Position numbers and translations under genes: made by a program. From Prochlorococcus marinus str. MIT 9515 (GTDB lineage Bacteria; Cyanobacteriota; Cyanobacteriia; PCC-6307; Cyanobiaceae), in NCBI RefSeq assembly GCF_000015665.1, contig NC_008817.1:186001-250000 (forward strand): a stretch of DNA of 64,000 bases, written 5' to 3'. The notes beneath the pieces were generated by a model that was not told the origin of the DNA, ran no database searches, and worked only from the letters and a program-made list of their open reading frames with translations. Of the stretch, positions 1 through 64,000 are shown one piece after another. How positions within the stretch are numbered: the stretch's first letter is position 1; every line of letters begins with the position of its first letter.

Positions 1-190
1 TTCCACTACTGCCACTGCTATTTAAGATAACTGCTGGTCCTCTTATATTAATAGCCTTATATATTTCTTCATATTCGTGAGATCTATTTTTTATGTAAAT
101 TATTTTCTTTTCCTTAATGTTTTTAAGAATTTTCTTCGTAGATTCTTTTTCATTATTTTCAACTTCAATAATATGAATTTTGTTTTTCAT
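1..190 (-). CDS. menE: O-succinylbenzoate-CoA ligase, N-terminal part (cut by window edge)
   Basis: This is the first ~63 codons of a minus-strand gene that runs off the left edge. The start ATG (188-190) overlaps the menC stop as ATGA. The visible part ends in GPAVILNSSGSSG, which matches the serine/glycine-rich phosphate-binding (A3) loop of acyl-adenylate-forming ligases. Its place directly after menA and menC fits MenE, which activates o-succinylbenzoate with CoA in phylloquinone synthesis. The call rests on this motif plus gene order, because most of the protein is outside the window. Confidence 0.75.
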   Translation of the reverse strand, partial: MKNKIHIIEVENNEKESTKKILKNIKEKKIIYIKNRSHEYEEIYKAINIRGPAVILNSSGSSG

Positions 191-1152
191 AGTTGATCCC
201 ATATCTTTTGTGCCTTATTTAGAAAAAGAAAAGAATTGGGATTTTTTTTTAAAGCCAAACCAGGAACTTTTGGAGTTGGTCCCAATAACTGTAAAGAGGA
301 TAAATGAAAAAGCCATCTATTACCTATTCCTGTTTCAAAAGAAGTACTTAAGGATCTAAAACCTTTTTTATTTTTTAACTCTTCTAAAAGATGCATCGGA
401 TTCTTTTCTTGGGAAGGTCTTCTAATCTGCCAACCATCCCATTCATTAATCAAATGTGGATATTTTAATAGTGATTCATCCAAAGCTATGGGCATCCTTT
501 TATTAATTTCCCTTAAACCCTCAATATCATCTTTAGAAAGAGGTTGTTCCAACCAATCTATGTTTTTAATATCTTTAAGAATATCTACCCATCTATTCGC
601 TATTCCCCTCTCCCAAGAGCCATTTGCATCTATTCTTAATTTAATATTACTTGTTAATTGATTTAATATCTGAATTAGAGTTTTTTCTTCAGAGGCATTG
701 TCATATATAGCTACTTTCCATTTTATTGTAAGTAATTTCCCTTTTAATAGTTTATTCTCTTTCAATTTTTTTAATTCTTGCAAAGCGTTATTAGGATTTA
801 AAAGTATAGCTGTTTGATCAATTGCATTAAAGAAATAATTTTCTTTGAAAATTATTTTTCTTTCGATTTCAGCTAACGCAGAATTAATTGCTGATTGAAT
901 ACATGGGTGAAAGGTATTTATCAGTTCCGATATATTTTTTGAATTAATATATTTAGGAATCTTATTTAATTCTATTTGACATTTAACTAAATCTTTATTA
1001 CTTAAAGGATTTACTTCCCCAAAACCAACACCTTTCTCAACATTTTTTAATTTAATTATCCACCCAGATTTATTTTTAAATGTTGTCTTTGAATTTTCTA
1101 CCTTAGAAGATAATTTAAATAAAAAAGATTTTTTTTTAAAAGTTAAGTTCAT
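187..1152 (-). CDS. menC: o-Succinylbenzoate synthase
   Basis: A 321-residue enolase-superfamily enzyme that dehydrates SHCHC to o-succinylbenzoate in phylloquinone synthesis. Visible family signatures are the lysine pair in TIKWKV, the metal-ligand aspartate in RIDANGSW, the glutamate in WLEQPL and the aspartate in ALDES. A C-terminal segment reads SFETGIGN. The start overlaps the menA stop (ATGA at 1149-1152) and the stop overlaps the menE start, so menA, menC and menE should be translationally coupled. Length is normal for the family. Confidence 0.9.
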   Translation of the reverse strand: MNLTFKKKSFLFKLSSKVENSKTTFKNKSGWIIKLKNVEKGVGFGEVNPLSNKDLVKCQIELNKIPKYINSKNISELINTFHPCIQSAINSALAEIERKIIFKENYFFNAIDQTAILLNPNNALQELKKLKENKLLKGKLLTIKWKVAIYDNASEEKTLIQILNQLTSNIKLRIDANGSWERGIANRWVDILKDIKNIDWLEQPLSKDDIEGLREINKRMPIALDESLLKYPHLINEWDGWQIRRPSQEKNPMHLLEELKNKKGFRSLSTSFETGIGNRWLFHLSSLQLLGPTPKVPGLALKKNPNSFLFLNKAQKIWDQL

Positions 1153-2066
1153 TTATTAATCAAGTAATCAATAATTAATCCTGCTATTAATCCAATTCCA
1201 TTTAGAGTTTGAAATTTGACCGCAATAAATTTACAATTTTTTATTACTTCAGGTTTGTTATATGAAGATTTCAATAAAGTTATAAGCTTTATTGATTGTG
1301 GCAAACTAATAAGAAAAAGAATACAAAGTATGGGAATAAATCCATTAATAATTATAAAAAGTTGGAAAAAATAAACTATAAAAACTATCCATGGTATTAG
1401 TTTGGCTCCTTTTTTTGGGCCTAAACGTACTAAAGGTGAATTTTTACCATGTTTTTTATCTTCTTCGATTTGATGAAAATGAGAGCAAAATAGTATTAGA
1501 GTTGTTGCTAATGAAGATCCTGAACCAAGTAAAAATGAATCTTTCCAAGGGATAGTAATCGTATATATATCTGATGGGTTGAGTGCAATTAAAGCAGCGG
1601 AGTAAGTTAAGGGCCCAAAAGCTAACCAGCATAATGGCTCTCCCAAACCTTGGTATCCCAAACGAAAAGGTGGTCCTTGATATAAATATCCTAAGAAGCA
1701 GCATGAGACTACCAATATCATGACATTTATGCTTGTCGATATTGAAATTATGGCAATTACCAATAACCCAATCAATAGAGATGTATATGCGATAGTTGAA
1801 ATTATTTTTTTACTTCGAACAAGGTTGACTATGGAATGGAATTTAAATTCATCAATTCCTGTTTCTGAATCAAATAAATCATTAGTTAGATTTTCCCAAA
1901 TGAGTATTAATATTGCAGCTATTGTGAATGCTATTAAGTTAGATATTTTGATATTTTTAAAAGAGTTGAGGGTATAAGCTCCTGAAATAAAAACTGGTAA
2001 AATTGCAACGGAATAAAGTGGCCATTTTATTGCTTGTTTCCATAAACTTTTATTTCTTTCATTCAT
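1149..2066 (-). CDS. menA: 1,4-Dihydroxy-2-naphthoate phytyltransferase
   Basis: A 305-residue, multi-helix UbiA-family prenyltransferase that attaches the phytyl tail to dihydroxynaphthoate, giving the precursor of phylloquinone (the A1 cofactor of photosystem I). The first aspartate-rich motif is NDLFDSETGID and a second charged motif is EEDKKHGKNSP. Both are the expected Mg-prenyl-diphosphate sites. It is the first gene of the minus-strand menA-menC-menE run and is divergent from menF, with about 100 AT-rich bases between them that must hold both promoters. Confidence 0.9.
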   Translation of the reverse strand: MNERNKSLWKQAIKWPLYSVAILPVFISGAYTLNSFKNIKISNLIAFTIAAILILIWENLTNDLFDSETGIDEFKFHSIVNLVRSKKIISTIAYTSLLIGLLVIAIISISTSINVMILVVSCCFLGYLYQGPPFRLGYQGLGEPLCWLAFGPLTYSAALIALNPSDIYTITIPWKDSFLLGSGSSLATTLILFCSHFHQIEEDKKHGKNSPLVRLGPKKGAKLIPWIVFIVYFFQLFIIINGFIPILCILFLISLPQSIKLITLLKSSYNKPEVIKNCKFIAVKFQTLNGIGLIAGLIIDYLINK

Positions 2067-2167
2067 TTTTAATGGAGTTAATAAAAACTATAATTATTAA
2101 ATATAGTTTATAAATTGAGTTACATTTTTTACTTTAATACATGTTTTTTAGTTATTTTCAATAAGTG

Positions 2168-3565
2168 ATGAAAAATAATTTAAACTTTTCAGATTTTTTA
2201 AAGGGTGTTTTTTCCAATTTCGATAAGAAAGGGATAAATTCAGGCTTGGTAAGTGTTTGTATTGAGATACCTTGTGTTGATTTATTTGATGTATATGAAT
2301 TTTTTATAGATAAATATTCTTTTTCTTCTTTTTGGGAAGAGGATAATAAAATGTCATATATTGCTATTGATAAATGTAAATATCTAACTTTAGAAGGCCC
2401 TAAAAAATTTCAAGTAGCGAAAGAATTTAATTTTGAGAACTTTAATAATTTAATTAATTTGACTGATGAATCTAACACCTCTGCACTTTCAAAAATAATT
2501 TATTTTTTTTCTTTCTCAGAAAATTTAAATAAAAAATATTCGTTATTTGATGTTCCTAGTTTAGAGGCTATTTTACCTAAGATTTTGATTATTAAAAACA
2601 AAAATAATTGTTGGTTAAGAATAAACTCTTCTGTAGAGGGTAAATCTTCCTTGAGGACGTTAATTGAAGAACTTTGGTCAATAAGGGATCAAATTTTATA
2701 TTCCAAAGATCAAAAAAGTAAGAATATTTTTGATTATCACAAGATTAATCATTTTATGAATTCTTTAGAATTAACTAATAGTAATCTTAAGCAATTAGTA
2801 AATAAGGGAATTGAATTAGTAGAGGAAGGTATCCTTGAAAAGATTGTTTTAGCTTCAAGAGTCAAAATAGAACTTAAAACAAAATTAAATTTATTAGAAA
2901 TTTTAAAAAAATTAAAAACTAATCAGCCAAATACTTGTAGATATGTTTGGAGAAGAAACAGTAAAGATATTATGTTTGGAGCATCACCAGAAAAATTATT
3001 TTCTCTTAATAAGCCTAATTTAATTTTAGAAGCTATTGCTGGTACATCATCAAATGATTTAAATCCGGATTCTCTTTTAGAAAGCCCTAAAGATATAAAA
3101 GAACATAATTATGTAATAAATTATTTGATTCAATGTTTGGAGGTTTTGAGGATTAATAACTACAAAAAAAGTTCATTAAAGGTAGCTTCTTTTGGTGATA
3201 TTTCGCATTTACAAACTTTGATTTATTCAAAAATTGATAACGTATGCCCTTTTGATTTGCTGAGAATTTTGCATCCATCTCCTGCCGTCTGTGGGTCTCC
3301 TAAAAAGAAAGCGATGAATTGGATAAATACACTTGAATCATTTTCTAGGGGAAATTATGCTTCGCCAATGGGTTGGGTAGATTCTGAAGGAAATTCAGAA
3401 TTCAGAGTAGCCATTAGAGGAGCACGTTATATTGATCAAAGTCTAGAATTTACTGCAGGTTCTGGTATAGTAAAAGGTTCTATCGCGAGCAAAGAAATTG
3501 AAGAGATTAAACTTAAATTTACATCTTTAGTAAAGCAAATATTTATTGCCAAAACCACTAAATAA
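2168..3565 (+). CDS. menF: Isochorismate synthase
   Basis: About 465 residues, converting chorismate to isochorismate as the entry step to phylloquinone. The C-terminal half carries the chorismate-binding fold: [10 protein letters not shown], then [21 protein letters not shown], then [11 protein letters not shown]. The sequence reads GTGATG at the start; I take ATG 2168, but GTG 2165 adds only one residue. It is divergent from menA and converges on gshB with an 8-base overlap of the 3' ends. A salicylate or anthranilate synthase assignment is less likely because the gene sits among men genes. Confidence 0.88.
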
Positions 3566-4481
3566 TCTCTAATAGTTTTTCAATAACTTGATCTGAAACT
3601 TTTTTATTAGATAAATTTTCTATCTCTCTTAATCCTGTTGGACTTGTTACATTAATTTCACTAAGCATCTCATTGATTACATCTATACCAACAAAGAATA
3701 ACCCTTCATCTTTGAAGTGTTGAGATAACTCAGTACAAATTTTTTTTTCTTTAGCTGTTAGATTTGTTTTTTCTGCTTTACCTCCCATAGCTAAATTACT
3801 CCTAAAATCACCCCCTTGAGGAATTCTATTAATGGATCCAATTGGCTCGCCGTTAACAATAATTATTCTTTTATCCCCTTTGTTTACTTCGGGAATAAAT
3901 TTTTGCATCATTACTGGTAATTCTTCTTGTGATGTTATTAATTCAATCATTGCTTTAATACCTGGAGAATCCTTATTTAGACGAATTACGCCTTGACCTC
4001 CTTTCCCCCCAAGTGGTTTCACAACAACATCATCATTAATTTGTGCAAAATTAATAAGATCTTTTACTTTACTTGCAACTATTGTTGGGGCCATCAAATG
4101 GCTGTATCTCAATGCTCCTAGTTTTTCGTTCCAAGCACGTAATGAGGAAGGTTTATTTATAACTTTTACTCCTTTTCTTTCGGCAACTTCTAAAAGATGT
4201 GTTGCATATAAATATCCCTCATTTACAGGGGGATCTTTTCTCATCCAAATACAATTAAATTCAGCAAGGGGGATACATTTATTTTCCTTAAACGAAACCC
4301 ACGGAATCACTTCAGCTCTAAAAGAAGATGCCCATACTTCATCCCCTCTTGCCTCTAAATCTTGAGGAGTGCAAGTCCAAACTTTTATCTTTTTCTTAGA
4401 AGAAGCCTGCATTAATGCGGCAGATGAATCTTTTAAAGGATTTATATTTTTTATTGGGTCGACTACAAATAGAAATTTCAT
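3558..4481 (-). CDS. gshB: Glutathione synthetase
   Basis: A 307-residue ATP-grasp enzyme that joins gamma-glutamylcysteine and glycine. The N-terminus [20 protein letters not shown] matches the bacterial GshB start. Other signatures are [10 protein letters not shown], the glycine-rich [13 protein letters not shown] and [12 protein letters not shown]. It lies 5 bases downstream of grxC on the same strand, so a glutathione-synthesis and glutaredoxin operon is likely. Confidence 0.95.
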
Positions 4482-4486
4482 ATTAT

Positions 4487-4741
4487 CTAATTCAGTAATA
4501 AGTCTAGTTTCTCTTCTTTTTCTAATTCATAAAGTTCGTCACAACCACCAATACTTTTATTATTAATAAAGATTTGAGGAACTGTTCTTTTACCATTAGC
4601 TCTCTTCGTCATAAGTTCCCTTGCATCATCATCGCCATCTATTTTATGTTCTGTAAAAGTAATATTTTTTTTCTCTAGTAAGGATTTTGCCCTTATGCAG
4701 AATGGGCAAAATCGCCAAGTATAAATTTCAACTGTAGACAT
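4487..4741 (-). CDS. grxC: Glutaredoxin (GrxC type)
   Basis: An 84-residue dithiol glutaredoxin with the CPFC active site near residue 12 ([12 protein letters not shown]), followed by the TVPQIFI cis-proline segment and IGGCDEL glutathione-binding loop. It reduces disulfides with glutathione and is co-directional with gshB, with a 5-base gap. Length is standard for a single-domain glutaredoxin. Confidence 0.95.
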
Positions 4742-4816
4742 TTTTTTAAATATTATTTACTTTATACTATTAAATAAAAGTGCTTGTTAGATTATAAATA
4801 ACAATTAAATTCTATT

Positions 4817-5939
4817 TTGATAGATATTACAGAATTTAAGAAAGATCTTTCAGAGTTAACTGAGCGCCTGGGCAATGCTCAGGATTGTCTTTGACGTCCC
4901 CAGTTTAGTAGCCAAGAGAAAAGAGTTAGAGCAAATTGCGGCAGAACCAGATTTCTGGATTAATCAGGCGGCAGCAAAGAAACATATGCTTAATCTTGAT
5001 GATGTTAGAGATCAACTTCAATTATTAGATAAATGGAAAATTTTGATTGCTGATGCTGAAGCTTCTCTTGAGCTTTATTCCTTAGATCCTGAAGAAGAAA
5101 TGATTGTTGAATCGCATTTAGGTTTGGTAACTTTAAGAGAGAATTTAGACAAGTGGGAATTCCAAAGATTGTTATCTGGTGAATATGATAAAGAGTCTGC
5201 TATTGTCTCTATTAATGCTGGAGCAGGTGGTACTGATGCACAAGATTGGGTAGAAATATTATTAAGAATGTATTCAAGGTGGGCGGATAATAATGGTATG
5301 AGTTTAGAAATTACTGACTTATCTAATGGAGAAGAAGCAGGTATTAAAAGCGTTACTTTTGAAGTTAATGGTAAATATGCTTATGGTTATCTTCAAAATG
5401 AAAAAGGTACTCATAGATTAGTAAGGATTTCACCATTTAATGCTAATGGTAAAAGACAAACTAGTTTTGCTGGAGTTGAGGTAATGCCTAAATTAGATCA
5501 AAGTATTTCACTAGAGATTCCTGATAAAGATTTAGAAATTACAACTAGCAGATCAGGTGGGGCTGGAGGACAAAACGTGAATAAAGTAGAAACAGCAGTA
5601 AGGATTTTACATTTACCCTCGGGAATCGCTGTAAGATGTACTCAAGAAAGATCTCAGTTACAAAACAAAGAGAAAGCAATGTTATTGCTTAAAGCTAAAT
5701 TATTAGTAATAGCTAAAGAACAAAGAGCAGCTGAAATATCTGATATTAAAGGTGATATTGTTGAAGCTGCATGGGGTAATCAAATTAGGAATTATGTTTT
5801 TCATCCTTACCAAATGGTTAAAGATTTAAGAACTATGAAAGAGACTAATGATTTAGATGGTGTTCTTAATGGGGGATTAGATCAATTTATTCATGAATTA
5901 TTACGCATGAATATTTCTTCTAAAGAATCTGTTCAATAA
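4817..5939 (+). CDS. prfB: Peptide chain release factor 2, made by +1 programmed frameshift
   Basis: RF2 terminates translation at UGA and UAA. The main frame (4893-5939) holds the stop-recognition tripeptide SPF (RISPFNANG) and the catalytic GGQ ([13 protein letters not shown]). The N-terminus is in another frame. Reading from TTG 4817 gives 25 codons, beginning [17 protein letters not shown] and ending CTT at 4889-4891. An in-frame TGA (4892-4894) follows, and a +1 slip at CTT-T continues as GAC (4893). The joined product is about 373 residues, normal for RF2. The ATG at 4875 that opens the second frame is a false start. TTG as initiator is inferred from the lack of ATG or GTG in that short frame. 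Confidence 0.93.
4881..4895 (+). promoter_or_regulatory. prfB programmed +1 frameshift site
   Basis: The sequence AGGATTGTCTTTGAC holds an AGGA Shine-Dalgarno-like stimulator 4 bases before the slippery CTT-T, with the RF2-sensitive TGA and the 3' C that makes termination weak. This is the known autoregulatory site of bacterial RF2: low RF2 lets the ribosome slip and make more RF2. The stimulator is shorter than the E. coli one. Confidence 0.92.
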
Positions 5940-5943
5940 ATTC

Positions 5944-6126
5944 ATGCCAAATAAAAACGATAATTTAGAAAAAAAAGTTTCTCCTCCTAGCTTTATAAAA
6001 CTAGCCATGAGAAATATGGTGAGGAAGGGTTCTAAAAGTATTTCTCATTTTTCAATTACTTTCTTAATTTTGATGGGACTTTTAATTTTAATAGCTACTT
6101 TAGGTAAACCTCATATGCCTGTTTAA
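5944..6126 (+). CDS. Small membrane protein, DUF3285-like
   Basis: A 60-residue protein with a basic N-terminal half (PSFIKLAMRNMVRKGSKS) and one hydrophobic segment near residues 38-54. The KLAMRNMVRKG stretch resembles the small cyanobacterial DUF3285 family, of unknown function; this is recalled, not searched. It starts 4 bases after the prfB stop and ends 6 bases before ybeY, so it is probably translated from the same transcript. Confidence 0.75.
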   Translation: MPNKNDNLEKKVSPPSFIKLAMRNMVRKGSKSISHFSITFLILMGLLILIATLGKPHMPV

Positions 6127-6132
6127 AAAAGT

Positions 6133-6675
6133 ATGTATCAAAAAGATAATGCTTCCTTACAAATAGATTTGGTTTTTAAATGTAATGATTTTTCCAACTT
6201 ATCGGATCCTTTTCTATATCAGCCAGGTAATCTTATTTTTGAATCTTCTTTTTGGGAAGAAGTCTTATTGTGTTGGATAAATATAATTTTAAGCGAAAAA
6301 AATACTTCTTTCCCAAACTTTATTTTTGATAAAAAAATTTTTTCTTTGAGTTTACAAATTATAAATAATAATGAAATTTCTTCTATTAATCAAAAGTGGA
6401 TGGATAAATCGGGACCTACTGATGTTTTGTCTTTCCCAATGATATCGGATGAAGATACTACTAAAAATTTAAATTTTATTGAGTTGGGAGATTTATTTAT
6501 ATCATTAGAAATGGCTTTTCAACAATCTCTAGAATTTGATCATTCTATTAAAAAAGAAATGCTTTGGTTAGCAAGTCATGGTTTCTTACATCTTTTGGGA
6601 TGGGAACATAACGATGATAATGAATTAGATAATATGTTAAATTTTCAAGAATACTTAATTTCAAAATTAGATTAA
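6133..6675 (+). CDS. ybeY: Endoribonuclease YbeY (16S rRNA maturation)
   Basis: A 180-residue single-strand endoribonuclease needed for 16S rRNA 3'-end processing and late 30S quality control. The zinc motif [11 protein letters not shown] near residues 149-159 has all three histidines, and TDVLSFPM is the other family signature. The N-terminus is longer than the core domain. It lies in the run prfB - small protein - ybeY - dgkA. Confidence 0.92.
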
Positions 6676-6699
6676 CAAATTTTTATCAATAAATAATAA

Positions 6700-7110
6700 A
6701 TGAAAAGTAAAGCAAAACTTTCAAAAAATATTAGAGAGTCATACAGAATATCTAGAAATGTATTCATAAGTTTTAGATATGCATTTAATGGGATCAAATA
6801 TACATTTAGAAATTCAAGAAATTTTCAAATTCAAGTTATTTTTGCTCTTTTTAGTGCACTCCTAGGGTCTATTCTTCAAATTAATAAAACCGATTATTTA
6901 ATTTTACTCTTGACTGTGTTTTCTGTATTAGCTTTAGAAATATTAAATACATCAATAGAATCTTTAGTTGATCTAGTTGTTAAAAAAAAATTTAGCAATC
7001 TAGCTAAAATTGCAAAGGACTGTTCAGCCGGTGCTGTATTATTAGCTTCGATTAATTCTGTTATTATTGGTCTAAGCTTATTTATTCCTAAAATAAAGTT
7101 ATTATTTTAA
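6700..7110 (+). CDS. dgkA: Diacylglycerol/undecaprenol kinase
   Basis: A 136-residue membrane kinase of the DgkA family. The core shows RNSRNFQIQVIFALF, then three predicted membrane helices and the catalytic ALEILNTSIESLVDL segment (glutamate and NTxxE), ending with AKDCSAGAVLL. It phosphorylates diacylglycerol or undecaprenol in the inner membrane; the substrate cannot be decided from sequence. Placement after ybeY is the usual bacterial arrangement. Confidence 0.9.
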   Translation: MKSKAKLSKNIRESYRISRNVFISFRYAFNGIKYTFRNSRNFQIQVIFALFSALLGSILQINKTDYLILLLTVFSVLALEILNTSIESLVDLVVKKKFSNLAKIAKDCSAGAVLLASINSVIIGLSLFIPKIKLLF

Positions 7111-7122
7111 ATTGAAAAAGAT

Positions 7123-7719
7123 ATGTTTCTAGTTATTGATAATTACGATAGTTTCACTTATAACTTAGTTCAATACTTAGGTGAGCTTTCTGTAGATCAT
7201 AATATAACTAAAGAATTATTAGTAAAAAGAAATGATGAAATCACTTTAGAAGAAATAAGTCAAATTAATCCGGATGGTATTTTGTTATCTCCTGGTCCTG
7301 GGAATCCAGATCAATCTGGTATCTGTTTGCCAATTCTCCAAAACTTATCAAAGGAAATTCCAACATTAGGGGTTTGTTTAGGCCATCAAGCATTAGCTCA
7401 AGCTTATGGCGGTAAAGTAATAGTTGGTAAAGAATTAATGCATGGAAAGACCTCAAAAATTATTCATAATAAAAAAGGATTATTCAAAGATATTGCAAGT
7501 CCATTTGTCGCTACTAGATATCATAGTCTTATAGTAGATTCAGATTCTCTCCCTTCTTGTTTTGAAATAACTGCAACTCTAGAGGATTCAACTATTATGG
7601 CAATTTCTCATAAAAAATATAAAAATTTACATGGCGTGCAGTTTCATCCAGAAAGTGTTTTAACACAATTTGGTCATAAATTAATTAGTAATTTTCTAAA
7701 GATGGCCGAACAGAAGTAA
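7123..7719 (+). CDS. trpG: Anthranilate / para-aminobenzoate synthase amidotransferase component
   Basis: A 198-residue class I glutamine amidotransferase. The nucleophile cysteine is in GVCLGHQAL and the histidine-glutamate pair in GVQFHPES. The N-terminal LVIDNYDSFTYNLVQYLGEL is diagnostic of TrpG/PabA. It supplies ammonia for anthranilate (tryptophan) and possibly p-aminobenzoate (folate) synthesis. No synthase partner lies nearby, so a shared role is possible and the choice between trpG and pabA is open. Confidence 0.9.
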   Translation: MFLVIDNYDSFTYNLVQYLGELSVDHNITKELLVKRNDEITLEEISQINPDGILLSPGPGNPDQSGICLPILQNLSKEIPTLGVCLGHQALAQAYGGKVIVGKELMHGKTSKIIHNKKGLFKDIASPFVATRYHSLIVDSDSLPSCFEITATLEDSTIMAISHKKYKNLHGVQFHPESVLTQFGHKLISNFLKMAEQK

Positions 7720-7741
7720 AATCAAATTATAAATTTTCCTC

Positions 7742-8470
7742 ATGAATATTATCAAACTAAAAAAATTTTTTCTTTTTATATTATTTTTATTTTTAATACC
7801 ACCATCTGCTTTGGCAGGTGATTTATTATTAAAAAGTTTTGGTCATGGTAGTTTTTTAATTAAAGGTAGAGAAAAATCAATTCTTTTAAATCCCTTTAAG
7901 GCTATTGGTTGTGCTCGTGATTTAAATGAGCCAAAAGGAGTAAACGCTGATTTTATTTTAGCTAGTTCAAAATTAGCTGATGAAGGATATAATCCAAAAG
8001 ATCAATTGATGTTCTCAAAGCCTGGAGTTTATCAATTCGAAAATATATTATTGAATGGAATTGAGGTTCCTCATGATAGAGTTGGTGGAAGAAGATTAGG
8101 GATGGCTACGGTATGGACTTGGGAACAGAATAATTTAAAAATTGTTCATATGGGTGGAGCTGCTGGTGAAATGAGTATAAATAGTCAAATTATTTTGTCC
8201 CGTCCAGATATTTTATTTATTTCAATAGGAGGAGGATTTAAATCTTATAATGGGAGAGAGGCCGCTGATATAGTCAAAACCTTAAAACCTTCTATTGTTA
8301 TTCCTGTTCATTTTATTAGAGATAAAAAAAATATTGATGATTGCGATTTTTCTAATTCTGATTTGTTTCTTGAAAATATGCAAGATTTTAAAGTTAAATA
8401 TCTTGGTAAAAACTTTGAAATAAATTCAAAAAGAATTGATAAAAATACTATTTATATTTTCAAAGATTAA
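7742..8470 (+). CDS. Exported metallo-beta-lactamase-fold protein with degenerate metal site
   Basis: A 242-residue protein with an N-terminal signal-like segment (hydrophobic residues ~9-22, then SALAG). It follows the UlaG-like metallo-beta-lactamase layout: GHGSFLI near 34-40, a middle VPHD, IVHMGGAAGEMS, PDILFISIGGG and a late VIPVHF. The place where the family has the metal motif HxHxDH reads ASSKLADE (74-81), so both first histidines are missing. It is probably not a normal di-zinc hydrolase. The 3' end overlaps the convergent hisC by 4 bases. Confidence 0.75.
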   Translation: MNIIKLKKFFLFILFLFLIPPSALAGDLLLKSFGHGSFLIKGREKSILLNPFKAIGCARDLNEPKGVNADFILASSKLADEGYNPKDQLMFSKPGVYQFENILLNGIEVPHDRVGGRRLGMATVWTWEQNNLKIVHMGGAAGEMSINSQIILSRPDILFISIGGGFKSYNGREAADIVKTLKPSIVIPVHFIRDKKNIDDCDFSNSDLFLENMQDFKVKYLGKNFEINSKRIDKNTIYIFKD

Positions 8471-9576
8471 TTATTAAGATCTAGTTCTTTATAAGTACTC
8501 CAGAAACGAAGCATTTGTTCTTGAGTTCCTATGCTAACCCTTACAGAATTCTCAATATCTTTTTTATTTTTCATCTCTCTTATTAAGATACCTCTTTCTC
8601 TCATTTTTCTTGTCAAAATTTCGGGATTTTGATTTGGCCAAATTAAAAAATAATTTCCCGCACCAAAATGTGTCCTTATTGATAAGGATTCAAACTTTTT
8701 CTCAATAAATAATCTTGCTTTGTTTACTTCTGTAACATAATTATCTATATAAGATTTATCATTTAAAGCAGCTAATGCAGCAGTAACTGCAAAACTGTTC
8801 ACATCGTATGGCCCCGTGACTTTATTGATATATTGGATTATGCTTTTATTTCCAAATGCAAAGCCAATTCGTAAACCAGCTAAACCAGCAGTTTTTGAAA
8901 GTGATTGAATAATTACTATATTTTTAATTTCTTGAAAATCTATTTTAGGAAGAAGACTATCGCCGTTAAATTTCTCATAAAGTTCGTCAACGACGATTAA
9001 TGAACTTTTGTTCAGATTTGCTAATTTAATTATTTCTTGAGCACTTAAAACAGTACCAGTAGGATTATTCGGATTACAAATAAATATTAATTTAGGTTTA
9101 TGTTTAATAATTTTTTCTTCAAATCTCTTGATTGGGAAAAGAAAGTGTTCTCCTTCGTAGGAACAAGTTATTTTTTTCATTCCTTGTATTTCCGAGCAAG
9201 GTGAATAATATCCAAAAGTCGGATTTGTGGTTAGGAATATTTCATCTCTATCGCCAAAAGAATGAAATATCGCATTTATTACAGCATCAGCTCCATTAAA
9301 TAAACCTATTTCTTCAGAATCAAATTGCCTTGATTCATAGTAGTTATGAGATAGAAAATTTTTTAATAAGTTATATTCTGGATAGATTGAAATTTGATTT
9401 AACTTTATATCTTTGATGGCTTCATATACTTTTTGACTTGGTCCTAAAGTATTTTCATTAAAATCTAAACGCAATAAATTTCTTCTGTTTTCTAATGGTG
9501 CAGAATAAGATTGCATATTTATTATTTCCTTTCTTGGAGTAGGGGGAAGATTATTTATTTTATTAAATTCACTCAT
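8467..9576 (-). CDS. hisC: Histidinol-phosphate aminotransferase
   Basis: A 369-residue fold-type I PLP aminotransferase in histidine synthesis. It shows RLDFNENTLGPS near the N-terminus, FICNPNNPTGTVL, VVDELYEKF and the PLP lysine in SLSKTAGLAGLRIGFAFG. The start shares one base with the argS stop (TAATG type), so the two are likely cotranscribed. A related aminotransferase lies at 23335-24474; this copy matches HisC better. Confidence 0.88.
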   Translation of the reverse strand: MSEFNKINNLPPTPRKEIINMQSYSAPLENRRNLLRLDFNENTLGPSQKVYEAIKDIKLNQISIYPEYNLLKNFLSHNYYESRQFDSEEIGLFNGADAVINAIFHSFGDRDEIFLTTNPTFGYYSPCSEIQGMKKITCSYEGEHFLFPIKRFEEKIIKHKPKLIFICNPNNPTGTVLSAQEIIKLANLNKSSLIVVDELYEKFNGDSLLPKIDFQEIKNIVIIQSLSKTAGLAGLRIGFAFGNKSIIQYINKVTGPYDVNSFAVTAALAALNDKSYIDNYVTEVNKARLFIEKKFESLSIRTHFGAGNYFLIWPNQNPEILTRKMRERGILIREMKNKKDIENSVRVSIGTQEQMLRFWSTYKELDLNN

Positions 9577-11384
9577 TACATTCTCTCTAAGGAATCAATT
9601 CCAAGAAGTTCTAAACTTAATTTTAAAGTCTTTTCAGTCAAAGCACATAATGTAAGTCTTGAAATCTTTGTATTCATTTCAACCTTCAGAATAGATACTT
9701 GATCATAAAATCGATTAAACGACTGACATAATTCAAAAAGATAATTACAGAGTCTATTTGGCATCAAATCTTTTTCTATAGAAACTATAACCTCATCAAA
9801 TTTAAGTAATTTTCTTATTAGTTTCCACTCTAGATCATGGCTATATGCAATAGATTCCGAATTCACAGCATCTTCATTCATATTATTTTTTCTATTAATT
9901 CCTGAAATTCTTACAAGCGTATATAAAAGATATGGCGCCGTATTGCCATTTAAAGAAAGCATCTTTTCAAAACTAAATTGATAATTTGTTATTCTATTTT
10001 GGCTTAAATCAGCATATTTAACTGCTCCAATTCCAATAACTTTTGAAGTATTTAAAATAAACTCTTCAGTTTCAAAACGACTTTCCTTCTCTAATCTTTT
10101 CAAGAGATCTTCTTTGGCTCTTTTAATTGACTCTGATAATAAATCTTTTAGTTTTATGATGTCTCCTTCTCTTGTTTTTAATTTTTTACCATCAATTCCT
10201 TGTACTAGTCCAAATGGTACGTGATTCACTTCACAGTCTTCAGGGATCCAATTAGCTCTTTTAGCTACTTGAAAAACTCCTGCAAAATGATTCGATTGAC
10301 CATGATCTGTTACATAAATAATTCTAGTTGCATTATCCCCATGAGGTTCCTTCCTAAATCGATATCTTAGAGCAGCAAGATCAGTAGTAGCATAATTGAA
10401 TCCACCGTCTTTTTTTTTAATAATTAGTGGTAATGGATTACCTTCTTTATTGGTCATGCCATGAAGAAAAACACATTTAGCTCCTTGATCTTCTACTAAA
10501 ATCTTCTTAAAAGTTAAATCTTCAATAATTGATTTTAGAAAGGGATTATAAAAAGATTCTCCTCTTTCCTTAATTTTTATATTCAATATTTTATAGATTT
10601 CATCGAACTCTTTTCTTGATTGGTTACATAATAATTTCCAAGCTTTAATTGATTTTTTATCCCCACTTTGTAATTTAACTACCTCTTCTCTTGATCTTTT
10701 TTTAAATTCTGTTTCATTATCAAATCTTTTTTTTGAAGCTTTATAAAATTCAACTAAATCACTAATTGTGATCTTATCTATTTCTCTAAGATCACTTGAA
10801 TATAAATCTTTAAGCTGAGTAATAAGCATTCCAAATTGAGTACCCCAATCTCCAACATGATTTAACCTGAGTACGGTGTATCCTCTTAATTCAAAAATTT
10901 TTGCAATCGAATCGCCTATAATTGTTGATCTTAAATGACCTACATGCATTTCTTTAGCGATATTAGGACTTGAAAAATCTACGATAACTTTTTTTTGGGA
11001 ATGACTATTATTATTTGATAATGGAACACCAGCTCTAGGGCATTTAATGTTCGATTTTATTTTTGCAATTAAAAGATTATTTTTTAATTTTATATTTATA
11101 AAACCTGGCCCCGCAATTTCTAAAGCTTCACATAAATTAGATATCTCTTTGTTTTCTTTTAGTTTCTGAACAAATTCAATTGCAATTTCTCGTGGATTCC
11201 TTTTATAAATTTTAGATAAAACTAGACATATATTGCATTGATAATCACCAAATTCTTCTTTTGATGCTTGATTTATTAGATTTTTACGAATGTTTTCAAA
11301 TTCTTCTTTCTTCTCATTTTTTATAAGACTTTCTAGAAGGGTTTCTTCAAATCTTTTAGTTAATTCTTGATAAATTACCTGCAT
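9576..11384 (-). CDS. argS: Arginyl-tRNA synthetase
   Basis: A 602-residue class I tRNA synthetase. It has the N-terminal Add-1 type domain, the HIGH-equivalent HVGHLRS in [39 protein letters not shown] near the KMSKS position, and the C-terminal DALR anticodon-binding domain. Length is normal. It lies downstream of nadC and upstream of hisC on the minus strand. Confidence 0.96.
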
Positions 11385-11411
11385 GAATTATTAAAGTACA
11401 ATTCGATTCAT

Positions 11412-12278
11412 TTAATTAATATAACGCATACTAAAATCAATCCAATTACTTTTAGTAATTGAAGAACTTGTCGATATGAAATCAACTCCATCAATTAAAT
11501 AGTTACTAATGTCTCTTGGATTAATCCCAGAGACCTCTATGATCAAGTTATTTCTCTTTGTTCTTTTAGAGCTATTTATTGATAACTCTCTTAATTCTTT
11601 AATACATTTTTCGAGCAATTCAGGATTAAATTCATCTAATAAAATACTATCTGCACCTGCTAGAACTGCATCTTTTGCTTGCTTCATATTTTCAGCTTCA
11701 ATAATAATATGTGTTGTAAATGGAGTATTCAATCTAATTTTTTTTACTGCATTGTTTAAGTTATCAGTCCATGCAATATGGTTTTCTTTAATCATTGCAG
11801 CATCGTACAGTCCCATTCTATGATTAATACCTCCACCACATTTAAAAGCATACTTTTCAAATATTCTCAAACCAGGAGTAGTTTTTCTTGTATCTGCTAA
11901 CTTTATATTTGTACCTTTTAAAACATCTACAATATTTTTTGTATAAGTCGATATTCCTGATAAATGCATAGATATATTGAGACTTATTCTTTCACTTGCC
12001 AATAGGCTTCTTGAGGGTCCACATAGTTCCAGAAGTTTTTGATCTTTCAAAAATGTTTCGCCATCCTTAATAAAAAATCTACAATCTATGTTTTCATCAA
12101 TTTTATTTAAAATTGTCTTTATTATTTCAACGCCACAAAATATTCCTTTTTCCTTTGCTAACCAATGGGCTTTTCCAATATTTTCTGTAATTGCCGAAGA
12201 TGTAAGATCACCTTTTCCGATATCTTCTTCAATCCAATAATCAATAATTCTAGATATGTTTGGAGAGTAAAAGTCCAC
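11412..12278 (-). CDS. nadC: Quinolinate phosphoribosyltransferase (decarboxylating)
   Basis: A 288-residue enzyme of de novo NAD synthesis that turns quinolinate and PRPP into nicotinate mononucleotide. The N-terminal DIGKGDLTS, the central ADTRKTTPGLR and GGGINHRMGLYDAAMIKENH, and the C-terminal EVSGINPRDI are strong family signatures. It is co-directional with argS, with a 27-base gap. Confidence 0.95.
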   Translation of the reverse strand: MDFYSPNISRIIDYWIEEDIGKGDLTSSAITENIGKAHWLAKEKGIFCGVEIIKTILNKIDENIDCRFFIKDGETFLKDQKLLELCGPSRSLLASERISLNISMHLSGISTYTKNIVDVLKGTNIKLADTRKTTPGLRIFEKYAFKCGGGINHRMGLYDAAMIKENHIAWTDNLNNAVKKIRLNTPFTTHIIIEAENMKQAKDAVLAGADSILLDEFNPELLEKCIKELRELSINSSKRTKRNNLIIEVSGINPRDISNYLIDGVDFISTSSSITKSNWIDFSMRYIN

Positions 12279-12355
12279 AAAACTTGTAATAGATAATGAA
12301 TTTTATTTTAACTTTTAAAGTTTACTTTATATATTTATGTCATTTAATTAAAAAT

Positions 12356-13741
12356 TTATTTACCTATGCAAAATTTAGAAAAAATATTATTTAGTAGATC
12401 TTCAGTTAATTCTTGACCTGTAATTCTAGATAAGTTTTTTATCCCATCTCTAACTTCAATCGATAATAAATCGAAAGGTAATTGATTAGCAATTATTGGA
12501 TCAGTATCATTTAAATTTTTTAGGCAATCCCTCAGGTTTGATATTTGTCTTTCATTTAAAAATATATCTATATTTTCAAATTCTTTTGATCCACATTTTT
12601 TAACTATTTTGTCGACTAAATCTTTTTCACCTTCATTATTTTTGATACTCATTAAAACGATGTCTGATGAAAAAGTTTTTTGATCATTTTTTTTTGAATC
12701 AATTAAATCTTTTTTATTTCCCAAAATAGTTATTAATTTTTCTCGTGGAATTTTGCTTATAATTTCCTCATCATCTTTATTAAATCCATCTTCTAGGCTG
12801 TATAAATAAATAATATAATCTGATTTTTGAATCATTTCAAAGGTTTTCTCTATTCCAATATTTTCTATATATTCATCTGTGTCTCTAATCCCAGCGGTAT
12901 CTACTAATTTTATTGGGATATCTTTAATGGTCAAATTGACTTCAATCATATCTCTAGTTGTTCCTGGGATATTAGTAACTATAGCTTTTTCTTTTTTTGA
13001 GAGAAGATTTAAAAGAGAACTTTTCCCAACATTGGTTTTGCCTATAAGAGCAATCGATATCCCATTATGAATTGATGCCCCCCTTTTTGTATTTTCGATA
13101 AGAATTTCTATTTTTTCTTTTATATTTTTAATACTCCTAGAAAAATCATGATAATTAAAATCTGAAAAATCCTCTTCAAAATCGACTCTTGCTTCTATTT
13201 CTGATAATTGTTCGATTAAATCATTTTTAATAACATCAATCTTTTTCTTGATTTCCCCCTTTACTCCATTAAAAGCTATCTCTGCTGATTTAAGATTTTT
13301 TGCATTAATTAATTGATTAATTGATTCTGCTTGAGTTAAATCTATTTTGCCGTTAAGAAAAGCTCTTTGACTAAATTCTCCTGGATTCGCAATCCTCACT
13401 TTATTATTGTTTGATAATAATGTATCCATTACTTTATTCACAACAATTACTCCCCCATGACAATGTAACTCAACAACATCTTCTCCTGTGAAACTATTAG
13501 GAGAATGCATTACTGAAATTAAAATTTCGTCTATATATTTATTTTCTAAATTATCTTTAACGTAGCCATGAAAAACTCTATGAGACTCCCAAGCATATTT
13601 AGATTTTGTTTCGACGATATTTTTACAGGAATTTATTGCTTCTTCCCCTGTTACTCTTATAACTGCAATTCCTCCTTTACCTAGACTTATAGCCGAAGCT
13701 ATTGCTGCTATTGTATCTTCAGTATCGACAATTGATTCCAT
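12356..13741 (-). CDS. mnmE: tRNA modification GTPase MnmE
   Basis: A 461-residue GTPase that with MnmG modifies U34 of certain tRNAs. It has the N-terminal tetrahydrofolate-binding domain ([19 protein letters not shown]), a helical domain, the inserted G domain ([12 protein letters not shown], then DTAGIRDT) and the C-terminal CIGK whose cysteine is the conserved MnmE residue. No mnmG lies in the window. It is divergent from the DUF2062 gene. Confidence 0.96.
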
Positions 13742-13807
13742 CTCTCACTATGTTATGGATAATTAAGTAGGCTTATCAAAGAAAACTTTTTTGATTGAGA
13801 TCTCAGA

Positions 13808-14260
13808 ATGAAGTTGATAAAAAATCTTAACTTTAAAAAAATTCTATCATTATTTTTGAAACAAGAGGGGACTCCATTTTTTAATGCAAAGGGAGTCGCG
13901 GTTGGTGTCTTTTGCGGTTGCTTCCCTTTCTTTGGTTTTCAAACTTTATTAGGATTATTTTTAGCAAGAGTTGCTAAAGGAAATCTTTTTCTTGCTGCAA
14001 TTGGCACTTGGATAAGTAATCCTTTTACTTATGTACCTCTCTATTTCTTCAATTATAAAGTTGGTTCATTCTTACTAAGAAATCCTACTGATATTGTTTT
14101 AGATAAAAATTTATTGATAGAAGAATTATGGGAACAAGGAAGGGTTTTTTCATTAAAATTAATTCTGGGTTCAGCTTTAGTTGGATTACTATTAGCTTCT
14201 ATTTCTGGGATGATTATTTTTTTGCTATATAAATTAAAAATTAAAAAAAGAGTATTGTAA
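13808..14260 (+). CDS. DUF2062 membrane protein
   Basis: A 150-residue protein with the DUF2062 pattern: a short lead (FLKQEGTPFFNAKGVAVGVFCG), GFQTLLGLFLARVAKGN, then TWISNPFTYVPLYFF. Two or three membrane helices are predicted, one near the C-terminus. Function is unknown. It sits between mnmE (divergent) and rel (convergent). Confidence 0.82.
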   Translation: MKLIKNLNFKKILSLFLKQEGTPFFNAKGVAVGVFCGCFPFFGFQTLLGLFLARVAKGNLFLAAIGTWISNPFTYVPLYFFNYKVGSFLLRNPTDIVLDKNLLIEELWEQGRVFSLKLILGSALVGLLLASISGMIIFLLYKLKIKKRVL

Positions 14261-14278
14261 AGTTATTTTGAGTTTAAA

Positions 14279-16588
14279 TTAACTTATTCCTACTCTCGCA
14301 ATATCTAATACATCAGCCATTGATTTAATTTGATCAATAGTTTTGTGGAGTTGGCTATAACTTTCTAGACCAACACATAAATTAATTATGGCAGGTTTAC
14401 CAAAAGCGGTTTTTACATTTGCATCACTAACATTTATTCCTTTATCAGATAATCTCATAAGAATATCTTTTAGGACACCTACTCTATCTATAACTTCTAT
14501 TCTGAGTTGAATTGGAAACTTATTGTCAAGAACTTTATTCTCTTGGTTCCATGCAACAGGTAATCTTCTCTCAATTGGTATTGGGAGAACGTTCTCGCAA
14601 TCTCTTCTATGTATAGTGATGCCATGATTACCTAAAGAGACAGTTCCAATTATTTCCTCCCCGGGAAGTGGACTGCAGCATTTTCCGATTCTATAATCTA
14701 GGCCTTCGACCCCAGAGATTGGTGATTTATTAGTTGCATGAGATTTAGTTGTTATTGAATTATTTTTATTGACAAGTGTTTTTGCTATTTCAGCATTGGA
14801 TTCATTTTTAATTTCTTCTGTTTGTATTTTAATTTCTTCTCTTAGTCGATTTAATACTTGATGCAAAGTTAATCCACCAAATCCTAATGATGCGAGAAGA
14901 TCTTCTGTTGTCTTTAAATTGCATCGATGAGCAACTTTTTGCATTGCATCACTTGAAAGTAAAGATTCAAATCCATTACGACCTATCTCTTTCTCAAGTA
15001 GGTCTTTCCCTCGCTTGATAGTCTCATCTCTATGGCTTTTCTTATACCACTGCCGAATTCTATTTTTGGCGGTTGGAGTAACTACAAAATTCAACCAGTC
15101 TAGGCTTGGAGTTGAATTATTATTAGTCAAAATTTCTATAAAGTCCCCATTTTGTAGTGATGTAGATAGAGGAGATAGCTTTTCATTGATTCTTATCCCA
15201 TTACAATGGTTACCTATTTCTGAATGTATTCTGTAAGCAAAATCTATTGCAGTAGATCCTTTCCTTAGACCAACAACGTCACCTTTTGGTGTAATCACAA
15301 AAACTTCTTCATCGAATAAATCTTCTTTTATTGATGCTAAATAGTCATTATGATCTTTCTCATTTCCTTCTTGTTGCCATTCTACTAGTTGTCTAAGCCA
15401 ATTAAATCTCTCTGCATTACTAGATGCAGGCGAACCACCTTCTTTATATTGCCAATGTGCAGCTATTCCAAATTCTGCAATTTGATGCATTGAAGTTGTT
15501 CTGATTTGAACTTCAATAGGCCTATGTTTGCCAATAACAGAAGTATGTAAGGACTGGTAGCCATTAGGTTTTGGTAAGCCTATGTAATCTTTAAATCTTC
15601 CAGGGATTGGTCTAAAAGTATCATGAACGACTGCTAAAGCTTTATAACAGCTATCTAAATTGCTAACAATAATTCTTAAAGCAGCAACGTCATAAATCTC
15701 GCTAAATTGTTTTTGCTGTCTTTCCATTTTGCTCCAGATACCGTAAAGATGTTTTGGTCTTCCTGTAATTTCAAAATTTTTTAAACCTGATGAGACTAAA
15801 TTTTCTTTCATTAAATTTAGAGTATTATCTAATCTTTTTTCTCTATCACTTCTTTTAACTACAATTTGATCTTTTAAATTTTTATATTCATCTGGTTCAA
15901 GAAATTTAAATGCCAAATCTTCTAATTCCCATTTGAATCTATTTATTCCTAACCTGTTTGCTAAAGGTGCATATATTTCTCTCGTTTCTCTTGCAATTCT
16001 CTCTTTTCTCTCTTCATTAAGCCATTGAATTGTTCTCATATTATGAAGTCGATCTGCAAGTTTAACTAAAACAACTCTGATGTCACTTGCCATGGCTAAG
16101 AACATTTTTCTAAGATTTTCAGCTTGCGCTTCAGTTCTATTATTAAAGTGAATACCACCTAATTTAGTTACACCCTCTACAAGTACTTTTACTTCTAAGC
16201 CAAAATTAATTTCTATCTCCGAAAGAGCTATTCCTGTATCTTCAACTACATCATGTAATAATCCAGCAGCAATAACGGATGAACTTGCCCCTATTTCTTT
16301 AAGAAGATCTGCAACAGCAATTGGATGAATTATATATGGCTCACCACTTGCCCTAAGTTGTCCATTATGAGCTTGGTAAGCAAGCTTGAAAGCTTTGACT
16401 ATAAGATCTTGATTAGAATCATTTTTATTATTTGATAGTTCATAGTTTTGAATATTTTCAAGCAGCCAATTTGGAATTTTTATCTCATACTTCAAAGATT
16501 CACTTTCATAATTTTTATTTTCAGGCACAATGATTGTTGATACTTCAATTTCTTTTCTCTCTTTTGAATCCGCAGTTGCCTCAGACAT
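14279..16588 (-). CDS. spoT: Bifunctional (p)ppGpp synthetase/hydrolase
   Basis: A 769-residue Rel/SpoT enzyme controlling the stringent response. Domains in order: HD hydrolase (LLHDVVEDTG near 111-118), synthetase (PGRFKDYIGLPKPNGYQSLHT and EVQIRT), TGS (FVITPKGDVVGLRKGSTAIDFAY), a conserved zinc-finger-like region (CCSPLPGEEI) and a C-terminal ACT domain. The RFKD form of the RxKD motif and the intact HD pair indicate a bifunctional Rel, not a synthetase-only RelA. It looks like the only long Rel in this window. Confidence 0.94.
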   Translation of the reverse strand: MSEATADSKERKEIEVSTIIVPENKNYESESLKYEIKIPNWLLENIQNYELSNNKNDSNQDLIVKAFKLAYQAHNGQLRASGEPYIIHPIAVADLLKEIGASSSVIAAGLLHDVVEDTGIALSEIEINFGLEVKVLVEGVTKLGGIHFNNRTEAQAENLRKMFLAMASDIRVVLVKLADRLHNMRTIQWLNEERKERIARETREIYAPLANRLGINRFKWELEDLAFKFLEPDEYKNLKDQIVVKRSDREKRLDNTLNLMKENLVSSGLKNFEITGRPKHLYGIWSKMERQQKQFSEIYDVAALRIIVSNLDSCYKALAVVHDTFRPIPGRFKDYIGLPKPNGYQSLHTSVIGKHRPIEVQIRTTSMHQIAEFGIAAHWQYKEGGSPASSNAERFNWLRQLVEWQQEGNEKDHNDYLASIKEDLFDEEVFVITPKGDVVGLRKGSTAIDFAYRIHSEIGNHCNGIRINEKLSPLSTSLQNGDFIEILTNNNSTPSLDWLNFVVTPTAKNRIRQWYKKSHRDETIKRGKDLLEKEIGRNGFESLLSSDAMQKVAHRCNLKTTEDLLASLGFGGLTLHQVLNRLREEIKIQTEEIKNESNAEIAKTLVNKNNSITTKSHATNKSPISGVEGLDYRIGKCCSPLPGEEIIGTVSLGNHGITIHRRDCENVLPIPIERRLPVAWNQENKVLDNKFPIQLRIEVIDRVGVLKDILMRLSDKGINVSDANVKTAFGKPAIINLCVGLESYSQLHKTIDQIKSMADVLDIARVGIS

Positions 16589-16643
16589 ATAATATTGCTT
16601 TAGATTTATTTTATTTAGGACCAGAGAAATTTGCTATAAAATT

Positions 16644-18239
16644 ATGAAAATAAATAAAAACAAAATTCTTGAAGTCAGGAATCTAAATGTAAAATATACC
16701 CCTAATCAGAAATCTACCATAAAAAATTTCACATTAGATCTTTGTGAAGGAGATCATTTAGCAATAATAGGCCCTTCTGGATGTGGTAAAAGTACAATTG
16801 CAAAAACAATTATAAATATGCTCCCCGAAGAGGCATTGATTAAAGGTCAAATAACAATATCTGGTGAAGATATCAAGAAAATTGATAAAAAAGAAATTGA
16901 ATTATTTAGAAGGAAAAATTTTGGATTTATTTATCAAGATTCTTTAAATAAACTTAATCCTTTAATGACAGTAGGTGATCATGTATATGAACTATTCCAA
17001 GTACATTTCCCAAACAAGCCCTTTGAAAGTATTAAAGATCTAGTAGAAGAAACTTTTCGAAGAGTAGGGATAGAGAGGGACAGATTAGATTCATTTCCAC
17101 ATGAATTCAGTGGAGGAATGAGGCAAAGAGTTTCAATTGCAATGGCTTTAGCTTTGAAGCCAAAAATATTAATAGCAGATGAGCCTACAACTAGTCTGGA
17201 TACTAAGACTAGTTTTGAAGTGATGAATGAAATTCTATATTTAAGTAAACAATCTCAAACTACTTTAATTTTGATTAGTCATGACATTAATTTGGCAGCT
17301 AAGTGGTGTAAAAAAGTCGCGATAATGGAACAAGGATGCATTCACGAACAAGGAGATATTCAAGAAGTTTTTAAATCGCCGATATCAAAAATAGGTAAAA
17401 AATTGATAAAAGCAACAAATATATCTTTGCAGCCAATAAAAAAAATTAGTTATAAAAATCATATTATTTTAGAGGCGAATAATTTAAGACATTGGTATAA
17501 ATTAAATTCATCAATTTTTCGACCCAAATGGAATAAGGCCTTAAAAGAAGTAAGCTTCAAATTATATCGAAATGAAACTCTAGGAATTGTTGGATCCTCT
17601 GGTTCAGGGAAGAGTACTTTATGTAGAGCTTTAATAGGACTATTAAAAGTAAGAGGTGGTGAAATAAAAGTTTATGATAATGGTCTGAAATTTGGTAAAA
17701 AAAAGTCTAAAAATTATAAAAATATTCAAATAATTTTCCAAGATCCTTTTTCAAGTTTGAATCCAAAAATGAAAATTAAAAATATTTTGAAGGATATTTT
17801 TTTAATTCAAAAGATTTATAATAATGATCAAATTAAGAATGAGATTCAATTAATTTTGGAAAATTTAAATCTGCCTTCAGATTCTTTATTCTTAAACTCC
17901 TATCCCTGTCAATTATCTGGGGGCCAGCTACAAAGAATTTCTATTGCAAGATCTTTATTACTTAAACCAAAAATTCTTATCTGTGATGAAAGTGTAAATA
18001 TGTTAGATGCATATATAAAAATTGAAATACTTGAGTTATTAAGAAAGATACAAGAAAAAATGGATTTCAGTATTATATTTATTACACATGACTTAGGAAT
18101 TGCAAAAAATTTTTGTAACAGATTATTAGTTATGGATTATGGAAAGATTATAGAAGAGGGTGATTCTTCAACTATTTTTTCTAATCCCAAAAATAATATT
18201 ACAAAAGCTTTAGTAGAGAGCTGCTTAAACCTTAATTAA
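16644..18239 (+). CDS. Fused double ABC-transporter ATPase, oligopeptide type
   Basis: A 531-residue protein made of two ABC ATPase domains in one chain, like a DppD-DppF fusion. Domain 1 has Walker A GPSGCGKST, signature FSGGMRQR and Walker B ILIADEPTTSLD. Domain 2 has Walker A GSSGSGKST, signature LSGGQLQR and Walker B-like LICDESVNMLD, where the usual DEP has become DES. No permease or binding protein lies next to it, so the transport partner must be elsewhere. The 3' end overlaps the convergent pseudouridine synthase by 8 bases. The substrate is unknown. Confidence 0.85.
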   Translation: MKINKNKILEVRNLNVKYTPNQKSTIKNFTLDLCEGDHLAIIGPSGCGKSTIAKTIINMLPEEALIKGQITISGEDIKKIDKKEIELFRRKNFGFIYQDSLNKLNPLMTVGDHVYELFQVHFPNKPFESIKDLVEETFRRVGIERDRLDSFPHEFSGGMRQRVSIAMALALKPKILIADEPTTSLDTKTSFEVMNEILYLSKQSQTTLILISHDINLAAKWCKKVAIMEQGCIHEQGDIQEVFKSPISKIGKKLIKATNISLQPIKKISYKNHIILEANNLRHWYKLNSSIFRPKWNKALKEVSFKLYRNETLGIVGSSGSGKSTLCRALIGLLKVRGGEIKVYDNGLKFGKKKSKNYKNIQIIFQDPFSSLNPKMKIKNILKDIFLIQKIYNNDQIKNEIQLILENLNLPSDSLFLNSYPCQLSGGQLQRISIARSLLLKPKILICDESVNMLDAYIKIEILELLRKIQEKMDFSIIFITHDLGIAKNFCNRLLVMDYGKIIEEGDSSTIFSNPKNNITKALVESCLNLN

Positions 18240-19194
18240 ATTTTTTTAAGATCCTCAATAATTTTACAAATTCTTGGGGTAAATCTGCTTCGAATTTCAT
18301 TTCTTCTCCATTAATAGGATGAAAAAGTCCAAGCTCTATAGCGTGTAAAGCCTGACCATCTAATTTGCAAGGCAGTTTTTTACATCTTCCATATAAAGGA
18401 TCACCAAGGATAGGGTGATTAATGTATGCGCAATGAACTCTTATTTGATGTGTTCTTCCAGTATCTAATTTGAAACTCATCAGCGAGTAATTACCAAATC
18501 TTTCTAATAATTTCCAGTAAGTACAGGCATATCTTCCGGAATTTTCATCAACTACTGCATACTTTAATCTATTTATTTTGTCCCTTCCTATGTGGCCAAC
18601 GATTTTGCCTTCTGAAGTATTTGGTACGCCATGAATTACCGCAATATAATTTCGTGATGCTATTTTATCTCTTATCTGTATTTGAAGATTTACAAGTGAT
18701 TCTTGGCTTTTTGCTACAACCATACAACCAGAAGTGTCTTTATCCAATCTATGCACGATCCCTGGTCTTAATTTTCCATTAATTCCTGGAAGGTCCTTAC
18801 AATGAAAGAGTAGTCCGTTCACTAAGGTGCCTGATTTATGGCCTGGGGCTGGATGGACTATTAATCCTGATTGCTTGTTAATAACAATTATATGTTCATC
18901 TTCATAAAGAATATTTAAGTGCATCTTTTCTGGCTTCAAATAGACGAGAGGTTCTGGAGGAGGCATCCAAATTTGTATATTATCTCCAGTTTTTAGTGGT
19001 GTTTTAGCTTTTGCAGTTTTGTAGTTAATAAGAACTAATCCTGCGTTTATAAGATTTTGTATTCTGGCTCTACTTTGTTCGGGTCTTTTGCTTACTAGCC
19101 ACCTATCGAGTCGCATAGGAAGTGGTAGCTCATAAATAATTTCTGTTAGTTCACCTTCTCCTACTCCAAATGAATTGGCATTGCTTGATTTCAT
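18232..19194 (-). CDS. rluD: RluD-family 23S rRNA pseudouridine synthase
   Basis: A 320-residue RNA modification enzyme. It has an N-terminal S4 RNA-binding domain (RLDRWLVSKRPEQSRARIQNLI), then the RluA/RluD catalytic motif HRLDKDTSG with the essential aspartate, and HQIRVHCAYINHPILGDPLYG near the end. It overlaps the rbgA stop by 4 bases (ATGA), so it is coupled to that ribosome-assembly GTPase. Confidence 0.88.
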   Translation of the reverse strand: MKSSNANSFGVGEGELTEIIYELPLPMRLDRWLVSKRPEQSRARIQNLINAGLVLINYKTAKAKTPLKTGDNIQIWMPPPEPLVYLKPEKMHLNILYEDEHIIVINKQSGLIVHPAPGHKSGTLVNGLLFHCKDLPGINGKLRPGIVHRLDKDTSGCMVVAKSQESLVNLQIQIRDKIASRNYIAVIHGVPNTSEGKIVGHIGRDKINRLKYAVVDENSGRYACTYWKLLERFGNYSLMSFKLDTGRTHQIRVHCAYINHPILGDPLYGRCKKLPCKLDGQALHAIELGLFHPINGEEMKFEADLPQEFVKLLRILKKFN

Positions 19195-20057
19195 CTCGGC
19201 ACTTCCAAAGCAATTTTTCCAAGCATTTGATTACGATAATCCTCTAATAATTTGTAAGCCATTCTTCTTCTGTCGCCTGAGGTATGTTTTAATGCTACAA
19301 GATCAATCCATTCATGTGGACTATCAAAGCTTTTTAAAATATCAACCCCATATCTATTAGATATCTTTTTAAGTGAAATATTAGCATTTTTATCTTCTTT
19401 TAATTTAAAGATAATTTTTAAAAATTCAATAGCAACACTTTCTATTTCATAAGCAGCTTCTCCAATATCATCGCAAAGTGCAAGATTTAGAGCAGATTTT
19501 TGATTCTCTAAATTTGGCGGTATAACACCAGGAGCATCAAGTAAATCAATTCCACCGTCTAATCTGATCCATCTGAGATTACGAGTCACGCCAGCTTTTC
19601 TAGCGCTTTCTACAACTTTCTTTTTAGCGATTCTATTTATTAATGCAGATTTTCCTACATTAGGAAAACCGAGAGTAAGAGCTCTGATCGGTCTAACCTT
19701 CATTCCTCTGGATAACCTTCTTTTGTCAATTGACAAGCGAGATTCCTTCGCAGATTTGCAAATTTCTTTTATTCCCTTCCCATTTTTTGCATCACACCAA
19801 AGAGGATAAATATCATATTTTTTAAACCATGTGTTCCAATTAATAATAGTTTCAGGAGCTATCATATCAGCGCGATTAATTACAAGGATATGTTTTTTGT
19901 TTGTGATCCATTGATTTAGATGAGGATGACCTGTTGACAATGGAATTCTTGCATCTCTAACTTCTATAATTAAATCTACTCTGCTTATAACTGCAGATAG
20001 CTTTTTTTCGGCTTTGGCAATATGGCCTGGGTACCATTGTATTGTAGGTATTTCCAC
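19191..20057 (-). CDS. rbgA: Ribosome biogenesis GTPase RbgA (YlqF)
   Basis: A 288-residue circularly permuted GTPase for 50S subunit assembly. The permuted order is visible: the G4 NRAD near residue 60 comes before the G1 loop GFPNVGKSALIN and the G3 segment DAPGV. The N-terminal IQWYPGHIAKAEK is typical. The pseudouridine synthase start overlaps its stop by 4 bases. It is divergent from pgk. Confidence 0.93.
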   Translation of the reverse strand: MEIPTIQWYPGHIAKAEKKLSAVISRVDLIIEVRDARIPLSTGHPHLNQWITNKKHILVINRADMIAPETIINWNTWFKKYDIYPLWCDAKNGKGIKEICKSAKESRLSIDKRRLSRGMKVRPIRALTLGFPNVGKSALINRIAKKKVVESARKAGVTRNLRWIRLDGGIDLLDAPGVIPPNLENQKSALNLALCDDIGEAAYEIESVAIEFLKIIFKLKEDKNANISLKKISNRYGVDILKSFDSPHEWIDLVALKHTSGDRRRMAYKLLEDYRNQMLGKIALEVPR

Positions 20058-20284
20058 TTGATCAAATCCAATAGATTGTACGTATATACCTTTTGATTAC
20101 TATCAGTATTAAAAGTAATTATATTCAATAGTAATGTAAAAATTAAAATTTTTTTTATTTTTATAAACTTTGTATTTCTACCTAATTTTTAAAATTTATT
20201 AAGGCATAAGTAACAGTTACAAATTTTTAACCCAATAAGCACAAATTAACGTTAGGGTTTCGAAGTAAAAAAAAGGATGTTTTA

Positions 20285-21493
20285 ATGTCGAAGTTGTCTC
20301 TTTCCAGTCTAGATAAGTCTAAGTTAGAAGGAAAAAAAGTTCTTGTAAGGGTTGATTTTAATGTTCCATTAAATGATGATGGTCAAATTACTGATGATAC
20401 TCGGATTAGAGCAGCAATTCCTACGATAAAATATCTTATCAATAACTCAGCAAAAGTAATATTAGCGGCTCATTTTGGAAGACCTAAAGGCAAAGTTAAT
20501 GAGAGAATGAGATTAACCCCAATCGCTGCAAGATTAAGTGAAATTCTTGGAAAAAAGGTTAATCTTACTGAAAGCTGCATTGGTGAAGAAGCTTTAGAAA
20601 AATCTAATAATTTAAATAATGGAGATGTCTTATTGCTAGAAAATGTTCGTTTTTATGAGGAGGAAGAAAAAAACGATTTAAATTTTGCAAAAAATTTAGC
20701 TGCTCATGCAGATATGTATGTTAATGATGCATTTGGTGCTGCTCATAGAGCTCATGCTTCAACTCAAGGAGTAACAAAATTTTTAGAGCCTTCAGTCGCA
20801 GGATTTTTGTTAGAAAAAGAATTGAAATATTTACAAGGTGCAATTGATGCTCCAAATCGTCCTCTTGCAGCAATAGTTGGTGGATCAAAGGTAAGTAGTA
20901 AAATTGGAGTTTTAGATTCTCTTCTTGATAAGTGTGACAAAATTATTATCGGAGGCGGTATGATTTTTACTTTCTACAAGGCAAGAGGATTAGACGTTGG
21001 AAAGAGTCTTGTTGAGGAAGATAAACTTGAGCTAGCAAGAAACTTAGAAGAAAAAGCAAAAACTAAAGGAGTTGAGCTTCTGTTACCTTCTGACGTGGTA
21101 CTTGCTAATGAATTCTCTCCTACTGCAGAGAGTAAAGTATCTCAAATAGATTCAATAAGTGGGGATTGGATGGGACTAGACATTGGGCCACAATCAATCA
21201 AAGTTTTCCAAAATGCTCTAGCTGAATGCAAAACAATTATTTGGAACGGTCCAATGGGAGTTTTTGAATTTGATAAATTTGCTGAAGGTACAAATTCAAT
21301 AGCAACAACCCTAGCAGATTTAAGTTCTTTCTCAGAGGTTTGTACAATTATTGGAGGAGGAGATTCAGTAGCAGCAGTTGAGAAAGCTGGGCTGGCTGAA
21401 AAAATGTCTCATATATCAACTGGTGGAGGAGCTAGCTTAGAACTTTTAGAAGGTAAAAATTTACCAGGGGTAGCTGCTTTAAATGAAAATTAA
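20285..21493 (+). CDS. pgk: Phosphoglycerate kinase
   Basis: A 402-residue Calvin-cycle and glycolysis enzyme. The N-terminal [21 protein letters not shown], the [11 protein letters not shown] loop, [15 protein letters not shown] and the C-terminal [11 protein letters not shown] are all present. The 227 bases upstream, shared with the divergent rbgA, hold no gene and must contain its promoter. Translation starts at ATG 20285. Confidence 0.97.
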
Positions 21494-21494
21494 A

Positions 21495-22226
21495 TTATAT
21501 TTTTTCAACAATTTCAACGCTTTTTGTGAATGATATTATCCCTTTTGGATGAGCAATAATACCTGACCATACTTGTGTAGTTGGTTTAGATGATGCTCTT
21601 GTGGTTTTAAAAATACCTCCAGAAGCTAAAGGTTCAATGTTGATATCTTGTTTTAAATAAGATCCATCTTGATGGGATATTATTCCTCCAGCTATAATTA
21701 CATCGCCAAGTGGTTCATTTAAAATAATATCTATATCATATTTCGTACCAGTAAGAACTTTTTCTGGAATTTTAAAAATAATATCTATTTTGTTGTTGTC
21801 ATTTCTAATGGTAGTTAATAAATTTTTGATATTTCCATTATTTATTTTGTTGTTATAGGTAGAAAATGAATATTTAAAATTAGATTCAAGAAAAAATGTT
21901 TCATCATTAACTATCTTCTTTCCATTAACTTTAATATCAAATAAGTTTTCTTTAGAAGTTTCCCTACTTATTTTTTTTATTTGCCATTTTGAATTAGGAA
22001 AATCTTGGATTATTTCTGTAAATTTTTCTTGAATTTTTAAGTTTTCTTCTTCTTTAAAAGCATCTTTTATCAACTTTAAGTTTCGAGTATTTAATCCATA
22101 CTCAAGATTTTTTGGCATATTAACATTTGTATTTTGGGTGATTGCTATTTTTGGAAATATGGGATAAATAAATAAATATATAAATAATCCTAATTTTGTA
22201 AACAAATTTAAATTAAGCATTTTCAT
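21495..22226 (-). CDS. Hypothetical exported protein
   Basis: A 243-residue protein I do not recognise. The N-terminus has a hydrophobic stretch (residues ~8-25) and looks like a signal peptide or membrane anchor. The rest is soluble and beta-rich in appearance, with a C-terminal half reading PEKVLTGTKYDIDIILNEP and later GGIFKTTRASSKPTTQVW. It ends 1 base after the convergent pgk stop and is divergent from murG. Confidence 0.65.
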   Translation of the reverse strand: MKMLNLNLFTKLGLFIYLFIYPIFPKIAITQNTNVNMPKNLEYGLNTRNLKLIKDAFKEEENLKIQEKFTEIIQDFPNSKWQIKKISRETSKENLFDIKVNGKKIVNDETFFLESNFKYSFSTYNNKINNGNIKNLLTTIRNDNNKIDIIFKIPEKVLTGTKYDIDIILNEPLGDVIIAGGIISHQDGSYLKQDINIEPLASGGIFKTTRASSKPTTQVWSGIIAHPKGIISFTKSVEIVEKI

Positions 22227-22261
22227 AATCTTCTAACTTTATTTTACTTATTTAATTTTTA

Positions 22262-23356
22262 ATGTCTAAAGAAAGAAATAATTTATTAATTGCAGCAAGT
22301 GGAACTGGAGGCCATATTTTTCCTGCTTTAGCAGTTTCTAAAGAGGTTGAAAAGTATTGGAATATGCATTGGTTAGGAGTTGAAAAGAGGCTTGATTCTA
22401 AATTTGTGCCTAGAAAATATAATCTTTTGACTTTAAATCTGGAGACACCACAAAAAAGTATTTTTATACTATTTCAATATCTAAAAATTTTATATTCAAC
22501 TTTTAATATTATTAAAATACTTAAAGAAAAAAAAATTAATTTAGTTTTTACGACTGGTGGGTTTATTTCAGCCCCTACAATTCTTGCAGCAAAGTTGCTT
22601 AATATACCTGTAATTATTCATGAATCAAATTTAATCCCAGGGACGGTTACGAAATATTTTGGTTTTTTATGTGAATTTGTTCTTATCGGATTTAAAGATA
22701 CAAATGCTTATTTAAAAAACTGCAAAACTATTTTTACGGGAACTCCTCTTAGACCAGAATTTTATAAAACTAATCCTTTGCCTGAATGGGTTCCAAGAGG
22801 AAAAGGTCCTCTTTTAATTGTGATGGGAGGTAGTCAAGGTGCAAAGCGTATTAATGAAATTTTTTATGAATCTCTTGATTTATTAATAAAACAAAATTTT
22901 CGAATAGTTCATATTGTTGGTGAACATAATATAAATATTCCTAGAAAAATAAAATCTAATAATTATGTTCAAAAGAAATTTACTAATCAGATTGCTTCTC
23001 TTATGCAAAACTGTGATCTTGTAATATCAAGATCTGGGGCAGGAACAATAAATGAACTCATACAAACTAAAAAACCATCAATTTTAGTTCCATACCCAAA
23101 TTCTAAAAACAACCACCAAGAAAAAAATGCAATTATTCTCTCCTCAATAGGGGGGGCGATTTTAATTAATCAAGATAAAATATCAAAGGTATTCTTTCAA
23201 GAGACTTTGAAAAGGATTTTCAAAGTCAAAAAAAACAAAGGTAAACCTACATATGAAATTTTAGATTTAATGAAAGAAAATATGAAAAATCTTACTTCCT
23301 TAAAATCTACAAATAAGATTAAAAATTTAATAAATTATTTTTTAAAAGAATTTTGA
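22262..23356 (+). CDS. murG: UDP-GlcNAc:undecaprenyl-PP-MurNAc-pentapeptide transferase
   Basis: A 364-residue GT28 glycosyltransferase that makes lipid II at the inner face of the membrane. It shows the N-terminal glycine loop SGTGGHIFPALAV, HESNLIPG, GGSQGAKRINE and the C-terminal SRSGAGTINELI with KNNHQEKNA. It is slightly overlapped at its 3' end by the convergent aminotransferase (22 bases). Confidence 0.95.
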   Translation: MSKERNNLLIAASGTGGHIFPALAVSKEVEKYWNMHWLGVEKRLDSKFVPRKYNLLTLNLETPQKSIFILFQYLKILYSTFNIIKILKEKKINLVFTTGGFISAPTILAAKLLNIPVIIHESNLIPGTVTKYFGFLCEFVLIGFKDTNAYLKNCKTIFTGTPLRPEFYKTNPLPEWVPRGKGPLLIVMGGSQGAKRINEIFYESLDLLIKQNFRIVHIVGEHNINIPRKIKSNNYVQKKFTNQIASLMQNCDLVISRSGAGTINELIQTKKPSILVPYPNSKNNHQEKNAIILSSIGGAILINQDKISKVFFQETLKRIFKVKKNKGKPTYEILDLMKENMKNLTSLKSTNKIKNLINYFLKEF

Positions 23357-24474
23357 ATTTCTCTACATAAAATTTTATTATTTTTTCTATTCTGCAAACT
23401 TATTCTTGCCCATTTTTCATTAAGACATCTAAATGAGGTACATTCTCTAATTAAGATCCCTTTGTTTTCTAAATACTTAATATTTGAGTTTAATGAGAAT
23501 TTACTTTCTACTAAAAAAAAGTTAGTTGAAGAGTTATGTACTTTAAGATTTTTTATTTTCGACAATTCATGAGAAACCCAATCCTTCTCAGTTCTTACCC
23601 AATCATGAATCTTTTTTGTCCATTCCTTATAAAAAATTTTATTACTTAATAGCTCTATTCCAGCTTTAATAGCAAAACAATTTAATGGCCAAGGATCTCT
23701 CTTAATATTCCATTTATTTAGTTTTTCAGAGGATCCAACAACATAACCTAATCTTAAACCTGCTATGTTAAATAATTTTGTCAAACTCCTTATAACTAAT
23801 AAATTATCATAAATTTTAGTGAGTGGGATTAAAGATTGTTTTTCACCATTTGGTGTTATTGCTAAAAAAGCTTCATCACAAATTACTAGCTTATATTTCT
23901 TTAAAATTATTTCAAGTGACTTTTTGTCCCATAATTGACCAGTAGGGTTATGTGGGTTTGTTATCCAAAGTACATCACAAATTGGTTTCAGTGGGAAGGG
24001 TTGAGGGAAACTATTACTCCAATTCCTTGGTAATTCTGAGTAATTGTATTTTGCATCCCAGCAATTTAGTGATCTTTCATAATCTACGAAGCCAGGACTA
24101 GGAATAGAACTTACTCCAAATTTGGAGGCTTCATGTCCTGCCCAAGTTATTAACTCAGAGGCCCCATTCCCAGGCAATATATTATCGGGATTTATTTGAT
24201 GAAATTCTCCAATTATCTCTCTTAAATCATTTAGATTCCTTTCAGGATAATATTGAAATCCTAGTTTTTTAATTTCTAATCTTAAGGAGTCTAAAAGTAT
24301 TTTAGGTGGCTTAAAAGCTACTAATGATGCACTTGAGTCAATTATTTTAGACGGCAATAGATTTAAATTTTTTGCCTGAGTCAATATATTTCCTCCATGC
24401 TTGAAGTTCACATCGTTCATACTTTCGTTTTCCAAATTATTGATTTTGAATCCATAATTTATCTTAGGTTTCAT
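23335..24474 (-). CDS. Class I aminotransferase, HisC/CobD-like
   Basis: A 379-residue PLP enzyme with NPHNPTGQLW, ICDEAFLAI and the PLP lysine in SLTKLFNIAGLRLGYVVG. The opening NFKHGGNI followed by DSSASL resembles the L-threonine-O-3-phosphate decarboxylase (CobD/CobC) family of cobalamin synthesis more than HisC. Prochlorococcus makes a B12-type corrinoid, so that role is plausible, but the sequence alone leaves a generic aminotransferase possible. It overlaps the pyrD stop by 4 bases. Confidence 0.75.
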   Translation of the reverse strand: MKPKINYGFKINNLENESMNDVNFKHGGNILTQAKNLNLLPSKIIDSSASLVAFKPPKILLDSLRLEIKKLGFQYYPERNLNDLREIIGEFHQINPDNILPGNGASELITWAGHEASKFGVSSIPSPGFVDYERSLNCWDAKYNYSELPRNWSNSFPQPFPLKPICDVLWITNPHNPTGQLWDKKSLEIILKKYKLVICDEAFLAITPNGEKQSLIPLTKIYDNLLVIRSLTKLFNIAGLRLGYVVGSSEKLNKWNIKRDPWPLNCFAIKAGIELLSNKIFYKEWTKKIHDWVRTEKDWVSHELSKIKNLKVHNSSTNFFLVESKFSLNSNIKYLENKGILIRECTSFRCLNEKWARISLQNRKNNKILCREIQNSFKK

Positions 24475-25640
24475 TCAATCCATTTTAAGTTTGATCCAAT
24501 GGCTTCTTTTATATTTGATAATTGATGTTTATTAAGTTGTTTTATGATCCCATTAAGAATATTTGGAACTAGTTGAGGACCTTTATAAATCCATCCAGTA
24601 TATATTTGTACTAAAGAAGCTCCAGCACATATCCTTTCCCAAGCAGATTCTGGGCTGTCTATTCCCCCTACTCCAATTAATTTAATACTTTGATCAATAT
24701 TATTAATATGACGAATTATTTGATTTGCTTTTAGTTGAAGTGGTCTGCCACTTAATCCACCATTTTCTTCAGAGAGTAATAGCCCTGTTTGCTTTATTTT
24801 TCTTTGCTCAAGACCTAATCTATCTAGGCTGGTATTAGTAGCGATGATTCCATTAATATTTTCATCAATTATTAGTTGGCAGATATCTTCAATATCTTTA
24901 TAACTTAAATCTGGTGCAATTTTCACGAATAAAGGTGGACAATTATCTAATTTTTTAACTTCTCTAAGCAGTTCTTGTAAAAGAATAGGATCTTGTAGCT
25001 TTCTAAGACCTTCAGTATTAGGTGAACTTACATTTATAGCAGCGTAGTCACAATAAGGAATCAAAAGTTTTAAAGAAGTTAAATAATCTTCTGTAGCCTT
25101 GGATAAACTTGTAATTTTTGATTTTCCAAAATTTATGCCCAAACAATTATTTTTTCTATTCTTTTTTAAAGGAATACCTTGTTTTAAAAAGTTTTTAAAA
25201 AGATTTTCAGCACCATTATTATTAAAACCCATTCTATTTAATGCCGCCTCCTCCTTAGCTAATCTAAATAATCTTGGTTTAGGATTTCCAGATTGAGCAA
25301 ATTTGGTAACTGTTCCAATTTCAGCGAAACCAAATCCAAAATTTTCCCAAATATTTGCAGCATTACCATTTTTATCAAAACCAGCTGCTAAACCTACTGG
25401 ATTACAAAAATCTATCCCACATATGTTTTGATGTAATCTTTTATCAACCACACAAAACTCATCATTTAAACGCTTTATTATGCCTTTAATTAAGGGCCAG
25501 TTTCTATTATTTGAAGTAAAAGCAAGAAGACTTAAAGAAAAATTTGTCAGGTACTCTGCATCTATGCCAGTATCTTTTTTAAGGATAGGAGTGACCAAAT
25601 TCTTATAAATATTAATAAACATCCCTTTCTGTTCAAACAT
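24471..25640 (-). CDS. pyrD: Dihydroorotate dehydrogenase, quinone-linked
   Basis: A 389-residue class 2 DHODH for pyrimidine synthesis. It has an N-terminal membrane-associating helical stretch, GIDFCNPVGLAAGFDKNG, GFAEIGTVT, INVSSPNTEGLR with the catalytic serine, and IGVGGIDSPESAW for FMN binding. It is cotranscribed with the downstream aminotransferase through an ATGA overlap. Confidence 0.94.
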   Translation of the reverse strand: MFEQKGMFINIYKNLVTPILKKDTGIDAEYLTNFSLSLLAFTSNNRNWPLIKGIIKRLNDEFCVVDKRLHQNICGIDFCNPVGLAAGFDKNGNAANIWENFGFGFAEIGTVTKFAQSGNPKPRLFRLAKEEAALNRMGFNNNGAENLFKNFLKQGIPLKKNRKNNCLGINFGKSKITSLSKATEDYLTSLKLLIPYCDYAAINVSSPNTEGLRKLQDPILLQELLREVKKLDNCPPLFVKIAPDLSYKDIEDICQLIIDENINGIIATNTSLDRLGLEQRKIKQTGLLLSEENGGLSGRPLQLKANQIIRHINNIDQSIKLIGVGGIDSPESAWERICAGASLVQIYTGWIYKGPQLVPNILNGIIKQLNKHQLSNIKEAIGSNLKWIE

Positions 25641-25654
25641 AAAAATATTAAAGA

Positions 25655-26374
25655 TTAAGCGTGTTTATTCTCTATTATCCAATATTTTTGATTTTTAGGA
25701 ATTAATCTCCAATTCCGCCATTCAAATAATTCATATTTTTTGATGAGAGGATAACTTTCCTCTCCAAGTAATTCATTTAACTCACTAGAATTTAAAAAAT
25801 ATTTTTTTTCAGCAAATTTTTCGAGTAATTCATTTTTTAAAAATAAGTTTTGGATTTTCGAAGATCCGGTTTCTTTTGAATCAATTTCTGAAGATAATTT
25901 TTTAACTTCACTATCTAGTGGAATTCCCTTACTATAGCTTGTGGCAATTAAATCAACTCTCTCATTCTGTTTATCCCCGCTATGACCTTTTACGAATTCC
26001 ATCTCTAAGCCTTGTATTCTTAATTCATCTATTTTTTGCCATAAATCTAAGTTCTGTACAGATTTTCCTGCACTCGTTTTCCATCCATTTTTCTTCCAAT
26101 TACTGATCCATTTTGTATAACCTTCAATAACATATTTACTATCTGTTCTTAATTTAAAGTTTTCTTTTAATTGATAATTTTTTAACTTTTCGAGAGTTTT
26201 TATTGCTGCAGTGAGTTCCATTCGATTATTAGTAGTATTCTGCTCTGAACCACCTATTTCTATTTCGCTATTGTCAATGAAGATTATTAAACCTCCCCAT
26301 CCACCAGGTCCCGGGTTTCCACTGCAAGCACCATCTGTTGCAGCTTCAATAGCAATATTTGTTTTACTATTCAT
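25655..26374 (-). CDS. rnhA: Ribonuclease HI with C-terminal extension
   Basis: A 239-residue RNase HI that removes RNA from RNA-DNA hybrids. Catalytic residues are visible in DGACSGNPGPGGWGG, NNRMELTAAI, RTDSKYVIEGYTKW and KGHSGDKQNERVD. The usual domain is about 155 residues; here some 80 extra C-terminal residues follow, rich in leucine, lysine and glutamate, with no motif I recognise. It starts just downstream of the rplL terminator. Confidence 0.92.
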   Translation of the reverse strand: MNSKTNIAIEAATDGACSGNPGPGGWGGLIIFIDNSEIEIGGSEQNTTNNRMELTAAIKTLEKLKNYQLKENFKLRTDSKYVIEGYTKWISNWKKNGWKTSAGKSVQNLDLWQKIDELRIQGLEMEFVKGHSGDKQNERVDLIATSYSKGIPLDSEVKKLSSEIDSKETGSSKIQNLFLKNELLEKFAEKKYFLNSSELNELLGEESYPLIKKYELFEWRNWRLIPKNQKYWIIENKHA

Positions 26375-26376
26375 AA

Positions 26377-26406
26377 TTTAAAAGCCGGTACAAGGAAATA
26401 CCGGCT
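26377..26406 (-). terminator. Intrinsic terminator after rplL
   Basis: On the minus strand AGCCGGTA and TACCGGCT (+ coordinates 26383-26390 and 26399-26406) form an 8-base stem with an 8-base loop, followed by a T-rich run. It would end the ribosomal operon just before rnhA. Confidence 0.85.
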
Positions 26407-26421
26407 AGAAAAATTTTTACT

Positions 26422-26817
26422 TTATTTTAGTGTAACTTTACCGCCAGCTTCTTCAATCTCTTTCTTTAAAGTTTCAGCATCTGCTTTTGCGATACCTTCT
26501 TTAACTGTCTTTGGTGCTGATTCAACAAGAGCTTTTGCATCACCAAGACCAAGACCAGTTGCATTTCTAACAACTTTTAGAACTTTAATTTTTGCAGCTG
26601 CATCGAAGCTTTCTAGAATAACATCAAATTCAGTTTTCTCTTCAGCGGCCCCGCCGTCTCCATCGCCACCAGCAGCACCTGGAGCTGCCATTACCACACC
26701 AGCTGATGCTGCTGCAGAAACACCGAATGCCTCTTCAATTTGTTTAACAAGCTCAGATGCTTCTAAAAGTGAGAGGGATTTCAATGATTCAAGAATTTCT
26801 TCAGTTTTTGCAGTCAT
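26422..26817 (-). CDS. rplL: 50S ribosomal protein L7/L12
   Basis: A 131-residue stalk protein. The N-terminal dimerisation domain ([20 protein letters not shown]), an alanine/glycine-rich hinge and the C-terminal factor-binding domain ([24 protein letters not shown]) are all present. It binds L10 and recruits translation GTPases. It is the last gene before the terminator at 26377-26406. Confidence 0.98.
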
Positions 26818-26845
26818 TGTCTTAATAGATAATTAATTGTGAAGT

Positions 26846-27373
26846 TTAAGATTCTGATTTTTCAGAATGTTGTTTAAGTGATCTAGCAAGTCCAGAAGGC
26901 ACTTCATTGATAGAAATAGCAATTTTTGTAGCAACACCATTTAATGCGCCGGCAATTTTTGCCATTAATACTTCTCTCGAAGGCAGACTAGCTATCTCTT
27001 TAATTTCAGATTGGCTGAGAAGTCTACCTTCGAATAAAGCCCCTTTGGTTTCGGATTTTTTTGTCTCTTTTTGAAAAGATTGGATTGCTTTTACAGCTCC
27101 TCCAACATCTTCTTTGATTAAAACAAAAGCATTAGTCCCTGTGAGTAAGGATTCAAGATCAGTCCAGTTACTATTACCATCAATCGCTTTGCGCATTAAT
27201 GAATTTTTTGTAACTTTGCAAATGCCTTTGTTTGTTTGCAACCTTGATCGCAAATCAGACATCTCCTTGATAGTTAACCCTTTATAGTCAAGAACTACAG
27301 CCATTTCCGAATCATCTAACAGAGATTTTAGTTCTGTGACGATTTTTTGCTTATTCTCTATTGTTCGGCCCAT
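26846..27373 (-). CDS. rplJ: 50S ribosomal protein L10
   Basis: About 175 residues. It binds 23S rRNA and the L7/L12 dimers. Start is taken as ATG 27371-27373 ([12 protein letters not shown]), which fits the family; the frame is open a further 15 codons upstream but that part lies in the leader. [18 protein letters not shown] and NSLMRKAID are conserved. It is preceded by an L10-leader-like RNA, so autoregulation is likely. Confidence 0.96.
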
Positions 27374-27408
27374 TGTTGTTTTTGGATCGTAATTTAGGAA
27401 GAGCAGGA

Positions 27409-27443
27409 AATGCGGCAAAGTTCATTTTGAAAGAGGCCGCATT
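27409..27443 (-). promoter_or_regulatory. Hairpin between L10 leader and rplJ
   Basis: A perfect 8-base inverted repeat, AATGCGGC with GCCGCATT (27409-27416 and 27436-27443), separated by 19 bases, lies 36 bases before the rplJ start. No T-run follows, so it is not a plain terminator. It could be part of the L10 autoregulatory switch or a processing site. Confidence 0.5.
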
Positions 27444-27475
27444 TATTAGATCCAAAAAGAAAATAATTAAAATGA

Positions 27476-27537
27476 AACCTAGGCAGGATTTAAGAATTTA
27501 GATGAAACTAAATAAACCTACTTTCTTTGGCCGTATT
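27476..27537 (-). promoter_or_regulatory. L10 leader (ribosomal protein autoregulatory RNA)
   Basis: On the minus strand the leader reads GGCCAAAGAAAGTAGGT, then after a spacer TTAAATCCTGCCTAGGT. These two blocks match the known L10-leader form (an AGTAGGT-like side and the CCTGCCgAGG side), where free L10(L12)4 binds and represses rplJ-rplL translation. The call is from memory of the pattern. Confidence 0.7.
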
Positions 27538-27564
27538 ATTGCTTCAAAATTATACTACAGAGCG

Positions 27565-28272
27565 TTAACTTTCAGGCTGGTAATCTTGTAATGCATTTAT
27601 GTCGACTTGAACAGAAGGTCCCATAGTTGAAGTTACATAAAAAGTTTTCCAATACTTACCCTTCGCACCACTAGGCTTATTTTTATCGATAGATTCTTGT
27701 AACGTCTTTAAGTTTTCAAATAAGGCATTTTCGGTAAAACTAGCTTTTCCAAAACGAACATGTACGATTCCAGCTTTATCTGCTCTAAATTCTAGTTTAC
27801 CCGCTTTAAATTCTTTTATTGCACTTGCTATATCGCTAGTTACAGTACCGGCTTTGGGATTTGGCATTAATCCCCTTGGGCCCAAAACCCTTCCAAGTTT
27901 TGCAACTTTTGGCATCATATCAGGTGTTGCAATCAGCAAATCAAAATCCATATTACCTTTATTAATGCTTTCAACCAAATCCTCTTCTCCAAAAAGATCT
28001 GCACCTGCAGATTTGGCTTTTGCTACATTTTCACCGCTGGTTATAACAGCAATTTTAATACTTTGGCCAGTGCCATGAGGAAGAGCTACGGTTGTTCTTA
28101 GCTGTTGATCTGTATATTTTGGATCAATGCCTAAACGAATATGAGCTTCAATAGTCTCATCAAATTTAGCGTTTGCATTTTCCTTGATAATGGCTAAAGC
28201 TTCAAGGGGAGCATATGTGCGATCCTCTATCTTTGTTGATAGAGCAGTCATTCTTTTGGATAGTTTTTTCAT
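27565..28272 (-). CDS. rplA: 50S ribosomal protein L1
   Basis: A 235-residue L1-stalk protein. [43 protein letters not shown] and the C-terminal [11 protein letters not shown] are conserved. It lies in the standard L11-L1-L10-L12 order, 67 bases after rplK. Confidence 0.97.
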
Positions 28273-28338
28273 AATATATTTGGGTTCAAACGGTTAAAGA
28301 ATTAACCTCCCCTAAAAAGTGAATGTTTAGAATTGAAA

Positions 28339-28764
28339 TTATTCAGTAATTGAAATACCCATATTTCGAGCAGTTCCTTCAATCACTTTCATTGCTGATT
28401 CAATACTTGTACAGTTTAAATCAGGAAGCTTTGTTTTGGCTATCTCCTCTAATTGAGATTTACTTATATTGCCAACAGACCCTTTTGAAGATTCACCAGA
28501 TCCTTTTTCAATTCCAGCGGCTTTAGTTATCAAGACTGAAGCAGGTGGAGTTTTAGTTATAAAAGTAAAGCTTCTGTCTTCAAAAACGGAAATTTCAACA
28601 GGAATAACAAAACCGGCTTTATCTTGTGTCCTTGCATTATATTCTTTGCAAAATGCCATTATATTTACACCGTGTTGACCTAAAGCTGGACCCACTGGTG
28701 GGGCGGGATTTGCTTTACCAGCTTGCAATGCTAGTTTAATAACCGCAACGATTTTTTTTGCCAT
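28339..28764 (-). CDS. rplK: 50S ribosomal protein L11
   Basis: A 141-residue protein of the GTPase-associated centre. The N-terminal [20 protein letters not shown] and the C-terminal GTARNMGI are diagnostic. It follows nusG on the minus strand. Confidence 0.98.
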
Positions 28765-28827
28765 TAGATTTCTTGAATTAAAACGATAGTTAAAATGATT
28801 ATTTTACTCGATAAACAGAAATAATAA

Positions 28828-29439
28828 TTAATTTTGTTTATTGATTTGCGAGAATTCTAATTCTACAGGAGTTTCGCGCCCAAATATTGAAAGTAATGCT
28901 TTTAATTTATTTCTTTCTCCCGAAACTTCTATTACTTCACCCTGAAAATCTTTAAAAGGTCCACTCGTAACAATAATTCTATCTTTTTCTTCAAGATCTA
29001 ATTTTATTACAGCTTTCTTCTCTGAGGCGCGCTTAAATATTCTATTTACCTCTTGCCTAGATAATGGTCGAGGTTTGATATGCCCTCGTGATCTACCACT
29101 GCCTCTCCCATCTTCAGCTCCAACAAAATTAATAACATTTGGAGTACTTTTTACAGCCATCATGGTATCTTCATCCAAAATCATCCTAACCAACACGTAA
29201 CCAGGGAAAACCTTCTCCTCTGTTGTTTGTCTGGATCCATCTTTCTTAAGTTTAATTCCGGGAGTTTGAGGAATCTCAATCTCTATAATTCTATTATTAA
29301 CACCTAAAGTTACTGACCTTTGTTCGAGAGTAGCTTTTACTTTCTTTTCACAGCTGGAAGCAACTTGAACGGCATACCACCTAGCAATACTGGTATTGGC
29401 CTTTTGGGAACCAAGATTTGCTGTTAATTCATTACTCAT
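28828..29439 (-). CDS. nusG: Transcription elongation/antitermination factor NusG
   Basis: A 203-residue protein with the N-terminal NGN domain (ARWYAVQVASSCEKKVKATLEQR, FPGYVLVRM) and C-terminal KOW domain (DRIIVTSGPFKDFQGEV). It couples RNA polymerase to the ribosome or Rho. It lies between secE and rplK as in most bacteria. Confidence 0.97.
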   Translation of the reverse strand: MSNELTANLGSQKANTSIARWYAVQVASSCEKKVKATLEQRSVTLGVNNRIIEIEIPQTPGIKLKKDGSRQTTEEKVFPGYVLVRMILDEDTMMAVKSTPNVINFVGAEDGRGSGRSRGHIKPRPLSRQEVNRIFKRASEKKAVIKLDLEEKDRIIVTSGPFKDFQGEVIEVSGERNKLKALLSIFGRETPVELEFSQINKQN

Positions 29440-29516
29440 TTTTCTTACTCTGGAAACTGGATAAATAATCTTTTTAAAATTATAGGATTAAATCTATATT
29501 TAAAAATTTTTTTAAT

Positions 29517-29774
29517 TTAACGGAAAATTTGTGATGCGGCCCATCCATAAAATCTGCTCACAGATGCAATTGCAGCTGCAGAAAAGGATACCATAATGAT
29601 AACAGCAACAGATTCGCTAAATAACTGTTGTTTGTTAGGCCACACAACTAGTTTAAGTTCATCGACTGTGGAAGTTAAAAAATTCTTCTTTTTCTTGGGC
29701 TCTTTTATTTCAGAGGGCTCTTTTATTTCAGAGGGCTCTTTTTTAAGAGGTTTTTGATTAGTAGGACTTGACAC
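29517..29774 (-). CDS. secE: Preprotein translocase subunit SecE
   Basis: An 85-residue single-helix SecE of the SecYEG channel. The core ELKLVVWPNKQQLFSESVAVIIMV contains the conserved amphipathic helix, then one membrane helix. The N-terminal tail carries a tandem six-residue repeat EPSEIK twice, with a partial third, encoded by an exact 18-base DNA repeat. Confidence 0.92.
   Translation of the reverse strand: MSSPTNQKPLKKEPSEIKEPSEIKEPKKKKNFLTSTVDELKLVVWPNKQQLFSESVAVIIMVSFSAAAIASVSRFYGWAASQIFR
29697..29742. repeat. Tandem 18-base repeat inside secE
   Basis: The unit GGGCTCTTTTATTTCAGA occurs at 29697-29714 and 29715-29732, with a partial third copy from 29733. It is in frame and encodes the repeated EPSEIK in the SecE tail, so its number can vary without a frameshift. 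Confidence 0.9.
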
Positions 29775-29836
29775 AAAATTTTATTTTAGTATAGGCTTCG
29801 AAAGCTTAAAACTATTTTAGCTCATTGATTTACTCA

Positions 29837-32584
29837 TCAGCTAGGTTTAAATAAAATCTCATCTTTTTTTGAAGGATTAATCTTTACACTTATATTTTTT
29901 TTATTTTTAAAATTTTCCTCTAGTAATCTTGATGCTAGTGGGTTTTCTATTTGTCTTCTAAGCTCTCTACTTAAGGGCCTAGCACCATATTCAGGTTGAT
30001 AAGAATCATTCGCAATTTTTAAGATAACTTTTTTATCAATATTAATGTTTATTCCCTGCTCAAGAAGTAATTTCTTTAATTCGTTTATTTGTAAAAGAAT
30101 TATTTTTTGTAGTTGATCAATTGAGAGGAGATCAAACTTTACTACCTCATCGATTCTGTTTAGAAATTCTGGTCTAAAAATAGATGATAATGACTTATTA
30201 ATAGACTCTTGTAAAGCATGTTCTCTTAATTCAGAGTTTTCTTTATTGTTTGGAATTTTTTTGGCATCTTCTAAGATTATTTTTCCAGCTAAATTACTTG
30301 TCATTATGATTACTGTATTTTTGAAGTCAACTGTTCTTCCTTGAGAATCAGTTAATCTTCCTTCATCTAAAACCTGTAGGAGGACGTTGAAAACTTCTGA
30401 ATGAGCTTTTTCGATCTCATCAAGAAGAATTACGGAATAAGGTTTTCTCCTGACTGCTTCAGTTAACTGCCCCCCCTCTTCGTAACCGACATAACCTGGA
30501 GGTGCTCCTAAAAGCCTAGCGACAGCATTTTTTTCCATATATTCACTCATATCCAACCTTAATAAGGCTTCTTCTTCATCAAATAATGATGATGCTAGAG
30601 ATTTTGCTAATTCCGTTTTCCCAACTCCTGTAGGACCCATAAATAAGAATGATCCAACAGGTCTTTTAGGATTTTTCATTCCAACTCTCGCTCTTCTTAT
30701 TGCAGAAGAAACAGCTTCTATAGCTTTTTTCTGCCCAATAACTTTTTCGCTTATTTCTAACTCTAAATTAACTAATTTTTTTCGTTCATTAGAAACTACT
30801 TTAGCCATAGGAATACCAGTTATTTTTGATATAACATCAGCGATATCATCAGGTTCAACTTGATATTTAAAATTAAATTTCTTATCCCTTTGAGGATTTT
30901 TGAATCTGCTCTCAATGTTGTTTATTTCAAATTCGACCTCATTAAGTTCTTCCTCTAGGTTATTCAAACGCTCAAAATAATTTATTTCCTCGCTGTTCAT
31001 ATTTAATTCTTCGATTTCGAGAATAAGTCTGTCCTCTTCATGTAACAAAAAAGTTAATTGTTCCATTTTTTCCTGATCATTATTCCAATTATTGATAATT
31101 GCGTTCAATTTATCTGTAGCTAATTCTTTTCTCTCTAATAATTTTTCTCTATCTTCAATGTTTTCAGGTGAAAGATCTTTTAACTTATTTTCAATGTTAT
31201 AAATTTTGCTTTCTTCATCTAGGATTATTTGAGGTTTTATATTAAATTCTATCTTTAATTGAGCTGCTGCTTCGTCAATCAAATCTATTGCTTTATCCGG
31301 AAGAAACTTATCGCTTATATATCGATCTGCAAGTCTTGCAGAAGAATTTATCGCTTCTTCGGTAATTCTAATACCATGGTGTAATTCATATTTCTTTTTT
31401 ATACCTTTCAAAATTTGCGCAGTTAATTCTACTGAAGGCTCATTAACTAATATTTTTTGAAAACAGTTATTTAATGCTTGATCTCTTTCAATATTTTCTC
31501 TAAACTTTTCAGGAGTGGTTGTCCCTATACATCTCAGTTCCCCCTCAGTAAGTAAAGGTTTTAAGATATTGCTTATATCTGCTGTAGATCTATCAGAACT
31601 AATTATTGTATGAATTTCATCAATAAATAAAATTATGCCCTGATTTGAGTCTTTTATTTCGTTAAGTATTAAACTTAGTCTTTCTTCTAATTGACCTCTA
31701 AATTTTGTTCCGGAAACTAATGCTCCTAAGTCAAGAGAAATAATTTTTAAGTTTTTTAATGAATCAGGAACTTTTCTTTCCACTATCAGTTGAGCAAGTA
31801 ATTTAGCAATTGAAGTTTTGCCAACTCCAGGATAACCAATGAGGATAGGGTTATTTTTACTACGCCTAGATAAAACTCTCATTAAATTATTAATTTCATT
31901 CTCTCGTCCGACAACTGGATCGAGCAAACCTTTTTTCGCTGAGTCAGTTAAATCTTTTCCATAAAGAGAGAGTGCATTCTGGCTACTATTATGTTGAGTT
32001 TCAATTTTCAGATTATTTTTCGGTGTGGTAATTATAGGTTTTGTTTTTTCTATTAGGGCTTTTTTATCAGTTTTATTTATTGATTTATTCTCTTTATTGG
32101 TAATATTTTTTTTATTCTCAAGGTAATTTTGCCTTGGATTAATATTGGGAAAAATTTTTAATTCTTCCTCTAATTGTTCTACTGAAAGGTCCCCTTCTTG
32201 AAAAACATAATTTCCTATTCTTGCATCTCTACCTAATGCAATTAACAAATGAGGAATCTCTATTAAATTAGATCCCCACTGAGTTTTTATTTGATTTGCA
32301 TTATCTAGTAAAATCTCTAAATCTTCACCAATAGTAAAAATATCTGAATCATTTGTGGGTGTCTCCTCTAGAAAATCCTCAGTTATGTCTAAAACTGTAT
32401 CTTGATCTATTGATAATTTTTCTATGAATGCAAAAAAATCACTTGAAGTAAACAGAGTATGAATAATGTGTTCAATATTGAATTCACTATGGTCCCATTT
32501 CTTTGCAGTTTCTTCTCCTAACAAAAGAAGATTCCAACTTATATCACTAAAAAGTTCTGGATTTGATGTAAGAGTTTCTCTCAT
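29837..32584 (-). CDS. clpB2: ClpB-type AAA+ chaperone (second ClpB, divergent)
   Basis: A 915-residue Hsp100 protein. Two AAA+ domains are clear: Walker A GYPGVGKTSIAKLL with LFIDEIHTI, and GPTGVGKTELAKSL with LLDEIEKAH, plus GARPLSRELRRQIENPLA near the C-terminus. Between them is a long charged coiled-coil segment like the ClpB M-domain. The N-terminal domain is present but divergent. The canonical ClpB is not in this window; this resembles the second copy known in picocyanobacteria. It probably disaggregates proteins. Confidence 0.85.
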   Translation of the reverse strand: MRETLTSNPELFSDISWNLLLLGEETAKKWDHSEFNIEHIIHTLFTSSDFFAFIEKLSIDQDTVLDITEDFLEETPTNDSDIFTIGEDLEILLDNANQIKTQWGSNLIEIPHLLIALGRDARIGNYVFQEGDLSVEQLEEELKIFPNINPRQNYLENKKNITNKENKSINKTDKKALIEKTKPIITTPKNNLKIETQHNSSQNALSLYGKDLTDSAKKGLLDPVVGRENEINNLMRVLSRRSKNNPILIGYPGVGKTSIAKLLAQLIVERKVPDSLKNLKIISLDLGALVSGTKFRGQLEERLSLILNEIKDSNQGIILFIDEIHTIISSDRSTADISNILKPLLTEGELRCIGTTTPEKFRENIERDQALNNCFQKILVNEPSVELTAQILKGIKKKYELHHGIRITEEAINSSARLADRYISDKFLPDKAIDLIDEAAAQLKIEFNIKPQIILDEESKIYNIENKLKDLSPENIEDREKLLERKELATDKLNAIINNWNNDQEKMEQLTFLLHEEDRLILEIEELNMNSEEINYFERLNNLEEELNEVEFEINNIESRFKNPQRDKKFNFKYQVEPDDIADVISKITGIPMAKVVSNERKKLVNLELEISEKVIGQKKAIEAVSSAIRRARVGMKNPKRPVGSFLFMGPTGVGKTELAKSLASSLFDEEEALLRLDMSEYMEKNAVARLLGAPPGYVGYEEGGQLTEAVRRKPYSVILLDEIEKAHSEVFNVLLQVLDEGRLTDSQGRTVDFKNTVIIMTSNLAGKIILEDAKKIPNNKENSELREHALQESINKSLSSIFRPEFLNRIDEVVKFDLLSIDQLQKIILLQINELKKLLLEQGININIDKKVILKIANDSYQPEYGARPLSRELRRQIENPLASRLLEENFKNKKNISVKINPSKKDEILFKPS

Positions 32585-32867
32585 GAACTATACAAAAGTA
32601 TTACTTGACCATTCAATTTTTATCTTAATTAAGATAACCCTTAATGATCATTAGAGTTTTTTAATTATAAGATGAAATTAAAATTTTCTTATAAACTAAA
32701 GCGAATTTGATTTATTTAATAGATTATTTCAAAATTGGCTTATTTACTAAGAGATTCTTCAGGAACTTGTTTTGAAATCAAAAAAAAATTATTTGATTAT
32801 CTTCTTTATATGTCAGATATTAGCCAAATACTTCAGCTATTTATAGGATTTAAATAGTATTAATTAA

Positions 32868-34163
<1,296 letters not shown>

Positions 34164-34176
34164 GATTAGATTATTG

Positions 34177-35844
34177 CTACTTCTTGAGCTTGTCTATTCT
34201 TGAACCTTTTCTCATGTTTAGTTGACATTTTATCCAATCAATACTTATTGGTGCTGCAAATAATAAAGGTAAAATAGCTAAATTATTTTGGTTCTTAGTC
34301 ACAAGTAAAGCTGATGCTATTGTAAGGCTTCCCATAAGAATTGAATGTCCTAATGATTTTTGTGCAGTAAACATTTTCTTAAATTGCCTGTCAGATTCTC
34401 CCATCCTTATTTGAAGTTGTAAATCACCCTGCTCTAATCTCTCTAAACTCTCATCAATTCTTTTTGGGATGCCTACAGCCTTTGAACCTAATTCACCAAC
34501 TTGTCTCCCGAATTGGTTAATTAAATCGTTTGGTGATTGATTATTAGAAGTCATGAGGTCAATTAGATAAGGCTTAGTAATTGATACAAGGTTAAACCCT
34601 GGGTCTAACATTCTACCAACTCCTTCAAAAGTTGATAGTGCTCTCATCACAAAAATTAAATCCACTGGTAGTTGAAAAGGAGTTTCATAAACAAGTTCAT
34701 ATAAATCCCCAGATAGTTTTTCGATAATTTTTGGGCTGAATGGAGGAGTTAAAGCTTCTTTTAGCATTAATCTAACTAATCTTCTTACTGGTCCAACATC
34801 TATATCTTTGGAGATCAAGCCTGCTTGTTGTAGTTGAGTGACAAGTGAAGATGCATCTCTCAATGCTGCTGATTGAACCATAGATCCCAATCTGACTTGT
34901 AGGTTATTTGAAATATTGCCCATCATCCCAAAATCATAAAAGATTAATTTGCCTGAATTTGAAACGGCTAAATTCCCAGGATGAGGATCAGCATGAAAAA
35001 AACCATAATTTACTAGTTGTTTCAGATAGCTAATTGCACCTATTTCGGCAATCTTAGGTAAGTCAATGTTCTTAGACTTTAATTTTTCAATATCACTTAT
35101 TTTTATACCTTCTAAATAACTAAGACAAAGGACTTTGTCACTACTCAAGTCCCAAATAACTTCAGGGACTTCTACATTATCATCATCAAGAAATTGTTGT
35201 CTAAATCTTGCGGCATACTGTGCTTCACATTTAAAATCTAGTTCTTTCATCAGAACTTTTCTGCACTCTTTTGCTATATCAACCCAATTTCTTCCACGAC
35301 TCCAATTCCTATTCTTTTGCAGTACAAAAGCAATTTGTTGCATTATGTTCAAATCGATTATGAATAATTGCTTAAGATTGGGTCTTTGAACTTTAAATAC
35401 AACTTCTTTCCCATTTCTCAAAGTCGCTCTATGAACTTGAGCTAAAGAAGCTGATCCAATTGGCAAATCATTAATTTTGTTAATTTCTGAGAATTTCTGC
35501 CCGAGTTCGGTTTTGATAATTTCCTCAACTTTTGTATATGAAAACTGAGGAACTTGATCTTGTAACTTTGATAATTCTTGTATCCAAGTATTAGGAATTA
35601 AATCAGGTCTTGCCGACAATAGCTGACCAATTTTGATAAAGGCAGAACCAAGATCAATTAATTGATTAGTAAACCACCTAGCTCTTTTTATTTGAACTTT
35701 TTTATTTTTATCTTTGTTAGTTTGAAAAATTTTAGTTTTTAAATTATCTATCCATAAATTGACTAAAAGTAAAATAAGTGTTTTCCAAATAAGAAAGCTT
35801 CTTTTGATTTTTTGTATTCTATTTTTTAATTTATGATTACTCAT
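34177..35844 (-). CDS. ABC1/AarF-family atypical kinase
   Basis: A 555-residue UbiB-type protein-kinase-like protein. It has the KxGQ motif (AFIKIGQLLSARPDLIP), an alanine-rich loop (GSASLAQVHRA), the nucleotide lysine in VFKVQRPN, the catalytic HADPHPGN and the DFGMMG metal loop. One or two hydrophobic segments lie near the C-terminus. In cyanobacteria and plastids this family is tied to quinone and prenyl-lipid metabolism; the substrate here is not known. Its start shares a base with the stop of the small gene at 35844-36161. Confidence 0.88.
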   Translation of the reverse strand: MSNHKLKNRIQKIKRSFLIWKTLILLLVNLWIDNLKTKIFQTNKDKNKKVQIKRARWFTNQLIDLGSAFIKIGQLLSARPDLIPNTWIQELSKLQDQVPQFSYTKVEEIIKTELGQKFSEINKINDLPIGSASLAQVHRATLRNGKEVVFKVQRPNLKQLFIIDLNIMQQIAFVLQKNRNWSRGRNWVDIAKECRKVLMKELDFKCEAQYAARFRQQFLDDDNVEVPEVIWDLSSDKVLCLSYLEGIKISDIEKLKSKNIDLPKIAEIGAISYLKQLVNYGFFHADPHPGNLAVSNSGKLIFYDFGMMGNISNNLQVRLGSMVQSAALRDASSLVTQLQQAGLISKDIDVGPVRRLVRLMLKEALTPPFSPKIIEKLSGDLYELVYETPFQLPVDLIFVMRALSTFEGVGRMLDPGFNLVSITKPYLIDLMTSNNQSPNDLINQFGRQVGELGSKAVGIPKRIDESLERLEQGDLQLQIRMGESDRQFKKMFTAQKSLGHSILMGSLTIASALLVTKNQNNLAILPLLFAAPISIDWIKCQLNMRKGSRIDKLKK

Positions 35845-36161
35845 TAAATTGTATTATTCATTTTCATATTGAATTTTTCAATTTTTTCTTGTATTTCTTG
35901 TATCTCTTTTAAAACTTCATTTAAGTTTGGATCTTTATAAGATTCTGAATTATTAGTATTTCTTTTTTGACCCATTTCATTTTCCATTCTTGCAGCCTCT
36001 TCAATTATGGCTCCTTTAAGTGTATCTAATTCTTTTTTGATGATTTCAGGGGCCTCTTGAGCAATACTTGTAGCTTCTTCAAATTTTTCTACAACTATTT
36101 CGTTTAATTTTTCACTTACCTTTTTAATAGCCGCTTTTAAAAGATAATCAGAATTCGTCAT
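35844..36161 (-). CDS. Small coiled-coil hypothetical protein
   Basis: A 105-residue, highly charged protein with no recognised domain. Two helical stretches with glutamate/lysine-rich heptads (NEIVVEKFEEATSIAQ and NEVLKEIQEIQEKIEKF) suggest a coiled coil. It directly precedes, with a 1-base overlap, the ABC1 kinase gene, so it may act with it. No signal peptide. Confidence 0.7.
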   Translation of the reverse strand: MTNSDYLLKAAIKKVSEKLNEIVVEKFEEATSIAQEAPEIIKKELDTLKGAIIEEAARMENEMGQKRNTNNSESYKDPNLNEVLKEIQEIQEKIEKFNMKMNNTI

Positions 36162-36399
36162 AAATAATATTTAAAGCCTATTAGTGATTCATAATCATAA
36201 CTTAATTGATAATAGATCAATTGAGAACAAATCAGGCAATTGATTTCCTTTTGCATTTGTCGATTTGTTTTTCCTATGTAAGTTTGTATCTATATTCTGC
36301 TTTTTTCTTTTTTTTCTCTTAACTTATATTTATGTAAAAAGGTTAGAAATTTAAAAAGTATATTTTTCTATCCAAAAACTCATCTAATTATTGATTAAA

Positions 36400-36404
36400 A
36401 GGAG
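36400..36404 (+). promoter_or_regulatory. Strong ribosome binding site deciding the trxB start
   Basis: AAAAGGAG (core AGGAG 36400-36404) lies 10 bases before TTG 36415, in frame, placing the trxB start there and not at the upstream TTG 36391. Confidence 0.75.
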
Positions 36405-36414
36405 TTTTCTTAAA

Positions 36415-37371
36415 TTGGAAATTATTGAAACAGATGTAGCTATTGTTGGCGGAGGTCCAGCCGGATGTACCTGTGCATTGTATACATCTCGTTCTAATCT
36501 TAAGACAGTTATAATTGACAAAAATCCATCTGTTGGAGCTTTAGCAATAACTCATCAGATTGCAAATTATCCAGGGGTTCCTGTAGATATTAGTGGTGAA
36601 AAATTACTTACATTGATGAGAGAACAAGCTGTTCAATATGGGACTGATTATAGAAGAGCTCAAGTATTTGGTATTGATGTTGGTAAAGATTGGAAGACTG
36701 TTTATACACCTGAAGGAACTTTTAAGGCTAAAGCACTTGTATTAGCAAGCGGAGCAATGGGTAGACCTGCTTCTTTTAAAGGAGAAGCAGATTTCTTAGG
36801 TAAAGGTGTCAGCTACTGTGCCACATGTGATGGGGCTTTTTATAAAAATAGAGAGGTTGCAGTTGTTGGAGCTAATAAAGAGGCAATTGAGGAAGCAACT
36901 GTGCTCACAAAATTTGCTTCAACGGTACATTGGATTACATCAAGTGATCCAAAACAAGATAATGAGGAGGCGAAGGAATTGATGGATATTTCTAATATTA
37001 AACATTGGAGTAGGACGAGATTATTAGAGATATTAGGAAATGATATGGGTGTAAACAGGGTGATTGTAAAGAATAAACAGGAAGAAGGACCCATTAATAT
37101 TGATTTAGACGGAGTCTTTGTTTATATGAGTGGTTCTAAGCCAATTACTGATTTTTTAGGAGATCAAATTGCCTTAAAGGAAGATGGAGGAGTAATTGTT
37201 GATGATTTTATGTCTACAAATTCTGATGGTGTATGGGCTATTGGAGATATAAGAAATACACCTTTTAAGCAAGCTGTAGTCGCAGCATCAGACGGATGCA
37301 TAGCAGCAATGTCTATCGATCGATATTTAAATAGTAGAAAAAATATAAGAGTAGATTGGATACACTCTTGA
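36415..37371 (+). CDS. trxB: Thioredoxin reductase (NADPH)
   Basis: About 318 residues from TTG 36415, chosen because of the AGGAG spaced 10 bases before it. It is an FAD/NADPH pyridine nucleotide-disulfide reductase: FAD loop IVGGGPAGCTCA, active-site SYCATCDG, NADPH-side loop VVGANKEAIEEA and C-terminal WAIGDIRNTPFKQAVVAASDG. It reduces thioredoxin with NADPH. The NADPH loop reads GANKEA rather than the usual GGGxSA, so a minor cofactor change or a related ferredoxin/NADPH enzyme cannot be excluded. Confidence 0.85.
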   Translation: MEIIETDVAIVGGGPAGCTCALYTSRSNLKTVIIDKNPSVGALAITHQIANYPGVPVDISGEKLLTLMREQAVQYGTDYRRAQVFGIDVGKDWKTVYTPEGTFKAKALVLASGAMGRPASFKGEADFLGKGVSYCATCDGAFYKNREVAVVGANKEAIEEATVLTKFASTVHWITSSDPKQDNEEAKELMDISNIKHWSRTRLLEILGNDMGVNRVIVKNKQEEGPINIDLDGVFVYMSGSKPITDFLGDQIALKEDGGVIVDDFMSTNSDGVWAIGDIRNTPFKQAVVAASDGCIAAMSIDRYLNSRKNIRVDWIHS

Positions 37372-37391
37372 AATATTGATAGAGTGAAAAA

Positions 37392-37673
37392 TTATAGAGG
37401 TGTGGCTTCAGAGATATAAGCTACTCCGCCGTAATAACTTAAATCTGACTTGATATTGTCGCGCATTTGATCAATTAATTCTTGCTCACAGAAAACTATT
37501 ACATGAGCGTTTGAACCTAATCCAGTAAATTCCATATCTTCTGTAACAAATCTTTCTGGCCCTCTTCCAGTTGCATGTTTCATAATTGTATATCCCGGGA
37601 CATTAGCTTTCTCTAATGTATCGATAATTGCATCAAGTTCTCTTTCACTAAAAATTAAATCTAATCTTTTCAT
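37392..37673 (-). CDS. sbtB: PII-like protein SbtB, regulator of bicarbonate uptake
   Basis: A 93-residue PII-superfamily protein. It lies 3 bases downstream of sbtA, the arrangement known for SbtA-SbtB, where the PII-like trimer binds adenyl nucleotides and modulates the transporter. A T-loop-like region reads KHATGRGPERFVTEDMEF. The C-terminus ends at ISEATPL and lacks the cysteine-bearing C-terminal loop described for some SbtB proteins. It is the last gene of the bicA-sbtA-sbtB operon. Confidence 0.87.
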   Translation of the reverse strand: MKRLDLIFSERELDAIIDTLEKANVPGYTIMKHATGRGPERFVTEDMEFTGLGSNAHVIVFCEQELIDQMRDNIKSDLSYYGGVAYISEATPL

Positions 37674-37676
37674 CTT

Positions 37677-38675
37677 TTACAAAGGGGTAATTGGAATGAT
37701 TTTATTTACTAAACTCATATAAATAGGAATACCTAGAACTATATTAAACGGAAAAGTTAAGCCTAATGTAGTAGAAATATAATAACTTGATTTTGCTTCT
37801 GGAACTGTCATCCGCATGGCTGCCGGTACCGCTAAATATGAGGCACTTGCGCATAAAACTACAAATAAAAGAGCGTTCCCAGGTCCTAGAGATAAAAACT
37901 TTGCCACAAAAACCCCTATTAGAGAATTAAATAATGGCATAAAGATTGCAAATCCAATTAAAAATGAACCAGCGTTCTTTAGTCTGGGTAATCTTTGAGC
38001 TGCAACTATTCCCATATCTAAAAGGAAAAAGCACTCTGCACCATAAAATAACTGTCCAGTAAAAGGTTCCATTTTTGTAATGGCTGCGGGATTACTGAAA
38101 GCCGTAAGAAAACCGACAACTAAACTGGATAATAGTAAATAAACTGAACCATTCAAAAAAGACTCATGCAAGATTGAACTAAGATGCATTTTTCTTGCAT
38201 TAGGTCTATCTTGAGGACCTGCAAATTTTACTATTAGTAAGCCTACAATTATGGCTGGAGATTCCATTAAAGCTAAAGCTCCTACCATAAACCCATCAAA
38301 ATCTATACTTTGACTCTCTAAGAAACTTTCTGCTGAGATAAAAGTTACAGCACTAATAGATCCATATGCAGCTGCAATAGCTGCAGAGTTAAAAACATCA
38401 AACTTGTACCTTAATATAAAGAATCCAATTATTGGAATTATTAATGACATCAATATTGCTGCCCCTAATGTTGGTAAAACCTGATCGGTAAAACCACTTT
38501 TCTGTATTTCAATGCCTCCTTTAAAACCAATTGCTAAAAGCAAGTATAAGGAGAAAAGTTTTGGTAATGGAGCAGGTATTTCTAAATCGGATTTAAAGAA
38601 TATAGAAATTGCTCCAATTAAAAAAAACAGTACTGGAGGTGCTAATACATTTTGTATTATGGGATTTACTTCCAT
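37677..38675 (-). CDS. sbtA: Sodium-dependent bicarbonate transporter SbtA
   Basis: A 332-residue membrane protein with about ten hydrophobic segments. LAIGFKGGIEI and SFLESQSIDFDGFMVGALALMESPAI match SbtA. It imports bicarbonate with sodium to feed carboxysomes. It is 6 bases downstream of the SulP gene and 3 bases upstream of sbtB, so one operon is very likely. Confidence 0.9.
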   Translation of the reverse strand: MEVNPIIQNVLAPPVLFFLIGAISIFFKSDLEIPAPLPKLFSLYLLLAIGFKGGIEIQKSGFTDQVLPTLGAAILMSLIIPIIGFFILRYKFDVFNSAAIAAAYGSISAVTFISAESFLESQSIDFDGFMVGALALMESPAIIVGLLIVKFAGPQDRPNARKMHLSSILHESFLNGSVYLLLSSLVVGFLTAFSNPAAITKMEPFTGQLFYGAECFFLLDMGIVAAQRLPRLKNAGSFLIGFAIFMPLFNSLIGVFVAKFLSLGPGNALLFVVLCASASYLAVPAAMRMTVPEAKSSYYISTTLGLTFPFNIVLGIPIYMSLVNKIIPITPL

Positions 38676-38681
38676 AAATTA

Positions 38682-40337
38682 TTAGGCTAATTCATTTAAG
38701 GCAGCTTCTAAAGCTTCTTTCCTCGTCTCTATTATGCCACTAACTCCAAATTTAGATAATCTTTCTTTAACTTTTTCATTTGCTCCAGCTACAAATGCTT
38801 TTCTAGAATTGTTTTTAGCTTCTTGCATCATATCTTCAATAGCAAGTGTTGCTGTTACTCCAAGTCTAGGGACATCAGTAATATCTAAAATTAAAATTTT
38901 ATAGTTTCTCACTAACATCATTCTCTCGGAAATGCCTTTAGCTGCTCCAAAACTTAGTGGGCCTTTAAGTCTAAATAACATGACTTCTCCAGAACATCTA
39001 TCTAGAAGAGCCTTTTCATCAGCAGGTAAAAGGTTTTGACTTTGCTGATCCTCATTGGATAAAGGATTATCCTTGTCCATCCCCTCCAATTGAGTTTCAG
39101 TAATTGAATCTATTGTTAGCATATTCGCAATAAATACTCCAACTAGTACTGCCCATATTAAATCCCAAAAAACCGTCATTAGTAATACTCCGTACATCAC
39201 AACTGAAGTTTTAAGAGATAATTTGTGAGCTCTTCTCAGGAAACCCCAGTCAATAATATCTAAGCCTACTTTGATAAGAATACCTGCCAAGAGAGCAGTT
39301 GGGATTTGCTCTGCTAATGGGCCTGCACCCACTAAAACAATTAATAGAACAATAGAGTGAACCATCCCAGAGATAGGTGTAGAACCCCCAGATTTGACAT
39401 TGATAACTGTTCTCATTGTCGCACCAGCACCTGGTAAACCTGAAAATAGTCCTGCTATAGCATTCCCTATTCCTTGTCCAATTAATTCTCTATCAGAATT
39501 ATGTTTTGTTTGAGAAATATTATCTGCTACTAAAGATGTAAGTAAAGAGTCAATGGCTCCAAGGACCGCAAGTACTAAGCCTGCTTTAAAAATAATAGGA
39601 AAGTATTGATTAAAACTTGGGAAACTTAAAGATGGTACACCTCTAGGAATTTCACCAATTCTGTCTAATGCTCCATCTCCGAAAATAAGAATTGATATTG
39701 GTGTAACTATTAATAAAGCTAAAAGAGGAGATGGGACCCATTGACTAATTTTTCTGGGTGTTAGAAATACTATTCCTAATGTCATTATTGCCACTCCAAC
39801 AGCTGCTCCATTAGGCTGGAAATTAGAAAATACAGTTGATAAAGATTCTATTACGCCTCCTCTAGTACTGATTCCTAATAATGGACCAATCTGAAGAGTA
39901 ATTATTATGACGCCTATGCCAGACATGAATCCGGAGACAACAGAGTAAGGAACTAGCGTTATATACTTACCAAGCTTTAAGATTCCAAATAAAATTTGTA
40001 ATAATCCGCCAATCACCACTGCGGCCATCACTAGAGGTAAAATTTGGCCTGCTGAAAGATCTCTTGGTACACCAACAGCAGCCAAACCTGCGACAACTCC
40101 CGCTACTGTAACGCTCATTGGACCAGTGGGACCACTTACTTGAGAAGGGGTACCTCCAAATAAAGCTGCTAAAAAGCCAACTACAACTGCACCATATAAA
40201 CCGTAAATTGCCCCGCCAGGACCTAATGCGGCATTACCAAAAGCCAGTGCAAGAGGTAAGGCGACCACGGCAGCTGTGATGCCTCCTAAAATATCACCTC
40301 TAATATTTTTAAGATGAAATCCATTGATAATGTTCAA
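38682..40337 (-). CDS. bicA: SulP-family transporter, BicA-like
   Basis: A 551-residue SLC26/SulP transporter with an N-terminal membrane domain of many helices (ALPLALAFGNAALGPGGAIYG, GLFSGLPGAGATMRT) and a C-terminal cytosolic STAS domain (about residues 430-551). The sbtA-sbtB context argues for bicarbonate rather than sulfate; transport activity is inferred. It is the first gene of the operon, with 227 bases upstream shared with the divergent hemB. Confidence 0.82.
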   Translation of the reverse strand: MNIINGFHLKNIRGDILGGITAAVVALPLALAFGNAALGPGGAIYGLYGAVVVGFLAALFGGTPSQVSGPTGPMSVTVAGVVAGLAAVGVPRDLSAGQILPLVMAAVVIGGLLQILFGILKLGKYITLVPYSVVSGFMSGIGVIIITLQIGPLLGISTRGGVIESLSTVFSNFQPNGAAVGVAIMTLGIVFLTPRKISQWVPSPLLALLIVTPISILIFGDGALDRIGEIPRGVPSLSFPSFNQYFPIIFKAGLVLAVLGAIDSLLTSLVADNISQTKHNSDRELIGQGIGNAIAGLFSGLPGAGATMRTVINVKSGGSTPISGMVHSIVLLIVLVGAGPLAEQIPTALLAGILIKVGLDIIDWGFLRRAHKLSLKTSVVMYGVLLMTVFWDLIWAVLVGVFIANMLTIDSITETQLEGMDKDNPLSNEDQQSQNLLPADEKALLDRCSGEVMLFRLKGPLSFGAAKGISERMMLVRNYKILILDITDVPRLGVTATLAIEDMMQEAKNNSRKAFVAGANEKVKERLSKFGVSGIIETRKEALEAALNELA

Positions 40338-40564
40338 AGATACTCTCCTTAATAAATCTAATAAGTAATGATAATATCTCTTTTTGTCGTTAATTTGTTA
40401 AAAATATATAATTTGTGCAAGATTTTTCAATAACTTTCTAAAAATATCTTTGCCATTATTTAGGTTAATTTTCCTGAAGAAAAAAGGGTTTTGATTATTT
40501 TTTATGCAAGTTAAGAGACTATCGTATTATTTGAGTAATTATTTTACAACTTCAAAATATTCAA

Positions 40565-41566
40565 ATGAATTTAATCATTCGCCCAAGAAGATTGAGAAGA
40601 ACAGAAGCAATAAGAGAGATGGTAAGAGAAAATTACCTGCATCCTGAAGATTTTATATATCCATTATTTATTCATGAAAAGGATTTTCAAGAGGATATAT
40701 CTGCAATGCCAGGAACCTATAGATGGGATATGAATGGATTGATAAAGGAAGTTGTTAGAGCCTGGGAATTAGGTGTTAGATGTATTGTGCTTTTCCCAAA
40801 AATTGATGACAGCTTGAAAACAGAAGATGGCTCAGAATGTTTCAATGAAGCTGGTTTAATACCTAAAGCAATACGAACATTAAAAAAGGAGATCCCTGAG
40901 ATGGCAATAATGACTGACGTTGCACTAGATCCTTATTCATGTGATGGACATGATGGCTTGGTTGATGAGAATGGAAAAATATTAAATGATGAAACTATTG
41001 AAATTCTTAAAAAACAGGCCATAACCCAGGCAAGAGCAGGAGCAGATTTTATTGGTCCAAGTGACATGATGGATGGAAGAGTTGGAGCTATTAGAAGTGC
41101 TTTGGATATAGAGGGATTCAGTGATGTGGGAATTATTAGCTATACAGCAAAATTTTCATCCGCCTATTATGGACCTTTTAGAACAGCTTTAGATTCTGCT
41201 CCAAAAGAGAATAATAAGAAACTTATTCCAAACAATAAATCAACATATCAAATGGATCCTGCTAATTCAAAGGAGGCTTTAATTGAATCAGCGTTAGATC
41301 AATATGAGGGCGCAGACATTTTAATGGTTAAACCAGGTGTTTCTTATTTAGATATTGTTTACAGGCTAAGTAATTTTTCAAATAAACCAATAGCTGCTTA
41401 TAACGTGAGTGGAGAATATTCAATGGTCAAGGCTGCGGCTATGAAAAATTGGATTAATGAAAAGGATATTGTTTTAGAAACATTACTTAGTTTTAAAAGA
41501 GCTGGGGCTAAATTGATACTCACATATCATGCTTGTGATGCATCAAAATGGTTGCAAGAGAGGTAG
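40565..41566 (+). CDS. hemB: Delta-aminolevulinic acid dehydratase
   Basis: A 333-residue porphobilinogen synthase for heme and chlorophyll. The metal region reads LDPYSCDGHDGLV, close to the aspartate-rich Mg-type site of plants and cyanobacteria; GADFIGPSDMMDGRV and LMVKPGVSYLD carry the two catalytic lysines. It is divergent from bicA. Confidence 0.96.
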   Translation: MNLIIRPRRLRRTEAIREMVRENYLHPEDFIYPLFIHEKDFQEDISAMPGTYRWDMNGLIKEVVRAWELGVRCIVLFPKIDDSLKTEDGSECFNEAGLIPKAIRTLKKEIPEMAIMTDVALDPYSCDGHDGLVDENGKILNDETIEILKKQAITQARAGADFIGPSDMMDGRVGAIRSALDIEGFSDVGIISYTAKFSSAYYGPFRTALDSAPKENNKKLIPNNKSTYQMDPANSKEALIESALDQYEGADILMVKPGVSYLDIVYRLSNFSNKPIAAYNVSGEYSMVKAAAMKNWINEKDIVLETLLSFKRAGAKLILTYHACDASKWLQER

Positions 41567-41621
41567 AAACTCATTAAATTCAAAAATTTTGTTTATTCTT
41601 AAATAAATAATATGAATTGTT

Positions 41622-42014
41622 TTGCTTTTAAAAGTTTCAAAAGGTGTTCATAGAATTGGACATATTGCACTTAGAGTCGAGAATCTCGATAGAGCCAAGT
41701 CTTTTTATTTGAACTTAGGTATGAAGTTGATTTGGGACGATAAAGATTGGTGCTATCTTGAAGCAGGTAATTTTAAGGATGGTCTTGCTCTTTTAGGACC
41801 AAGTTATAAAGCGGCAGGCCCACACTTTGCTTTCCATTTTGAAGAAAAGAAAGAAGTTGAAAATATTTATTCTGATTTACAAAGTTCTGGAGTAAAAGTT
41901 TTACCTATTCATGAACATCGAGATGGAACAGCTTCTTTTTATATGCAAGACCCCGAAGGTAACTGGCTAGAAATGCTTTATGTTCCGGCTGGCGGGATTA
42001 AATCAAATATTTGA
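41622..42014 (+). CDS. Glyoxalase/VOC-superfamily protein
   Basis: A 130-residue single-domain VOC protein. It opens with GVHRIGHIALRVENLDRAKSFYLNLGMKLI, the typical first beta-alpha-beta-beta-beta module, and ends DPEGNWLEML. Metal-ligand-like histidine and glutamate are present. It could be a lactoylglutathione-lyase-like or a dioxygenase-like enzyme. TTG 41622 is an uncertain start; the next in-frame ATG lies too far into the domain. It sits between hemB and mutS2. Confidence 0.75.
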   Translation: MLLKVSKGVHRIGHIALRVENLDRAKSFYLNLGMKLIWDDKDWCYLEAGNFKDGLALLGPSYKAAGPHFAFHFEEKKEVENIYSDLQSSGVKVLPIHEHRDGTASFYMQDPEGNWLEMLYVPAGGIKSNI

Positions 42015-42028
42015 TTATCTACTAATCA

Positions 42029-44440
42029 ATGAAAGAGAAAAGTCATTATAAAAATTTATTATCGCACAAATCACTTTCAGAAGAATCTATTGGTCTTTTA
42101 GAGTGGGATACTTTGAAGACTCAAATTGCCTCTTTTGCTTCTACAAAAATGGGCAAGAATGTAGTACTTCAGTTTGAAATTCCCACTGAATATGAAATTT
42201 CGAGGAGATTATTGAAAGAAACTATAGAGATAAATGAGCTAGAAAAAAACTTAGATAAATCGATTAGTTTTTCTGGGGTGTTTGATATTTGTAAAAATAT
42301 CGAGATTTGTTCAAAAGGAGGAGTAATTAATTCTTCTGATTTATTAGAGATAGCTGAAACAATTTCAGCTTCAAGAAATTTAAAAAAAATCCTTTTGGAT
42401 TTTGAACAAAGACCTTTTATTTCTGCTTTTTTAAAGGGTTTAATTGACCATAATCAGATTGAAAAAATTTTGAAAAATGGTATTGAATCCAACGGTAGAA
42501 TTTCGGATCGAGCCAGTCAGAAATTAGCAAACCTTAGACAAGAATTATTATCTAAGAAATCAGAAAGGAGGGTATTAGTAAATAAATTTATTCAAAATAA
42601 TCTACCTTATATCCAAGATACTATTGTTGGCGATAGATACGGAAGACCCGTTTTAGCAATAAAAGTGCAATATGCAGAGAAATTTAAAGGTATAATTCAT
42701 GATTCCTCGGCATCAGGAAATACTATATATCTGGAGCCAGAATCTATAGTTTTAAAGGGTAATAAGATCGCTTCTATGGAAGCTAGAGTTGCAGGAGAAG
42801 AATTTAAATTATTAAAAGAGTGGTCACATATTATTCGTGATAACAATCAAAGTCTTCTTGAAATGTCAAATATACTTTTGAGAGCGGAGTTTTCCCTAAC
42901 TCGTTCAAGATATTCAAATTGGATTGGAGGCAATGCTCCAATAGTTGAAAATAGTCCAATAGTTTCTTTAATGGGTTTTTCTCATCCTCTTTTGATTTGG
43001 GAAAATAAAAAAAAACAAGCTGCCAAACCAGTTTCTATTGATTTTCATATAGACAGAAATACTAAGGTGGTAGCTATCACAGGACCAAATACTGGAGGTA
43101 AAACTGTTGCATTAAAGGGCCTTGGAATAGCATTATTGATGGCTAGATCAGGATTATTTATTCCTTCAATTCAAAAACCAATAATTCCTTTTTGTCCAAA
43201 TATATTTGTTGATATTGGGGATGATCAATCTTTAGAGGGAAATTTATCTACTTTTAGTGGACACATATTGCGCATTAAAAATATTTTGGAAGCTCTTAAT
43301 AATAAAAAGGGGTTTTCAGTTGTTTTATTAGATGAGATTGGATCTGGAACCGATCCTTCTGAAGGTACTGCACTTGCAATAGCTTTACTGAAAGAGTTTG
43401 CAATTGTCTCTGATATTACCCTGGCTACAACTCATTATGGGGATATTAAAGCTTTGAAATACAGTGATAATAGATTTGAAAACGTTTCAGTTGCTTTTGA
43501 CGAAGAATCATTCAAGCCTAAATATACTCTTAATTGGGGAATACCGGGAAGAAGTAATGCGTTATCAATTTCAAAGAGAATTGGCATTAATGAAAAAATA
43601 CTGAATAATGCTTCCAACTATTTAAAACCGAAAGAAGTTGAAAATATAAATAATATTATTAAAGGATTAGAAGAGGAAAGGTTAAAGCAACAAAAATCGG
43701 CAGAAGAGGCCGCTGAACTTATAGCCAGAACAGAAATATTACATGATGAAATAAAGAATAAATATGAATTTCAAAAACTCAATGCTTTAAAAATTCAGGA
43801 GGCTGAAAAGCAAAAACTATCCAAACATATCAAAGAAGCTCAAAAAGAAGTTATTAATTTGATCAAAAAATTAAAAGACCAAAATGCAACTGGAGAAGAT
43901 GCCAGATTAATTGGAATTAGGCTTAAAGAAATTGAGACGGATCATCTTACTCAATCAAATGTTGAAAGGACAACATCTTGGAGTCCCAAAATAGGAGATT
44001 TTATTAAAATTAAAAGTTTAAATAGCTCTGGTCAAATAATAGACATAGATGAAAAAGCCAAGTCTTACGAGGTTAAATGTGGATCATTTAGAAGCACATT
44101 ATCAATTAATGATTTTGAAGGACTTAATGGCGAAAAACCTAAGTTTAAAGATTCTCAAATCCAAATTAGTTCAGTAAGAGAAGATTTTTCTTTTTCTAAA
44201 ATAAGAACAAGTAAAAACACCATAGATGTTAGGGGAATGAGAGTTCATGAAGCAGAAATCATTATTGAAGAAAAATTTAAAAAGTTTCATGGACCGCTCT
44301 GGATAGTTCATGGTATCGGAACTGGGAAATTAAAAAAAGGATTACGTTTATGGTTATCAAGTTTGAATTATGTTGATAAAGTTGAAGATGCAGAAAATAA
44401 TGAGGGAGGAGCTGGTTGCAGTATTGCGTGGATAAAATAA
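42029..44440 (+). CDS. mutS2: MutS2 family ATPase with Smr domain
   Basis: An 803-residue protein with an N-terminal clamp-like domain, a MutS-type ATPase (Walker A GPNTGGKTVALKG, ABC-like LSTFSGH, Walker B VVLLDEIGSGTDP), a coiled coil and a C-terminal Smr nuclease domain (IDVRGMRVHEAEI and HGIGTGKLKKGLR). Family members suppress recombination or act on collided ribosomes. It lacks a mismatch-recognition domain, so it is not MutS1. Confidence 0.93.
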   Translation: MKEKSHYKNLLSHKSLSEESIGLLEWDTLKTQIASFASTKMGKNVVLQFEIPTEYEISRRLLKETIEINELEKNLDKSISFSGVFDICKNIEICSKGGVINSSDLLEIAETISASRNLKKILLDFEQRPFISAFLKGLIDHNQIEKILKNGIESNGRISDRASQKLANLRQELLSKKSERRVLVNKFIQNNLPYIQDTIVGDRYGRPVLAIKVQYAEKFKGIIHDSSASGNTIYLEPESIVLKGNKIASMEARVAGEEFKLLKEWSHIIRDNNQSLLEMSNILLRAEFSLTRSRYSNWIGGNAPIVENSPIVSLMGFSHPLLIWENKKKQAAKPVSIDFHIDRNTKVVAITGPNTGGKTVALKGLGIALLMARSGLFIPSIQKPIIPFCPNIFVDIGDDQSLEGNLSTFSGHILRIKNILEALNNKKGFSVVLLDEIGSGTDPSEGTALAIALLKEFAIVSDITLATTHYGDIKALKYSDNRFENVSVAFDEESFKPKYTLNWGIPGRSNALSISKRIGINEKILNNASNYLKPKEVENINNIIKGLEEERLKQQKSAEEAAELIARTEILHDEIKNKYEFQKLNALKIQEAEKQKLSKHIKEAQKEVINLIKKLKDQNATGEDARLIGIRLKEIETDHLTQSNVERTTSWSPKIGDFIKIKSLNSSGQIIDIDEKAKSYEVKCGSFRSTLSINDFEGLNGEKPKFKDSQIQISSVREDFSFSKIRTSKNTIDVRGMRVHEAEIIIEEKFKKFHGPLWIVHGIGTGKLKKGLRLWLSSLNYVDKVEDAENNEGGAGCSIAWIK

Positions 44441-44480
44441 AATCTGTAAGTATCTAGAAAAACTATTCGTCAATTTTTAA

Positions 44481-45464
44481 GTGCAATTTATTGATCAAGC
44501 AAATATTATTCTCAAAGCTGGTAAAGGAGGCAATGGAATAGTTTCCTTTAGAAGAGAAAAATTTGTGCCTGCTGGAGGACCTTCAGGCGGTAATGGAGGA
44601 AAGGGTGGCTCAATTATCCTTGTAGCTGACAATAATCTGCAAACACTTTTGGATTTTAAATTTAATAGAGAAATATTTGCTAAAGATGGTTTCAAAGGAG
44701 GTCCAAACAAAAGATCTGGAGCATCAGGGGAGAATACAATCCTAAAAGTTCCTTGTGGAACTGAAGTTAGAGATGTTCATACTGGGATTATATTGGGAGA
44801 TTTAACTATTGATAAGCAAAGTTTAACTATTGCTCATGGAGGTAGAGGAGGCCATGGCAATGCTTATTACTTAAGTAACCAAAACAGAGCTCCGGAATCT
44901 TTCACTGAGGGACAAGAAGGAGAGATTTGGGAGGTGCAATTAGAATTAAAACTCCTTGCAGAAGTTGGGATCATTGGTCTTCCTAATGCGGGGAAAAGTA
45001 CTTTAATTTCTGTTCTATCATCAGCACGGCCAAAAATTGCAAACTATCCATTTACGACTTTGATACCTAATCTAGGAGTAGTGAGGAAGGCTGATGGAAA
45101 TGGATGTCTTTTTGCGGATATTCCTGGTTTGATATCTGGTGCTGCTGAAGGAGTAGGTTTGGGACATGATTTTTTAAGGCATATTCAAAGAACAAAGATA
45201 CTGATTCATGTGATCGATTCAATTGCAGAAAATCCTATTCATGATTTTGAGATAATTGAGAAAGAATTAAAACAATATGGTAATGGGCTTTTAGAGAAAG
45301 AAAGAATAATTGTACTTAATAAGAAGGAGCTTATAGATGAAAATTATTTGAAAATAATAATAAAAAAGTTAGAAAATTTATCTAAGAAAAAAGTTTTAGT
45401 TATTTCTTCAGCTTTACGAGAAGGTTTGCCTTCACTACTTTCTGAGGTTTGGAATCGAATTTAA
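44481..45464 (+). CDS. obgE: GTPase Obg/CgtA
   Basis: A 327-residue ribosome-assembly GTPase. The glycine-rich Obg fold fills the N-terminus ([18 protein letters not shown]), followed by the G domain with GLPNAGKST and [12 protein letters not shown]. It lacks the extra C-terminal domain of some Obg proteins. Start is GTG 44481, and it is 40 bases after mutS2. Confidence 0.95.
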
Positions 45465-45551
45465 TTTTTGAGATATTATTTTTTTTTAATTAAAATGCTT
45501 GATTTAATTGTGTAAATTGGCCATAAATTATATGTTGCCTTTTATAAACTT

Positions 45552-45734
45552 ATGAATTTTTATAGTTGCTTTGATCAACAAGGAAAAATAATTGCCAGGT
45601 GCCAGACTATCCAAGATATTGAAGTTTTAAAAAAAATGGGAAGACCGATAGTTGAAGTTAAAGAAATGAAGAACGAAGAATCTGTAGTCTGTTCCTTAAC
45701 TGGCAGTCCCTCTGACTTTAATATGGATTATTAA
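45552..45734 (+). CDS. Small conserved hypothetical protein
   Basis: A 60-residue protein with no recognised domain. It starts MNFYSCFDQQGKIIARC and ends CSLTGSPSDFNMDY, with three cysteines. No membrane segment. The lead to obgE is 87 bases, and a terminator follows directly, so it is the end of the mutS2-obgE run. Coding looks real by composition and by the neat terminator after it. Confidence 0.7.
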   Translation: MNFYSCFDQQGKIIARCQTIQDIEVLKKMGRPIVEVKEMKNEESVVCSLTGSPSDFNMDY

Positions 45735-45770
45735 AAAAAAAAGGGCCTCAAGAGCCCTTTTTTTGTTTTT
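45735..45770. terminator. Bidirectional intrinsic terminator
   Basis: AAAAAGGGC and GCCCTTTTT (GGGC 45743-45746, GCCC 45754-45757) flank a 7-base loop, with A-runs on one side and T-runs on the other. It lies between two converging genes and can serve both. Confidence 0.9.
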
Positions 45771-45784
45771 TTTAAGTTTACGTA

Positions 45785-46003
45785 TTAATCATCATAAACT
45801 AAACATTCAGGTTCATCTGGATTGGCATCACAGAATAGCTCTAATGCATTTGGATCATGTTTGTCTTCAGGATGATGATCCTTATATTCTTCAAGTTCCT
45901 TTAATTCTTCAGTTAAATGTCTGACCTTTGGAAGATTACCCTGTTCTTTTGCAGAGGCGATTTCCGATTGATCTTTTTGAATGTGTTCGTCAATGGATTT
46001 CAT
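45785..46003 (-). CDS. cp12: CP12-like Calvin cycle regulator
   Basis: A 72-residue protein. The C-terminus CDANPDEPECLVYDD is the GAPDH-binding CP12 motif with its cysteine pair. The N-terminal cysteine pair and the usual AWD_VEEL core are absent; that stretch is lysine/glutamate-rich helix. CP12 links GAPDH and phosphoribulokinase under oxidising or dark conditions; with only one cysteine pair, GAPDH binding should be kept and redox control of PRK altered. It ends at the bidirectional terminator. Confidence 0.85.
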   Translation of the reverse strand: MKSIDEHIQKDQSEIASAKEQGNLPKVRHLTEELKELEEYKDHHPEDKHDPNALELFCDANPDEPECLVYDD

Positions 46004-46135
46004 TTGCAGTTTTTCGTACTTAAGTAGACTCTTATAACATAGTTAATTTGAATTGATTTTGCATTATCTATTAATAAGCTTCGTGTTCATAACAACATGA
46101 AATTGATAAGTTAATAATTATCTAGGATTAATCTT

Positions 46136-47080
46136 TTAAGTAACCGATTCGATTATTTCCTGTAAAGAGGGCAAAACTGGGATAATTTGATTTGGATTTA
46201 AAGGGAATATTGCTTTGTAATAGTCTTTTTTCCATTCAGAGTCAAAACATGTCTCAGAAATATTAGACAATTCAAAAAATCTTGATCTCCATTTAATAAT
46301 ATTTTTAAAATCTGAAATTTCTTTTTCACTACATTTAAAAAGTTGCCTATAAATTAATTCCCAACGAATAATTGTTGGAAATAAATAAATATCCGCATAG
46401 GTTAGGTCTTCTCCACATATCCAATTACCCAAATTTTTATCAAACTCTTTTTCTACCTTGCTTAAAGATCTAAAAAGGGTTTTACTTGCTAGTTCATAAG
46501 ATCTCTGATTTCTAGCAAATCCGCATTTATAGACTCCATCGTTTATGTCTGAATGAATCATTTTTAAAAAATTTTGATCGCAATTTTTTATTTGGAGTGT
46601 TTTGTTAGAGGATTCGACTTTTATTGAATTCAGTAACCTTACTATTTGGGAACTTTCACTAGATATAATATTAATATGATTATTTTGAAGATTAAATAGT
46701 AATGGTAATGTCGACCTGAATATATTCTGTTTTTGTGCTTTTTTATAAAATTGATTAAGAGTCTCGCATCCCTCAAACTTTTCTTTGAAAATCCATTGTC
46801 CAGAATTAATATCCGCTTTTAAAAAAATAACTTTAATTTTCTTTGATAAGTTTTTCAGTTTGTAAATGAGTAAAGTTCTATGGCACCAAGGACAAGAGTT
46901 TCCTACCAATAGATAAGAGTTTTTAGTATTGACTTCAAAATCATAAGTTTTATCAACTAAAATTCCCTTCGGCCTTTTATAATTTCCATGAGAGTCTGCA
47001 GGTGCAAAACCGTCCATTAATTTTGTCCAAAACCAAAACCACGATCTTTTGGCGAAATTAATTAGATACTTATTTTGCAT
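46136..47080 (-). CDS. Glutathione S-transferase-like protein (GS-hydroquinone reductase type)
   Basis: A 314-residue protein with a thioredoxin-like first half (active-site CPWCHRTLLIYKL near residue 60) and a helical GST C-terminal domain (CGEDLTYADIYLFPTIIRW). The pattern resembles omega or Ecm4-type enzymes that use a cysteine and glutathione to reduce glutathionyl-hydroquinones. The substrate is not known. It is divergent from the aspartoacylase-like gene, whose frame overlaps its start. Confidence 0.75.
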   Translation of the reverse strand: MQNKYLINFAKRSWFWFWTKLMDGFAPADSHGNYKRPKGILVDKTYDFEVNTKNSYLLVGNSCPWCHRTLLIYKLKNLSKKIKVIFLKADINSGQWIFKEKFEGCETLNQFYKKAQKQNIFRSTLPLLFNLQNNHINIISSESSQIVRLLNSIKVESSNKTLQIKNCDQNFLKMIHSDINDGVYKCGFARNQRSYELASKTLFRSLSKVEKEFDKNLGNWICGEDLTYADIYLFPTIIRWELIYRQLFKCSEKEISDFKNIIKWRSRFFELSNISETCFDSEWKKDYYKAIFPLNPNQIIPVLPSLQEIIESVT

Positions 47081-47104
47081 AAATTTGTAATTTTATTTTT
47101 AAAA

Positions 47105-48001
47105 ATGAACTCGGGCAAAATACTAATTGTTTCAAGCACTCATGGAAATGAAATTAATCCAGTTTGGTCCGTCAATCAATATAGTAAGCAGGGAAATATC
47201 ATTGACAAAAATATTGAATATAAGTTCATCATAGGAAACCCTCTGGCTTATGAAAAGGGTTGCAGATATATAGATAAAGATTTGAACAGATCTTTTAATC
47301 TAATTAAAAATAATCATGATACTAGTATTTATGAAATTAGAAGGGCAAATTTTTTAGTTGAAAAGTTTGGTGTTAATGGTTCTGAACCTTGTGATATTGC
47401 TATTGACTTGCATACGACTACCGCAAATATGGGAACAAGCATTGTAATGTATGGTAGAAGAGAAAAAGATTTTTGTCTTGCGGCATTACTTCAGCATAAG
47501 TTTGGTTTACCCATTTATCTTCATGAAAAAGATGAAAAACAAACTGGATTTCTTGTGGAAGCATGGCCATGTGGATTAGTAATAGAAATAGGTCCTGTTG
47601 CTCAAAATTTTTACGATCCTAAAATCATAAATAGATTTTTAATAATTATTAGTTCTCTAAGAGAAGAGATAAATAAGTTAAAAAATAAGCAAAAACAACT
47701 TCCTAAACTTGTAATTGTTCATGTACACCAGGGAAGTATTGATTATCCAAGAGGCGAAGATGGAAATATTAATGCCCTAATTCATCCTAAAAGAATGAAT
47801 CAAGATTGGAAGCCTATAAAAAAAGGAGACCCTTTGTTTATGGATATGGAAGGTTGTACTAAATCTTATAATGGAAAAAATACTCTTTGGCCTGTTTTCA
47901 TTGGTGAGGTCGCTTATAAAGAAAAGAATATTGCAATGAGTTATACAAAAAAAGAAGTAATAAATCTTCCCACTCAAATTTGCGAAGATTTCTTTAATTA
48001 G
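47105..48001 (+). CDS. Aspartoacylase-like zinc deacylase
   Basis: About 298 residues of the AstE/AspA succinylglutamate desuccinylase/aspartoacylase family. The zinc ligands are in STHGNEINP (H and E) and DLHTT, with EIGP later. The frame opens at 47075, but ATG 47105 (MNSGKILIVSSTHGNE) is a better start, just after the divergent gene's start region. It hydrolyses an N-acyl amino acid; the exact substrate is unknown. Confidence 0.8.
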   Translation: MNSGKILIVSSTHGNEINPVWSVNQYSKQGNIIDKNIEYKFIIGNPLAYEKGCRYIDKDLNRSFNLIKNNHDTSIYEIRRANFLVEKFGVNGSEPCDIAIDLHTTTANMGTSIVMYGRREKDFCLAALLQHKFGLPIYLHEKDEKQTGFLVEAWPCGLVIEIGPVAQNFYDPKIINRFLIIISSLREEINKLKNKQKQLPKLVIVHVHQGSIDYPRGEDGNINALIHPKRMNQDWKPIKKGDPLFMDMEGCTKSYNGKNTLWPVFIGEVAYKEKNIAMSYTKKEVINLPTQICEDFFN

Positions 48002-48134
48002 GACTTTTTTTTCTCATAATTTTTCTTTAATATAAGTATTTTTTATATAAGTTATAAGACTTTTTGATACACATTGCTTGGGGTTTTGGATTATATTTAT
48101 TAAAGCGAAATTAATTTTTCGTTTTTATTTACAC

Positions 48135-48149
48135 GTCTCGATAAGAGAC
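48135..48149 (+). promoter_or_regulatory. psbA 5' hairpin (copy 1)
   Basis: GTCTC GATAA GAGAC forms a 5-base perfect stem 15 bases before the psbA ATG. It sits where the ribosome would land, and there is no clear Shine-Dalgarno. It may affect psbA translation or RNA stability. Confidence 0.5.
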
Positions 48150-48164
48150 ATACTTTACGAACTC

Positions 48165-49247
48165 ATGACAACTATTCAGCAGCAGCGTACTTCGCTGTTA
48201 AAAGGCTGGCCTCAGTTTTGTGAGTGGGTAACATCAACTAACAACAGAATTTATGTTGGTTGGTTCGGCGTCTTAATGATTCCATGCCTACTTGCAGCCG
48301 CGGCTTGTTTCATCGTTGCTTTCATCGCAGCACCTCCAGTAGACATTGACGGAATTAGAGAACCAGTTGCTGGTTCATTCCTATACGGAAACAACATCAT
48401 CTCAGGTGCAGTTGTTCCTTCTTCAAATGCTATTGGTCTACACTTCTACCCAATTTGGGAAGCAGCTACTGTAGATGAGTGGTTATACAACGGTGGTCCT
48501 TACCAGCTAGTAATTTTCCACTTCCTTATTGGTATCTCAGCTTACATGGGACGTCAGTGGGAGCTTTCATACCGTTTAGGTATGCGTCCTTGGATCTGTG
48601 TTGCATACTCTGCACCAGTTTCAGCAGCTTTCGCAGTATTCCTTGTATATCCATTTGGTCAAGGTTCATTCTCTGACGGAATGCCTTTAGGTATCTCTGG
48701 AACATTCAACTTCATGTTTGTTTTCCAGGCAGAGCACAACATTCTTATGCACCCATTCCATATGGCTGGTGTTGCAGGTATGTTCGGAGGATCATTATTC
48801 TCAGCAATGCATGGTTCACTTGTTACTTCATCTCTAATCAGAGAAACAACTGAGACAGAGTCTCAGAACTATGGTTACAAGTTCGGACAAGAAGAAGAAA
48901 CATATAACATCGTTGCAGCTCATGGCTACTTCGGTCGTTTGATCTTCCAATATGCTTCATTCAACAACAGCAGAAGTCTTCACTTCTTCCTAGCTGTATT
49001 CCCAGTTGTATGTGTTTGGTTAACTTCAATGGGAATCTGCACAATGGCATTCAACCTTAACGGTTTCAACTTCAACCAGTCAGTTGTTGATGCAAACGGT
49101 AAGATTGTTCCTACATGGGGTGACGTTCTTAACAGAGCTAACTTAGGTATGGAAGTAATGCATGAGCGTAACGCTCACAACTTCCCACTTGATCTAGCAG
49201 CAGCTGAGTCTACAACAGTAGCTCTTACAGCTCCAGCTATCGGTTAA
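48165..49247 (+). CDS. psbA: Photosystem II D1 protein, copy 1
   Basis: A 360-residue D1 core protein of PSII. The frame is open upstream, but ATG 48165 ([15 protein letters not shown]) is the family start. Residue 131 here, which is canonical 130, is glutamine (GRQWELS), the D1:1-type state. The C-terminal tail after LDLAA is the CtpA-cleaved extension. Codon use is richer in C-ending codons than the neighbours, as expected for a highly expressed gene. The second copy at 50118-51200 encodes the same protein. Confidence 0.98.
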
Positions 49248-49265
49248 GCTTAAAGTTCTAAATTT

Positions 49266-49297
49266 AAAGCCTCCTTTTATAGGGGGCTTTTTTTTTA
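49266..49297 (+). terminator. psbA terminator (copy 1)
   Basis: AAAGCCTCC and GGGGGCTTT (with one G-T pair) form a stem around TTTTATA, followed by a run of T. It lies 18 bases after the psbA stop. Confidence 0.9.
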
Positions 49298-49356
49298 TGT
49301 TTACTTTTCAATTGATTTCATATAATGGGTAATAGAACTTAAACAATTTGATATTT

Positions 49357-50036
49357 TTGATACCTCTTTCAGATTCAATTCTATTTGAAGTTATAAATAT
49401 TATTCAGTTTTGTTTTCAATAATATTATCGATAGTCTTGACCTTTGTAATAATCCTTTTCTTCACTCCGAGATTGGTTTATCTTTTCCAAACTTAGTAAA
49501 TATTAAATGAAGATGTCGATATCTATCTTCAGATATGAACCTCTTTACTTAGTTATGTATTTTTAATCATTATTGTTATTTTTTAAATTGATGCATTTAG
49601 TTGTTTGTGCAAACCAGTTATTTTTATTAATCAGAATTTACTAAAGTTATTTATTTGAGTAAATATCTCGATGCACTCTGTTATTTATAAAATTCCTCAT
49701 ATTTTAGATGATGTTTAATAAGTATTTTTTATCTAATAGATAATATTTTCTTATAATTAATTTAATCTAATTTAAATATTGTATGTATTAATTTTTTATT
49801 TTAAATTCTTTCACTCCAATAGATAATTGCTCCAAAAGCCTCTAGTTCCAGTCTCCTATGTTTTGCTCTTGATAAAGAAACCACTTCTTTAGATCTTTTG
49901 CCATTTAATAACCACTTTATTATTACCAAAATAATTCCTCAATAACAAAGAAAATATTAAGACATAGAGGCCAACTTCTTCTTGAATCAGGTGAAACCTT
50001 AACCTGAGATAATTGTCTTCTACACATTATTTATGA
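49357..50036. other. Unique 680-base spacer between psbA copies
   Basis: Very AT-rich sequence found only between the two copies. It holds one short possible gene (49801-49929, minus), a weak hydrophobic reading frame (49410-49496, plus) and an inverted repeat GAAGAT/ATCTTC (49509-49530). No transposase, integrase or terminal repeat was seen. The second psbA promoter must lie at its right end. Confidence 0.8.
49801..49929 (-). CDS. Possible 42-residue small protein in the psbA spacer
   Basis: TTG 49927-49929 opens 42 codons to TAA 49801-49803, with GAGG seven bases before the TTG. The product (VIIKWLLNGKRSKEVVS, then SRAKHRRLELEAFGAIIYW) is basic with mixed codon use, and the local GC content is higher than in the surrounding spacer. 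I recognise no family. It may be a real small gene or a gene remnant. Confidence 0.4.
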   Translation of the reverse strand: MVIIKWLLNGKRSKEVVSLSRAKHRRLELEAFGAIIYWSERI

Positions 50037-50087
50037 TTTTGGATTATATTTATTAAAGCGAAATTAATTTTTCGTTTTTATTTACAC

Positions 50088-50102
50088 GTCTCGATAAGAG
50101 AC
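50088..50102 (+). promoter_or_regulatory. psbA 5' hairpin (copy 2)
   Basis: Same GTCTC GATAA GAGAC hairpin as in copy 1, 15 bases before ATG 50118. Confidence 0.5.
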
Positions 50103-50117
50103 ATACTTTACGAACTC

Positions 50118-51200
50118 ATGACAACTATTCAGCAGCAGCGTACTTCGCTGTTAAAAGGCTGGCCTCAGTTTTGTGAGTGGGTAACATCAACTAACAACAG
50201 AATTTATGTTGGTTGGTTCGGCGTCTTAATGATTCCATGCCTACTTGCAGCCGCGGCTTGTTTCATCGTTGCTTTCATCGCAGCACCTCCAGTAGACATT
50301 GACGGAATTAGAGAACCAGTTGCTGGTTCATTCCTATACGGAAACAACATCATCTCAGGTGCAGTTGTTCCTTCTTCAAATGCTATTGGTCTACACTTCT
50401 ACCCAATTTGGGAAGCAGCTACTGTAGATGAGTGGTTATACAACGGTGGTCCTTACCAGCTAGTAATTTTCCACTTCCTTATTGGTATCTCAGCTTACAT
50501 GGGACGTCAGTGGGAGCTTTCATACCGTTTAGGTATGCGTCCTTGGATCTGTGTTGCATACTCTGCACCAGTTTCAGCAGCTTTCGCAGTATTCCTTGTA
50601 TATCCATTTGGTCAAGGTTCATTCTCTGACGGAATGCCTTTAGGTATCTCTGGAACATTCAACTTCATGTTTGTTTTCCAGGCAGAGCACAACATTCTTA
50701 TGCACCCATTCCATATGGCTGGTGTTGCAGGTATGTTCGGAGGATCATTATTCTCAGCAATGCATGGTTCACTTGTTACTTCATCTCTAATCAGAGAAAC
50801 AACTGAGACAGAGTCTCAGAACTATGGTTACAAGTTCGGACAAGAAGAAGAAACATATAACATCGTTGCAGCTCATGGCTACTTCGGTCGTTTGATCTTC
50901 CAATATGCTTCATTCAACAACAGCAGAAGTCTTCACTTCTTCCTAGCTGTATTCCCAGTTGTATGTGTTTGGTTAACTTCAATGGGAATCTGCACAATGG
51001 CATTCAACCTTAACGGTTTCAACTTCAACCAGTCAGTTGTTGATGCAAACGGTAAGATTGTTCCTACATGGGGTGACGTTCTTAACAGAGCTAACTTAGG
51101 TATGGAAGTAATGCATGAGCGTAACGCTCACAACTTCCCACTTGATCTAGCAGCAGCTGAGTCTACAACAGTAGCTCTTACAGCTCCAGCTATCGGTTAA
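50118..51200 (+). CDS. psbA: Photosystem II D1 protein, copy 2
   Basis: A 360-residue D1 identical to the copy at 48165-49247, including glutamine at canonical position 130. It therefore gives extra dosage, not a second isoform. The 81 bases before the start match copy 1, but the region further upstream (before 50037) differs, so the promoters may be regulated separately. aroC follows on the same strand after the terminator. Confidence 0.98.
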
Positions 51201-51218
51201 GCTTAAAGTTCTAAATTT

Positions 51219-51250
51219 AAAGCCTCCTTTTATAGGGGGCTTTTTTTTTA
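51219..51250 (+). terminator. psbA terminator (copy 2)
   Basis: Same stem (AAAGCCTCC and GGGGGCTTT) and T-run as copy 1. It separates psbA from aroC, whose start is at 51312. Confidence 0.9.
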
Positions 51251-51311
51251 TGTTTACTTTTCAATTGATTTCATATAATGGGTAATAGAACTTAAACAAT
51301 TTGATATTTCT

Positions 51312-52406
51312 ATGAGTAGCATTTTTGGTAAAATTTTCCGGGTCAGTACTTTTGGAGAATCTCATGGAGGTGCAGTTGGAGTTATTCTTGATGGATGTCC
51401 ACCAAAGTTAAAAATAAATATTGATCTCATACAAAATGAATTAGATAGAAGGAGGCCTGGTCAGAGTAAAATTACTACCCCAAGAAAGGAAGATGACAAA
51501 TTAGAGATATTAAGTGGTTTAAAGGAAGGAATAACACTTGGGACTCCTATAGCCATGTTGGTTCGAAATAAAGACCAAAGACCAGAAGACTATAATAATC
51601 TTGAGCAAGTATTTAGACCATCTCATGCAGATGGTACATATCATCTCAAATATGGGATTCAAGCTGGTTCAGGAGGTGGTAGGGCTTCGGCTAGAGAAAC
51701 TATAGGAAGAGTTGCTGCAGGCGCTATTGCAAAACAATTATTAAAAACCTTATTCAATACTGAGATTCTTTCTTGGGTAAAACGTATACATGATATCGAC
51801 TCTCAAGTTAATAAAAATAAACTTACTCTAAGTAAAATAGATTCAAATATTGTTAGATGTCCTGATGAAAAGGTGGCTACAAAAATGATTCAAAGAATAA
51901 AAGAATTACAGCAAGAGGGTGATTCTTGCGGAGGTGTTATTGAATGTTTAGTGAAAAATGTTCCCTCAGGATTAGGGATGCCTGTTTTTGATAAATTGGA
52001 GGCTGATTTAGCAAAGGCTCTGATGTCCTTGCCTGCGACTAAAGGTTTTGAAATAGGTTCAGGTTTCTTAGGAACTTATTTAAGAGGTAGTGAACATAAT
52101 GATTCATTTGTTGAGTCTGATGACATCAATAAGCTTAAAACAAAATCAAATAATTCTGGAGGTATTCAAGGAGGTATAAGTAATGGAGAGAATATTGAGA
52201 TGAAAATAGCTTTTAAACCGACAGCAACTATTGGAAAGGAACAGAAAACTGTTAACTCTGATGGTAAGGAAATTGTAATGAAGGCAAAAGGTCGACATGA
52301 TCCATGTGTTTTACCAAGAGCAGTACCAATGGTTGATTCAATGGTTGCACTTGTTTTAGCAGACCATTTGCTTCTTCATCAAGCGCAATGTTCAATTATT
52401 AAATAG
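51312..52406 (+). CDS. aroC: Chorismate synthase
   Basis: A 364-residue shikimate-pathway enzyme converting EPSP to chorismate with reduced FMN. It has [56 protein letters not shown] and [14 protein letters not shown]. Its leader lies within the duplicated psbA block, so it was adjacent to psbA before the duplication. Confidence 0.97.
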
Positions 52407-52416
52407 AAATGATTCT

Positions 52417-53088
52417 TTAATTAGATGTTTTTTGAATCCATTCATATATATTTGGGTCTATAACTTTATTTTTAAAGCCCTTATCACCAATTACGATAGC
52501 TTTATATCCTAAAGATTTATAAAGAGGCACATCAACTATTGATAAACCCCCGGCTGCGATAAAGTCTATATTTTTATATTGCGAAATCTTTATTAGTTTA
52601 TTTTTATCTTTTACTGGATAAATTTTAATAATTTTACAATGCAAATCTATTGCTTCTTTAAGATCTTTTAAATTTTTAATGCCGGGAATCAATAGATGGT
52701 TTTTTGATCTTGAATAATTTAAAAGATCCTTATCCCATACTTTCATCATTGAATAATTTAATCCTAATCTAATAGAATCATCTATTGATTTTTTATTAAT
52801 TATAGAAGCAGAGCCTAAATTAAGTTTTGGGAACTTTAATTTGAGATTGGAAACATAATCAAACCATTTTTCATTATCAGACCAACTAATTTCAATGTTC
52901 AAAAAACCAATTTTTATTAACTTTTCTAGTTGTTTTTCAACTAATTCTTTTTCTTCAGCATTTTTATATATATTTTTAGTAGGTTTTATCAATAAAAAAA
53001 AAGATTTTGACTCTAAATTTTTGGAGAAAAAATCTTTTTTATGTTTTATTAAATTATCAGATTTTTTAAAATCAGATATAGTTTGCAA
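52417..53088 (-). CDS. eda: KDPG/KHG aldolase-like protein
   Basis: A 223-residue beta-barrel protein like 2-keto-3-deoxy-6-phosphogluconate aldolase. It has the catalytic-type glutamate in LNIEISW, IPGIKNLKDLKEA, the Schiff-base lysine position in IIKIYPV and AAGGLS. The usual RT after the glutamate motif is replaced by WSD, and FFPA by IYPV, so substrate or activity may have changed. Its start overlaps the ftsH stop by 17 bases. Confidence 0.75.
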   Translation of the reverse strand: MQTISDFKKSDNLIKHKKDFFSKNLESKSFFLLIKPTKNIYKNAEEKELVEKQLEKLIKIGFLNIEISWSDNEKWFDYVSNLKLKFPKLNLGSASIINKKSIDDSIRLGLNYSMMKVWDKDLLNYSRSKNHLLIPGIKNLKDLKEAIDLHCKIIKIYPVKDKNKLIKISQYKNIDFIAAGGLSIVDVPLYKSLGYKAIVIGDKGFKNKVIDPNIYEWIQKTSN

Positions 53089-54931
53089 CTTTCACCTCAG
53101 AGCGGTTAAGTAAATCTTGAATATCTTCAGTGTCGATGGTTTCTCTCTCGATTAGCATCATAGCCATTTCATCAAGAACACTTCTATTATCAGTTAATAC
53201 TTTCGTCGCTCTCTTGTAGGCTACATCAACAAGCTCTGAAACTTCAACATCAATAGTTGCTGCAGTATCTTCAGAGAAGTCTCTTGTAGAACTCATATCT
53301 CTTCCTAAAAACATTCCACCTTGTGATTGGCCCAATGCTACTGGACCTATTTTATCACTCATTCCAAATTTGGTAATCATTTGTCTTGCAACATTAGCGA
53401 CTTGCTGTAAATCGTTAGAGGCTCCAGTAGTAACTTCCTCTTCTCCGTATACAATTTCCTCAGCAACCCTTCCACCCAAAGCCACAGCCATTTGGTTTTG
53501 TAAGTAAGAGCGAGAGTAAAGACCAGACTCCATTCTTTCTTCGCTAGGAGTGAAGAAGGTTAGTCCTCCTGCCTGACCCCTAGGTATTATGGATACTTTT
53601 GCTACAGCGTCATAATCGGGCATACAAGCACCAACTAAAGCATGGCCTGCTTCATGATATGCAACAAGTTCCTTTTTTTTGTCGCTTATGACTCTATCTT
53701 TCTTTTCTGGACCTGCCATTACTCTCTCGATAGCATCACCAACTTCATCATTGCTAACTGTGTCGAGGTCTTTTCGTGCAGCAAGGATAGCCGCTTCGTT
53801 TAAAAGATTGGCTAAATCAGCACCTGTAAATCCGGGAGTTCTCCTTGCAACTTTATCAAGGTCTACATCTTTGGAAAGAGTTTTATCCTTGGCATGAACA
53901 TTTAAAATTTGCAGTCTTCCGGCGTAATCAGGACGATCTACAGTTACTTGTCTATCGAATCTTCCTGGCCTCATTAATGCTGAGTCCAAGACATCTGGTC
54001 TATTAGTTGCTGCAACGATAATTATTCCAGAATTACCTTCAAAACCATCCATTTCTGTTAGAAGTTGATTTAAAGTTTGTTCTCTCTCATCATTTCCCCC
54101 TCCCATTCCGGCACCTCTTTGTCTTCCAACAGCATCAATCTCATCAATAAAAACAATACAAGGAGCGTTCTTTTTAGCTTGTTCAAATAAATCTCTAACC
54201 CTGCTTGCACCTACTCCAACAAACATTTCAACAAACTCTGATCCAGATATTGAGAAAAAAGGAACACCCGCTTCTCCTGCAACTGCCTTTGCTAGCAAAG
54301 TTTTGCCTGTTCCTGGTGGTCCAACTAGAAGAACTCCTTTTGGGATTTTTGCTCCAACAGCAGTAAATCTGTCAGGACTTTTAAGAAAATCTACAACCTC
54401 AGTTAACTCTAATTTTGCTCCTTCAACACCAGCAACATCTGAAAAGGTTACTTGAGTAGAAGGTTCCATTTGAAGTCTGGCTTTACTTTTCCCAAAACTC
54501 ATGGCAGGGTTACCACCACCACCACCACCGCTTCCGCTTTGTGATCTTCTGAATAGGAAAAATAAACCTCCTATTAGTAAAACAGGGAAAATTAGACTGC
54601 TTACAGCTTGCTGCCATGGATTAGCTAATTTTGTGGGCGTAACAGCTATATCTACATCATTTTCAGTAAGGATTTTAAGTAAATCTTTATCAGGAGCTAG
54701 ATTAACTTCAGATCTACTGCCATCGTTTTCAACTACTTGAGCAGTTCCATTATCTGGAGATAATAAAACTCTGCTAACTTCTTTATCTTGAACAGCTTCA
54801 ATGAAATCGCTATATCTGAGTGTTTTTGTTGCATTCTCAGTATTAGGTTTATCAAAAACAGAAGTTCCTATAAAAATAACTGTTATTACTGCTAGAACAT
54901 AAAGTCCTACGTTTCTCCAACGTTTGTTCAC
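53072..54931 (-). CDS. ftsH: ATP-dependent zinc metalloprotease FtsH
   Basis: A 619-residue membrane protease. Two N-terminal membrane helices flank a periplasmic loop, then the AAA+ domain ([30 protein letters not shown]-type [21 protein letters not shown]) and the zinc site HEAGH. The start is GTG 54931. FtsH homologues remove damaged D1 from PSII, so its place near psbA and psbO is fitting. It overlaps the eda-like gene downstream. Confidence 0.96.
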
Positions 54932-54977
54932 GATAAAAAATCTTTAGTAAATATATAATACTAATAATAAAACAATA

Positions 54978-56153
54978 TTAAGACTTTCTTAGAACATCTA
55001 CTACACTTTTAAATGCGAACCATTCAGGTATTGAATCACCATTCCTCAATTTTTTTCTAAATTCTGTACCGCTAAGTTTCATTATCTGATAGTTTTTTTC
55101 TTTTGCTTCTTCTGCAGTTATATAACCTTTTTCTAATGTGTAAACTAGATTTCTAGAAGGGACAGTTTGCATCATTAACTCTTTCGAACATTTATTGGCA
55201 AAATTCTGTGCATCATAAGGACCGTAAAAATCTTCACCAGTGGAGGATGATTTGCATCCAGCCATATCCCTACCGATTATGAAATGTGTACAGCCATAAT
55301 TTCTTCTGATAATCATGTGTTGAAGTGCCTCCCTAGGTCCTGCCATATGCATTGAGTATGGTAAAAATGCCCATTTGATATTCTCATTAGAAATTTCTTC
55401 TTCTAATTTTTTATATGTTAAGTATCTTACTTTTCCTGGAATGTCATCTTGTTGTGTTGGCCCGCATGTTGGGTGAACTAAAACTACTGAATTTGAGGAA
55501 ACATTATCCGATTGTAAGGCATTAGTAAATAATTCATAATGAGCTCTATGAATGGGATTTCTGCATTGAAAAGCAACCACATCAAAATTAGCAGGTAATA
55601 AATCTCTTACTTCTTCTGGTGTTTTACATGGAAAATCTCTATTTGGGAGCTCCAACCCGTAAATCTTACCTCCTATGTAGTATCTACCTCTTTCATTAAA
55701 AATCATTTTTACTGCGGGATGATCCAATGAATTAGTGCCGTAACAAAATTCTGCTTCAACGGATTTATCTGGCTCCCATTTTGAACTAACTTCCAAAAAT
55801 GCTAGTTTTTGTTTTTTGTATGTGAGCAATATCGTTTCGCCTTCTCTAATTTCTTCTTTATTAGTATCAAATACAATTGGCAATCCAAACAGTAAACCCT
55901 TTGTGTTTCGATGGCTTTTAATTACAGATTTGTAATCTTCTTTATCCATAAATCCCTCTAGAGGAGAAAAGCCTCCAACCATTAAAAGTTCTACATCGCA
56001 TGCATTTCTATCACTGCATTCATGCTCATATGAAACTTGAGAAAAAAGTTTTGTTATAAGTTTTTTATCTTTGATAATTAAATCTTTTAGTTCTCCTCCA
56101 TAAGGAAGGATGATACCTTTTGAATCTCTTATAGATTCTTTTTGTGAGTTCAT
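54978..56153 (-). CDS. sat: ATP sulfurylase
   Basis: A 391-residue enzyme that activates sulfate to APS. The substrate motifs QCRNPIHRAHYE and IGRDMAGCKSSS are intact, as are MAGPREALQHMIIRR and the C-terminal LSGTEFRKKLRNGDSIPEWF. It lies downstream of psbO, which has its own terminator. Confidence 0.96.
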   Translation of the reverse strand: MNSQKESIRDSKGIILPYGGELKDLIIKDKKLITKLFSQVSYEHECSDRNACDVELLMVGGFSPLEGFMDKEDYKSVIKSHRNTKGLLFGLPIVFDTNKEEIREGETILLTYKKQKLAFLEVSSKWEPDKSVEAEFCYGTNSLDHPAVKMIFNERGRYYIGGKIYGLELPNRDFPCKTPEEVRDLLPANFDVVAFQCRNPIHRAHYELFTNALQSDNVSSNSVVLVHPTCGPTQQDDIPGKVRYLTYKKLEEEISNENIKWAFLPYSMHMAGPREALQHMIIRRNYGCTHFIIGRDMAGCKSSSTGEDFYGPYDAQNFANKCSKELMMQTVPSRNLVYTLEKGYITAEEAKEKNYQIMKLSGTEFRKKLRNGDSIPEWFAFKSVVDVLRKS

Positions 56154-56177
56154 TTTATGATTTTATAAGACAAATTA

Positions 56178-56215
56178 TGAAAAAAAAAAAAGAGGGTTTT
56201 AACCCTCTTTTTTTT
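56178..56215. terminator. Intrinsic terminator of psbO
   Basis: AGAGGGTT and AACCCTCT (56191-56198, 56201-56208) make an 8-base stem with a TT loop, flanked by an A-run and a T-run. It follows psbO (minus) and could also act on the other strand. Confidence 0.92.
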
Positions 56216-56227
56216 CTTTATTTAGAA

Positions 56228-57022
56228 TTAAGCTTTTCTTCCGTAAAGCTCACCAATTATTTTTACATCAAGAGGTTCTTTTGAACCCATATCTGTATCA
56301 GAAGGTTGAATAGCTACAAATGTACCTGCAAATTCATCTGTATCAGAATCTACATTCTCAATTGATAGGGTAACTACTCCGGTCCCATTTACATCAACTT
56401 TGATATTTTCTTTAGCTAGTTCTTCATCATCACCACCAAGGGCAACTAAACCTTGAGCGTATTCAACACCAGTATTTTTAGCTCTTGCTTTAGGATCTAA
56501 AAAATCTCCAGTTCTATAATTAGGAGTGAATGTTGCACCACTAACTTCTGTACCGGGCTCAATTGATGATGGTATATCAGCTGTTAAATCTTTTGCAGAG
56601 AATGCAAATGGCACCTCTAATCCACCAGGAGTGAGAACAGTAATTAACTGAAAATCAATACCACCTTTTTCAGTGAACGTTCCGGAGTCAATATCTCCAT
56701 ATACTTCTGTAACTGTGGTGTTATTTCTGGGGCTAATGATTTTTGTTGCAACAAACTCTGCTTCTTTTCGTTTGGAGCCTGGAACTTTCACATAAACTTC
56801 TGTGGGATGCATGCATATCCCTTTTAAGGAATCTCCATTTCCTAAAGATATTGATCCAATCAAAGATGAATCTAATGAAGGGCAATCATTAGCTTTTCCT
56901 GTGTTTACAACATCAGTAAATTGCGCATTGCCTCTCTCTGAGAAAGCATATGTTTTATCTGGGACGAAAGCAAAAGTTAAACAAAGTGAAATAACAAAAG
57001 CTAATAAAGAACGAATTCTCAT
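56228..57022 (-). CDS. psbO: PSII manganese-stabilizing protein PsbO
   Basis: About 264 residues, a lumenal PSII subunit that stabilises the oxygen-evolving cluster. It has an N-terminal signal peptide (hydrophobic, ending around TYAF), then FTDVVNTGKANDCPSLD and later GICMHPTEVYVKV with the two disulfide cysteines, and GGIDFQLITVLTPGGLEVPF. Start is ATG 57022; an in-frame TTG 4 codons upstream is less likely. Its own terminator lies at 56178-56215. Confidence 0.95.
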   Translation of the reverse strand: MRIRSLLAFVISLCLTFAFVPDKTYAFSERGNAQFTDVVNTGKANDCPSLDSSLIGSISLGNGDSLKGICMHPTEVYVKVPGSKRKEAEFVATKIISPRNNTTVTEVYGDIDSGTFTEKGGIDFQLITVLTPGGLEVPFAFSAKDLTADIPSSIEPGTEVSGATFTPNYRTGDFLDPKARAKNTGVEYAQGLVALGGDDEELAKENIKVDVNGTGVVTLSIENVDSDTDEFAGTFVAIQPSDTDMGSKEPLDVKIIGELYGRKA

Positions 57023-57239
57023 AATAAATTTCAATAAAGTTCTGTAACTGCTGGTAAAGGGTTACCTAAAAATGTTTAGTACGGATACTACAAGGTAAAG
57101 AACCATAAAAGTTAATTTTTTTGATCCTCGAAACAACCCGTAGCTTTTTTAATTATTTTAAAAACTTGAGTTATTTTAAGATATAAGATTATTTTTAAAG
57201 CTTAAGATTACAAAAAAACACAAATATAATTTTTATAAA

Positions 57240-58496
57240 TTATTTATTCGCTGAAATAATTCGATTTATCAACTTATTAGCTAGTTCTAGTTTAGAAGTT
57301 TTTTCTATATGATGTTCCATATTTTTTGTATCAAAAAGCCAACCTTCATTTTTAGCTAATGGACCAAATCCTTGCTCTTCAATATCTATAGGATTTGCAA
57401 ATATTAAATCACATCCCTTAAGCACTATTTTTTCTTTTATTGTTTTTCTTGCATTTTGAATAGAGCCTGTAAATGCACAAAAACCAACAAAAATTTGATT
57501 TTCTTTTTTCACTTTACTGAAATCTCTTAATATGTCAGGTATAAATTCAATACTATTTTTGAAAAAATTGCTAAATTTACTTTTTGGGATTTTTTTTAAG
57601 GTATCGCTTGAAATTTTGAAATCTGCAACTGCTGCGTTCATAATAAAATAATCGCACTTCGAAATCTCTTTTTCAATTTCTTGAATTAAATCAGTACTAT
57701 TTTCTATTTCGACACTTTCTATCCCTTCAGTGATATCCAGTCTATTTTTTAAAGGACCATGTATATATTTGACATTTGCACCTCTAAATCTAGCTACTTG
57801 AGCAAGCATTAATCCCATTGTTCCCGAACTATTGTTTGTAATCTTTCTGGCTGCGTCAATTTTTTCTGATGTACATCCACCTGTAATTAAGATTTTTTTA
57901 TTTGATAAATCTCTGTAATAGGTCTTTTTATTATGTGAAAGTATAAAAGTTAGAGCTAATTGTATTAGATCATTAGGAGGTATCTTACCAATTCCAATTT
58001 CATCGCAAGCTAGGATTCCTTTACTTGGTTCAAGGGTCAAAACATTAGAATAATTTAGAAGACATTGATAATTTTTTTGAACAGCTTGGTTAATCCACAT
58101 ATTAGAATTCATCGCAGGAGCAACAATAATAGGCTTATTGTTTGCGATTAAAATACTGGAGATTAATCCATCTGCATTACCCGTAACCCATTTAGAGAGA
58201 GTTGTAGCCGTCAAAGGAGCAATTATTAAAAAATCAGCCCAATTGCATAAATCTATATGTAAAGGTTTGGGTTGAATATATGACCATTGGTCCTTATCTA
58301 ATACGCAAACATTCCTACTTAAAATAGAGAGTGAAGCTGGCTGTATTAATTTTTCCGCATTTTTAGACATAACACACTTAACATCATAATTATCCTTCAC
58401 TAATTGGCTGACAAGCAATGGGATTCTTACTGCAGCAATACTTCCAGTAATTAATATGAGAAGCTTAATTTTTGATTCTTTAGAGTTATTCTTCAT
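57240..58496 (-). CDS. coaBC: Bifunctional phosphopantothenoylcysteine decarboxylase/synthetase
   Basis: About 418 residues. The N-terminal CoaC half has LHIDLCNWADFLIIAPLTATTLSK, the APAMNSNMW motif and the flavin-site region GILACDEIGIG; the C-terminal CoaB half opens with ITGGCTSEKIDAARKITNNSSG. It makes 4-phosphopantetheine for coenzyme A. ATG 58496 is preferred over the adjacent TTG 58499. Confidence 0.95.
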   Translation of the reverse strand: MKNNSKESKIKLLILITGSIAAVRIPLLVSQLVKDNYDVKCVMSKNAEKLIQPASLSILSRNVCVLDKDQWSYIQPKPLHIDLCNWADFLIIAPLTATTLSKWVTGNADGLISSILIANNKPIIVAPAMNSNMWINQAVQKNYQCLLNYSNVLTLEPSKGILACDEIGIGKIPPNDLIQLALTFILSHNKKTYYRDLSNKKILITGGCTSEKIDAARKITNNSSGTMGLMLAQVARFRGANVKYIHGPLKNRLDITEGIESVEIENSTDLIQEIEKEISKCDYFIMNAAVADFKISSDTLKKIPKSKFSNFFKNSIEFIPDILRDFSKVKKENQIFVGFCAFTGSIQNARKTIKEKIVLKGCDLIFANPIDIEEQGFGPLAKNEGWLFDTKNMEHHIEKTSKLELANKLINRIISANK

Positions 58497-58506
58497 CAAC
58501 TTATTA

Positions 58507-58707
58507 CTAACATAGTAAATAAGAATAATCAGAAGGTAATTCGGTCTTATTAATTGCTAAGGGCCAAAGTAAATCCAGAGTTTTTGATTCATCAAATGAT
58601 AAAGCATAATTTTCATCTTCTAATCCTTTAGCAAGATCAAAAGTAATCTCTTCATTAAAAACAACAAGAATATCTGCACTTATTGTGTTATGGTTTGTGG
58701 ATTTCAT
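58507..58707 (-). CDS. Small hypothetical protein, possibly DUF2555
   Basis: A 66-residue acidic protein. FNEEITFDLAKGLEDENY followed by FDESKTLDLLWPLAI loosely resembles DUF2555 (LAkrLEeDeY and a leucine pair near the end). It lies 7 bases upstream of coaBC on the same strand, so likely one transcript. Function unknown. Confidence 0.6.
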   Translation of the reverse strand: MKSTNHNTISADILVVFNEEITFDLAKGLEDENYALSFDESKTLDLLWPLAINKTELPSDYSYLLC

Positions 58708-58839
58708 ATTAAATTCTTTTCAATATATTTTTAATATAGCTTCATGCAATTCATATTCACTAGATTATTAATTACTTTCAAAATTTTAAAATCTCAATAA
58801 CAAAACAATTCATCTTATTATTATTGTCGGGAATTAATT

Positions 58840-59031
58840 ATGTCACAAACCAAAAAAGAGCAGGTAGTTAGCCATTTGCGTTATTTAAGGCAGGAATTAA
58901 GGGAAATGCATTTAGGAATTCAAGATGATGGATTATTCCCCGAACCAGGAGAACTAAGAGGGGTTCTTGCACAAATGGAGGCTTTACTTGAATTAATTGA
59001 GGGTAATCCTAAAATTAAATCAGACTCTTAA
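58840..59031 (+). CDS. Small conserved hypothetical protein
   Basis: A 63-residue, soluble, helical protein: EQVVSHLRYLRQELREMHLGI, then GELRGVLAQMEALLELI. It lacks cysteine and membrane segments. It is followed by a Ycf20-like gene 28 bases on, so they probably share a transcript. No family recognised. Confidence 0.72.
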   Translation: MSQTKKEQVVSHLRYLRQELREMHLGIQDDGLFPEPGELRGVLAQMEALLELIEGNPKIKSDS

Positions 59032-59059
59032 TAGATTTTTTACTCATTTATGATTGGTA

Positions 59060-59401
59060 ATGGTTTTTAAACCCCAAAAGACTAAATTTCAACTTTTAGT
59101 TATTGATAATTTTGATAGTTTAAGCCAATGGGCAGCGAATCCATGGCGAAGGTATTCTTTAGCTTTAACTGTTGTTTTGACTGGTTACTTTTTTGGGAGT
59201 TCACTAGGAATGATTAGTGCTGTTGCAGAATTGATTGATCCCGTAGGAGCTTTTTTATCAGTTTTTTTTATTGAAGTTTTGATTCAATTTAGACGCAGAT
59301 TACGGTTTGATAGGAGAAAAAAATTATTAGTATTGTTAATCGATTCATTAAGATTGGGATTGTTTTATGGTTTTTTTACCGAAAGCCTTAAATTACTTTG
59401 A
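59060..59401 (+). CDS. DUF565 / Ycf20-like membrane protein
   Basis: About 113 residues with the cyanobacterial/plastid Ycf20 (DUF565) pattern: WAANPWRRYSLALTVVLTGYFFGSS, then a second hydrophobic segment with PVGAFLSVFFIEVLIQFRRR. ATG 59060 is the likely start; an in-frame TTG 59054 adds two residues. Ycf20-type proteins have been linked to photoprotection in algae and plants. Confidence 0.82.
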   Translation: MVFKPQKTKFQLLVIDNFDSLSQWAANPWRRYSLALTVVLTGYFFGSSLGMISAVAELIDPVGAFLSVFFIEVLIQFRRRLRFDRRKKLLVLLIDSLRLGLFYGFFTESLKLL

Positions 59402-59403
59402 AT

Positions 59404-60420
59404 TTATTTATTGAATTTGCTTAATAAATAAAGTAAAGCCATTCTTGTAGGAATTCCATTAGAGACTTGATCATTTATTAAGCAATTTGGATATTCATCA
59501 ACTATTCTGCTGCTAATTTCAATACCACGATTAATAGGCCCAGGATGCAGGATAGGAATATTTTTATCATTCATAGATAGCTTTTCTGGAGTTAAACAAT
59601 AATTTTCACTATAAGATTTGATACTGCTTAATAAATTCTCCATCATTCTTTCTTTTTGTAATCTTAAAACAATCACCGCATCTGCATCTTTAATGGAGTC
59701 TTCTAATGACCTCGAAATTGTAATGGAACCCCTAGAAGAAATTGGGTCTCTTAATTGATTGGGAGGAGAACTACTTACAAAACTAGTAAATTCTTCAGGA
59801 ATAAGTGTTGGAGGGCCACACAAGATTACGTTCGCACCAAATGCAGTCAATGCCCAAAGATTTGATCGGGCAACTCTTGAATGCAATACATCCCCCACTA
59901 TTAAAATTTTTTTAGAATATAAGATCTCTGGTTTCATCAATTCAGGAGAAAAGAACTTTATTAATGTATAAAGATCTAGTAATCCTTGACTAGGATGGCT
60001 ATGTAAACCATCACCAGCATTGAGCACCGAAGTTTTTGTATTAGTTGCATCTAGTTTTTTTGAAATTTCTAGAGGTACATGACTAGATGAATGTCTAATG
60101 ATTAGTATATCTGATCCCATTGCGGCGTATGTTAATGCAGTATCTATAAGAGTTTCTCCTTTACTCAAAGAACTTGAAGAAGGAGAAAAGCTTTGAACGT
60201 CAGCAGAAAGCCTTTTGGCCGCGAGCTCAAAGCTGTTACGCGTTCTAGTGCTGGCCTCAAAAAATATTGAGGTTATTAAATTTCCTTGTAAAGCAGGTAT
60301 TTTTTTTGTACCAGCATTAATTAGAGATTTGAATCTTTCAGTTAACTCAAAAACTGATTTATAATCATAGATTGAGAAATTTGAGAGTGTGAGGATATGT
60401 TTGTGAGGCCAATTTCCCAT
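59404..60420 (-). CDS. pyrB: Aspartate carbamoyltransferase catalytic subunit
   Basis: A 338-residue pyrimidine-synthesis enzyme. The carbamoyl phosphate motif [39 protein letters not shown] and [10 protein letters not shown] are all present. It shares one base at its start with the methylpurine glycosylase stop (60420). Confidence 0.96.
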
Positions 60421-60917
60421 TATGTTATCCCAAGCAAATTATTAGTTGATTTTTTTAAATCAGGATTTCTATCTCCTTTTTCTCTTTTACTAATACTTCT
60501 ACTCCTTTTAAGATACCAACGCCATTTTATATTTTTTGCTTTAGATATGCCAATTCTTGTTGTTTGAATTAAATCTTTTTTATCTAAAAATGACTCTCTT
60601 TTACTGATCCATAAACATTTATTATCCAAAATATCGAGGGAATTTAATTTATCATCTATTTCAAATGTTTTAGTTACTAATCCTGGACCAGAAGCTAATC
60701 TTTCGTTTTTATTTGATACGAAAACCGCTCTTATCAAGACACCACTTGCAAAATTATTTTTATCAGTGACAATGTTCAAACAATGATGAATCCCATAAGA
60801 TCTATAAATATAAAATCTTCCAGGTTCACCAAAAAGTACTTCATTAGAAGGCGTCTTTTTTTTATGTCCATGACAAGCTTCTTCTTCTTGTGAATAAGCT
60901 TCAGTTTCAACTATCAT
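60420..60917 (-). CDS. mpg: 3-Methyladenine (methylpurine) DNA glycosylase, start unclear
   Basis: An AAG-family base-excision glycosylase. The first ATG (60915-60917) gives 165 residues starting at MIVETEAY, with the catalytic glutamate. The family has about 30-40 more residues before this; the frame upstream stays open to 61109 and encodes FFYRHSKFVAPDLVGCYLI, which matches the missing N-terminus. That stretch has no ATG, GTG or TTG; only non-standard starts such as ATT 61073 occur. So the true start is upstream but cannot be fixed. Confidence 0.82.
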
Positions 60918-61239
60918 ACCTTTTAATAGCCCTTTACCAATTATATTTCTAATCAGGTAGCATCCAACTAAGTCAGGTGCTACAAACTTGGAATGCCGAT
61001 AAAAAAAATTTTTTTTAAAAAATTGTGTTTCTATTTTTAAATACTTATCTAAGTTTATTTTTAGCGGTGAAATACATTTAAGTCTAGCTTTTGAATCATC
61101 AAAGAATAGTTATTCTAAATTATGAGAGCAGACAAATACTTTTTATCAATTTTGTTCAATTGATTGCCGATTTAAGTAATGTTTTGGAAAATCCTTTAAA
61201 ATTTATAGTGAAATTGATTTTTTTGATAAGACAATCCAA

Positions 61240-61533
61240 ATGAAACGAATCAGCAGTGATGAAGTAAAAAAAGTCGCAGAATTAGCCAGACTTGAATTAA
61301 ATGAAAATGAAATTCATCAACACGCAGAACAGTTAGAAAAGATATTGGAATATATTAAACAACTAGAGAAAATTAATACTGAAAATATTGCATGTACGAC
61401 TAGAGCGATAGAAGTGGTAAACGTATTGAGAAAAGATGAACGGAGAGATTATGAAAATTCCGATGAGCTTCTAGATTTGGCACCTTCAAGAGAAAATAAA
61501 TTTTTTAAAGTGCCAAAAATTATTAATGAATAA
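61240..61533 (+). CDS. gatC: Glutamyl-tRNA(Gln)/aspartyl-tRNA(Asn) amidotransferase subunit C
   Basis: A 97-residue GatC. SDEVKKVAELARLELNENEI, then the helix EQLEKILEYIKQLEKINTENI and the C-terminal LAPSRENKFFKVPKII are typical. It stabilises the GatCAB complex that makes Gln-tRNA. It converges on crtR with no gap. Confidence 0.93.
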   Translation: MKRISSDEVKKVAELARLELNENEIHQHAEQLEKILEYIKQLEKINTENIACTTRAIEVVNVLRKDERRDYENSDELLDLAPSRENKFFKVPKIINE

Positions 61534-62433
61534 TTAATTACCGCCAATAAAATTTTTGTTAACTATCCTTAATAAAAATTTTTTTACTTTAAAAATTGGG
61601 AATGAATTTATGATTTTTCTAAGTTTTCCTTTTTTACTTTTGTGGCTTCTTATCCCTATAAGAAGATCATAAATAAAATTAAAAGTATCATGTTTAGTTT
61701 CAAAAATACCAACTCTTTGAGGTGAACCTTTCATCTCTAATAAAGGTTTGGTTTTTTCATAGGCTATTTTATATTCAAACCATGGAATTGAAGGCCATAG
61801 GTGATGAATTAAATGGTAATTCTGACCCATTATTAGGATATTTAAAAAATTACCGGGATAAACTCTTGAGTTTATCCATTTATTTCTGGATTGGAATGGT
61901 CGATGTGGGAGATAATCAAAGAAAATACCTAAAGTAACTCCAACCATAAGTGCAGGGCCAAACCATAAATTATAAATTAGATTCATAAAGTCAAATTTTA
62001 AGCCAGCTAAAATGATTGTTATAAATATGGATCTTTCTAAACCCCACTGCAGTAATTCATTTTTTCTCCAAAGTTTTCTTTGAAAGAAAAATATTTCATG
62101 ATAAAAAAATCTGGGAGCAATAAGCCAAATTGGTCCAAAGGTACTAACAATATGATCAGGGTCATTTTTAGGATCATTTACATGAATATGATGTTGTAAG
62201 TGAACTCTAGTAAAAACTGGAAAACTGAATCCCAAAAGTATAGCTGATCCATGTCCCATTGCTTGATTTATCCAAGGTATGGGATGAGCAGCTTTGTGAC
62301 ATGCATCATGGATTACAGTGCCTTCAATATGAAGAGCAAGAAATGCAGTAGCAACTAATAGTGGAAGAGGCCAAACACCTCTATACCACTGCCAAATACT
62401 TAGAAAAGCAAGAAAATAACCACCAAAAAACAA
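61534..62433 (-). CDS. crtR: Beta-carotene hydroxylase CrtR (N-terminus extends upstream)
   Basis: A di-iron fatty-acid-desaturase-superfamily enzyme making zeaxanthin. Histidine boxes are HDACHKAAH, HLQHH and HLIHHLWP, with several membrane segments. TTG 62433 gives 299 residues, but the frame upstream to 62556 is open and encodes SKISGWQREI, then IDPPNFWNPTLG, the conserved N-terminal family segment. No ATG, GTG or TTG exists there; ATT at 62553 or 62523 is possible. The mature protein is probably ~330-340 residues. Confidence 0.87.
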   Translation of the reverse strand: MFFGGYFLAFLSIWQWYRGVWPLPLLVATAFLALHIEGTVIHDACHKAAHPIPWINQAMGHGSAILLGFSFPVFTRVHLQHHIHVNDPKNDPDHIVSTFGPIWLIAPRFFYHEIFFFQRKLWRKNELLQWGLERSIFITIILAGLKFDFMNLIYNLWFGPALMVGVTLGIFFDYLPHRPFQSRNKWINSRVYPGNFLNILIMGQNYHLIHHLWPSIPWFEYKIAYEKTKPLLEMKGSPQRVGIFETKHDTFNFIYDLLIGIRSHKSKKGKLRKIINSFPIFKVKKFLLRIVNKNFIGGN

Positions 62434-62726
62434 TCCTAATGTTGGGTTCCAAAAATTTGGAGGGTCGATATAATTTCTTATCTCCCTTTGCCAACCACTT
62501 ATCTTAGAAGAATTAGTTTGAATATTTTTATTTTGACTAGTTAATTTTGAAATTGTCTATATGTAATCTATAGATAATATAACCAATTATTTATAGTGAT
62601 TGCATAACTATCTCTAATATTTTTTAAGTTTCTAAAATTTTTAAAAATTCAATTATGTGTCAAATTGAGGATCTTAAGTAAAAATTATTTTTAAAATTTA
62701 CCTTGCTAAACTAAAATTTCATTATT

Positions 62727-62808
62727 GCGGTCGTGGCGGAATTGGTAGACGCGCGAGTTTTAGGTACTCGTATCTTCGGGTGTGGGAGTTCAAGTCTCCC
62801 CGACCGCA
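62727..62808 (+). tRNA. tRNA-Leu (UAG anticodon)
   Basis: Acceptor arms GCGGTCG (62727-62733) and CGACCGC (62801-62807) pair fully; the anticodon loop TTTAGGT lies between CGAGT and ACTCG, giving anticodon TAG. The long variable arm of a class II tRNA is present. No encoded CCA. It is not the intron-bearing UAA tRNA-Leu of other cyanobacteria. Confidence 0.95.
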
Positions 62809-62891
62809 TTTCAAGAGAAAATTAATATAAATCAATTTAATGAGTTAATTATTTGAATTATTACTATACTCAAAGATAATAACGCAAGATT

Positions 62892-63419
62892 TTGGTAATT
62901 TATTTAGGTTGTTTTTATATATTTATTGGGATTACATTTTTGTTAATACCTCTTTTATATATCGAATTAGGCAGACCAAGAGATCTAATAAAAGCGGGTT
63001 TGAATTTAATGATTGGGATGTTATTACTTGTTAAGAGCAATATTTTTGTTAATTTTTACGCTTCAACTTTAATTGTAGTAACTTTATTATTTATTTTTTA
63101 TTTAGTAGAAATTTTTTCTATAAGATGGAATCAATTAACTAACCAAGAGCAAAATAATTTAAAAACTTTCAAAGAATTGAAAAAAAACTTTTTAACATTC
63201 ATAGAGGCTATCTCTCTAGCAAGGAAAGACTTTTTAAATTTCAATAGTATTTTTAAATTTGGAAGAAACAATGAAAATTTAAATAAAAAAAAGTGGGTTA
63301 GGAATGGTGAAAATGATAATATAAGTAATTCAAACAAAAATAATTTACTGACTTTAGAGATGCAAAAAAAAGCAACAATTCAATCTAAAAAAGATACAAT
63401 TGATGTTGAAAATATATAA
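62892..63419 (+). CDS. Membrane protein, possibly Ycf66-like
   Basis: A 175-residue protein with two to three membrane helices in the first 75 residues (IFIGITFLLIPLLYIELGRPRDLIKAGLNL) and a charged, low-complexity C-terminal half. The RxRDLIKAGLNLMIG segment resembles the N-terminal domain of Ycf66, but I could not confirm it. TTG 62892 is an uncertain start. It lies upstream of ileS. Confidence 0.55.
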   Translation: MVIYLGCFYIFIGITFLLIPLLYIELGRPRDLIKAGLNLMIGMLLLVKSNIFVNFYASTLIVVTLLFIFYLVEIFSIRWNQLTNQEQNNLKTFKELKKNFLTFIEAISLARKDFLNFNSIFKFGRNNENLNKKKWVRNGENDNISNSNKNNLLTLEMQKKATIQSKKDTIDVENI

Positions 63420-63462
63420 ATAAAACAAATACATTCAATACTTATAAATCCCATAAATTCTA

Positions 63463-64000
63463 ATGAAACCCAAAAATAATAAAGATAAAAAATCTAAGTT
63501 TTCCTATAAAGAGACATTAAATTTGCTGAAGACTGATTTTTCAATGCGAGCTAATTCAGTAAGTAGGGAACCTCAAATACAGGAATTCTGGTTGAAAAAT
63601 AAGATTGATTTGGAATTGGGTTCATCGAATTTAGGTGAAAAATTTACTTTGCACGATGGGCCTCCTTATGCAAATGGTTCTCTTCATATGGGACATGCTT
63701 TAAATAAAGTTTTAAAGGATATTATTAATAAATATAAAACTCTTAAGGGATTCAAGGTTCATTTTGTCCCTGGTTGGGATTGTCATGGATTACCAATTGA
63801 ATTAAAAGTCTTACAGAGTTTAAAATCTCATGAAAGAAAAGATTTAGATTCTTTAGGATTAAGAAAAAAAGCGACAGATTACGCAAAGATTCAGATAAAA
63901 AATCAACTAGAGGGTTTTAAGAGATGGGGTATATGGGGAGACTGGGATAATCCATATTTAACTCTTAAGAATAATTATGAATCTGCCCAAATTGGTGTTT
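63463..64000 (+). CDS. ileS: Isoleucyl-tRNA synthetase, N-terminal part (cut by window edge)
   Basis: The first ~179 codons. [22 protein letters not shown] carries the HIGH-equivalent HMGH of class I synthetases in the form typical of IleRS, followed by [14 protein letters not shown]-like [17 protein letters not shown]. The gene continues past the window. Start is ATG 63463. Confidence 0.95.

Follow-up and report, generated by a model that had tools for sequence, protein, structure and literature searches.

Which of two identical, neighbouring psbA genes in a Prochlorococcus genome is the original, and where did the DNA between them come from? The question is raised by the window, by which we mean the whole 64,000-nucleotide stretch analysed here, taken from a closed genome of 1,704,176 bases. 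The gene order at the locus is GST (minus strand), aspA, psbA copy 1, a spacer, psbA copy 2 and aroC, the names aspA, GST and aroC being assigned from the sequence. Two psbA copies split by 680 other bases had been described in an initial annotation, and this proved correct: the copies lie in units of 1,273 nt with exact identity (48084-49356 versus 50037-51309, an offset of 1953), and the spacer at 49357-50036 is exactly 680 nt long, with a GC content of 24.6% versus 31.5% for the window. We also share the judgement made there that a simple tandem duplication fails to explain the locus. The accompanying proposal, that either the second copy or the whole spacer had been inserted, found no support, since the right half of the spacer precedes a single psbA in relatives. 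The features of the locus are as follows.

48032..48069, plus strand: upstream element left of copy 1, next to the copy 1 promoter, with 0 mismatches to the 27-nt pattern at 48032-48058
48084..49356, plus strand: copy 1 unit (promoter end, psbA at 48165-49247, terminator-like site and 3′ flank), identical to copy 2
49357..49715, plus strand: left half of the spacer, probably the former right flank of copy 1, similar to the L038 and L028 spacers
49399..49499, plus strand: apparently what is left of a hydrophobic small gene of 33 codons, ATG absent, one-base gap versus L038, protein match at E 0.09
49718..49755, plus strand: ancestral psbA-locus element, 27-nt pattern at 49718-49744 with 1 mismatch, lying in relatives in the interval between aspA and the small gene
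49801..49929, minus strand: 42-codon small gene of the YWSERL motif family NF058615.1, TTG start, GAGG Shine-Dalgarno-like site
50021..50050, plus strand: copy 2 promoter-like site TACACA-18-TATATT, its aligned positions kept upstream of psbA in relatives
50037..51309, plus strand: copy 2 unit with psbA at 50118-51200, in the ancestral position, adjoining aroC

As a whole, the spacer occurs once in the genome, the only other match being 32 nt at 88%. The earlier statement that it is not found beside the first copy therefore holds for the entire spacer and fails for one piece, the 38 nt at 49718-49755, which recur at 79% identity at 48032-48069, to the left of copy 1. The absence of mobile-element signs was borne out. 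We looked for a transposase, an integrase, terminal repeats and a tRNA site, and the spacer shows no such mark of a mobile element or insertion sequence: there is no tRNA in 44000-56000, there are no flanking repeats at the spacer beyond the psbA unit and the element, and the sole open reading frame of at least 40 codons within it has 42 codons, which leaves no room for an intact transposase or integrase gene. A cyanophage search with the spacer fits this picture, returning only 29 nt at E 0.06. Separately, a degraded aspA 3′ end was considered as the source of the spacer and rejected, as no similarity was seen by eye in the six-frame translation.

The spacer was then compared with 121 Prochlorococcus genomes, its own included. 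Matches were present in 106 of the 121 at E 0.001 and in 84 (own included) at E 1e-15 or better; nearly all of the latter span roughly spacer bases 360-614, the identity being 68-83% in the 83 genomes other than its own, and the weaker matches were short. We call this conserved part the block. Among 80 aroC loci, a non-random sample picked by aroC similarity from named genomes, 55 have the order aspA-block-psbA-aroC and three (L028, L032 and L038) the order aspA-psbA-block-psbA. One locus is aspA-psbA (L034), one aspA-block-psbA-psbA (L075, with a different tandem copy) and one block-psbA; six have a contig with psbA alone, and the contigs of 13 begin no more than 60 nt from aroC, possibly at unresolved repeats; these 13 were counted neither way. 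The initial annotation had named the same spacer upstream of a single-copy psbA in relatives as the finding that would overturn its reading, and for the right half (49716-50036) this is what was found; the synteny at aroC that it had suggested checking likewise speaks against an inserted copy 2 or spacer. A right half lying upstream of single psbA genes in relatives puts copy 2 in the ancestral place and makes copy 1 the new one. Comparison shows copy 2 to be the ancestral gene and the right half of the spacer to be its original upstream region, and copy 1 with its right flank is, on the same evidence, the newer part of the locus.

The block encodes the 42-codon small gene. With its first residue given as M, the protein belongs to NCBIfam family NF058615.1 (cyano_YWSERL), scoring E 4.2e-25 and 87.4 bits versus a curated cut-off of 50, with a match over residues 1-42 that spans the whole 42-residue model. 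The gene is intact in 65 of 69 distinct upstream regions, in all 65 with a TTG start; the exceptions are L004, L020 and L029, where it is not intact, and L076, which has no stop at that place. L028 and L032 carry it in broken form, and we found no match to it in G015 or in the genome of L034. Codon position 3 is the most variable, and the median dN/dS is 0.15 (52 of 55 pairs among 11 chosen sequences, three being undefined), the pattern expected of a gene under protein-level selection. This codon pattern accounts for the conservation of the block. A structured RNA was rejected as an identity for the block: Rfam gave six sub-threshold matches, all at psbA terminators and none inside it.

The association with psbA extends beyond the genus. 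A YWSERL homologue is present in 88 of 151 sampled genomes of the family, representing 16 of 34 genera. We read 20 neighbourhoods from 19 genomes of other genera, mostly on long contigs: a full-length psbA is adjacent and divergent in 16, a contig end cuts psbA in one, only a short D1 piece is present in two, and one has none. The NF058615.1 model itself carries no function, and the link to psbA comes from the present analysis. In L183 (G210) and L193 (G223) the order is aroC, short D1 piece, YWSERL, aspA, and psbA seems to have been lost from its canonical place with the small gene left behind. One genome (L191, G330) has a second YWSERL gene with no psbA within about 2 kb. The protein is predicted to fold as beta-beta-alpha-beta (pLDDT 95.6, pTM 0.67). 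A structure search with this model returned phycobilisome linker chains, presumably of the kind called CpcD-like, at a best E of 0.43 and with no match at 0.001, so that a linker-like fold offers only a weak lead to function. A sequence search of the PDB gave four matches at E 0.047-0.58. Pfam DUF2129 was set aside: an HLII sequence scored 13.4 bits, below the cut-off of 22, and the window's protein had no such match.

Between aspA and the small gene lies a 27-nt element consisting of two ATAAG boxes 22 nt apart. It occurs within 160 nt past the end of the aspA match, with at most two mismatches, in 59 of the 60 loci with a resolved aspA end, and at zero mismatches in 56 of them; L038, with six mismatches, has no good element left of copy 1; the minimum among 60 shuffled control segments was four. 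In L028, L032 and L034 the element adjoins copy 1. As the pattern was derived from those same loci, its whole-genome distribution serves as the independent check. Across 11 genomes searched at up to one mismatch, all seven exact matches fall at psbA loci (canonical or second copy), ten matches carry one mismatch (four at psbA and six elsewhere), and a reversed control pattern gave nine matches; G124 and G131 have none at up to one mismatch. A viral origin of the element was discarded, the three viral contigs that hold a 30-nt pattern doing so in stretches without D1, aroC, aspA, GST, YWSERL or FtsH matches. From its distribution, we propose the element as a candidate regulatory site at psbA. 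As for promoters, a consensus scan of the region found eight promoter-like sites versus 11.0 expected from shuffles, i.e. no excess, and the psbA promoter-like site with its leader is conserved in alignment with relatives.

A speculative reading, to which we give rather low odds, is that high-light Prochlorococcus might possess a psbA control unit. It would comprise a dedicated 27-nt element that travels with psbA copies, and the YWSERL protein, linked to psbA as a regulator or as a factor in D1 assembly. The element would sit either right at the promoter or some 280 bp ahead of it, on the far side of the divergent YWSERL gene, and its ATAAG boxes, 22 bp apart, would be separated by about two helical turns. 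The same tentative scheme would take in the retention of YWSERL next to psbA across many genera of the family, and its breakage or loss in some strains of high-light I with present or past extra psbA copies.

If copy 1 is the newer gene, why are the copies identical? Within each of four two-copy strains (the window's, L028, L032 and L038) the psbA coding sequences show 0 differences, and between these strains they are 9-23 bases apart, equally for both copies. The tandem pair of L075 is also identical, and in G127 and G108 a second copy at 1.058 Mb has 0 differences to the first, the two strains differing by 12. Copies that are identical within strains and different between them point to gene conversion; paralogues are here closer than orthologues, as in concerted evolution. 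The shared arrangement aspA-psbA-block-psbA-aroC in L028, L032 and L038 indicates, moreover, a duplication older than the strains. These comparisons argue that the identical pairs are held by gene conversion rather than being recent. Conversion is not universal, given that the copies of G130 differ by 18. The canonical psbA of G040 (L239) has an extra C in a C-run that shifts the frame (1,084 nt), either a pseudogene or a base-call error; its second copy (L135) is full length, and L239 was left out of the copy comparison.

The limits of the identical unit vary among strains. Its right end lies 110 nt past the stop codon here versus 53-58 nt in L028, L032 and L038, and its left end 82 nt before the ATG here versus 98-106 nt elsewhere (with one mismatch inside, in L028). 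The 10-mer TTTGATATTT stands at the right end of the tract; it is also found in the copy 1 right flanks of L028 and L032 and, one base off, in that of L038. Because identity in the other two-copy strains ends at 53-58 nt, the sharp right edge is best read as the putative end of a gene-conversion tract.

The left half of the spacer would then be the old right flank of copy 1. Indeed, its alignment with L038 scores 76 (maximum of 300 shuffles, 42) and with L028 52 (maximum 38, again of 300), and the score with L032, 46, falls below its shuffle maximum of 49 (300 shuffles). The 33-codon hydrophobic gene is intact in L038 and L028 at the corresponding stretch, the frame in L032, 69% identical, is open but shows no usual start codon as read, and in the present genome the gene has apparently decayed. 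An intact gene for an identical or near-identical 33-residue protein is present in many other Prochlorococcus genomes. By coordinates, in matches partly checked against the place of psbA, only that of G094 (the genome of L038) lies at psbA besides the window's own remnant; in G108 and G127, for example, the gene is at 0.66 Mb and the canonical psbA at 0.22 Mb. In L143, L146 and others the gene sits around 1498-1599, and an hli-like open reading frame is nearby in the two of these loci that were read, L143 and L146. A search of 151 genomes of the family recovered it in 10, all Prochlorococcus, and a search of 20 near relatives in four, three of which have it at the psbA spacer. The protein has no Pfam or NCBIfam family above cut-off.

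Second psbA copies elsewhere offer a possible source for copy 1. Those of G105, G337, L025, G108 and G127, and in variant form G040, share the leader AACATAACGAACTC before the ATG (14 entries, seven distinct sequences), different from the canonical one, and their element lies near the promoter; we call this type b. In copy 1 of the window the element is likewise near the promoter, but the leader is canonical. In three strains the sequence right of copy 1 matches the right flank of the dispersed psbA of G105, with scores of 44 in L028, 62 in L032 and 47 in L038 (shuffle maxima 35, 37 and 40) that 0 of 1000 mononucleotide shuffles reach in each case. Canonical right flanks score 22-27 against G105, values reached by 5-92 of 1000 shuffles, and the unconverted flank of the window's genome scores 21, reached by 226 of 1000, i.e. 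no match. The element left of copy 1 was rejected as proof of a type-b origin, its distances being ambiguous: it is nearer type b in G015 only and slightly nearer the canonical form in this genome, L032 and L034.

On balance we lean towards copy 1 being a type-b psbA copy overwritten by conversion. The element of copy 1 lies at about the ancestral distance from aspA, which makes a local origin of that flank possible. A local tandem duplication of element, YWSERL and psbA, with a later deletion of YWSERL left of copy 1 and the 33-codon gene arriving at the junction, would explain why this element follows aspA by about 30 nt, near its ancestral place, and why copy 1 has the canonical (type-a) promoter and leader, though this promoter is expected after conversion in any case. 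The likeness of the left and right elements also agrees with it in part, the score being reached by 0 of 500 shuffles for L032, five of 500 for L028 and eight of 500 here, but 347 of 500 for L038. The match of the copy 1 right flank to a dispersed psbA in three strains and the location of the 33-codon gene elsewhere in many relatives make such a duplication the less probable course. Delivery by a cyanophage appears highly improbable: cyanophages do carry psbA, and one relative's psbA (L140) lies on a phage-like stretch, but neither phage-like flanks nor a phage-type psbA were found at the locus. The phage match of the spacer is at most 29 nt and at chance level (E 0.06), the 10 phage matches listed are 83.5-85.9% identical to dispersed psbA and end within 48 nt of the gene, and neither small protein was found in phage records or PHROGs.

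That copy 1 is ancestral, and that the spacer or copy 2 entered a locus with only one psbA, would accommodate G015 and L034, which have a single psbA, a left flank like that of copy 1 and no block. We consider it very unlikely, however: single-copy relatives that have the block already contradict it, psbA is preceded by the block at 55 of 80 loci and adjoined by the small gene in 17 of 20 stretches of the family, and G015 and L034 nest among two-copy strains. In a tree of aspA plus aroC (21 chosen rows), G015 pairs with L028 (100/100), then with L034, then with the two-copy L032 (100/99 each). The window's own place, with L038, has support of 61/15, and the tree gives just moderate support (76/96) to the two-copy state having arisen once. 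The genome of G015 (1,657,990 bases), which we take to be MED4, has one psbA and no match to the block or to either small gene. Its locus agrees with the joined L028 flanks (the left one of copy 1 and the right one of copy 2) in 1439 of 1462 columns versus 1415 of 1469 for the version with the L028 copy 2 left flank; when its left flank is aligned to L028, copy 1 gives a score of 285 and copy 2 one of 184. The single copy of G015 is thus probably a secondary collapse by recombination, and L034 may be an assembly collapse.

In 87 genomes at least 90% complete, seven have two full- or near-full-length psbA genes (including G146, with one on a cyanophage-like stretch), three more have several partial ends only, and nine have none at threshold, presumably through assembly gaps. 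The G146 stretch (L140, G146:C3), in a relative's assembly, holds a psbA of 85% identity among hli-like and glutaredoxin-like open reading frames, named by eye. At 7266-8033 of L091, a second partial aroC end and an aldolase-like gene lie behind the first set.

The following history, with its ancestral block, added copy 1, conversion and loss by recombination, is in our view very probable as a whole. The ancestral locus read aspA, 27-nt element, divergent YWSERL small gene, psbA promoter, psbA, aroC. In the ancestor of a high-light I group, a second psbA would have been placed between aspA and the element, bringing along a further element near its promoter on the left side and the 33-codon gene in its right flank; it probably came from a dispersed type-b copy. 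Gene conversion would afterwards have kept the coding sequence, near promoter and terminator identical between the copies, and the last tract here may have run to the 10-mer common to both right flanks, leaving the sharp edge at 49356. What had seemed a non-duplicated spacer would be the unconverted rest from the tract end to copy 2, with its 33-codon gene decayed. Recombination between the copies could delete one copy together with the spacer and leave a single copy without it, as seems to have happened in G015. At present the spacer is predicted to supply the promoter and upstream element of copy 2 as well as the YWSERL gene, and the two copies are predicted to amount to two psbA doses.

The original psbA copy can now be identified, and identical pairs appear to be held by conversion rather than recent. 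In a widely used strain (MED4, if G015 is that strain) the lone psbA is probably a secondary collapse, and two features linked to psbA, the conserved small gene and the short element, become candidates for a part in supplying D1. It is already known that psbA can be present in multiple identical copies and evolves in concert. The available parts of the open-access literature yielded nothing on the ancestral spacer, the G015 collapse, the YWSERL-psbA link or the 27-nt element, and searches of it gave no paper on YWSERL or the YWSER motif; the accessible portion of PMC4526520 holds nothing on psbA copy number. A Prochlorococcus genome with two identical psbA genes, as here, is described in PMC3441193; in the portion of that paper available, the ancestral copy, the spacer and loss by recombination, which the present locus adds, are absent. 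Similarly, concerted evolution of psbA and psbD in cyanobacteria is reported in PMC6053082, where, as in our strains, psbA copies are identical within a strain and different between strains. As far as the accessible text of that study goes, it finds no psbA synteny in Synechococcales, whereas here the flanks reveal both an ancestral and a new place for the gene.
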